36,126 nt of DNA, taken from NCBI GenBank assembly GCA_029061225.1, contig JAIDSM010000075.1:1-36126 (forward strand). The letters run 5' to 3'. The notes under the pieces were generated by a model that saw only the letters and a list, made by a program, of their open reading frames with translations, was not told the origin of the DNA and did not search any database. Source of the DNA: Muribaculaceae bacterium. Lineage in GTDB: Bacteria > Bacteroidota > Bacteroidia > Bacteroidales > Muribaculaceae. The translations under genes were made by a program, and so were the position numbers. Below, in pieces: positions 1-36,126 of the stretch (position 1 is the first letter of the stretch; each line of letters starts with the position of its first letter).

Positions 1-125
1 TATTAGTTAACTTTTTATAAGATAGGTTGGGAATTGTATACTGGACTCGATGTTTTCAACTAAATTAGGAAAGAGCCGTAAGTTGTGAGCTTTTATTATA
101 ATAATTAATGAGAGCTGACTTGCAG

Positions 126-213
126 ACCGAGCATGCTCGGTGGACATTATCATATCGAGGAGAACCTCGATATGATAACCTACCCGACCATATCAACCGT
201 CAGGTTGATATGG
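126..213. other. Three tandem perfect hairpins upstream of the type I operon
   Basis: Three perfect inverted repeats follow one another. The first is a 16-base palindrome at 126-141 (ACCGAGCATGCTCGGT). The second is a 14-bp stem at 147-160 and 165-178 with loop AGAA. The third is an 11-bp stem at 188-198 and 203-213 with loop GTCA. Spacers are 5 and 9 bases. The second and third stems share a CATATC core but are not copies of one another. None is followed by a T run, so a simple intrinsic terminator is unlikely. It could be a structured RNA, a folded single-stranded DNA site or a boundary element. No reverse transcriptase or transposase is nearby. The structure is certain; the function is unknown. 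Confidence 0.6.
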
Positions 214-359
214 CTGCCAGGTAAACTTTCACAGATACAGCTAAATACGAACTCCAAGACTCTAAAAAATCTCAATTATCCGAAATAATTGGATAGTTGC
301 GTAGCATCATGTTTAGATATATATGATATGAGGGGAAGTAATTTTATATTGGATAAAAT

Positions 360-390
360 TTTGTAAATCGGGAAATTCTGATTAAATTTG
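360..390 (+). promoter_or_regulatory. Bacteroidetes-type promoter for the hsd operon
   Basis: A TTTG box at 360-363 is followed after exactly 19 bases by TAAATTTG at 383-390. This matches the Bacteroidetes primary sigma factor consensus (TTTG, about 19-21 bases, TAnnTTTG). Transcription would begin near 397 and leave a leader of about 110 bases before hsdM. The same-strand genes to 10917 have short gaps, so this probably drives most of the operon. The rest of 214-508 is AT-rich and shows no gene. Confidence 0.75.
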
Positions 391-508
391 CAGGTAATGA
401 TTAATGCCTGTTTTAGTGCTGCATCCTATCGCGTGTGATATTCTATCATCAAATTAAGGGAAGGAATAGAAATGGGAAAATAGTTTTGATGATTAACTTC
501 CAATAACA

Positions 509-2023
509 ATGGCAAAGAAAGTAAAGGCTAAAGATACAAAAAAGACTATTGAGCAGATTCTTTGGGATTCGGCTAATGAATTGAGAGGTAATCTTGACGC
601 TGCCGAGTATAAATCGGTGGTGCTGGGTCTTGTGTTCCTCAAATATATCAACGATTGTTTCAAAACCAAATATGATGAACTCGTTGCCGAAGGTGAAGGT
701 TTCGAGGAGGATGCTGACGAATACATAGGCGACAATATTTTCTTTGTTCCCGCGGATGCCCGTTGGGATAAGATTGTAAATGCAGCTCTTACTGCCGAGA
801 TCGGCGTTGTCGTTGATAAGGCGATGGAGGCTCTTGAACGGGAGAACAAGCAGCTCAAAGGAATACTGCCGAAGAATTATGCTCGTCCTGAACTTGACAA
901 ACGGCGCCTCGGTAATGTTGTTGACATTTTTGAGAATAACTTGCACTTTACCGGTGGTGAAGCGCGTGATGTGCTTGGGCGAGTTTATGAATACTTCCTC
1001 GGTGAGTTTGCTCGAGAAGAAGGAAAAAAAGGTGGCGAGTTTTACACCCCGGAGTGCGTGGTACGCACTATTGTAGAAGTAATTCAGCCCTATAAGGGAA
1101 AAATCTTTGACCCGGCTTGTGGCTCCGGCGGTATGTTCGTGCAGTCATCCAAGTTTATAGAGCGTCATCAGGGTAACGTCAATCAAATATCTGTCTATGG
1201 ACAGGAACTGAATTCAAATACTTGGCGATTGGCACAGATGAACCTTGCTATTCGCGGTATCGAGGCAAACTTCGGTAGCTCTTACGCAGATTCATTCCAT
1301 GATGACAAGCATCCATTCCTGAAAGCTGACTTCGTGATGGCAAACCCTCCGTTCAATATCTCGAAATGGGGAGGCGATCAACTTAAAGATGACCCGCGTT
1401 GGGTATATGGAACGCCGCCTGAGGGCAACGCCAACTTCGCATGGATGCAGCACATGCTTTATCACCTTGCTGACACCGGGCGCATCGGGCTTGTTTTGGC
1501 TAATGGTTCTCTCTCCTCTGAACAAGGCGGCGAGGGTGAGATACGCAAAAATATCGTCAATGCCGACTTGGTTGAAGGCATCATCGCCATGCCGAGCCAG
1601 TTGTTCTATAACGTGCAGATACCATGCTGCCTGTGGTTCCTAACGAAGAAGAAATCACAACCAGGCAAGACTCTTTTCATCGATGCCCGCAACATGGGCT
1701 ATATGAAAGACCGCACCCACCGCGAACTCGATCCCGACACTGACATTAAGAAGATTGCCGATACCTTCGAGGCATTCCGTCGCGGCGAAGACGTTGACGA
1801 GAAAGGCTTTGCCGCAGTAGCCACCACTGCCGATATTGAAAAAGAGGGATTCGTTCTGACTCCCGGCCGTTATGTAGGAGTGGCTGAAGTTGAGGACGAC
1901 GGCGAGCCATTCGAAGAAAAAGTGTCGCGCCTCACCACCGAACTCCGCGATCTCTTCGCCAAATCCGCCGAACAAGAAACCGAAATACGCAAACAACTTG
2001 CCTCCATCGGCATAAACCTCTGA
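509..2023 (+). CDS. hsdM: Type I restriction-modification, methyltransferase subunit HsdM
   Basis: This is the adenine-N6 DNA methyltransferase subunit of a type I restriction-modification enzyme. It combines with HsdS to methylate a bipartite site and joins HsdR in the restriction complex. Residues about 10-140 form the helical HsdM N-terminal domain. The methyltransferase domain follows, with the SAM-binding motif DPACGSGG from residue 201 and the catalytic NPPF motif at residue 279, both intact. At 504 aa it has the usual length. The start follows the promoter at 360-390 and gives the family's normal N-terminus. It is the first gene of the operon, 4 bases ahead of a small membrane-protein gene. 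Codon use is more GC-rich than in hsdS and the accessory genes, as expected for a conserved core subunit. Confidence 0.97.
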   Translation: MAKKVKAKDTKKTIEQILWDSANELRGNLDAAEYKSVVLGLVFLKYINDCFKTKYDELVAEGEGFEEDADEYIGDNIFFVPADARWDKIVNAALTAEIGVVVDKAMEALERENKQLKGILPKNYARPELDKRRLGNVVDIFENNLHFTGGEARDVLGRVYEYFLGEFAREEGKKGGEFYTPECVVRTIVEVIQPYKGKIFDPACGSGGMFVQSSKFIERHQGNVNQISVYGQELNSNTWRLAQMNLAIRGIEANFGSSYADSFHDDKHPFLKADFVMANPPFNISKWGGDQLKDDPRWVYGTPPEGNANFAWMQHMLYHLADTGRIGLVLANGSLSSEQGGEGEIRKNIVNADLVEGIIAMPSQLFYNVQIPCCLWFLTKKKSQPGKTLFIDARNMGYMKDRTHRELDPDTDIKKIADTFEAFRRGEDVDEKGFAAVATTADIEKEGFVLTPGRYVGVAEVEDDGEPFEEKVSRLTTELRDLFAKSAEQETEIRKQLASIGINL

Positions 2024-2027
2024 TCAA

Positions 2028-2279
2028 ATGGATGTTGCTGTCTTAATTTGCTCAATAATCGCAGCCTTTGGCAGTATTTTTTCATATCTAATGTGGCGTG
2101 ATAGCAGACGTTGCATACTCAGAAGGATTGAGAAAAGAGTGCGTAAGATAAAAGAAATTCAGAATTATCTTTATCGTAAGTATAAACAGGATTATTCCAT
2201 GTGTGCTCCAAGCGGTCCGTTATATATGAAAATGAGTAAATTACAGTCCGAGATAGGTTACCTAAAAAAACTTCTTTGA
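2028..2279 (+). CDS. Small membrane-anchored coiled-coil protein of unknown function
   Basis: I do not recognise this 83-aa protein. Residues about 4-22 form one hydrophobic segment (VAVLICSIIAAFGSIFSYLM), followed by a strongly basic stretch rich in Arg and Lys (about 24-42). A Lys/Tyr-rich helix and a final amphipathic helix that could form a short coiled coil come last. The positive-inside rule would put the C-terminal part in the cytoplasm. The gene lies 4 bases after hsdM and 1 base before hsdS, so it must be co-transcribed and is probably translationally coupled. A membrane protein between the M and S genes is not part of a standard type I system. Its tight fit in the operon supports it being a real gene. 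Any function, such as anchoring or regulating the enzyme, is inference. Confidence 0.7.
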   Translation: MDVAVLICSIIAAFGSIFSYLMWRDSRRCILRRIEKRVRKIKEIQNYLYRKYKQDYSMCAPSGPLYMKMSKLQSEIGYLKKLL

Positions 2280-2280
2280 T

Positions 2281-3471
2281 ATGAGCGAGTGGAAAAAATG
2301 TACTATTGGTGAACTTGGTAAAATCATAACAGGTAAAACACCTCGAACTACCATTACAGAAAATTATGATGGCAATATACCCTTTCTTACACCATCTAAT
2401 AACATGGACGTTAAATATGTTGGAATAACTAATAAAACGCTTTCTGAACAAGGAGTTAGAGAAGTTAAGAATTGCTTATTGCCAGAGGGGGCGGTTTGTG
2501 TAAGTTGTATCGGGTCCGATTTGGGAAAAGTCCTAATTACTACTCAACCGACTGTAACCAATCAGCAAATCAATTCGATAATAGTCAACGATGAGAACGA
2601 TATTGATTTCGTTTACTACCTGATGACCATTGTAGGAAAACGTCTCAATATAATTTCAAAAACCTCAACCGCAGTCCCCATCATAAACAAATCTTCTTTC
2701 TCAAATTATAAGGTTACACTCCCGAATATAGAAACGCAAAAGAAAATTGCGAAGATTTTGTCGTCGCTTGATGATAAGATCGAAACCAATCGGAAGATAA
2801 ATGCGCGGTTGGAGGAGTTGGCGCAGGCAATTTTTAAGTCGTGGTTTATCGACTTCGAACCTTTCGGCGGCAAAATGCCGGAAGATTGGAATGAAGGTAC
2901 AGCTGAAGATTTCTTTAGGATAGATATTGGCAAAACTCCTCCTAGAAAAGAAAATCAGTGGTTCTCTAACAATAACAAAAATATTACATGGATATCAATA
3001 TCAGATATGGGCAAATCAGGGATGTTCATTTCAACATCATCTGAGATGCTGACAAAAGAAGCAATAAATAAATTCAAAATTGCAATTGTTCCCCAAAATA
3101 CAATTTTATTGAGTTTTAAGCTTACAGTTGGACGCGTATCGATAGCTAATTCAGAATTAACAACGAACGAAGCCATAGCACGCTTCCAACTCAACAATTC
3201 ATTTGAAAGAGAATACTTATATTTTTTTCTAAAGGAATATGATTACAATTCTTTAGGAAGTACTTCTTCAATTGCAACGGCTGTTAATTCAAAAATAATA
3301 AAAAGGATGTCGGTTATTATGCCCAAAGAACAAGTCTTAAAGCAATTTAGTGCGTTAGTATCACCACTCTTCAATAGAATTGAGTCGTTGACAAAAGAAT
3401 CTACCTTGTTAGCTAAATTGCGTGATACACTTCTGCCTAGATTGATGTCAGGTGAAATTAAAGTGGAATAA
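2281..3471 (+). CDS. hsdS: Type I restriction-modification, specificity subunit HsdS
   Basis: HsdS recognises the two halves of the target sequence and holds two HsdM subunits. The 396-aa protein has the usual layout. Target-recognition domain 1 covers about 1-150. The central conserved helix pair follows at about 151-196 (starting ETQKKIAKILSSLDDKIETN, with the SWFIDFEPF stretch). Target-recognition domain 2 covers about 200-345. The last helix ends with LPRLMSGEIKV. The recognition domains are AT-rich and unlike hsdM in codon use, which is typical of exchanged domains. It starts 1 base after the small membrane-protein gene. I see no second partial hsdS or inverted copy in the window, and no nearby recombinase, so there is no sign of a shuffling shufflon-type locus here. 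The recognition sequence cannot be predicted by eye. Confidence 0.96.
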   Translation: MSEWKKCTIGELGKIITGKTPRTTITENYDGNIPFLTPSNNMDVKYVGITNKTLSEQGVREVKNCLLPEGAVCVSCIGSDLGKVLITTQPTVTNQQINSIIVNDENDIDFVYYLMTIVGKRLNIISKTSTAVPIINKSSFSNYKVTLPNIETQKKIAKILSSLDDKIETNRKINARLEELAQAIFKSWFIDFEPFGGKMPEDWNEGTAEDFFRIDIGKTPPRKENQWFSNNNKNITWISISDMGKSGMFISTSSEMLTKEAINKFKIAIVPQNTILLSFKLTVGRVSIANSELTTNEAIARFQLNNSFEREYLYFFLKEYDYNSLGSTSSIATAVNSKIIKRMSVIMPKEQVLKQFSALVSPLFNRIESLTKESTLLAKLRDTLLPRLMSGEIKVE

Positions 3472-3503
3472 TTCCGTTATATTATAGGATAGAACTGAAT
3501 ACA

Positions 3504-4406
3504 ATGCGATTTTATAGAGAAAAATGTTTGGCTGCCCTAATGGAACAATTTGGCGATTGGATGCCAAGCATACAAATACAGAAGCTCGTTTTCCTCTTGA
3601 CTGATAGGCAAGAGGAACGGGTTTATGACTTCATGCCTTATAAGTACGGATGCTACTCCATGCAATTAAGTCAAGATTTAAGAAATCTAACTAAAGAGGG
3701 AATTCTACAATTTGAAGAGGACGGGGCTAATAATAGATATAAGATTGCAAGAAACGACTTGAGAATATATAATATGATTAAGGTCGAAGATAATTATGCA
3801 ATAGCTCGGATAATTAAAAGATTTGCGCTTCTATCAGTGACAGATTTAATAAGATACACTTATCAGAATTATCCTTTTTTTGCCATAAATAGTAAGATGG
3901 CAAAAGACCTTTTATCGGAAATAGAGTATTCGATAGTAGTTAAGCAAAGGCCACACAAAAATGATATGTCATTAATAACCATTGGCTACGAAGGGCTCTC
4001 ATTGGAACAATACATAGTGATCTTACTGCGCAACGATGTTCGAGTACTTTGTGATGTTAGAAAAAATGCTTATAGTCAGAAATTTGGATTTTCTAAGGCT
4101 CAATTAGTAAAAGCTTGTGAGGGTGTAGGCATTAGATACGAACACATTCCTAATCTAGGAATAATCTCTGAAAAGAGAAAAGAGTTGAAGAATCAAACAG
4201 ATTATGATAAACTATTTGATGAATATGAGTCAACGACGTTGAAGTCTGCCAGAAATGAATTGAATCATCTCTACAAGCTTCTCCAAAATGACAAACGAAT
4301 AGCATTAACTTGTTTCGAGCATAACCCTTTGCAGTGCCATAGAAGCAGAATAGCAAAAAAATTAATGTCTATTTCACAATGTAATTATACTCTAATAAAT
4401 CTATAA
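3504..4406 (+). CDS. DUF488-family protein with N-terminal winged-helix-like domain
   Basis: This 300-aa protein has two parts. Residues about 1-125 look like a small helical, winged-helix-type region with the pattern YDFMPYKYGCYSMQLSQDL, which resembles domains fused to DUF488 proteins or found in Panacea/DUF4065 proteins (weak recognition). From residue 157 a DUF488 domain begins (ITIGYEGLSLEQYI). It continues with DVRKNAYS and ends with the family's Cys-Cys-His-Arg signature, Cys270 and then Cys278-His279-Arg280. DUF488 has no settled function, but its conserved cysteines suggest binding of a metal or a nucleotide. It sits 32 bases after hsdS and 4 bases before the 287-aa gene, inside a type I operon that would normally go straight from S to R. 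A role in DNA modification or defence is inference from position. Confidence 0.82.
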   Translation: MRFYREKCLAALMEQFGDWMPSIQIQKLVFLLTDRQEERVYDFMPYKYGCYSMQLSQDLRNLTKEGILQFEEDGANNRYKIARNDLRIYNMIKVEDNYAIARIIKRFALLSVTDLIRYTYQNYPFFAINSKMAKDLLSEIEYSIVVKQRPHKNDMSLITIGYEGLSLEQYIVILLRNDVRVLCDVRKNAYSQKFGFSKAQLVKACEGVGIRYEHIPNLGIISEKRKELKNQTDYDKLFDEYESTTLKSARNELNHLYKLLQNDKRIALTCFEHNPLQCHRSRIAKKLMSISQCNYTLINL

Positions 4407-4410
4407 TCCT

Positions 4411-5274
4411 ATGGCTAAAACTAAGGTACTTGTCACGGTAAAAACATATCCGACCTTATCTCAAAAGTATGACGAACTTGTGTGCACTGCCGGTTTTTTA
4501 GAAGACGGCTCGTGGATAAGGATATATCCTGTACCGTTCCGGAAATTAGATACTCGTTACAAGAAATGGCAATGGATTGAACTCGATTTAGTAAAGAACA
4601 CATCTGATCCAAGAAAAGAAAGTTATCGACCTGTGGACTACGATGACATAACCCTTGGAGAAATAATAGACACTAAGAAGAATGGATGGGAACAGAGGAA
4701 AAAATATGCTTTGAAGAAAGTATATACAAATATGTCAGACCTTATTGCAGAAGCCAAGAATCGTGCCATAGGGACATCGTTAGCCGTTTTTAAACCATCC
4801 GAAATTATTGATTTTAAGTATGTGCCCTGTAAAAGGGATTGGGATGAGAAAAAAGTAAAGGCTATATATGCCAGAGCTGCACAGGGTAACTTATTTGATA
4901 CAGAAGAAGAGAGGGAAGTAAAGAAATTATTTCAAATAGTAGATAAAATTCCCTATGAGTTTTCGTATGTATTTAAATCAGAAGATGGGAAAAGGCGCAA
5001 ACTCATGATAGAAGACTGGGAAGTTTGTGCCCTTTACCGACGCTATGTGAAGGATTACCATCTTTCTGAAATAGAAGCTTGTGAAAAAGTACGAGAAAAA
5101 TATTTAAACGAGTTTGCACGAAAAAAAGATTTGTATTTTTTCTTAGGCACTACGTTGCAACATCATTTTACCGGTAAAAATCCTTTCATCATAATAGGAA
5201 CCTTCACCCCACCATATCCGCAACAGAAACCACAGCAACCATCGCTTTTTGATTTTGATTCCGAGTGCAAATAA
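4411..5274 (+). CDS. Conserved protein of unknown function paired with DUF488 gene
   Basis: I cannot assign this 287-aa protein to a named family. It begins MAKTKVLVTVKTYPTLSQKY and has a striking conserved-looking stretch at residues 33-44 (GSWIRIYPVPFR). A charged block follows (KNTSDPRKESYRPVDYDD). There is no signal peptide or clear membrane segment, so it is probably cytoplasmic. The C-terminus is Pro/Gln-rich (PPYPQQKPQQPSLFDF), which could be a flexible tail or peptide contact. The stretch FFLGTTLQHHFTGKNPFIIIGTF near residues 250-270 looks like a compact beta-rich end. It starts 4 bases after the DUF488 gene and ends 2 bases before the preferred hsdR start, so the pair is probably made together and may act together. 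It contains no motif that I recognise as a nuclease, helicase or methyltransferase. Confidence 0.75.
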   Translation: MAKTKVLVTVKTYPTLSQKYDELVCTAGFLEDGSWIRIYPVPFRKLDTRYKKWQWIELDLVKNTSDPRKESYRPVDYDDITLGEIIDTKKNGWEQRKKYALKKVYTNMSDLIAEAKNRAIGTSLAVFKPSEIIDFKYVPCKRDWDEKKVKAIYARAAQGNLFDTEEEREVKKLFQIVDKIPYEFSYVFKSEDGKRRKLMIEDWEVCALYRRYVKDYHLSEIEACEKVREKYLNEFARKKDLYFFLGTTLQHHFTGKNPFIIIGTFTPPYPQQKPQQPSLFDFDSECK

Positions 5275-5276
5275 AA

Positions 5277-8200
5277 ATGGGTAACACATATCACTATACG
5301 GAGGACTCTTACGAGCAGACAGTTCTGGATCTGTTCAGGGAGATGGACTATGAGGTGCTTCATGGTCCGGCTGTTGACGCGGAAACGGGGCGCGACCTAA
5401 CCGATTCCACAATTCCCGGTAAACTTCGCGAGGCTATGCTGCGCATAAACGGCACGGAGAAAACGGCAGCCGTAGACGAGGCTATCCGCAAGGTGCATGA
5501 GCAGTTTTCCCAACCACTCGTGCAGGCAAACGTACAACTTACCGACTGGTTGCAAAATGGCCTTGACGTAACATTTAAAACCACTGAGGGTAATCTCAAA
5601 AGCGATCATGTCCGCTTAATTGACATTGATGAGAAGAGTCTAACTATAAATAATACATTTCAAGTTGTCAATCAATGGACGGTTGTCAATGGTCAAGCGA
5701 GAAAACGAGCTGACCTCGTGGTATTCATCAACGGGCTACCTATCTCCATAATCGAACTGAAATCTCCGAGCCGCGAAGTGACAAACTCAGAGGAGGCCTA
5801 TCTGCAACTGCAAAACTATATGCGGCAGATTCCTCAACTTTTCACAGCCGCGCAGATGCTCGTAATCAGTGATATGGCAGATACACAGGTCGGCACAATC
5901 ACAGCCCCGCATGATCGATATATGGAGTGGAAGACTACGGACGGTTCATATGAAAGCACTGCAATCGCTGATTTTCAGACCTTCTTTGAGGGTATCTTTG
6001 ACCGTAAACGGCTTATTGATATAATCGCAGACTTTTCGCTGTCGATGGGGAGCGACACAAAGAAAGCCCGGATTCTTGCCGGTTATCACCAATATTTCGC
6101 TGTAAAAAAAGCGATGCAATGCACTCTGGAAGCTCTCGGACGCAAAGACGGCAAGATCGGTGTATTCTGGCACACACAAGGTTCAGGGAAAAGTCTTTCA
6201 ATGGTATTCTATGCGCATCAGTTACTGAAAAATCTGCTGAGCGCGACCATACTTGTACTTACTGACCGACTTGACCTTAACGACCAGTTGCACTCTACGT
6301 TCGCAGCTTGCAGCGACTATCTCCGACAAACGCCGGTAAAGGCGACTGACGGTGACCAGTTGTATGAGTTGCTCGAAAAACGCAAAAGCCACGGCATAAT
6401 CTTTGCTAACATTCAAAAATTCAAAGACCGCAAAGAGGCTATTACTACAAGGTCAGATGTCATAGTTATGAGCGACGAGGCTCACCGCTCTCAAAGTAAT
6501 ATCAAAACCAAAGTTGATGCTGCAAACGGTGAATTGAAACTTGGTTTTGCCGCCATTGTTCGTAAACTTCTCCCCAACGCCGCGTTCATTGGCTTTACGG
6601 GTACTCCTATCGAATCTGACGATAACGACACCCGTGAGGTGTTTGGTAACTACATCGACATATACGACATGACCCAGGCTGTGGAAGATGGAGCCACCGT
6701 GCCCGTATATTACGAGAGCCGACTTATAAAGCTCAACCTTGACGAAGAGATATTGCGTTTGCTTGACCGCGAGTATGATAAACTCGCCGAAGAAGGTGCC
6801 GACGATGAAGACATCAAACGCTCCAAACAGGAGAACACACAACTCCATGCCTTGCTCCACGCCCCGGAAACCATCGACACGCTTTGCCGCGATATAATCG
6901 AGCATTATGAAAACAACAGGCAAGACCACCTCACCGGGAAAGCGATGATTGTGGCACTTGACCGAGCGACAGGTATAGCCATATATAAGAAACTTATTGA
7001 ATTGCGACCTCAGTGGAAAGAGATGATCGGTGTGGTGATGACTCAAGGCAACCAAGACCCGGTGGACTGGAACGATATTATCGGATCACCGGCACACAAG
7101 CAAGAGCTTGCGCGACAGTTCAAGGACAACGACTCGGCGATGAAGATTGCTATTGTTGTTGATATGTGGCTGACAGGGTTTGACGTTCCAAGTCTCGCCA
7201 CAATGTATGTCTATAAGCCGATGAAAGGTCACAACCTGATGCAGGCGATAGCACGTGTTAACCGCGTGTTCCCGGAAAAGAGCGGTGGCTTGGTAGTTGA
7301 TTACATCGGTATAGCCCAAGCTCTGAAAAAGGCTATGCACGACTACACCAACCGTGATAAAAAGCGATTTGGTGACCCCGACATAAAGAAAACAGCCTAT
7401 CAGGAATTTCTTGCAACCCTTGACCGTTGCCGCGAGTGCATGAACGGATTTGACAATTCCGAATTTGCAACCTGCTCGAACTTGCAACGTGCAAATCTCA
7501 TCAAAGGAGGCGTAAACGTGCTGCTCGACCCCAATAATATCGTCAGCAGCCGGTGCGAAGGAAATGTTACCAAATATGATAGTGCTCAAAAGGTATTTAT
7601 CGACGAGAGCAAACGTCTTGCACAAGCCACTACATTGTGCCGTAGCCTATTGTCTCCGGCAGAAAAATTTGAGGAGGCATATTTTGAAGCTGTACGCACA
7701 CTCCTTGTACGTCTGACGACCAATAAGAAAATTACTCGTAAAATTATTGACGAGAGAATTACCAATCTGCTTAAAGTTGCAGTAAAGGCTGACGGAGTTG
7801 TAGAGATTCTCACCACAAAGGATACAGAATTTAATCTCTTTGATGAGAAATTTCTCAAGGAAGTTGCAGACATGAAAGAGAAGAACTTCGCTCTTGAACT
7901 TCTCAAACGATTGCTCGAACAGCATATCCGTAAACACGCAAAAAAGAACATGACTCAAGCCGACAAATTCAGCGAAATGCTTGATGCCCGGCTTGCCGAG
8001 TATTTGCGTGGCTTGATAAGTAACGAGGAAGTGATACAGGAACTTCTCAAAATGGCCCGAGAGCTGAAAGCCCACGCCGAGCAAGCGTCTGAATTCGGCT
8101 TGACTGAGGAAGAACAGGCATTTTATGATGCCCTCACTCGCCCTCAAGCTGTCAAGGATTTTTATGAGAATGAAACACTTGTTGCAATGGCGAAGGAACT

Positions 8201-8882
8201 AACTGAAGCCCTGCGCAGCAGCAAGACTATTGATTGGCGCCAGAAGGAATCAGCCCGAGCCAATATGCGTCGCATGGTAAAGCGACTTCTCAAGAAGTAC
8301 AAATATCCACCGGAAGAACAAGAAAAGGCTTTAGAGACAGTTATTAAACAATGCGAGCTTTATGCGGATTCTGAGGAAGAGAATTACACATCTTTCTCGC
8401 AATTCAAATCATATTCGGAAGAATACAATACCGAATATGCTATAGCTGCTGAGCCATTCGAAATATACAAGAGAAATGATATTAATGAAACTATTCTACT
8501 TGGATGCTATAGAGATAAAAATCATTTGGAGTGGATTCTTAAAAATCATCTATACAATATCCGTTTAGGTCAACGTAAAGGTTCAGCTGCAGAAAAACCG
8601 GAATGTCTTAATATAGCTACCCGTCTGTATCTGTATAATCCAAAGAAACCTTCCGATGTTACTGTATTTACAATTGTTGGAAATAAAGAAATGTCGGGAA
8701 GAGAAATGACAGATTTGGATTATCCTCGAAAGTCTCCTGGAAAATCTTACATGACATACAATATCGAAGAATGTAGAAATGATGGGGAATTAAAGCCTAA
8801 TATATCCAAAATTCTTGCCGGACTTGATAATCATATTAATGGAGCTCCAGTTTTTATTGTGCCGAATAAAAACCAATCTTAA
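5277..8882 (+). CDS. hsdR: Type I restriction-modification, restriction subunit HsdR with extra C-terminal domain
   Basis: HsdR is the ATP-driven translocase and nuclease that cuts unmethylated DNA. The nuclease domain holds RADLVVFINGLP and IELKS (about residues 145-162), the PD-(D/E)XK core. Helicase motif I is TQGSGKS near residue 300, motif II is DEAH near 399, and motif III is FTGTP. I place the start at ATG 5277, two bases after the previous stop. A GTG at 5265 would add only four residues and overlap the upstream gene. At about 1201 aa it is long: related HsdR proteins usually end near the CELYAD segment, around residue 1030 here. The last 170 residues or so form an extra, AT-rich block with no motif I recognise (see findings). 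Confidence 0.95.
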   Translation: MGNTYHYTEDSYEQTVLDLFREMDYEVLHGPAVDAETGRDLTDSTIPGKLREAMLRINGTEKTAAVDEAIRKVHEQFSQPLVQANVQLTDWLQNGLDVTFKTTEGNLKSDHVRLIDIDEKSLTINNTFQVVNQWTVVNGQARKRADLVVFINGLPISIIELKSPSREVTNSEEAYLQLQNYMRQIPQLFTAAQMLVISDMADTQVGTITAPHDRYMEWKTTDGSYESTAIADFQTFFEGIFDRKRLIDIIADFSLSMGSDTKKARILAGYHQYFAVKKAMQCTLEALGRKDGKIGVFWHTQGSGKSLSMVFYAHQLLKNLLSATILVLTDRLDLNDQLHSTFAACSDYLRQTPVKATDGDQLYELLEKRKSHGIIFANIQKFKDRKEAITTRSDVIVMSDEAHRSQSNIKTKVDAANGELKLGFAAIVRKLLPNAAFIGFTGTPIESDDNDTREVFGNYIDIYDMTQAVEDGATVPVYYESRLIKLNLDEEILRLLDREYDKLAEEGADDEDIKRSKQENTQLHALLHAPETIDTLCRDIIEHYENNRQDHLTGKAMIVALDRATGIAIYKKLIELRPQWKEMIGVVMTQGNQDPVDWNDIIGSPAHKQELARQFKDNDSAMKIAIVVDMWLTGFDVPSLATMYVYKPMKGHNLMQAIARVNRVFPEKSGGLVVDYIGIAQALKKAMHDYTNRDKKRFGDPDIKKTAYQEFLATLDRCRECMNGFDNSEFATCSNLQRANLIKGGVNVLLDPNNIVSSRCEGNVTKYDSAQKVFIDESKRLAQATTLCRSLLSPAEKFEEAYFEAVRTLLVRLTTNKKITRKIIDERITNLLKVAVKADGVVEILTTKDTEFNLFDEKFLKEVADMKEKNFALELLKRLLEQHIRKHAKKNMTQADKFSEMLDARLAEYLRGLISNEEVIQELLKMARELKAHAEQASEFGLTEEEQAFYDALTRPQAVKDFYENETLVAMAKELTEALRSSKTIDWRQKESARANMRRMVKRLLKKYKYPPEEQEKALETVIKQCELYADSEEENYTSFSQFKSYSEEYNTEYAIAAEPFEIYKRNDINETILLGCYRDKNHLEWILKNHLYNIRLGQRKGSAAEKPECLNIATRLYLYNPKKPSDVTVFTIVGNKEMSGREMTDLDYPRKSPGKSYMTYNIEECRNDGELKPNISKILAGLDNHINGAPVFIVPNKNQS

Positions 8883-8923
8883 GTCGTACAATGACCTACT
8901 TAAATTCTAAATGCTTACCTGTC

Positions 8924-8941
8924 TCACAATGTTTTTTGTGA
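8924..8941 (+). terminator. Weak hairpin between hsdR and the 644-aa gene
   Basis: TCACAA at 8924-8929 pairs with TTGTGA at 8936-8941 around a T-rich loop. It lies in the 100-base gap after hsdR, which has no TAnnTTTG promoter that I can see. It could be a partial terminator or attenuator ahead of the next gene. The stem is only 6 bp and no T run follows, so a terminator role is weakly supported. Confidence 0.25.
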
Positions 8942-8982
8942 CTTCCGAATAATTACATTCAAAAATATTCTAGCATATTATC

Positions 8983-10917
8983 ATGAATATCAAATATATA
9001 ATCTTCAAATCTGAATACCATCCCGAATGGAAAGAACTCAAAATATCTAATCCAAAGCTTTACCAAGAATTAAAGCGAAGGTCTGTGTCTGAGAGATTAA
9101 ATGAACTCATTCCGATATATCAAAATTGGCAGAAGCGAACTCAAAAATTTACCATCTATGAAAACTCCCTGCCCGATGTAGAAACTCAACTCAAATCAAT
9201 TGATTTTGAAAACTATAATAATGGGTGGCAAATACGTTTGAAGTTAGCCAAGTCTTTCTATCAGAAATGTATGTGCTATCCAGTTGATAGACTCAATAAG
9301 GAAAGTAAAAAATTTTCTGACTACAAATGGATTATCAAGGATCTTATCAATAAATCCATAATTACTCTGTATAAGAGAAGAATATTCATATACCATAGAA
9401 TTGAAAAGTCTTTAAGTCTATCTTCTCATAAAATTGAAAAAATTCCTCTATGGGGTTACTTGCCATTTTACAACCATCTGGTTGGAGTAGAGTGGATTAA
9501 AAGCCGCATTGGGGATAATATCAAAGATTTGGCAAAATATTGGTTAGTATTGCTTTGCTTTGATGAAACAATGTTTTCATCAGACCTTTTCATTGAGTCT
9601 CTTACAAATACAATAGGTAATGAGATGGTTATTCAACTTAAAACTAACCTGATTAATAAGTTTAATGCCAGACAGAATTATTACAAGAAAGAATTTCCTG
9701 TTACATTTAAGAAATTAAATGAGTGGAAGGAAGTTAATTGTAGACTCCTAAGCCAAGAAACCAGTATTAATCAGATTTATACCAAAGACCAAACATCTAA
9801 AACAGGAAAAGTCGATACAAATAAAATACCATTGTTCCCTTCTGCGATGGATGATCCAGTAGTAAAAACAGAGGAGTCAATAATACGAGGAGTAAAAGCA
9901 AAAGATTTTATCGTCAAGTGTGGATCTATTAGCTATGGTAAGCATTCTTTGATTTCATCTAAAATTAAATCAGATGTTCCTTCTTCAGTTCTGTCCCTGA
10001 TTGATTATCGTTTTACTCTAAAGATGCGCATAAATTATACAAAATCAGGAAAAATTAAACATAAAAGGTTCTCTTTTGAACCGTTCGAGGATTTATCTGT
10101 TCTTCTATCAGAATGTGAAAGAATTCTCAAAATTACTTCAATCAAACCACTTGATTATTTTCCTCAGTCAGGAAAGTTTTACTTGCCATGGAAGTATGTA
10201 TTCTTCTATGACAATATTATGTATCTTGCTCACCCGAACCCATCAAAATATGGTTCCGTAAATCCATTCGCGTTCCGTCATCCTTACATCACAAAATCAT
10301 TTCGTGATTTGATGTCATATATAGAAGATCGATGTCCTAAATTCTATGTCCGTGCTATAGATGGAGTGATTGTAGCCCTATTGAATTTCAAGAGTTTCCA
10401 ACAAATGATTCCGCAGTTTCGAGAGTATTCTTCTGAAACACTCGGAGGAATTGATGAATTATCATACTCCAAATTAAGAAATTCATACAGCTCTACAGAT
10501 TTCTCACATCTGAAATTCGTAAAGAAATCCCCATATCTCTCCCATCTGTCATCCCTCCAAGTTTCTTCCAGAAAGATCTATCGAATTTTAGAGCGCGTAA
10601 TACATGCTCAGGCAGACACCGACTTCGATGAGTTTGGCTTCCTCTTTACTGTCATGGAATATAGGAGTTATTCCATAGTAATATATGAGAATGCCTCCGA
10701 TGAATCTCGCAGTTCCATCCTCTTTCAGGTCCGCACTTCCGAATTCGAGGAAGCAATCGAGGTCATCCGCTCATTCTTTGCCAGTAACGAAGCTAATAAG
10801 CGCCAGCGTCTAGCCCAATCCACCATCCGCCTCAAATCCCCTGCAATCCTCTCTTATCGCCGTATCCACCACACGAACTTCTACGACTGGCGCTTGAATC
10901 TCTCCGGCATCCTATAA
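8983..10917 (+). CDS. Large protein of unknown function at the end of the type I operon
   Basis: I do not recognise this 644-aa protein. It is rich in Lys, Ser, Tyr and Ile, with no signal peptide or membrane segment. The N-terminal half is mainly helical. The middle (about residues 300-450) looks more beta-rich, with patterns such as FRHPYITKSFRDLMSYIEDRCPKFYV (split here: FRHPYITKSF, then RDLMSYIEDRC). There is no Walker A, DEAD, HNH, or DNA methyltransferase motif. It lies 101 bases after hsdR on the same strand and ends the operon. The gene is strongly AT-rich up to about 10580. The last 110 codons are clearly C-rich (for example the RQRLAQSTIRLKSPAILSYR region), so its 3' end differs in codon use from the rest. 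A defence role is inferred only from its position and composition. Confidence 0.75.
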   Translation: MNIKYIIFKSEYHPEWKELKISNPKLYQELKRRSVSERLNELIPIYQNWQKRTQKFTIYENSLPDVETQLKSIDFENYNNGWQIRLKLAKSFYQKCMCYPVDRLNKESKKFSDYKWIIKDLINKSIITLYKRRIFIYHRIEKSLSLSSHKIEKIPLWGYLPFYNHLVGVEWIKSRIGDNIKDLAKYWLVLLCFDETMFSSDLFIESLTNTIGNEMVIQLKTNLINKFNARQNYYKKEFPVTFKKLNEWKEVNCRLLSQETSINQIYTKDQTSKTGKVDTNKIPLFPSAMDDPVVKTEESIIRGVKAKDFIVKCGSISYGKHSLISSKIKSDVPSSVLSLIDYRFTLKMRINYTKSGKIKHKRFSFEPFEDLSVLLSECERILKITSIKPLDYFPQSGKFYLPWKYVFFYDNIMYLAHPNPSKYGSVNPFAFRHPYITKSFRDLMSYIEDRCPKFYVRAIDGVIVALLNFKSFQQMIPQFREYSSETLGGIDELSYSKLRNSYSSTDFSHLKFVKKSPYLSHLSSLQVSSRKIYRILERVIHAQADTDFDEFGFLFTVMEYRSYSIVIYENASDESRSSILFQVRTSEFEEAIEVIRSFFASNEANKRQRLAQSTIRLKSPAILSYRRIHHTNFYDWRLNLSGIL

Positions 10918-11132
10918 TGAATAGTTCTCGGAGGAAAACCAAAGTAAACTTTGTAGATGGAGGAATAGTCGGTATATGCTCACTTTGTTCGCATCACAAT
11001 CTTGGATGATATCTGTATTTCACCTGACGACAGACCTGCTGGCGCACGGGAGGATTGTTTCGATGAAGAAGTACCATAAGCCATAATAACATATTTACCA
11101 TAGAAAATTACGGAATAACGCAAAAATATTTG
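10918..11132. other. Gap between defence operon and metallo-hydrolase gene
   Basis: This 215-base stretch holds no convincing gene. A 31-codon reading frame starts at 10917, overlapping the previous stop, and ends at 11009; its codon use is ordinary and it has no start signal. There is no hairpin with a T run, so the end of the operon transcript is not marked. The sequence returns to chromosomal composition here, so this gap may be the right boundary of the defence insertion. Confidence 0.3.
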
Positions 11133-11140
11133 TACCTTTG
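11133..11140 (+). promoter_or_regulatory. -7 box TACCTTTG upstream of metallo-hydrolase gene
   Basis: TACCTTTG matches the Bacteroidetes -7 consensus. No good TTTG is visible about 19 bases upstream, so the -33 part is weak. Transcription would start near 11147. This matters for the start codon: a GTG at 11144 would lie at or before the transcript start, so the ATG at 11171 is preferred. Confidence 0.6.
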
Positions 11141-11170
11141 TAGGTGAAGTCTACTACTAATACAAAAAAT

Positions 11171-11986
11171 ATGAATATAGGGAAACTTACCAGCGCAGCA
11201 TGCGTAGCTGCCGTCGCCGGCATCTCGCTCTTTACCTCTTGCCGTTCAAAATCAATGCCGTCGGAATTGGAAGAAAACAAGAGGCAAATGACATTGACAT
11301 GGATTGAAGACAAACCCGGTCCTTCTGTGAATGACCGCAGTCTCTTTCCTGAAGTCCCCGATTCCATCTGGGATGCTCTCGGCCTTAAAGATGGGATTCC
11401 GTCTTCTATGAGTTGCTTCCTTGTCCAGACAGACGGGAAAAATATCCTCTTCGATACAGGCCTGGGTGCCCCGTTCAGCCAACTTCAATCCAAACTTTCA
11501 GAGAAGGGACTGACTGTCGACAGTATAGACCATATCTTCCTTACCCACCTCCACGGCGACCATATCGGTGGCATGCTCAGCGACGGAAAGGCGGTTTTCC
11601 CAAATGCCGATGTGTATGTAAACCGTGTCGAGGCTGATGCCTGGGTCAATATGACCGACGTTAAAGGAGACCAGGCGTCGGCTGTCTTGAATGCGTACAA
11701 AGACCGATTGCATAAATTCGAAGCCGGAGATACTCTTGACTGCGCAATCGTGTCGATACCGGCATACGGTCACACTCCCGGCCATACAGTATACAGCATT
11801 GACAGCATTCTGATAGCAGGCGACCTCATGCATGGTGTAGCCTTGCAAAACATCTACCCTGATTATTGCGCCCGCTACGACATGGATAAGGAAGCCGCTG
11901 TCGAATCAAGAAAACGCATCCTCCAATACGCCAAGGACAATAATCTGACCCTCATCGGTATGCACTTCCCCCCAATCTCCGATTAA
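11171..11986 (+). CDS. Metallo-beta-lactamase-fold lipoprotein hydrolase
   Basis: This is a metal-dependent hydrolase of the metallo-beta-lactamase superfamily. The metal-binding motif is His126-Leu-His128-Gly-Asp130-His131. A later metal histidine lies in the GHTPGHTVY segment, and the IAGDLMHG segment supplies the bridging aspartate. The preferred start gives a lipoprotein signal with lipobox Leu-Phe-Thr-Ser-Cys24, so the enzyme is probably anchored to a membrane and faces the periplasm. Substrate is not clear; relatives include quorum-quenching lactonases and general MBL-fold hydrolases, and I would not call it a beta-lactam resistance enzyme. It ends abruptly after GMHFPPISD at a run of six C residues, where relatives usually continue, so a short C-terminal truncation is possible. 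It is transcribed alone and converges with the L,D-transpeptidase gene. Confidence 0.85.
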   Translation: MNIGKLTSAACVAAVAGISLFTSCRSKSMPSELEENKRQMTLTWIEDKPGPSVNDRSLFPEVPDSIWDALGLKDGIPSSMSCFLVQTDGKNILFDTGLGAPFSQLQSKLSEKGLTVDSIDHIFLTHLHGDHIGGMLSDGKAVFPNADVYVNRVEADAWVNMTDVKGDQASAVLNAYKDRLHKFEAGDTLDCAIVSIPAYGHTPGHTVYSIDSILIAGDLMHGVALQNIYPDYCARYDMDKEAAVESRKRILQYAKDNNLTLIGMHFPPISD

Positions 11987-12053
11987 TCTGAAAAAGAACT
12001 CGGACGCAATCTTGCAGCATATATGGAGGATTGTTATAGTAATCTGTATATCA

Positions 12054-13067
12054 TTATATTGAATCCGGTGTCTGTGTGTCCGGCATAGCAATGGGCACAT
12101 CCGTATTCTCCGTTGTTTCTTCTATCGGCTCGGACTGCACCTTTATAGTATCGGATACTGTCTGGGTAGCAGGTTTTACGATGGAATCAGTTTTGACTTC
12201 GTCTTTAGATTTTGGTTTGGCACTCACCGGCTGGGGCTTGAAGGTCGCCAAGGAATCGCCGCCGGTCCAGACGCGGAGTGTGGGAGTACCTTCCTCAAAG
12301 TTTACCTGCATGTCTTTGGGTGACGGAGATATGATCACCGGCATACCCTTTTCCACATAAGGAACGAGAGCCATAATGTCATCGTTGGTCAGGCGCATGC
12401 AGCCGTGGCTGCGCCTCCCTCCGATCGAGCCGGGAGCGCATGTGCCATGAATACCGATAGGCCAGCGCTTGGGGACCGTCTTGACCCGGATGAAGCGGGG
12501 TCCATACTGTCCTTTGACCGGCGATGTATAGCCGTTATCATCGGTGTAAAGCCATTCGGTGCTGTCGTACACGCCTTCGACACGGAAGAACCCTTCCGGA
12601 GTCCTGCTGTCGCCTTTGGCATGCTTATTACCATACCTTTTGGCACAGGCCATCCGGAATGAAGTGACCTCATTGCCGAGACTATCGAAAACAAAGACCT
12701 TCATCTTGGCTTTGTCTGCGACCAAGAACCGGGAAGGACGGATCCTGAACAGTGAGTCAGCGTATCTCGGAGCATCCTTTACCATCTTAGGCAGAATACC
12801 GGAAGCATAGCGGGCCGAATCCTTGGAGCTATTCATATACTCCAGCATGTCTTCGGGATTTGATAAATCGAGAGCTTTCTTTGTTTCGGCCTCGGGTATC
12901 TCCACCTCATTGGCTGATTTAAAGTTACTTTCAATCGAATCCAACTCCTGCGAGGAGTCTGTGTCGCCTTTATTGGAGCGGCACGAGACAAGCAGACCCA
13001 TTGAAGTGATAAGAAGCCATGCAAAGATGGCGGGATATCTAAGTTTAATAAGTGGAATTACGTTCAT
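12054..13067 (-). CDS. L,D-transpeptidase (YkuD fold) lipoprotein
   Basis: L,D-transpeptidases act on peptidoglycan stem peptides, making 3-3 cross-links or attaching proteins to the wall. The YkuD signature is present: HGTCAPGSIGGRRSHGCMR, with the catalytic cysteine near residue 223 in SHGCMR. The first 29 residues form a lipoprotein signal ending at Cys29 (LLVSC), so the protein is probably anchored in the envelope. An acidic linker follows, then the catalytic domain at about residues 105-250. The C-terminal 70 residues are rich in Pro, Thr, Lys and Glu (IPIAMPDTQTP type) and are probably disordered. It stands alone on the minus strand, convergent with the metallo-hydrolase gene. No clear -7 box was found in the 190 bases upstream. 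Confidence 0.92.
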   Translation of the reverse strand: MNVIPLIKLRYPAIFAWLLITSMGLLVSCRSNKGDTDSSQELDSIESNFKSANEVEIPEAETKKALDLSNPEDMLEYMNSSKDSARYASGILPKMVKDAPRYADSLFRIRPSRFLVADKAKMKVFVFDSLGNEVTSFRMACAKRYGNKHAKGDSRTPEGFFRVEGVYDSTEWLYTDDNGYTSPVKGQYGPRFIRVKTVPKRWPIGIHGTCAPGSIGGRRSHGCMRLTNDDIMALVPYVEKGMPVIISPSPKDMQVNFEEGTPTLRVWTGGDSLATFKPQPVSAKPKSKDEVKTDSIVKPATQTVSDTIKVQSEPIEETTENTDVPIAMPDTQTPDSI

Positions 13068-13257
13068 ATCTTAATAACATTAAATACTGAAAATGTTCCA
13101 CGAATCTACCGCACATTTCCATCATTTGAAGCAAATGGACAAAATGGACATTAAAAACAGCATCAACTTGTGAAAATATATTTCCCACTGGAAGTAATTC
13201 GGATGAAAAAAGCTACACCAATCCGGTGACATTCAGGTTGGCTAAGGCGAAATAGTA

Positions 13258-14880
13258 TCAGAAAGGGACGGGGGACTCGAAGCTGTAGTTTTGGCCGTCG
13301 ATGGGGAAGGTGAATTCTATCTTGTGGGCATGAAGGAGAAGACGCTCCGAGGCTTTACCGGTGTTCATGCCGTATAGGCGGTCGCCGACAATAGGCATGC
13401 CAAGTCCCATTTCCGATGCGGAATGCACCCGCAACTGATGAGTACGCCCTGTGAGTGGATGGAACATCACTCGACTTCTTCCATCGGAGACACTAATGAA
13501 TTCATAGTCGGTAGATGCGGGCTTGCCTTCCTCATAGTCTACGCGCTGGCGAGGACGGTCAAGCCAATCTGGAGATAGCGGAAGTTCAATGCGCCCACGA
13601 TGGTCTATACCCTTCGATTCATAATTCCCTTCCAATACAGCTATATATGTCTTCTTCACTCTACGCATGGCAAACATGGTCTGGAGCAGTCTGAAGGGAA
13701 GCGGACCGAAGGAGGCTATCAGCAGCCCGGATGTATCCTGATCAAGGCGATGGACCATTTTCACCTGTCGGTCCGGTCCATACTTTTCCTGAAGCCATTC
13801 CTGAACGGAAACAGCCGATCCTTTGCCGGGCACCGAGAGCATGCCGGATGGTTTGTCGACTACGCAGAACCATTGGTTTTCGAATATGATTTCCGGTTCT
13901 TTATGCGTTATGGATCGGATTTCACTATTAATGGGGGGCTCTATGTCGAGCCCCTGAAGCATCCAGGAGAGCACAGGAAGGCACTTGCCCCTGCAAGCCG
14001 GATAATGGCGGCCATGCACACGCACCTCACCGCCTTTGGGTCGGCCATACCAGTATTCAGCCATCGATATAGGCTTTAAACCTTTCAGATAGGCATCCTG
14101 CAGAAGTTTCGGGGCACAGCACTCCCCTGCCCCCGACGGCGGAATCCTCAACGGAGTCTCTGCAAAAATCTCACTAAGATTTTTGCTTTCGCCATGAGCA
14201 TTTAGAAGACGGAAACTATTGAACAGCCATTTTTGCAGGTCTTCGGAATCGGAGCGGCGTTTTTCTTTCATGGCATCGAGTATAGCCTCGGCTTCTTTAA
14301 GTTTAGACTCGTATGGGGCGAGTTCGGCTGCCACTTTCTTCTTAAGGCGATGGAGTTCGGCTTTCTCAAACTGGCTCTGACGAATCATGGCGGCGAGTTC
14401 CTCATCGTTGACGTTACCCTCGGCTCTTTTCGCTTGCCGCTCTTTTTTTGACAGACGGCATTTTTCCTTGAATGCAGAGACCTCGGCATCAAGTCTTTCT
14501 TTCGCACGTTCGTATTCCTTTCTTATATCAGACAGAGTCCCATTTTCGAATCGGGATATGTCAGCGTTCTGACGGGATATGTCGGCTTCCTTCGTCTTGA
14601 AATGACCATTGGGATTGAGATAATCGAAGACGGGACCTACAAAGTCAGGGTGATGGAAACCCGTATCGCCAAGCTGACCGGAGAAAGCATGGAGTGTATG
14701 ACGCTTCCCCTCGGCATCCTCGGCTATGAGCACCCCGAGCATCTTCCCCGCCTCAAGTTCACGGCAAAGGCTGATATCCTCAGGGCGACTGCTCTTCTTC
14801 AGGGCCTCGATTCTGAGTGCCAGCACCCGGAAAGCCTCGTCACAAGCGGCATCGGGGATATAGTCGAAAGGATTGTTCAT
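13258..14880 (-). CDS. RluA-family RNA pseudouridine synthase with long N-terminal region
   Basis: This enzyme converts uridine to pseudouridine in rRNA or tRNA. The RluA catalytic motif HRLDQDTSGLL is present with the catalytic Asp near residue 379. GRTHQLRVH, VVDKPSGMLSVPGKG and GDRLYG confirm the family. The synthase domain starts at about residue 330. Ahead of it lies a long region with a charged coiled coil (about 95-215, rich in Lys, Glu and Arg). A segment with Cys residues in YPACRGKCLPVL follows, which resembles N-terminal parts of larger RluA relatives. At 540 aa it is much longer than E. coli RluA, as in several Bacteroidetes homologues (from memory). The exact target base cannot be told from sequence. 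It is a single gene on the minus strand. Confidence 0.93.
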   Translation of the reverse strand: MNNPFDYIPDAACDEAFRVLALRIEALKKSSRPEDISLCRELEAGKMLGVLIAEDAEGKRHTLHAFSGQLGDTGFHHPDFVGPVFDYLNPNGHFKTKEADISRQNADISRFENGTLSDIRKEYERAKERLDAEVSAFKEKCRLSKKERQAKRAEGNVNDEELAAMIRQSQFEKAELHRLKKKVAAELAPYESKLKEAEAILDAMKEKRRSDSEDLQKWLFNSFRLLNAHGESKNLSEIFAETPLRIPPSGAGECCAPKLLQDAYLKGLKPISMAEYWYGRPKGGEVRVHGRHYPACRGKCLPVLSWMLQGLDIEPPINSEIRSITHKEPEIIFENQWFCVVDKPSGMLSVPGKGSAVSVQEWLQEKYGPDRQVKMVHRLDQDTSGLLIASFGPLPFRLLQTMFAMRRVKKTYIAVLEGNYESKGIDHRGRIELPLSPDWLDRPRQRVDYEEGKPASTDYEFISVSDGRSRVMFHPLTGRTHQLRVHSASEMGLGMPIVGDRLYGMNTGKASERLLLHAHKIEFTFPIDGQNYSFESPVPF

Positions 14881-14918
14881 ACGTTTTTACGTTGGACGTT
14901 TTACGTTTTATGTTGTGC
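14881..14918. repeat. ACGTTTT-type short tandem repeat before the pseudouridine synthase gene
   Basis: The 38 bases directly upstream of the start codon hold about four imperfect copies of an ACGTTTT/ACGTTGG unit. It falls where the leader or translation-initiation region would be. The rest of the gap to 15119 has no gene. It contains a 7-bp inverted pair (CAGAGTC at 15004-15010 and GACTCTG at 15058-15064) and a GCAGAGGGCTCGC-like stretch near 15085 that resembles one near 17600. Confidence 0.5.
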
Positions 14919-15119
14919 GATTGAGTCGATGTCTTGGAGATTAGACTTGATTACTTAAGTTTTTGATTTAGTTATCTACTATCATGTAGATATTTATCTA
15001 ACGCAGAGTCCACCGAGCACAGTTGCGCCTTCTTAAAGGGAAATGAACTGGCGGACAGACTCTGTAATGGCATCACGCAGAGGGGCAGAGGGCTCGCAGG
15101 GATGAGATGGGGTCTTAAT

Positions 15120-16190
15120 CTATCTTCCGAATTGGGAGCGCAGCATGTGGACTACCTCTTCGAGCTCGGGAAGATAACCGTCTTTTTTCAACTTTATTTC
15201 TGTCTTCTTACAGAAATCCTTCAGGAATGCCTCACTGTACGCGTCATCCACAAGGAAAGCGTCAGGATATGACTCCATGGATATGAGGGTAAAGGCCAGC
15301 TGATTGAGAAGTTCCTCCTCAGCGTGCGGATCATTCGACTTCTGCATTACAGGATACATCATTCCTTCATCATTGACAAAAACAATGATTAAAGGATAAA
15401 ACACGCCTTCCTTGATTTTCACGGGAGCAGGCATATGCATTGCCTTGCACTGGAAAGGTCCGACACGCTTCATCGTCTTCAGCCGACCCGCAGCAAGCAG
15501 ATTGCCAAACACAGGCGTAGAAAAAGAGTCGCCTTCAGACTTCGGCGTTAGAGCCACAGACCATTTGAAAGATCCGTCATCCTGAATGTCAAGCATCGGA
15601 ATACGATCACCACCGGCAGGGGAAGGATAATAGCCATCCTCTCCAAATCCAAGTTTTCCGAGTTCCTCCAAAGTCATGCCCTTTACCCTCGAGGCCACTT
15701 CAATGCCTGCTTTCAGCGCTATCCCAAGATCTGATATTTCCTCATCGTTCAGTTCAGTCCTGATAACACCACGGTCGTATCTTATGAATTCAGGATAGCC
15801 ATTGGGACGGCACATCTTGATATTGCACTCATTGGCGACTGCCCGAATCTGTTTTTTCTGTGCAGAAGTAAGATTTGATTCTGAGGCATTCTCATAGTCA
15901 CAGTTCATGCAATCGTAAGTCATGAACATTTCGAACGAATCTGTACCGGGCGCACGATTGACGGAATTAATGTAGGTAGAAAACCCCGAAACTCCTTTAT
16001 AAAGCCCCAGAGCATAATGTTGTCCACCGTTTCCCATGACGCAGCAATACCCGGTCTCCGCGTCAGGAAGACGAACACCGAATATCATACTGTCATCAAG
16101 TTCCTCCCATAATTTCTGTATACGGAATTGCAAAGCAACTGCAATAAGTTCTTCTTTCGTCATAAAAAAAGACGAATGTCTGGGTGCCAT
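15120..16190 (-). CDS. DUF7309/DUF6930-like protein of unknown function
   Basis: This 356-aa protein resembles, from memory, the DUF7309/DUF6930 group. Its N-terminal half has the pattern WEELDDSMIFGVRLPDAETG followed by GNGGQHYALGLYKGVSGF; the C-terminal half ends in a region with PLIIVFVNDEGMMYPVM. No catalytic motif is known to me. There is no signal peptide, so it is probably cytoplasmic. Two starts are possible: Met1 at 16190 and an internal Met at 16163 (MTKEELIAVALQF). I keep the longer one because a -7 box at 16219-16226 places the transcript start near 16212, upstream of both. The CDYENASES segment contains two Cys before it (DCMNC), which could bind metal, but this is speculative. 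It is transcribed alone. Confidence 0.7.
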   Translation of the reverse strand: MAPRHSSFFMTKEELIAVALQFRIQKLWEELDDSMIFGVRLPDAETGYCCVMGNGGQHYALGLYKGVSGFSTYINSVNRAPGTDSFEMFMTYDCMNCDYENASESNLTSAQKKQIRAVANECNIKMCRPNGYPEFIRYDRGVIRTELNDEEISDLGIALKAGIEVASRVKGMTLEELGKLGFGEDGYYPSPAGGDRIPMLDIQDDGSFKWSVALTPKSEGDSFSTPVFGNLLAAGRLKTMKRVGPFQCKAMHMPAPVKIKEGVFYPLIIVFVNDEGMMYPVMQKSNDPHAEEELLNQLAFTLISMESYPDAFLVDDAYSEAFLKDFCKKTEIKLKKDGYLPELEEVVHMLRSQFGR

Positions 16191-16218
16191 ATTATATAGG
16201 TTTTAGGGTTACTTTTCA

Positions 16219-16226
16219 CAAAGTTA
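16219..16226 (-). promoter_or_regulatory. -7 box TAACTTTG (minus strand) for the DUF7309-like gene
   Basis: The plus strand reads CAAAGTTA, which is TAACTTTG on the minus strand and fits TAnnTTTG. It would start transcription near 16212, about 20 bases before the start codon. The same octamer occurs at 17794-17801 and 35176-35183, each ahead of a minus-strand gene. Confidence 0.6.
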
Positions 16227-16326
16227 ATACTTTTTCCTTAACTGACCTAATTAAATTAAAAAAACTCAATCTTTGTGCTGTTGAATTTTCCCTTTGGTTT
16301 TGGCTTTTGCGTTGAGGGACTTAGCA

Positions 16327-16411
16327 CCTCTCCGAGGCTACAGTGCTTTTGAGCGAGTTGCCCCAGACTGAAGTCTGGGGTTTTGGCATTATTGTCAGAT
16401 CTCCGACCTGA
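16327..16411. repeat. REP-like multi-hairpin intergenic repeat, copy A
   Basis: Three inverted repeats are arranged in order: CCTCTCCGAGG at 16327-16337, CCCCAGACTGAAGTCTGGGG at 16361-16380 (8-9 bp stem), and TCAGATCTCCGACCTGA at 16395-16411 (7-bp stem with one mismatch). Copy B at 18613-18696 has the same order and near-identical arms. The gap 16191-16505 also contains the promoter box and a separate hairpin, but no gene. This looks like a REP/BIME-type repeat of the genome. Confidence 0.75.
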
Positions 16412-16475
16412 CACCTCTCCGGATGTCTGCTATTCGTGAAGATCCGAAAATGACACGCTATAAACAGGGTAAGGT

Positions 16476-16496
16476 GGACGCACGAGCCGTGCGTCC
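16476..16496. terminator. Strong GC hairpin beyond the PAS gene, possible terminator or repeat
   Basis: GGACGCACG at 16476-16484 pairs perfectly with CGTGCGTCC at 16488-16496 around AGC. It lies 10 bases downstream of the PAS gene stop on the minus strand. A plus-strand CCCTAC follows and no T run is present on either strand. A related shorter hairpin is found at 22755-22769. It could end transcription, or belong to a dispersed repeat family, or both. Confidence 0.45.
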
Positions 16497-16505
16497 CTAC
16501 AAAAA

Positions 16506-16862
16506 TTAGGGTTTACGGATGTAGTGGGGCATTTCTTCGGGGATGACCATGGAGAGCTCTACGAGGCCTCCGAGGGAGCCGTCAGCTTTGAGCCAGCGGG
16601 TTTGGTAGATCATCTTGCGTTTACCTTCTTTGGAGATGGTATAGGCGTTGGAGCCTCCTTCCGTCAGCAGACGGCGGATGATGCCACGTGAACGTTCGTT
16701 GTGATAATCCATGATATTATGTCCGATCAGATCAGCTCCTCCGCGGGCAGCGAATGTCTGACGTGAACGCTCGTTCATAAATATTATCCGGCAGTCACAG
16801 TCCACTACAGTAACTGCGCAATCCATCCCATAAGCCCATTCGGGCAAAAATTCCTTTTCCAT
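16506..16862 (-). CDS. Single-domain PAS protein
   Basis: This 118-aa protein consists of one PAS sensory domain and nothing else. The PAS core is visible from about residue 12 (CAVTVVDCDCRIIFMNERSRQ), with the conserved MNERSR region and a second HNERSRG motif. A beta-strand end follows (MIYQTRWLKADGSLGGLVEL). PAS domains bind small ligands or other proteins, but no output domain is attached here, so its partner is unknown. No signal peptide or membrane segment is present, so it is cytoplasmic. It stands alone, with no kinase or regulator next to it. Which ligand it senses cannot be told; the cysteines at about 15-24 are notable but not a known signature. Confidence 0.85.
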   Translation of the reverse strand: MEKEFLPEWAYGMDCAVTVVDCDCRIIFMNERSRQTFAARGGADLIGHNIMDYHNERSRGIIRRLLTEGGSNAYTISKEGKRKMIYQTRWLKADGSLGGLVELSMVIPEEMPHYIRKP

Positions 16863-16907
16863 ATATTATTTAAGTTCCGCAGGCTCCACTTAAGGGTTAA
16901 AGGTTAA

Positions 16908-17027
16908 AGGGTTATGAGGTTAATCAGACTCGGTAAAGATTTAAAAAAGATTAGAAAACGTTAGACTTTTATTATAACCCTTTAACCTAATAACCTCATA
17001 ACCCTCAACTTTCACTTGAGAAAGTTG
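16908..17027. repeat. Inverted repeats and hairpin between PAS gene and secreted-protein gene
   Basis: AGGGTTATGAGGTTA at 16908-16922 is matched perfectly by its reverse complement TAACCTCATAACCCT at 16991-17005, 68 bases apart. The short unit GGTTAAAGG is repeated near the left arm, and AACCCTTTAACC near the right arm. A separate hairpin follows: CAACTTTC at 17006-17013 with GAAAGTTG at 17020-17027. The second hairpin could terminate the secreted-protein gene on the minus strand; the first pair has no clear role. Confidence 0.5.
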
Positions 17028-17076
17028 AATTCTATATTCATAGTTTTGGGAAGGAAATCTTAGTCACCGAGTGAGT

Positions 17077-17517
17077 TTAGTGTTCAAGATTTAAGATTAT
17101 GCCTTCAGCCGGGCCTTCGAAATTCCATTCCTCTTTTGTCCCTTTGAAAGTATATTTCCCCACATTTGGCACATCCACCTTAACTACGTATTTCTTTCCG
17201 GTGATAGTGCCCGAGAAAGTGCCTTTCCCTTTCAGTTTTCCGTCTGCTTTCCATTCGCATGTTCCGTCTGGGTATAAAGTAAGCTCAATATTCTGTGGTT
17301 CGCTCTGATAAGCCATACCTTCTCCGATGTAGCAATCGCCGATGGAGGCGGGAACATATTTTTTTGAAGTGACAGATTTTTTGGCGCCACTCTTTTTGGC
17401 AGCTTTTTTCTGCGAGGTCTGAGAGGTTGAGGTGGCTGTGGCTGCCTCGAGTCCTACGGGAACTAAGATACCCAACGATAGGGTAAGAGCCATTGTAATA
17501 ATAAACTTCTTCATCAT
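17077..17517 (-). CDS. Small secreted beta-rich protein of unknown function
   Basis: I do not recognise a named family. I place the start at the ATG pair near 17517, which gives MMKKFIITMALTLSLGIL, a clean signal peptide ending around VGLEAATA. The longer frame to 17568 would put 17 residues in front of it. The mature protein has a short Ser/Lys/Thr-rich linker (QKKAAKKSGAKKSVTSKK), then about 90 residues with repeated Gly and beta-type patterns (KGKGTFSGTITGKKYVVKV, YTFKGTKEEWNFEGPAEG). It is probably exported to the periplasm or cell surface. It is one of several genes here with a signal peptide, and stands alone. A -7 box at 17794-17801 is far upstream but could drive it with a leader of about 270 bases. 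Confidence 0.72.
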   Translation of the reverse strand: MMKKFIITMALTLSLGILVPVGLEAATATSTSQTSQKKAAKKSGAKKSVTSKKYVPASIGDCYIGEGMAYQSEPQNIELTLYPDGTCEWKADGKLKGKGTFSGTITGKKYVVKVDVPNVGKYTFKGTKEEWNFEGPAEGIILNLEH

Positions 17518-17568
17518 AAAATTTTTTAAGGATGATAAAAATTGAATTTTATAAGTTAGATTACTCAA

Positions 17569-17842
17569 CTTTCGTATGAACGAAAAAACTTCACTTAGAG
17601 GTGCAGAGGGGCTCGCGCTCCGCTCGCGGACCGTTACAACACCTCACGGAATCTACGGCAAAGTTAATAAAATCATTCCTATTATGCAAGAATATCTTGG
17701 ACAGGAAATGAATTTGGCTATTAGTCATAAAGCGCCTCTCCGAGCTAAAAAGTCGGTTTCAAAATCTAAACATCATAATAACTAATCTTAATGCAAAGTT
17801 AATACTTTTTTCGAAAACAATGCGAGGCACGAGGATTTTTAT
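17569..17842. other. Gap with minus-strand promoter box and repeat fragments
   Basis: About 275 bases hold no gene I trust. A minus-strand -7 box TAACTTTG (CAAAGTTA on the plus strand) lies at 17794-17801 and may serve the secreted-protein gene. A fragment of the REP-like repeat (CGCCTCTCCGAGCTA, 17733-17747) is present. A GC-rich stretch near 17600-17640 repeats CTCGCG twice. A 69-codon frame at 17576-17785 runs across both repeat pieces and was rejected. Confidence 0.45.
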
Positions 17843-17850
17843 TAATTTTG
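17843..17850 (+). promoter_or_regulatory. -7 box TAATTTTG for mnmD
   Basis: TAATTTTG matches TAnnTTTG. Transcription would begin near 17857. This rules out starts before that and favours the ATG at 17872, which leaves a short leader of about 15 bases. No strong TTTG is visible 19-20 bases upstream. Confidence 0.55.
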
Positions 17851-17871
17851 CGTTTGAAAATGGGAAAAGTG

Positions 17872-18537
17872 ATGAAGATAGTGATTGAAGAAACGGCTGA
17901 CGGCAGCCCTACACTTTATCGGGAGGATATTGATGAGCATTACCATTCGGTCAAGGGGGTACTCGCCGAAAGCCTGCATGTGTATCTTGAGACGGGGTGG
18001 CGGAAAGCGTCTGAACTGTCAAGGCCTATAAGGGTTTTCGAGGTCGGGTTCGGAACAGGGCTGAATGCTGCTATTACAGCTGTAGCTTCCTTAGAGTCGA
18101 GGATTCCTACGGAATATTATTCAGTGGAATTGTATCCGTTGCCTAAAGAGACAACGGATCTTGTAGCCAATACATTATGGGAGGAATATAGGGATACTTT
18201 TGAAAAAGTGAATGAATCGCGATGGGGAGAACCTATCAGTGTCAATCCGTATTTTTCTCTGCAGAAGATGGAAGCAGACCTGCTAACGATGGATATTCCA
18301 AAGGAACTTGATGCGGTATATTTCGATGCCTTCGCTCCGGAAAAGCAGCCGGAGATGTGGGACGAGGCTATCTTCCGTAGGATATACTATGCAATGAAGC
18401 CGGGAGCGGTGCTCACCACATACTGTGCCAAAGGAAGCATACGGCGGATGCTTCAGCAGACAGGATTCCTCACGGAACGCCTGCCGGGTCCTCCCGGAGG
18501 GAAAAGGGAAATACTGAGGGCAAACAAAACCGACTGA
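17872..18537 (+). CDS. mnmD: tRNA 5-methylaminomethyl-2-thiouridine methyltransferase (MnmD type)
   Basis: This is the SAM-dependent methyltransferase that finishes the mnm5(s2)U modification at wobble position 34 of some tRNAs; in E. coli this activity is the N-terminal half of MnmC. The SAM motif GFGTGLNAA lies near residue 60, and the family signature DAFAPEKQPEMW near 151. The final part (YCAKGSIRRMLQQTGF and PGPPGGKREILR) is also typical. At about 221 aa it is the stand-alone form, without the oxidoreductase half, as known in other bacteria. I chose the ATG at 17872 (MKIVIEETADG) because the -7 box at 17843-17850 would start transcription just upstream. It stands alone, followed by a REP-like repeat. 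Confidence 0.9.
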   Translation: MKIVIEETADGSPTLYREDIDEHYHSVKGVLAESLHVYLETGWRKASELSRPIRVFEVGFGTGLNAAITAVASLESRIPTEYYSVELYPLPKETTDLVANTLWEEYRDTFEKVNESRWGEPISVNPYFSLQKMEADLLTMDIPKELDAVYFDAFAPEKQPEMWDEAIFRRIYYAMKPGAVLTTYCAKGSIRRMLQQTGFLTERLPGPPGGKREILRANKTD

Positions 18538-18612
18538 TGGTATGAATTGTTAAAACACTAAAATTAATAGTGGGGATATTCCGATTTTACGGGAGAAATA
18601 TACCATAAATCG

Positions 18613-18696
18613 CCTCTCCGAGGCTACTGTGCTATTGTATATGAAGCCCCAGACTGAAGTCTGGGGTTGAGCATAATCTTCAGGTCTCCGACCTGA
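18613..18696. repeat. REP-like multi-hairpin intergenic repeat, copy B
   Basis: The same three inverted repeats occur in the same order as in copy A at 16327-16411: CCTCTCCGAGG at 18613-18623, CCCCAGACTGAAGTCTGGGG at 18647-18666, and TCAGGTCTCCGACCTGA at 18680-18696 (perfect 7-bp stem). Spacers differ in sequence but have similar length. It lies in the 230-base gap between mnmD and dut, which has no other feature that I can support. Confidence 0.75.
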
Positions 18697-18767
18697 TCTT
18701 GCTTCCGAAAAAGGGAATTTAATCACTTCATATCACGTTAAATAGAAAAAATTAAATAATTATCAAA

Positions 18768-19211
18768 ATGGAACATATCAAAGTCAAGATCATCAATGAC
18801 TCACCTTACGGTCTGCCGGAATATGAGACACATTCAGCAGCAGGCATGGATATCCACGCAAACATCACCGAACCGATAACCCTCGGTCCGCTCGAACGCT
18901 GCCTGATTCCTACAGGCCTGCGCATGCAGCTGCCGCAGGGTTATGAATGCCAGATACGACCCCGTTCGGGTCTCGCGCTGAAGCACGGACTCTCGATCGT
19001 CAATACACCTGGCACGGTAGACGCTGACTTCAGAGGGGATATAGGCATCATCCTCATCAACCTCTCCAACGAGCCATACACCATCACTCCCGGCGAGCGC
19101 ATCGCCCAGATGGTGATCAAGGAATACGTGCATGTGGAATGGGAACCCGTAAAGCGTATCGATACTACGGAGCGCGGTAAAGGAGCCTTCGGACACACCG
19201 GTACGGAATAA
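18768..19211 (+). CDS. dut: dUTP diphosphatase (dUTPase)
   Basis: dUTPase splits dUTP to dUMP and pyrophosphate, keeping uracil out of DNA and supplying dUMP for thymidylate synthesis. The trimeric-dUTPase motifs are complete: AGMDIHAN near the start, PRSGLALKHGL at about 65-75, NTPGTVDADFRGD at about 78-90, and the flexible C-terminal motif RGKGAFGHTG at about 135-144. At 147 aa it has normal length. It has no signal peptide and acts in the cytoplasm. Two hairpins (19202-19258) overlap and follow its stop, so aspT downstream probably has a separate transcript or is only partly co-transcribed. I see no promoter of the TAnnTTTG type in the 70 bases upstream. Confidence 0.96.
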   Translation: MEHIKVKIINDSPYGLPEYETHSAAGMDIHANITEPITLGPLERCLIPTGLRMQLPQGYECQIRPRSGLALKHGLSIVNTPGTVDADFRGDIGIILINLSNEPYTITPGERIAQMVIKEYVHVEWEPVKRIDTTERGKGAFGHTGTE

Positions 19212-19258
19212 TCTTCCGTAAGACCATCATAAACCTAAGGGGAGAATGCCCCCTTAGG
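19202..19258 (+). terminator. Two tandem hairpins at the end of dut
   Basis: TACGGAA at 19202-19208 pairs with TTCCGTA at 19214-19220, overlapping the dut stop. CCTAAGGGG at 19234-19242 then pairs perfectly with CCCCTTAGG at 19250-19258 around AGAATGC. No T run follows, so it may act as a transcript-stabilising or terminating structure. It separates dut from aspT by a 9-bp GC-rich stem. Confidence 0.5.
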
Positions 19259-19295
19259 GAAATCCACTATTGAAAAACACAAAACACACTTCATT

Positions 19296-21002
19296 ATGGA
19301 AATACTTGACTGGCTGGTGAAGACCCTGCGTGAAAATCCCGCCATCGCAATCTTCCTTACCCTCGGTATCGGATTCTGGATCGGGAAACTGAAGTACAAG
19401 ACATTCTCATTGGGTACCGTGACGTCGGTGCTGCTTGTCGGGGTGCTCGTAGGACAACTCGACATTCCTGTACCGGGACCACTGAAGCAGGTGTTCTTCC
19501 TCCTCTTCCTCTTCGCCATCGGCTACAGCGTCGGTCCGCAGTTTTTTGCCTCACTCAAAGGATCAGGACTGAAACAGGTGCTGTTTGCCGTAGTGATGTG
19601 CCTTATAGTGCTCGGCACTACTTTTGGAGTAGCTGAACTTTTCCACTACAACAAGGGGGAAGCAGCCGGACTATTCGCCGGCGCTCAGACCATGTCGGCG
19701 GTGATAGGAGTGGCAGACGATACGATACAGACTCTCAACGTCCCGGCATCGGACAAGACAGACTGGACAAACATCATCCCGGTGGCATACGCCGTCACAT
19801 ATATCTTCGGCACAATCGGCTCAGCATGGATATTAGGGACAATCGGGCCGTCTCTGCTCGGAGGCCTGAAGAAAGTGAAGCAACAGACGGAAGACCTTGA
19901 ACGCAGTATGAACCAGGATCCTTCATCGTCTGATCCAGCTCTCGTCAACGCTTGGCGACCGGTGGTCTACCGTGCGTATAAAGTGGATGGCAACTGGTTT
20001 GACCAGCCGCGCACGGTCAAAGAAATAGAAGAGTATATGGAGTCGAAAGGGAGACGTCTGTTTGTGGAGCGCGTACGTTCCGGATCAGAAGTGACCACAC
20101 ATCCTGCCCCTGACATAAGCGTGAAAAAGGGCGACGACATCGTAATCTCCGGCAGGCGTGAATTCGTGATCGAAGACGAGTCTTGGCTCGGCAGCGAGAT
20201 ATCAGACGCCTCGCTGCTCTCCTTCCCGATAGAGCGCATTCCCGTGATGGTGGCATCCAAGAACATGGCAGGCAAGACAGTGGCTGATTTCCGCGAGTCA
20301 ATACAGACCAAAGGGGTCGTGATCGACTCCATAAAGCGCGGCGGCGTGGAGATTCCCGTAGCAGCCGCCACACGTCTACAACGAGGTGATGTACTGACCA
20401 TCAGCGGAGCTGTGGCAGACGTCAACGCCACCGCCACATATATAGGATATCCTGACAAGCCGACAACTGCATCAGATATGGTATTTATCGGTATAGGAAT
20501 AGCCATTGGCGCGCTCATAGGCGCCATAACCATTCATTTCGGCGGTATTCCAGTAAGCCTCTCCACAAGCGGTGGCGCGTTGATAGCCGGTCTGGTGCTC
20601 GGATGGCTAAGATCAAAGCATCCTACCTTCGGACAGATTCCTGACTCGGCCGTGTGGGTCTTCAATAACGTAGGCCTCAACATGTTTATAGCCGTCGTAG
20701 GTATCTCTGCAGGACCGACATTCATTTCCGGTCTGCATCAGGTAGGATGGCAGATGCTCGTAGCCGGCATACTCGCGACCGGAATCCCCCTTATCCTTGG
20801 CATTATTGTAGGAGATAAGATCTTCAAGTTCCATCCGGCAATTACACTCGGTTGCGTGGCAGGTTCCAGAACTACCACAGCGGCCCTCGGAGCCATACAG
20901 GACTCACTGCAGTCTACAGTTCCGGCGATGGGCTACACCGTGACATATGCGATCGGCAATACTTTACTGATATTATGCGGACTGGCGATGGTACTTCTAT
21001 AA
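19296..21002 (+). CDS. aspT: Aspartate:alanine exchanger family transporter (AspT-like)
   Basis: This membrane protein belongs to the AspT/YidE family, which has two membrane halves around a central cytoplasmic pair of TrkA-C (RCK_C) domains. The first membrane half covers about residues 10-190. The TrkA-C domains lie at about 235-310 (DQPRTVKEIEEYMESKG) and 314-385. The second half runs from about 390 to 568, including the conserved GCVAGSRTTTAALGAIQDS region. In characterised AspT, aspartate enters in exchange for alanine. Its partner here is strong evidence: the next gene is aspartate 4-decarboxylase, separated by a satellite repeat. Together they would take up aspartate, decarboxylate it, export alanine, and consume a proton. 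The 568-aa length is normal. Confidence 0.85.
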   Translation: MEILDWLVKTLRENPAIAIFLTLGIGFWIGKLKYKTFSLGTVTSVLLVGVLVGQLDIPVPGPLKQVFFLLFLFAIGYSVGPQFFASLKGSGLKQVLFAVVMCLIVLGTTFGVAELFHYNKGEAAGLFAGAQTMSAVIGVADDTIQTLNVPASDKTDWTNIIPVAYAVTYIFGTIGSAWILGTIGPSLLGGLKKVKQQTEDLERSMNQDPSSSDPALVNAWRPVVYRAYKVDGNWFDQPRTVKEIEEYMESKGRRLFVERVRSGSEVTTHPAPDISVKKGDDIVISGRREFVIEDESWLGSEISDASLLSFPIERIPVMVASKNMAGKTVADFRESIQTKGVVIDSIKRGGVEIPVAAATRLQRGDVLTISGAVADVNATATYIGYPDKPTTASDMVFIGIGIAIGALIGAITIHFGGIPVSLSTSGGALIAGLVLGWLRSKHPTFGQIPDSAVWVFNNVGLNMFIAVVGISAGPTFISGLHQVGWQMLVAGILATGIPLILGIIVGDKIFKFHPAITLGCVAGSRTTTAALGAIQDSLQSTVPAMGYTVTYAIGNTLLILCGLAMVLL

Positions 21003-21105
21003 TTTTGAATTGAGAATTGAGAATTGAGAATTGAGAATCTGATTTGAATTGAGAATTGAGAATCTGATTTGAATTGAGAATCTGATTTGAATTGAGAATT
21101 GAGAA
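21003..21105. repeat. Heptamer satellite repeat between aspT and asdA
   Basis: About 100 bases are built from GAATTGA units in tandem, grouped into larger blocks of GAATTGAGAATCTGATTT (18 bases) and a 25-base version with one more heptamer. The array begins right after the aspT stop and ends 3 bases before the asdA start, so it forms the whole leader. TAATTTTG at 21000-21007, overlapping the stop, fits a -7 box. Variation in repeat number is likely. Confidence 0.85.
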
Positions 21106-21108
21106 ACT

Positions 21109-22734
21109 ATGAATAACAATATCAAGAATAAAGAGCGGGAACTCGCTAAGATGAGTCCGTTTGAGATCAAAAACACACTTATCGAACTTGCCAAGAAGGA
21201 TGCAAGGAAATCGACACGACAGTTCCTTAATGCGGGCCGTGGCAATCCGGACTGGATAGCTACCGTCCCACGCGAGGCTTTCTTCCTTCTGGGGCAGTGG
21301 GCGCTTACTGAATGCACACGCACATTTAAGGCTGAGCCAGGAATAGCCGGTATTCCTTCCAGCGCAGGAGCCATGGAGAGGCTAAACCATTTCCTGATGG
21401 TCAACTCCACACTGCCGGGAGCGATCCTTCTACATGAGGCCATCAAATACTGCACGGATACACTGGGCATAGACCCGGATTCGCTCGCTTATGAATGGGC
21501 GGAGGGAATAATCGGCGACCAGTATCCCACACCAGTAAGGATGCTTGAGCATTCCGAGGATATAGTCCGTGCCTATATGGCGCAGGAGATGGGCAATAAT
21601 GCGCCGGGGTTCGGCAAGGAATACAACCTGTTCGCTACGGAAGGAGGCACGGCAGCCATGTGCTACATCTTCGATTCCCTTCAGGCCAACCATCTCGTCA
21701 ACAAGCATGACCGCATAGCGCTCATGACCCCTATATTCACACCATACCTCGAAATTCCGGAACTGGACAGATACGAATTTGACGTGGTCAATATCTCAGC
21801 TTCTGAAATGGACAGCGAGGGACTCCACACCTGGCAGTATCCGGACTCGGAACTGGACAAGCTCCGGGATCCCTCAATAAAGCTGCTGTGCCTCGTCAAT
21901 CCTTCCAATCCTCCATCCTACAGGCTTGACGAAAAGTGCATGGAGAAAATCGTTGATATCGTGAAGAACGACAATCCGAACCTTATGATAGTGACCGACG
22001 ACGTATACGGCACATTCGCCAAAGACTTCCGCTCGCTGATGTATGAACTGCCTCAGAATACCCTCTGCGTCTACTCATTCTCTAAATATTTCGGAGCTAC
22101 GGGATGGCGGCTTGCCGTCATTGCGCTCGCCAAGGACAACATCTACGAGCGTCTGCTGGCTGCCCAGCCAGAGATACAGCGTAAGGACTTATTCGAACGC
22201 TACCGTTCGCTCAGTCCTGATCCGGAGGCCATCGGATTTATCGACCGTATTGTGGCAGACTCCCGCTCAGTGGCACTCAACCATACGGCAGGCCTATCCA
22301 CTCCGCAGCAGGTACAGATGGATCTGTTCGCTCTGATGTGTCTCACGGATAAAGAGAACGCCTACAAGAAGGCCATGCAGGACATGATAGAGCGTCGTCT
22401 TGACTCGCTCTGGAAATCAGCAGGACTTACATTGGTGGAGGATCCTGACCGGGTAGGCTACTATTCGGAAATCGACATAATGGTATGGGGCAAGAGATTC
22501 TACGGCGACGAGTTCTGCGAGTGGCTGAAGAAGACTCATGAACCTCTCGACATAGTGCTGCGTCTTGCCAGAGAGACATCGGTAGTGCTTCTCAACGGAA
22601 GTGGATTCGCCGGTCCGGACTGGAGCGTACGTGCATCGCTCGCCAATCTGACTCAGGCGGACTACATCAAGATCGGCGAGGCCATCCGCCATATCCTCGA
22701 CTCCTATCATGAGGAGTTCAAATCGAGAAAGTAA
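21109..22734 (+). CDS. asdA: Aspartate 4-decarboxylase (bifunctional with aspartate aminotransferase)
   Basis: This PLP enzyme splits aspartate to alanine and CO2 and has aminotransferase activity. It belongs to fold-type I, with the PLP lysine near residue 326 in SFSKYFGATGWRL. The DDVYGTF segment ahead of it carries the Asp that holds the cofactor's ring nitrogen. The N-terminal region (SPFEIKNTLIELAKKDARKS) and the closing ANLTQADYIKIGEAIR are typical. At 541 aa it is the long form that separates aspartate 4-decarboxylase from ordinary aminotransferases of about 400 aa. It lies directly after the AspT-like exchanger, so the pair would import aspartate, export alanine, consume a proton, and so aid energy or acid balance. 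The leader consists entirely of the satellite at 21003-21105. Confidence 0.93.
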   Translation: MNNNIKNKERELAKMSPFEIKNTLIELAKKDARKSTRQFLNAGRGNPDWIATVPREAFFLLGQWALTECTRTFKAEPGIAGIPSSAGAMERLNHFLMVNSTLPGAILLHEAIKYCTDTLGIDPDSLAYEWAEGIIGDQYPTPVRMLEHSEDIVRAYMAQEMGNNAPGFGKEYNLFATEGGTAAMCYIFDSLQANHLVNKHDRIALMTPIFTPYLEIPELDRYEFDVVNISASEMDSEGLHTWQYPDSELDKLRDPSIKLLCLVNPSNPPSYRLDEKCMEKIVDIVKNDNPNLMIVTDDVYGTFAKDFRSLMYELPQNTLCVYSFSKYFGATGWRLAVIALAKDNIYERLLAAQPEIQRKDLFERYRSLSPDPEAIGFIDRIVADSRSVALNHTAGLSTPQQVQMDLFALMCLTDKENAYKKAMQDMIERRLDSLWKSAGLTLVEDPDRVGYYSEIDIMVWGKRFYGDEFCEWLKKTHEPLDIVLRLARETSVVLLNGSGFAGPDWSVRASLANLTQADYIKIGEAIRHILDSYHEEFKSRK

Positions 22735-22754
22735 GGGGCAGGACGCGCCGGGAC

Positions 22755-22769
22755 GCGCACGGAGTGCGC
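22755..22769. terminator. Short GC hairpin between convergent asdA and GH88/GH105 genes
   Basis: GCGCAC at 22755-22760 pairs with GTGCGC at 22764-22769 around GGA. The neighbouring sequence GGACGCGCCGGGACGCGC is repetitive. It lies in the 114-base gap between two genes that end towards each other and may serve as a terminator. It resembles the hairpin at 16476-16496. Confidence 0.4.
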
Positions 22770-22848
22770 TGACTACACTGTATGCCGCTTGAAAAAGATG
22801 GGACATACACAATTGAAATGCACAAATACTTTATGATTTACCTACAAG

Positions 22849-24231
22849 TCAATCTTTAATTTTCTTTGTGGCCTTGCCATCGCGGATTTCTATGTAGAGA
22901 CCTTTGGGCTCCGAGTAAAGACGACGGCCATAGATGTCAAATATCATGACTTTCGATGCTGTGTGGGCAATAGCGGGATGCACTGCCGACGCAGCATATC
23001 TTTCATATTCCAAGCTCGCCATTATGAAGGAGCCGATACCTTTACCTTCATTGGATACGATGTTGACGTCGCTGCCGTCGAGATAATAATCAGCAGTGCC
23101 ATTGCGCTCGGGCTTGTTGTAGGGCCCGAGTCCGGCTGAGCGGCAGATGTGGTGGATGTCGATGCCGCCTGCACCCTCAGTGATGAATGTGGCAATCAAT
23201 CCGCCGTAGGCCTTCATCGCCACCGGACTGAACGCTTCATTGTCGAGAAGTCCGAGCCTTATGCCTTTGAAGAGAGCATAGGTGAACATGCAGGATGCCG
23301 AGGCCTCAAGATAGTTGCGATGTCCGCGTAAGCTTACAAAAGAGTCATCATACTGCAGGAGCTGATACCATACCCCGCTATCCGGATCCTGCCAGCGACG
23401 TATTCCTTCAGCCACCTGAGCGAATATCTCCGCTAAGGTCTCATAATCCGGATGCTCTCGGGGCATCATGGCGAGCACATCCACCAAAGCGGCAGCATAC
23501 CATCCCATGCCGCGGCCCCAGAACTCTTTGCTGCATCCCTTGAAAGGATCGCCGGGGTTTGCCCAAAATGAATTGTAGTCCGAAGGATTAGCGCTCCAAC
23601 CGTGATAGTTGAGTGATTTCTCCGGATCATAGGTATGTCTGTGGATGGTGGTAAACTGCAGGGCGATGTCGGACCACGCATCGCTATCGTCGGGAGCGAA
23701 CATGGAAAGATATTCAGCGTAGAATGCGGCACCCATATAGAGTCCGTCGAGCCACATCTGATCGGGATACGAATCCTTGTGTATGAAACAGCCTTTCCCC
23801 TCGTCGGGCACGATACGTTTGTATTCATAGCGCAAGTATCTGTAAAGATAATCGGCAGCCACACGATAACGCTCAGCTTTGGCAGAGTCTAAAGATGATT
23901 CGCGGGCGTACAGGTCGAAGAGGATCTTGCCCGAGGCGATATTGTCGAGACTTCCTTTCTTGAAGTTATAGAAATTACCTTTGCCGTCGATAGCATTGTC
24001 GGCGTAAACCTTGCACCAACGGTAGGCCTGCTCCGAAAGATCGTCGTCCGGATACAGGTCGCAATACATCAGGATTGTTTTGGCAACCAATCCGGGTACA
24101 TAGTCCCATGCCTTGCCGGAAGACCATTCCTTACCATGAGACCGAACCATAGAAGCAGAATAACCAGTGACCTGCGAGTAGGCCGAGAGGCTAATGAGAA
24201 TTGATAGCAGAAAAGATACTATATATTTCAT
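22849..24231 (-). CDS. Secreted glycoside hydrolase, unsaturated uronyl hydrolase type (GH88/GH105)
   Basis: These enzymes remove the unsaturated uronic acid that polysaccharide lyases leave on the end of pectin or glycosaminoglycan fragments. The first 19 residues are a signal peptide (MKYIVSFLLSILISLSAYS), so it works outside the cytoplasm. Typical GH105 patterns are present: MWLDGLYMG, whose Asp near residue 162 is the likely catalytic one, and GRGMGWYAAALVDVL near 240. At 460 aa it has about 70 residues beyond the catalytic barrel. The end (VMIFDIYGRRLYSEPKGLY then KKIKD) looks like a C-terminal sorting or beta-sandwich tail seen in Bacteroidetes secreted enzymes. It is a stand-alone gene with its own promoter at 24305-24336. 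Whether it prefers rhamnogalacturonan or another substrate is not visible. Confidence 0.88.
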   Translation of the reverse strand: MKYIVSFLLSILISLSAYSQVTGYSASMVRSHGKEWSSGKAWDYVPGLVAKTILMYCDLYPDDDLSEQAYRWCKVYADNAIDGKGNFYNFKKGSLDNIASGKILFDLYARESSLDSAKAERYRVAADYLYRYLRYEYKRIVPDEGKGCFIHKDSYPDQMWLDGLYMGAAFYAEYLSMFAPDDSDAWSDIALQFTTIHRHTYDPEKSLNYHGWSANPSDYNSFWANPGDPFKGCSKEFWGRGMGWYAAALVDVLAMMPREHPDYETLAEIFAQVAEGIRRWQDPDSGVWYQLLQYDDSFVSLRGHRNYLEASASCMFTYALFKGIRLGLLDNEAFSPVAMKAYGGLIATFITEGAGGIDIHHICRSAGLGPYNKPERNGTADYYLDGSDVNIVSNEGKGIGSFIMASLEYERYAASAVHPAIAHTASKVMIFDIYGRRLYSEPKGLYIEIRDGKATKKIKD

Positions 24232-24304
24232 TTGATGATAGGTTTATAATTAATGCAATTCAACAATCATACGGAATGATCCACAGGAAAATCCATTGCA
24301 ATTA

Positions 24305-24336
24305 CAAATTTAATGCTAAAATATGAATATGCCAAA
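24305..24336 (-). promoter_or_regulatory. Bacteroidetes-type promoter for the GH88/GH105 gene
   Basis: On the plus strand CAAATTTA at 24305-24312 and CAAA at 24333-24336 are 20 bases apart. On the minus strand this reads TTTG, 20 bases, TAAATTTG, a full match to the Bacteroidetes consensus. The transcript would start near 24298, leaving a leader of about 67 bases. Confidence 0.72.
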
Positions 24337-24450
24337 AATCTTAAACGTAATATTCATAATAGTAAGTAGCGTTGCGCTCACAATTGCACGATTATCGGTA
24401 AGGTTATTCATAGCAAATACTGACAAATGCAGATAAATAAGGATCGATCC

Positions 24451-24481
24451 TTGGCAGACTGAACTTATTTTTGTACCTTTG
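24451..24481 (+). promoter_or_regulatory. Bacteroidetes-type promoter for the SNF2 helicase gene
   Basis: TTG at 24451-24453 lies 20 bases before TACCTTTG at 24474-24481. The transcript would start near 24488, about 37 bases before the start codon. The two promoters in this gap drive divergent genes. Confidence 0.7.
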
Positions 24482-24524
24482 CCGTATAATTAAGACACCC
24501 TAAACATCCAATACCGGAACGCTC

Positions 24525-27047
24525 ATGGCTACCAAGACAAAAAACAGACACGGACAGAAGAAATCCGCCACTATTAACCCGACCCATCGCCCTGCCAATA
24601 TGACTCTTGAACAGTGGCAGAGGGCTTTACGATGTCAGGCAGCCGCTAAGGAGCATTTCGGAATTAAGGAACCTTTCGGTGAGGACAGTCCGTTTGTAGT
24701 GTCGAGCGCAAAAAGCGGCAGGTCATACCGAGTATATTATTACGGGCCGGAGTCTTCTTCCAACCGATGCGAATGCATGGACTTCAAGACGAGCCGTCTG
24801 GGCACATGCAAGCATATCGAGGCCATATCCATTGCCAACGACGGGAAATATGCCAGAAAGGTACATCTCAGTCCGTTTCACACATATGTGTATGTGGATT
24901 ATCCTGGCGGAAGAAAGATCAAGATACGCCAGGGACAGGGCATATCGCGCGAAATGAAGGACCATATCCAGACACTCTTCGACAGCAGTGGGGAGATAAG
25001 GGATATGCAATGCGACCCCTCAGATTTCATAAGGAAAGCCAAGCAGATAGACGAGACTTTTGAATGGGAACCGGATGCCCTAAACATGCTGATAGATGAG
25101 CGCGACAAAATCCGAAGAAAGAAACTGATAGAAGAAAAATATTCCAACTCTCTTTTTGACGGACTGCTCAAGACATCGCTTCATCCCTATCAGGCCGACG
25201 GAGTCAGGTTTGCTTTCGAAGGAGGACGCACCATCAATGCCGATGAAATGGGTCTCGGCAAGACCGTGCAGGCCATCGCTACAGCCGAACTTCTGAAACG
25301 CGAAGGGCTCGTAGGTTCGGTAGTCATCATATGTCCTACATCGCTAAAATACCAATGGCTGTCGGAGATCAGAAGATTTACCGATTCCAGCGCCATCGTG
25401 GTGGAAGGAAGCGTGATCAAGCGCAGGGAACAGCTGAACGATTTCAACTATTTCTATAAGATATGCTCCTTCCACGCGATGAGTAATTCCGTGAAGGCCG
25501 GTTTCATTCCTCATACGGACATGATTATTTATGATGAACTCCAGCGCCTTAAAAACAAGGAGACGCAGATGGGCAAGCAGCTCCGCAAGCTTCAGTCGCA
25601 ATACGTCATGGCTCTTTCCGGCACTCCACTCGAAAACAAGCTCGATGAACTATATTCGGTCACTCAACTCGTAGATCAATATGTATTGGGGCCGTATTAT
25701 AAATTCAATGCCGAGACTACGCTTACCGATGAACTGGGGAAAGTGGTCGGCTACCGGAATCTCCACACAGTCGCCGAGAAGCTGAAAGACACTCTTATAC
25801 GGCGTAAAAAATCCGATGTCAAGCTGCAGATGCCGGCCCGCACGGACACCAACCTGTTCGTTCCGATGACCAAGGAGCAGAAGGCCATGCACGATGAGTA
25901 TCAGTATCAGGTGACGATTATCGTAGACAAATGGAGGCGGTTCAAGTTTCTCAGCGAGGCAGACCGCAAGAGACTCCTTCTGCTTCTCTCAATGATGAGA
26001 ATGGTATGCGACAGCACGTTTATCCTTGACCAGAAGACACGTTTCGATACTAAGATAGACGAGACTATGGCCATCATATCCAACCTTCTCGACAGCGAGG
26101 AAGGAAAGGTGGTAATTTTCAGCCAATGGGAACGTATGCTCCGTATTCTTGCGGAGGAGCTTAATGATAATGAGATAGATTTCTGTTTCCTTCATGGCGG
26201 CGTTCCATCTGTAAAGCGTAAGAACCTGATAGACCGATTCCGTGACGATGACGAATGCCGCATATTCCTTTCGACAGATGCGGGCGCGACCGGCCTCAAC
26301 CTTCAGACCGCATCGCTTCTGATCAATCTCGACCTGCCATGGAATCCGGCTGTTCTTGAACAGCGAATCGCGCGCATATACCGCCTCGGGCAGGCGAATC
26401 CCGTTCAGATCATCAATATGGTGGCGCGTGGAACGATCGAGGAGCGGATGCTTTCTACGCTTCGGTTCAAGTCAAACCTTGCCGCCGGAATTCTTGACGG
26501 AGGCGATGATGCAGTATTCTTCGACAACAATAAGTTTGACAAGATAGTAGAAGTTGTGGATGGAGTCATCAACGAGACGGAAACGACTGAACCGGAGACA
26601 GAGGAAATCACTCCGGAGAATGAGCAATCAAAGCAAGAACCGGCTGTAACGACAGATAAATCCACTGAAAAGGATGAATCCAACCATGATGCCGATCCCT
26701 CGAATTCTGAAATTAAGTCGCCTGAGCGGACGAATTCTGACCTAAGGTCGCCTGATCGAAACAAGACCGGTGATATAAAATCCGCCAACAGGGGAACCTC
26801 TGAAGGAGAAAGGCGTCATGGCACCCATAATACTCCTGATGATATAAGGAAGACAGTAGCCGGGGGACTGGCGGCATTGGGCAAAATAGCCGATCTGCTG
26901 CGCTCGCCTGAGTCAACCACCGCTCTTGTAGACGCCATCGTAAAGGAGGATCCGGAGACAGGTCAGACATCGCTCAATATTCCGGTGCCCGACAAATCCA
27001 CAGTTGTCAATATATTGTCTGCATTCTCTGCATTCCTGAATCGATAA
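24525..27047 (+). CDS. SWIM zinc-finger SNF2-family helicase
   Basis: This 840-aa protein is an SNF2-family DNA translocase. Residues about 80-97 form a SWIM zinc finger (Cys-x-Cys, then Cys-x-His in CECMDF...TCKH), a DNA/protein-binding module often found ahead of bacterial SNF2 domains. Motif I is GLGKT near residue 243. Motif II reads DELQ rather than the usual DEAH or DEAQ. LSGTPLENKLDEL and the C-terminal LSTDAGATGLNLQ and IARIYRLGQ motifs are intact, so it should hydrolyse ATP. The tail from about residue 690 is acidic and Ser/Pro-rich, and holds a 30-base tandem duplication (26701-26760). The last 70 residues look folded (AAGGLAALGKIADLL-type). It is a single-gene unit with its own promoter. 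A role in DNA repair or transcription recycling is inference. Confidence 0.9.
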   Translation: MATKTKNRHGQKKSATINPTHRPANMTLEQWQRALRCQAAAKEHFGIKEPFGEDSPFVVSSAKSGRSYRVYYYGPESSSNRCECMDFKTSRLGTCKHIEAISIANDGKYARKVHLSPFHTYVYVDYPGGRKIKIRQGQGISREMKDHIQTLFDSSGEIRDMQCDPSDFIRKAKQIDETFEWEPDALNMLIDERDKIRRKKLIEEKYSNSLFDGLLKTSLHPYQADGVRFAFEGGRTINADEMGLGKTVQAIATAELLKREGLVGSVVIICPTSLKYQWLSEIRRFTDSSAIVVEGSVIKRREQLNDFNYFYKICSFHAMSNSVKAGFIPHTDMIIYDELQRLKNKETQMGKQLRKLQSQYVMALSGTPLENKLDELYSVTQLVDQYVLGPYYKFNAETTLTDELGKVVGYRNLHTVAEKLKDTLIRRKKSDVKLQMPARTDTNLFVPMTKEQKAMHDEYQYQVTIIVDKWRRFKFLSEADRKRLLLLLSMMRMVCDSTFILDQKTRFDTKIDETMAIISNLLDSEEGKVVIFSQWERMLRILAEELNDNEIDFCFLHGGVPSVKRKNLIDRFRDDDECRIFLSTDAGATGLNLQTASLLINLDLPWNPAVLEQRIARIYRLGQANPVQIINMVARGTIEERMLSTLRFKSNLAAGILDGGDDAVFFDNNKFDKIVEVVDGVINETETTEPETEEITPENEQSKQEPAVTTDKSTEKDESNHDADPSNSEIKSPERTNSDLRSPDRNKTGDIKSANRGTSEGERRHGTHNTPDDIRKTVAGGLAALGKIADLLRSPESTTALVDAIVKEDPETGQTSLNIPVPDKSTVVNILSAFSAFLNR
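26701..26760 (+). repeat. 30-bp tandem duplication inside the SNF2 gene
   Basis: Bases 26701-26730 and 26731-26760 are an exact-phase 30-base repeat with about seven differences. Each unit encodes ten residues with the core SEIKSPER or SDLRSPDR. The same Arg-Ser-Pro motif appears again in the next, decayed unit and near LLRSPEST further on. It lies in the acidic, probably unstructured tail, so changes in unit number would be tolerated. Confidence 0.85.
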
Positions 27048-27068
27048 AAATAATTGGATAAACAAAAA

Positions 27069-27100
27069 AAGCAAGTGGAGGAGTCCTGAACACTTGGCTT
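27069..27100 (+). terminator. Hairpin between SNF2 and sulfatase genes
   Basis: AAGCAAGTG at 27069-27077 pairs with CACTTGGCTT at 27091-27100 with one bulged G, around a 13-base loop. An A/T-rich stretch follows. It is in the 68-base gap and probably ends the SNF2 transcript, although it could also be part of the sulfatase leader. No TAnnTTTG box was seen here. Confidence 0.5.
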
Positions 27101-27115
27101 AAATTAAAAATCTAT

Positions 27116-28513
27116 ATGAGAAAGGTTTTAATGGCTGTTGGAGTGCTGCTGACGCAACAGGCACCGGCAGCCGAGCTACAACAGCAAAAGGCTACCCCCG
27201 AGCGACCAAACATCATTTTCATTCTGGCCGACGATATGGGATACGGCGACTTGGCCTGCTATGGCAATAAATATATCCGGACTCCTAACATAGACCGACT
27301 GGCTGCCACAGGCACAAGTTTCACTCAGGCATACGCAGGAAGTGGCATAAGCTCTCCTTCGCGCTGCTCCCTGATGACCGGCAAGAATAGCGGCAACACC
27401 CGTATCCGCGACAACCAGTGCTATGCGGGAGGCATGACCGGACTAAAAATACAGACGAACGGAGACACTACAATAGTGAGGCGTGCCAATCTGCTACCGG
27501 AGGATGTCACGTTGGGCAACGTTGTCGGTGCGGCAGGCTACCGTACCTGTCTTGTCAACAAATGGCATCTGGACGGCTATGACCCGGGAGCGTCGCCAAA
27601 CCACCGCGGTTTCGATGAGTTCTACGGCTGGACGATTGCCACCGTACACAGCAATTCGCCATATTACTATCCCTATTACCGCCTGCACGGCGACAGCCTT
27701 ATAAACATCCGAGAGAACGAACACGATGCCCATGTGCGCCACAACACAGAGATTTCCACCGACGACGCCATCGCTTTCATACATAGAAACAAGGAGAATC
27801 CGTTTTTCCTTTTCCTCGGATACGACGCACCCCACGAGCCTTACAATATCGATGATACCTCATGGTATGACGAACAAGGAGAATGGTCGATGAACACCAA
27901 GCGTTATGCCTCATTGGTGACCCATATGGACTACAACATAGGTCGCCTTTTAGGCACACTTGATGCCTTGGGACTGCGCGAGAACACAATCGTAATCTTT
28001 GCCTCCGACAACGGAGCTGCCGTAATGGCACCATTGAAGGAACTAAACTGCGGAGCCGGACTGAAAGGGCGCAAGGGGCAGCTTTACGAAGGTGGTATCC
28101 GTGTGCCTTTAATCGTCAACCAACCGGGTCGCGTTCCTGCCCGGCAGATTGACAACCTGGTATATTTCGCCGATTTTATGCCTACGTTGGCACGAATGGC
28201 AGGGAGTGTTGATGCTGTGCCTTCGGACACTGACGGAATGGATATCTCACCATTATTCTTCGGACAGGACATTGATACTGACAGCCGCCCACTCTACTGG
28301 GAGTTTCCCGGCAAGCAACGGGCCATACGTTACGGGGGATGGAAGTGCGTGACAGTGAAGAAGGACGCTCCTCTGGAGCTGTACCGTATAAAGGATGATC
28401 CAGCGGAGGAACATGATCTGGCAGCGGAGAATCCCGACGTGGTAAAGGAACTGGAGCGGATGATGCGTCAGCTGCGTACGCCCAGCCCCAATTATCCCGT
28501 AGACAATGAATGA
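27116..28513 (+). CDS. Secreted Ser-type sulfatase (arylsulfatase family)
   Basis: This enzyme hydrolyses sulfate esters, probably on host mucin or other sulfated glycans. A signal peptide of about 19 residues (ending APAA) sends it across the inner membrane. The metal-binding Asp residues lie in LADDMGYGD (39-45). The active-site signature is Ser79-Ser-Pro-Ser-Arg83, so the formylglycine would be made from Ser79 rather than Cys, which requires a radical-SAM maturase. That maturase is the overlapping next gene, and their 8-base overlap (28506-28513) strongly indicates coupled translation. Later metal-site residues include GGIRVPLI and the DNGA region. At 465 aa it has normal length. The preferred sugar or sulfate position is not visible from sequence. 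Confidence 0.93.
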   Translation: MRKVLMAVGVLLTQQAPAAELQQQKATPERPNIIFILADDMGYGDLACYGNKYIRTPNIDRLAATGTSFTQAYAGSGISSPSRCSLMTGKNSGNTRIRDNQCYAGGMTGLKIQTNGDTTIVRRANLLPEDVTLGNVVGAAGYRTCLVNKWHLDGYDPGASPNHRGFDEFYGWTIATVHSNSPYYYPYYRLHGDSLINIRENEHDAHVRHNTEISTDDAIAFIHRNKENPFFLFLGYDAPHEPYNIDDTSWYDEQGEWSMNTKRYASLVTHMDYNIGRLLGTLDALGLRENTIVIFASDNGAAVMAPLKELNCGAGLKGRKGQLYEGGIRVPLIVNQPGRVPARQIDNLVYFADFMPTLARMAGSVDAVPSDTDGMDISPLFFGQDIDTDSRPLYWEFPGKQRAIRYGGWKCVTVKKDAPLELYRIKDDPAEEHDLAAENPDVVKELERMMRQLRTPSPNYPVDNE

Positions 28514-29663
28514 CATCGTCTCATACCCTTTTGCACGCCCGATGTATGTTATGCTGAAGCCAGTAGGCTCAAGTTGTAATTTGGGATGCGACTACTGTTA
28601 CTATCTTAAAAAAGGTAGCGGGGCAGTGATGGATGAGCGACTGCTGGAAGATTTTATCCGGCAATACATTGCGTCACAGAATACTCCGCAGGTACTTTTC
28701 ACTTGGCACGGTGGAGAGCCGCTGCTGAAGCCTTTGGGCTTCTACCGAAAGGCGCTTGAACTGCAACGTAAATTTGCCGATGGACGCCGGATAGACAACT
28801 GCCTGCAGACCAATGGCACGCTGCTCACCGACGAGTGGTGTGATTTCCTGCGCGACAATCATTTCCTTGTGGGTATTTCAATTGACGGACCTCAGCCGCT
28901 GCATGATGCCTGTCGACGAAAATCGGGGGGATCCTCAACGTGGAACGATGTCATGCGTGGCATCAGGTTGCTGCAACAGTACGGTGTGGAATGGAATGCA
29001 ATGGCAACCGTAAATGCTGTAAATGTGGAATATCCAAAAGCCTTCTATCACTTTTTTCGAGACATCGGATGCGAGTTCCTGCAATTCACGCCCGTGATAG
29101 AACCAGACAAGCCTGACCTTTCTATCACAGCGGACCAATGGGGCAGTTTCCTTTGCTCACTTTATGATGAATGGGTGAAAGAGGATGTCGGGAAAGTGTT
29201 TGTACAGTTGTTTGATGCCACGTTGGCCAATTGGGCCGGAGTGGCTCCCGGTGTATGTTCAATGTCGGCAACGTGTGGCCTGGCTCCTGTAGTGGAGGCC
29301 GACGGCTCAGTGTATTGCTGTGACCATTTCGTGCGACCGGAATATAAGCTGGGTAATATTCTCGAACGTCCGCTTTCGGAAATTTTGTATGGCGAGACGC
29401 AGTTGAAGTTCGGGTGGTCTAAAAAGTCTTCATTGCCAAGGGAGTGCCGGGAGTGCCGATGGCTTTTTGCCTGTCACGGAGAGTGCCCCAAAAATCGCCT
29501 TATTAACGATCGTTATGGAGAACCCGGCTTAAACTGCTTGTGCAGAGGTTACCGTCAGTTCTTTGCTCATGTCGCAGCTGATATGGATTTTATGAAAGCA
29601 GAGCTTGATGCCGGCCGTCCCCCATCCAATATATGTAAATTCAGCAACATACATCCCATCTGA
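28506..29663 (+). CDS. Anaerobic sulfatase-maturating enzyme (radical SAM/SPASM)
   Basis: This radical-SAM enzyme oxidises the sulfatase's active-site Ser or Cys to formylglycine without oxygen. The radical SAM cluster motif is Cys24-x3-Cys28-x2-Cys31 in CNLGCDYCYY. The FTWHGGEPLL segment binds SAM. The SPASM domain with two more iron-sulfur clusters covers about 240-370 and includes CGLAPVVEADGSVYCCDHF and CRECRWLFACHGECPKN. All are intact at the usual length of 385 aa. The start codon is ATGAATGA, overlapping the sulfatase stop by eight bases. A later Met13 is possible but would break this overlap. A Ser-type sulfatase as immediate partner makes this the dedicated maturase, like the AtsA-AtsB pair. 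Confidence 0.95.
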   Translation: MNDIVSYPFARPMYVMLKPVGSSCNLGCDYCYYLKKGSGAVMDERLLEDFIRQYIASQNTPQVLFTWHGGEPLLKPLGFYRKALELQRKFADGRRIDNCLQTNGTLLTDEWCDFLRDNHFLVGISIDGPQPLHDACRRKSGGSSTWNDVMRGIRLLQQYGVEWNAMATVNAVNVEYPKAFYHFFRDIGCEFLQFTPVIEPDKPDLSITADQWGSFLCSLYDEWVKEDVGKVFVQLFDATLANWAGVAPGVCSMSATCGLAPVVEADGSVYCCDHFVRPEYKLGNILERPLSEILYGETQLKFGWSKKSSLPRECRECRWLFACHGECPKNRLINDRYGEPGLNCLCRGYRQFFAHVAADMDFMKAELDAGRPPSNICKFSNIHPI

Positions 29664-29686
29664 GTTTTCGCATGAGCGGCCAAGTT

Positions 29687-29726
29687 CAAAACAAAATACC
29701 ACAAAAAACTAAAATATCCTTTGATT
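29687..29726 (+). repeat. Left copy of a 40-base direct repeat bounding the helicase unit
   Basis: The first 29 bases of this stretch match 35673-35701 in 27 positions; the pairing continues as TTTGATT at 29720-29726. Both copies share an AC-rich unit reading CACAAAAAACTAAAA (or CGCAAAAAACTAAAA) and stand on the same strand, about 6 kb apart. Between them lie only the helicase, the four-helix protein and their flanks. They may mark the ends of an inserted unit, or be two copies of an intergenic repeat. Confidence 0.55.
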
Positions 29727-29734
29727 ATAGAAAT

Positions 29735-29788
29735 TGAAGTTGTTTTGACTTCTTTACGAATATAAAAAAATAAGTCAAAACAACTTCA
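29735..29788. terminator. 17-bp perfect inverted repeat, likely bidirectional terminator
   Basis: TGAAGTTGTTTTGACTT at 29735-29751 is matched exactly by AAGTCAAAACAACTTCA at 29772-29788, with a 20-base AT-rich loop. It lies between two genes that end towards each other (sulfatase maturase on plus, helicase on minus). A terminator in both directions fits the position. The unusually long perfect stem could also have another role in the flanking repeat. Confidence 0.6.
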
Positions 29789-29814
29789 TTATTTGTAAGC
29801 ATATGGTACACCTC

Positions 29815-32800
29815 CTATGTTAACTCTTTTCTGAGCATCAGATCCACAAGCAATACTGCATGTTCTTTTTCTTCTTGCACTGCATCTTTCGGCCGCCATG
29901 CCACTATAAACCGAATAGATGCAGAAACTACCTTGTAGTTTTTTCCAGTCCATAAATCCAACTCGTGCTGCATCTTTTGTGACAACTGCGCAACGACCTT
30001 ATTGCTCTCACATTCATATAGATAGTTATTTTCAAAACGTAGTCTCTGACCGGCCCTGAGGGCGAGTATCTCATTTTTCCTTGTTTTGAAGAAGCCAAGG
30101 TTTACATCTCTGTGGGATAATTGCAGAACAATCTCATCAGGCATACCATACAGCTCCTGCGATACATGATGCTCATCGGCCGGGATTTTATCGAAGATAG
30201 ATGTGTCGGTATGGATAAACAAGCGTTCTTTTGCCCTGGTTGCTCCTACATAGTATCGTCGCATCTCATTATTTTGGATGTTCTTTGGTTGGGCTATCAG
30301 CATATAAACATCATCAAACTCACGTCCCTTGGCTTTGTGAATAGTAGATACCACGACATCAGCACCTGAAAGATCACAAAAATCTTCTATTGATGATTCA
30401 AAGATAAATTCCTTAAAATCGGTAAAATATTTTGTTTTGTTGGTCTGCTCAAATAAGTATAGACAACGTTGCAGATAATTAAGACTTGACGAATTTGCAT
30501 ACACATCGAATGTCTTTTGCTTAGCCTTTTCCCACACTTGGTCCGGGATAATCGGGGTATGACTGGATTGGTCTATTTGTTTGAGAAACATGCGGACCTC
30601 TGCCATATTATAAAATCGAAATCCATCCATATTCTGCACCAGTCTGCTGTTCAATCCCTGTTTGCGTAATAATGCTACCAGAATTACAGCCTCTTCATTT
30701 GTCTGAGTCAATACACAAGTAGAACCGTTGCGTCGATGCTTTAATAAATCATTGACAAGAGGCTCGTACATTATATGGGAAACGTGATGGCGTATAAAGA
30801 CAGACCCTTCCTTATGACTCATTGAAACAATCGGATTAGTCTTCATTCTTCCAGCAATTCCATTTGCAAGCACATTAGCAAAATCAACCACATGGTGTGA
30901 ACTCCGGTAGTTCTCTGTCATTTCAATAAATCGTGCATCCGATTCTTTTAGCAGTTGGATCATATAACGGGAGTCAGAACCACGGAACTCAAAAATGTTT
31001 TGGTCATCATCCCCTACGGCAATCACTCGCATCTCCTCGTTGAATGACATAAGAGCATGCAGCAAAGCATACTCTTCAGCACTCATATCTTGAGCTTCAT
31101 CGATCACCAAAACTGTTTTTGCTATACGATTTGGTTCGACTTCCCCTTTCGTAATCATCTTGGCAGCCTCTGCAACAACTCCCTTAGCGTCGTCGAGACT
31201 GCCAATTCTACCCAATAGGTCAAAACAATAGGAATGAAATGTCTTTATCTCAACAAAGTGGGCTGCATTGCCAATAAGCCCCAACAACCGCTGCTTGAAC
31301 TCAGTAGCGGCAGCCCTCGAAAAAGTAAGCATCAACAGCTGTTCATGCTTGACATCTTCGAGCAAGAGCAACGAGGCGAGCTTATGAACCAATACACGTG
31401 TTTTTCCACTGCCGGGCCCTGCGGCTACCACAATACAGCGCGATTCCTTGTCGGATATAATCTCCATCTGCCTTTCAGAAAGAGTTCCGAAAATATGCTC
31501 ATATTTCTCGGGAGTGACATTCCGCTCGATTTCCCTCTGCCGCTCTCCTTTGAAATATTTGGAGAGAAACCGCTTGTAGTCCATATGAAAATAATCATGC
31601 ACATACTGCAAGGCGGCATTGTAATCGCGCACCATCAGATTGGCATATTCTCCTACTATATGCACCTGCTGGATCTTTTGCCTGTAGAACTCACTGAGCA
31701 TGCGGTAGTCTTCCTGCTTATAACGCAATCGGTTGTCTTTAAGACGACGGATGTCCATGGCGTTGTAGAGGACGAGAAAACCGCCCTCCAGCTTCAGGGC
31801 TCCGATCTTTGACAGATAGAGCAACGCTTCCTCCACATCCTCCAAGCGGACACTCTGCATGGACTCTAAAAGGGTATTTCCGGACGACTTCAGATCTTTC
31901 AGCAACTCGACCACGGAAAAGCTTATACCTTTACCTTTCGAACCCTCTTCAACCGATTGAGGAATTTGCCTGTAAAGCCATCCGATTGCAAACTGACATA
32001 TCTCCAGTCTTTTTTCAAAACGTCTCAGTGTTGACATCACATCCGTCTGGCAACTCAATTCAATATTGCGTGAAGCATCCTCTTTCTTACGTGTATATCC
32101 CTTAACTGTCAGAAAATAGAGCAATGTACGGATATCTTTTTCAGTCGCTGTCTCCACACCATCCTTATGCGCATTGTCGTTGAGCTGCTTATAGGATATA
32201 CGGCATGCATCAGAAGAAATGAATCCGAGGATGTAACGCTCAAGTCGCGTGAATCGTTCCAAAAGACGCTTTGATTTATTTTCCGAATCTCCGGAATCGT
32301 GCAGATAGGCGGAAATGTCTTTTGAATCGGCAAGAATTCCTTCCTGACGCATACGCTCCACACTGGAGACAACATCGTTCTTGCTCAGTCCAAGGATATC
32401 CGCAAGATAATCTATGCGAGATTCCGCTTCCGAATCCTGAGCCTTAGCAATATGCTTCTGCGATATCAGCGACTTTATTATGCGCACAGCCTTATCAACC
32501 TCTTCTTTTTCAAAAAGCAGCGATTCTGTGATTCGCCTTCGCGCTTCATCCATATTCTTTACGGTTATGCCCGTAGCATAGACATGCGGGACATTGCTTC
32601 CGCGCTCAATATAACCAGCCTGCTCCAAGGCCGCCAAAGCCGTACGCACACGTGTCTCTATGTCAGAAACAGAATCATCCCAACCTGCCTGCCGTGCAAT
32701 TTCCAAGGCAGAGCAGCACACACGCATACGCTGCTTGGTTAAATCCTTCACGGCTTTCCATACTTGTTGTATCTCGCTAATACTGAGCTTAGTCTGGTTG

Positions 32801-34692
32801 AGCAAGATAAAATGTTTGTCAAGATCAGCATCGCTATATAATACGAAGCATCGGGCTTCAAGATGTGGGTCGCGACCTGCGCGTCCAGCCTCCTGAACAT
32901 AATTCTCCAATGAATCAGAAATGTCATAGTGTATCACCAGACCAACATCTTTTTTGTCAACCCCCATACCGAAGGCAGATGTCGCCACAATGATACGCAC
33001 CCTGTCGTACATGAAAGCTTCCTGATTGGCCACCTTATCATCCACATTCATCCTTCCATTGAAGGGAAGGGCCTTGAAACCATCCCGCGTAAGTTTTTCA
33101 GCCAATTGCTGCGTCCGTTTGGTACGAGACACATACACGATGGTCGGAGACGAGGATTCAGCGATCAGCGAACGCAGTTTCACATACTTCTCCTCTTCCG
33201 TATCGACATGAATAACAGAATACCGCAGGTTGGTACGAGTGGCAGACGATGCGAATATCTTTAGATCAATATCGAGAGTCTTCTTGAAGTAGTCGCATAT
33301 ATCCTGTATGACCTTCTGCTTAGCAGTCGCCGTAAAGCAGGAAATGGGTATGGCCTTATTGCTCCTTTTTTTCTTCAGGTATTCGCGGAAGAACTTCCCG
33401 ATATAGAGATAATCTACCCGGAAATCCTGTCCCCACGAGGAGAAACAGTGTGCTTCATCTATTACAACACGCACTATATGGCGGGCCAGCAATATTTTCT
33501 CTATGGTCTTAGACCGCAGCATTTCCGGAGCTATGTATAGAAGGGAGGCTTCTCCATCCATCACGCGCTGTATAGCTTCCGCCCGACTCAGAGGATCAAG
33601 AAGACCATTGATAGTGACGGCGTCGGTAATTCCCCTTTCTGCAAGATTATCCACCTGATCCTTCATCAAAGATTGTAACGGAGAGATGACGACTGTAAGA
33701 CCATGTACTGAACGCCCTTCCATTAAGGCCGGCAACTGGAATGTCAGAGATTTTCCTCCCCCCGTAGGGAAAATGGCCAGAAGCGATTTATGCTCTACCG
33801 CAGCACGAACAGCATTCTCCTGCAGGGGTTCTCCATCATAAGTCCGGAACTTGTCAAAGCCGAAGAATCGATTGAGATTAACATGCACATCAAGTTCTGT
33901 GTTGCAATATGTGCAACCCTGGCTGCATTTAGTATGCCGGAGCAGTAGCACCAGATTCTCAACATTCGGATAATTTTGCAGAACCCATCCGGGTGTGATG
34001 GATCGATAATCTGTGGTGTCGATCAAAGCAAGCGCGTATGCCAATTCACGCGGGTATTTCCGAATTGCACTTTCTATATCTGCATTATGGCAGATCTTGT
34101 CTCTATATTCTGACTGAATCTGCCTCACTAATGACTCTTTCAGTCCAACTTTCGCATTGACAAAAGCCAAGAATCCCTTAAATTCGTCAAGACCTTGGAG
34201 AAGGGTTGCAAATATCATCTTCTTAGAGTCTGAAAGTCGTTCCCAACAAGAGACTTCGTCCATGAGGAGGTCACGGGCTTTTTCACAGTCGTTTACAGGA
34301 TTGTTCAGTTGGTCGGATACAAGCTTGTCATCTTTCACCAAATGATGATAAGGACGCTCCGGAAAAAGCAGTGGAGACAAATAGAGGGTATCCACCAGTA
34401 TGAAATAGGGTATGGCATCACCAAACAAATACTTGGCGTCATGATGAATGATGTTATGTCCACAGATAAAATCCACATCCTTTAGGAAAGTAATCAGACC
34501 CTGCTTATCTGCTGCATGGTATACTGCGCCATCCCATCTTACAGCTCCAATATCATGAATCTTTTTATCACGCAATCCAACCTCAACATCCACAAAACAA
34601 TAGCGGGAAGCATCACGTGACGTTTCCCTTGAGCGGGGCTGCCTGTTTTCCGCTTCTTTGACCGCATGGATTATTCTATCCCAGAATGCCAT
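29815..34692 (-). CDS. DEDDh exonuclease-RecQ-UvrD fusion helicase
   Basis: One 1625-aa protein carries three DNA-processing modules. First is a DEDDh 3'-5' exonuclease (about 28-145) with Asp35-Val-Glu37, His79-Asn80 with Asp85, and the HHLVKDDKLVSDQLNN/ND region. A Cys cluster (CSQGCTYCNTE, about 255-265) follows. The RecQ helicase has PTGGGKS near residue 309, DEAH near 412 and EAGRAGRD near 602, then winged-helix-like regions to about 1040. The UvrD-type helicase has GPGSGKTRVL near 1089, IDEAQD near 1197, DDQNIFEFRGS and STIHKAKGREF near 1447. All catalytic motifs look intact. It is probably a DNA repair or anti-mobile-element machine. It is made with the upstream four-helix protein and both are bounded by the direct repeats at 29687 and 35673. 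Confidence 0.9.
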   Translation of the reverse strand: MAFWDRIIHAVKEAENRQPRSRETSRDASRYCFVDVEVGLRDKKIHDIGAVRWDGAVYHAADKQGLITFLKDVDFICGHNIIHHDAKYLFGDAIPYFILVDTLYLSPLLFPERPYHHLVKDDKLVSDQLNNPVNDCEKARDLLMDEVSCWERLSDSKKMIFATLLQGLDEFKGFLAFVNAKVGLKESLVRQIQSEYRDKICHNADIESAIRKYPRELAYALALIDTTDYRSITPGWVLQNYPNVENLVLLLRHTKCSQGCTYCNTELDVHVNLNRFFGFDKFRTYDGEPLQENAVRAAVEHKSLLAIFPTGGGKSLTFQLPALMEGRSVHGLTVVISPLQSLMKDQVDNLAERGITDAVTINGLLDPLSRAEAIQRVMDGEASLLYIAPEMLRSKTIEKILLARHIVRVVIDEAHCFSSWGQDFRVDYLYIGKFFREYLKKKRSNKAIPISCFTATAKQKVIQDICDYFKKTLDIDLKIFASSATRTNLRYSVIHVDTEEEKYVKLRSLIAESSSPTIVYVSRTKRTQQLAEKLTRDGFKALPFNGRMNVDDKVANQEAFMYDRVRIIVATSAFGMGVDKKDVGLVIHYDISDSLENYVQEAGRAGRDPHLEARCFVLYSDADLDKHFILLNQTKLSISEIQQVWKAVKDLTKQRMRVCCSALEIARQAGWDDSVSDIETRVRTALAALEQAGYIERGSNVPHVYATGITVKNMDEARRRITESLLFEKEEVDKAVRIIKSLISQKHIAKAQDSEAESRIDYLADILGLSKNDVVSSVERMRQEGILADSKDISAYLHDSGDSENKSKRLLERFTRLERYILGFISSDACRISYKQLNDNAHKDGVETATEKDIRTLLYFLTVKGYTRKKEDASRNIELSCQTDVMSTLRRFEKRLEICQFAIGWLYRQIPQSVEEGSKGKGISFSVVELLKDLKSSGNTLLESMQSVRLEDVEEALLYLSKIGALKLEGGFLVLYNAMDIRRLKDNRLRYKQEDYRMLSEFYRQKIQQVHIVGEYANLMVRDYNAALQYVHDYFHMDYKRFLSKYFKGERQREIERNVTPEKYEHIFGTLSERQMEIISDKESRCIVVAAGPGSGKTRVLVHKLASLLLLEDVKHEQLLMLTFSRAAATEFKQRLLGLIGNAAHFVEIKTFHSYCFDLLGRIGSLDDAKGVVAEAAKMITKGEVEPNRIAKTVLVIDEAQDMSAEEYALLHALMSFNEEMRVIAVGDDDQNIFEFRGSDSRYMIQLLKESDARFIEMTENYRSSHHVVDFANVLANGIAGRMKTNPIVSMSHKEGSVFIRHHVSHIMYEPLVNDLLKHRRNGSTCVLTQTNEEAVILVALLRKQGLNSRLVQNMDGFRFYNMAEVRMFLKQIDQSSHTPIIPDQVWEKAKQKTFDVYANSSSLNYLQRCLYLFEQTNKTKYFTDFKEFIFESSIEDFCDLSGADVVVSTIHKAKGREFDDVYMLIAQPKNIQNNEMRRYYVGATRAKERLFIHTDTSIFDKIPADEHHVSQELYGMPDEIVLQLSHRDVNLGFFKTRKNEILALRAGQRLRFENNYLYECESNKVVAQLSQKMQHELDLWTGKNYKVVSASIRFIVAWRPKDAVQEEKEHAVLLVDLMLRKELT

Positions 34693-34752
34693 TTGAATAG
34701 ATTAATTCCTGTAGAGTCAGGGATTTCCTACCTCAATACATTTTACATGTGT

Positions 34753-35133
34753 TTAGAAGCGACGTTTCCCAAGCAGGAGTTCAAGAGCCTTCATACCGCT
34801 ACGCAACAAACCTTGGAGACCCTCGCATTTTTCCCTTATAGATGCAAAAGAAATAAGGCTATAGCTGCCGCTTGCCTCCAATATATTCATCCAATAAAGT
34901 GATAGATGCGAGTATTTCATAGCATCCTTGTATGATTCCTCCATATTTGACTGAAACGTGTGACTGGGTACCATCTCCTGAGATACCTCAGCCGCCAATA
35001 ATTTCTCACCGATACGAGCAGATTCTGATATGAGCTGCTCCAATGGATAATCTATCACATATCCACTTGCCTTGACAGCCTGCACTACAGCGGCAGCAAA
35101 CTCCATTGCTTCATTATAAGCGGGACTAAACAT
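34753..35133 (-). CDS. Four-helix-bundle protein (23S rRNA intervening-sequence protein family)
   Basis: This 126-aa protein matches the four-helix-bundle fold of the 23S rRNA intervening-sequence/Avd-like family. It has an ISESARIGEKLLAAE region, then FQSNMEESYKDAMKYSHLSLYWMNILEASGSY, and a final ASIREKCEGLQGLLRSGMKALE helix; these positions follow the family pattern (written here in pieces: SYKDAMKYSHLSL, YWMNILEASG). Such proteins are basic helical bundles that can bind RNA or form pentameric rings; some are carried in rRNA insertions or as partners of retroelements (Avd). No rRNA is nearby. It lies 60 bases upstream of the helicase on the same strand, with the promoter box at 35176-35183, so the two form one operon. 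Its own role here is unknown. Confidence 0.8.
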   Translation of the reverse strand: MFSPAYNEAMEFAAAVVQAVKASGYVIDYPLEQLISESARIGEKLLAAEVSQEMVPSHTFQSNMEESYKDAMKYSHLSLYWMNILEASGSYSLISFASIREKCEGLQGLLRSGMKALELLLGKRRF

Positions 35134-35175
35134 CGATATATAGTTTTAAGGTTTACATTATTCTGGTTACTAATG

Positions 35176-35183
35176 CAAAGTTA
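35176..35183 (-). promoter_or_regulatory. -7 box TAACTTTG for the four-helix/helicase operon
   Basis: CAAAGTTA on the plus strand is TAACTTTG on the minus strand. The transcript would begin near 35170, about 37 bases before the start codon of the four-helix gene. No other promoter is visible between that gene and the helicase, so the operon likely depends on this one. The -33 part is weak. Confidence 0.6.
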
Positions 35184-35337
35184 ATGATTTTTCTCTAAAC
35201 TTCAGCATTATACACCTATTTTTTCTGTAAGATCGGAATCCCGAGTATATAAAAATCAACCGATATGAATTATATACAAACAAATTATGAATTATGGATG
35301 ACCCTAATAATTATGTAACCTTGATTTTCAACCAATT

Positions 35338-35374
35338 ATTTGTTTGTATTTGTTTGGCCAAAATACAAACAAAT
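35338..35374. repeat. 14-bp inverted repeat in AT-rich intergenic region
   Basis: ATTTGTTTGTATTT at 35338-35351 pairs with AAATACAAACAAAT at 35361-35374 around a 9-base loop. A second hairpin lies at 35444-35453 with 35466-35475 (AATATTCCTC and GAGGAATATT). Units like AAACAAATT recur near 35380 and 35600. The stretch 35134-35827 holds no gene that I can support; a 68-codon frame at 35294-35500 was rejected because it runs through these hairpins. Confidence 0.55.
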
Positions 35375-35672
35375 CAATCGGACAAACAAATTCTCATTAT
35401 TTATCCGATTGATTATCTTTTAGTTGCTTGCTTGAAGGCAATCAATATTCCTCCTCTATATGAAAGAGGAATATTCCGGAGGATTATTGTATCGGTATAA
35501 TTTTAGCGAAATTAATGATCTCAATCATTAGGATTTTCATCGAATATGGTCAAACAAACCGGACCACCTGAGACTATAAAACACCATTGGCCAAACAAAT
35601 TTCATTACTTCCAATATAGCATCTGCTTTTCTAAGGGCAGCACAAACCTACTTTCCTTTTATCACAAAAAAC

Positions 35673-35713
35673 CAAAACAAAACACCGCAAAAAACTAAAA
35701 TGAGATTTTGATT
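35673..35713 (+). repeat. Right copy of the direct repeat bounding the helicase unit
   Basis: This is the partner of 29687-29726, with 27 of the first 29 bases identical and TTTTGATT closing the match. The AC-rich unit is also repeated locally: a first, more diverged version begins at 35661. It sits 115 bases upstream of the next plus-strand gene. Confidence 0.55.
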
Positions 35714-35815
35714 GTGCATTCCTAAGAAACGAAACAAATTGTGGCACATTGATAACCTTTTCCATTTTATGTTATAAAACATATAAAAAAAAGATATTGA
35801 TGTCAAATTATAGAC

Positions 35816-35823
35816 TATCTTTG
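35816..35823 (+). promoter_or_regulatory. -7 box TATCTTTG for the last gene
   Basis: TATCTTTG fits TAnnTTTG. The transcript would start near 35830, and the first ATG at 35828 is right there, so the transcript may be leaderless or start at the next Met. A possible TTG at 35797-35799 is 16 bases away, closer than usual. Confidence 0.5.
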
Positions 35824-35827
35824 CAAA

Positions 35828-36126
35828 ATGAATAGGATAATATGTTTTCTTGCGCTCGTTTTAATCCGGCTGTCGGCAGTATCACAGGAAATGACTGCCG
35901 AGGATTATTATGTCTCCGCTTTCAAAGAGATGTCCGACATGTTTGATGGAAATAATCTTTCCATCAAGAGGGCAGTTTTTCTGGCGGAATGGGCCTATCT
36001 CGAAGGAAAACTGGACTATGAAAAGGATTTCTGCAATGAGATAGATAGAATAACGGCATTCCTCAACCGGTTTTATGACGCAAACAGACTCAGTTCGTAT
36101 AAGACAGGAAAGCAGATGGCCATCAA
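35828..36126 (+). CDS. Partial secreted protein cut by the window end
   Basis: The frame opens at 35828 and stays open to the end of the window, so about 99 residues are visible and the C-terminus is missing. Residues 1-19 form a signal peptide (MNRIICFLALVLIRLSAVS), so the product is exported. The mature start reads EMTAEDYYVSAFKEMSDMF. It continues through an acidic helical region with AVFLAEWAYLEGKLDYEKDF, similar in style to Bacteroidales secreted helical or transglutaminase-related proteins that I recall only loosely. I cannot name its function. The -7 box immediately upstream supports it being a real gene that stands alone. Confidence 0.65.
   Translation, partial: MNRIICFLALVLIRLSAVSQEMTAEDYYVSAFKEMSDMFDGNNLSIKRAVFLAEWAYLEGKLDYEKDFCNEIDRITAFLNRFYDANRLSSYKTGKQMAI

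Follow-up and report, generated by a model that had tools for sequence, protein, structure and literature searches.

The type I restriction locus described here, read on the forward strand of the window (the whole 36,126-nucleotide stretch of Muribaculaceae DNA analysed), probably consists of an ordinary type I backbone in which the joints between hsdM and hsdS (M-S) and between hsdS and hsdR (S-R) serve as cargo slots, the S-R slot holding the autonomous candidate cassette PDC-M19. The locus is a clear new example of known defence stacking and is no single new machine. The initial annotation had suggested a distinct, more complex defence module; two of its accessory genes do recur as a pair beside hsd genes, but that pair is an autonomous module, and nothing found unites all four accessory genes.

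All seven open reading frames reported earlier were present on the same strand, in the order hsdM, an 83-aa gene, hsdS, a DUF488 fusion, a 287-aa gene, hsdR and a 644-aa gene. Gaps of 1-4 bases had been described for most of them, and four of the six junctions are indeed this tight: 4 bases between hsdM and the 83-aa gene, 1 base between the latter and hsdS, 4 bases between the DUF488 fusion and the 287-aa gene, and 2 bases between the 287-aa gene and hsdR if hsdR begins at the ATG at 5277 (an alternative GTG at 5265 would overlap). The hsdS-DUF488 fusion junction spans 32 bases and the hsdR-644-aa junction 100 bases; because of the latter gap, coupling of the 644-aa gene to the operon is not tight. 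The GC content forms a mosaic, with 48.5% in hsdM, 46.6% in the hsdR body, and 33-37% in the remaining genes and the HsdR tail.

Pfam matches above cut-off confirmed the identities of hsdM, hsdS, hsdR and the DUF488 domain. The hsdM gene (509..2023, + strand) encodes a 504-aa type I N6-adenine methyltransferase with N6_Mtase (8.6e-109) and HsdM_N (7.7e-24) domains, which shares 96.6% and 94.0% identity with its counterparts in two operons from the same genus, G080 and G029. The hsdS gene (2281..3471, + strand; GC 35.6%) encodes a specificity subunit with two target-recognition domains (Methylase_S, 1e-46, in two stretches), just 29-32% identical to HsdS of these operons. The hsdR body (5277..8456, + strand) contains a nuclease-type HSDR_N domain (7.8e-37), a SWI2/SNF2 motor (SWI2_SNF2, 3.9e-72) and a T1RH-like_C domain (1e-81), with 93.1% and 92.5% identity to HsdR of G080 and G029. 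Judged by this domain content, with methylase and HsdM_N in HsdM, two domains in HsdS, and nuclease and motor in HsdR, the backbone is an ordinary type I restriction-modification set. Assignment to the MADS defence system was rejected: against the MAD2/MAD5 equivalog cut-offs, HsdM scored 55.1 bits (cut-off 720) and HsdS 43.1 (cut-off 400). The HsdR proteins of the two closest relatives both stop at the end of the hsdR body and lack an extra C-terminal tail of about 140 aa found here (8457..8882, + strand; GC 32.9%). This tail shares 59% identity with the C-terminal end of a 547-aa HsdS-like protein in G110 and 36% with that of HsdR in G090, and was apparently acquired.

The M-S slot contains the small 83-aa gene (2028..2279, + strand). 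Its earlier description as a membrane protein is plausible, with one predicted membrane segment at the N-terminus, the only hydrophobic one (maximum 19-residue Kyte-Doolittle value 2.28, starting at residue 3). A relative lies between hsdM and hsdS in G080 (47-50% identity; dN/dS = 0.19), and another, from a different family (G151, 31%), lies 3 bases before a 200-aa hsdS-like ORF. The gene stands directly before hsdS in the three loci found, from two families, and in these three it is tied to hsdS. At the other end of the operon, the 644-aa protein (8983..10917, + strand) had no match in Pfam, NCBIfam, PADLOC or PHROGs. Around its two good relatives, in G071 and G025, the 17 and 15 kb examined contained no hsd gene, and this downstream gene is probably unlinked cargo outside the system. 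The G071 relative sits near a PcfJ-like gene.

The DUF488 fusion and the 287-aa protein were found to be the PADLOC candidate pair PDC-M19A and PDC-M19B, adjacent and matched at nearly full length. Residues 3-299 of the 300 in M19A (3504..4406, + strand) align to positions 2-293 of 294 in the PADLOC M19A model, and residues 1-273 of the 287 in M19B (4411..5274, + strand) to positions 1-266 of 269 in the M19B model. The description of the 287-aa protein as unrecognised was thus overturned, since it matches PDC-M19B with an E-value of 3.5e-114 and phrog_25907 with 3e-61. M19A comprises an N-terminal DarG-C-terminal-like domain (about residues 2-144) followed by DUF488 (about 155-300). The former matches the toxin-binding (DarT-binding) C-terminal part of DarG, and residues 27-134 of M19A also match the C-terminal end of a single PADLOC Specificity_I model (435-549 of 554; E 9.7e-10), so the domain may also occur as a fusion with HsdS. 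In the DUF488 domain, all 70 aligned homologues had the same D-x-R and C-x-E...C-H-R residues, an enzyme-like conservation. Most of the fold matches listed for M19B were OB-fold proteins, and M19B is possibly a nucleic-acid binder with two OB-fold domains in tandem, of the RPA/POT1/HIN type. New here are the DarG-like toxin-binding domain on the DUF488 fusion and the possible resemblance of its partner to tandem OB-fold nucleic-acid binders. The candidate originates in the preprint of Payne et al. 2024, and most PDCs are reported to be without experimental validation (PMC12988326).

The approximate limits of the cassette (3475..5276, + strand) were set by DNA similarity to two loci. A stand-alone pair (L010) is similar over 3475-5213 at 76%, and the G080 operon, in which hsdS and hsdR are separated by 3 bases, is similar again from 5277 onward. 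The G080 and G029 operons, with HsdR 92-93% identical, lack the pair and present a clean empty site. Against these two congeneric operons, sequence comparison thus shows the cassette to be cleanly inserted. Its position between hsd genes, an empty counterpart and stand-alone copies together mark a defence module nested within a type I operon. In a survey of the genus with simple ORF calls (at least 85 aa), the S-R slot was filled in 9 of 19 M-S-R operons and the M-S slot in 6 of 19. These 19 of 24 loci were picked from search matches without random drawing and include near-duplicates such as L162 and L163; two loci with the 644-aa gene, one on a short contig, one in R-M-S order and one without hsdS were excluded. 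The S-R occupants scanned (7 of the 9 filled operons, excluding L153 and L163) mostly matched known or candidate defence families, including PD-T7-4 with SIR2 (PDC-S25), Abi_alpha (PDC-S47), YhcG/DUF1016 (PDC-S02), GmrSD (HEC-06) and AlbA_2.

Wider occurrence was examined in the best 80 of 357 relatives from a genome scan. M19A and M19B were adjacent in 78 of these loci, the other two beginning at a contig end, and one locus (L045) has the reversed order. With hsd models built iteratively from the same 80 loci, which distant hsd genes could escape, hsdR lay within 5 kb of the pair in 10 of the 80 and hsd genes flanked it on both sides in 6. Full 5 kb flanks on both sides were available for 41 loci; by these models hsdR was within 5 kb in nine (one a fragment) and absent from 32. 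The closest relative among the 80, L010, lies in a 20.8 kb locus free of hsd genes. That the pair would stand beside hsd genes in unrelated hosts was confirmed by a Paludibacter MAG (L022, M-S-x-pair-R), four other Bacteroidales loci (R-pair-S), a Leptospiraceae MAG (L060, R-pair-S with one additional gene) and one genome of the phylum sample (L199, R-pair-S). In the same sample, two genomes of one genus (L202, L203) have M-S-R-pair with M19B split, and in L191 type I genes lie by the pair with hsdR not detected. A pair tree of 81 loci, each with one near-full copy of both genes (out of 86: the 80, five viral and the window), contained six separate type-I-linked branches as read from topology alone. 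The phylum context covered 20 pairs, namely 18 of 21 non-own matches (three weak or broken ones dropped) plus G043 and G056; L192/L077, L196/L059, L201/L087 and L208/L058, each two of equal length, are probably the same contigs in this sample and among the 80. Gene neighbourhoods thus identify the pair as an autonomous cassette, more often away from hsdR than beside it.

We weighed whether the accessory genes could instead serve this type I enzyme as dedicated subunits or regulators, forming one composite restriction system. Such an arrangement would fit the shared strand, the four tight junctions, the recurrence of the pair in or beside type I loci of several lineages (9 of 41 fully flanked), the Specificity_I match of M19A and the position of the 83-aa gene before hsdS. 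However, the 32 fully flanked loci without hsdR, the hsd-free L010 and the absence of the pair from G080 and G029, whose M and R are nearly the same, argue that the pair is not a dedicated type I part. Within the genus, M19B was found in 2 of 111 genomes versus an HsdR match, some weak, in 60 of 111, and the two good 644-aa relatives have no hsd link; we consider a composite enzyme improbable. Non-defensive cargo riding in mobile loci, for example for nucleic-acid repair or regulation, would agree with the finding that few pair neighbours repeat between loci. Yet the pair is patchily spread (22 of 395 genomes of the phylum, counting this one) and occurs in 23 plasmid records and a phage immunity region: in the Gordonia phage examined, M19B comes after the immunity repressor and an integrase is close by, and in all seven Gordonia records the DUF488 and M19B matches are neighbours. 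The repeated occurrence of the pair inside type I loci, placement of some pairs beside Eco57I-type methylase genes and the defence-rich occupants of the same slot also make a non-defensive role unlikely.

A variant of the preferred reading keeps the autonomous cassette and differs in its mode of action: PDC-M19 would be a DarTG-like toxin-antitoxin inserted for abortive infection or addiction, M19B being the toxin and M19A the antitoxin. The match of M19A to the toxin-binding part of DarG, the tight two-gene arrangement and invariant enzyme-like residues in both proteins point this way, but neither protein matched an ADP-ribosyltransferase or a macrodomain in Pfam, NCBIfam, PADLOC or PHROGs, the DarG-like domain was absent from the distant DUF488 partners examined, and in M19A it is not acidic. 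This variant is possible, though we doubt it.

In the S-R slot of an ordinary type I operon, the autonomous cassette PDC-M19 may share the operon's transcript, its gaps being 2 to 32 bases, and, by analogy with TgvAB at a type I locus, may act alone as a second, complementary anti-phage system. M19B would bind nucleic acid through tandem OB folds and sense or target either phage DNA or replication intermediates. The enzyme would be the DUF488 domain, given its invariant residues, and the DarG-like domain would dock on the partner and control it. Placement in the hsd operon would then provide a two-layer defence gained in one piece. More speculatively, and with little confidence, we propose a new sensor-effector in which the DarG-type docking domain on the DUF488 enzyme restrains the tandem-OB nucleic-acid binder until ssDNA, from cutting and unwinding of phage DNA by the type I enzyme, triggers it; S-R nesting would couple restriction to a back-up response, and the hsdS-linked 83-aa membrane protein would bring the complex to the membrane, the site of phage DNA entry. 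The results suggest that type I operon joints in this gut Bacteroidales genus are interchangeable cargo bays. Since the S-R joint holds SIR2, Abi-alpha, YhcG, GmrSD, AlbA_2 or M19 in different operons, it is an inexpensive place to look for defence genes yet to be tested, and the DarG-like domain gives experiments an entry point to DUF488, a domain whose very name denotes unknown function.

Compared with type I systems of the HindI-like HsdR group, the locus shares HsdM, HsdS and HsdR with the expected domains, including the HindI-like HsdR C-terminal domain, and differs in the extra HsdR tail, the 83-aa gene and the M19 cassette. The two adjacent proteins are those of PADLOC's PDC-M19, here nested between hsdS and hsdR. 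Published precedents for this slot exist in DarTG2 and TgvAB, as far as the available text of their sources describes them. DarTG2, a two-gene system with phage assays, occupies the hsdS-hsdR interval of a type I operon in the RptR island, and the site was named a potential recombination hotspot for defence systems (PMC12255303). PDC-M19 likewise places two genes there and has the DarG C-terminal-type domain, but instead of a match to the DarT ADP-ribosyltransferase or the DarG macrodomain it has DUF488 and an OB-like partner. TgvAB of V. cholerae VPI-2 is a GmrSD-like type IV restriction system, whereas M19A and M19B had no GmrSD match in Pfam; its two genes lie between hsdR and hsdS in a five-gene type I cluster, and both were required for protection in phage assays (PMC11411939). 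TgvAB and PDC-M19 are thus alike as two-gene systems embedded between hsdR and hsdS at a type I locus.

Seven genes occupy 509–10917 on the forward strand of the window. Pfam supported hsdM, hsdS, hsdR and the DUF488 domain among the encoded proteins, and PADLOC identified the DUF488 fusion (3504–4406) as PDC-M19A (E 4e-107) and the adjacent 287-aa protein (4411–5274), which the initial annotation had called unrecognised, as PDC-M19B (E 3.5e-114). This pair is already catalogued by PADLOC as a phage-defence candidate, both members are also represented in PHROGs, and M19A offers a new structural lead. The 83-aa and 644-aa proteins gave no useful match in the Pfam, NCBIfam, PADLOC and PHROGs scans. 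Gaps of 1–4 bases had been claimed for most genes; spacing was close at 4 of the 6 junctions, but the 644-aa gene starts 100 bases downstream of hsdR. We consider it likely that the locus is a type I backbone whose hsdS–hsdR joint carries an autonomous M19 cassette as a second, candidate anti-phage system; the operon adds a new and well-supported case of a type I locus harbouring a defence candidate among its genes.

The nearest HsdR proteins within the genus are those of G080 (93.1% identity) and G029 (92.5%). The G080 operon is ordered HTH gene, hsdM, a relative of the 83-aa gene, hsdS and hsdR, with three bases between the last two, while in G029 an HTH gene and hsdM are followed by two genes, of which one has an AlbA_2 domain and the other a weak HATPase match, and then by hsdS and hsdR. 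DNA comparison showed that the window is similar to G080 over 509–2295 and again from 5277, the hsdR ATG, with a single short conserved stretch within hsdS. Similarity to L010, the stand-alone locus holding the closest relative of the window pair, was restricted to 3475–5213, and no hsd gene was found within the 20.8 kb of L010. Because the flanks match G080 and 3475–5213 matches L010, the M19 cassette is an insertion into the hsdS–hsdR joint with gene ends as borders. The GC contents of hsdM (48.5%) and the hsdR body (46.6%), compared with 33–37% in hsdS, the 83-aa gene, M19A, M19B, the HsdR tail and the 644-aa gene, are consistent with such an insertion. This HsdR tail (8457–8882, about 140 aa) is missing from the 92–93% identical G080 and G029 proteins, and its start coincides with the stop codon of these two closest relatives. 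Its sequence resembles the C-terminal ends of proteins in G110 (HsdS-like) and G090 (a further HsdR), and it may be a portable add-on domain of type I systems.

Scanning of species genomes yielded 357 M19B relatives; neighbourhoods were counted in the best 80. M19A adjoins M19B on the same strand in 78 of these 80 loci (in reversed order once), and the remaining two start at a contig end. In 6 of the best 80, hsd genes stand to either side of the pair, and in 10 hsdR is no more than 5 kb away; since many contigs are short, the share is more fairly taken from the 41 that extend 5 kb in each direction, where hsdR is near in 9, one of the nine being a fragment. The expectation that the pair would recur beside hsd genes was borne out: in a tree of 81 loci the pairs linked to type I genes fell on six separate branches, but hsdR was near in 9 of the 41 fully flanked loci. 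The initial annotation had suggested that the accessory genes and hsdMSR could form one composite, more complex defence module. Replacing 10/80 with 9/41 raises the hsdR-near share, which slightly strengthens that reading and slightly weakens that of a cassette in a type I backbone; the composite machine is nevertheless improbable and was not supported, the pair being autonomous and inserted in the joint.

Other M19 pairs adjoin N6-methylase genes. At L019, L024, L037 and L068, the pair is enclosed by two full or partial copies of an N6-methylase gene in opposite orientation; of these four loci L037 was scanned, and its methylase is Eco57I-type. A gene near the pair in L024 and L037 is, by motif, presumably akin to a serine resolvase. 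These loci are possibly phase-variable, with inversion carrying the pair along. Counting the genome of the window, M19B occurs in 22 of 395 genomes of the phylum and 2 of 111 of the genus; further hits came from 23 plasmid records and from 7 phage records, every one of the latter a Gordonia phage. In one of these phages (L166, 3974–5271), M19B comes directly after the immunity repressor, and a lone DUF488 gene in convergent orientation and an integrase are close by; this site is typical for defence genes expressed in lysogens. Judged from sequence, the M19 pair is an autonomous, mobile unit.

The 83-aa gene (2028–2279) encodes a predicted small one-segment membrane protein, as do L128 (7481–7741) and L209 (618–872), where a 343-aa gene separates it from an hsdM fragment. 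These two relatives, in G080 and in G151 (from another family), lie one and three bases 5' of hsdS or an hsdS-like ORF, and the protein was seen exclusively directly 5' of such genes (three loci, two families). Its dN/dS of 0.19 against G080 suggests evolution under constraint. The two good relatives of the 644-aa gene (G071, G025) are located away from any hsd gene, and one of them has a PcfJ-like gene nearby. Elsewhere, 11144–11986 encodes a metallo-beta-lactamase-fold protein, probably an ordinary hydrolase, with a weak match to Apyc1 (anti-Pycsar; 25.4 against a cut-off of 50 bits), and 29815–34692 a 1625-aa protein that combines a RecQ-like with a UvrD-like helicase region and that in parts matched DpdF and GajB models.

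In the genus, 19 M-S-R operons were read: the hsdS–hsdR joint was occupied in 9 of them and the hsdM–hsdS joint in 6. Cargo of the former, scanned in 7 of the 9, matched PD-T7-4 or DUF4145 together with a SIR2 protein (PDC-S25), as well as Abi_alpha (PDC-S47), YhcG (PDC-S02), GmrSD (HEC-06) and AlbA_2 proteins. The joints look like general cargo slots, giving a useful view of interchangeable slots within one genus. Many operons of the genus (L128, L129, L130, L131, L133, L149, L154, L157, L158, L162, L163 and L165) have, just 5' of hsdM or a different methylase gene, a short HTH gene from a single family, but this family had no match within the window.

The slot position of the M19 cassette is shared with DarTG2, which lies between hsdS and hsdR in an E. 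coli island that protects against phages; four genomes carry an additional gene pair in that slot, which its authors term a potential hotspot (PMC12255303). TgvAB is likewise a protective two-gene system inside a type I cluster, in a slot like that of M19, although against several phages the complete cluster protected somewhat better (PMC11411939).
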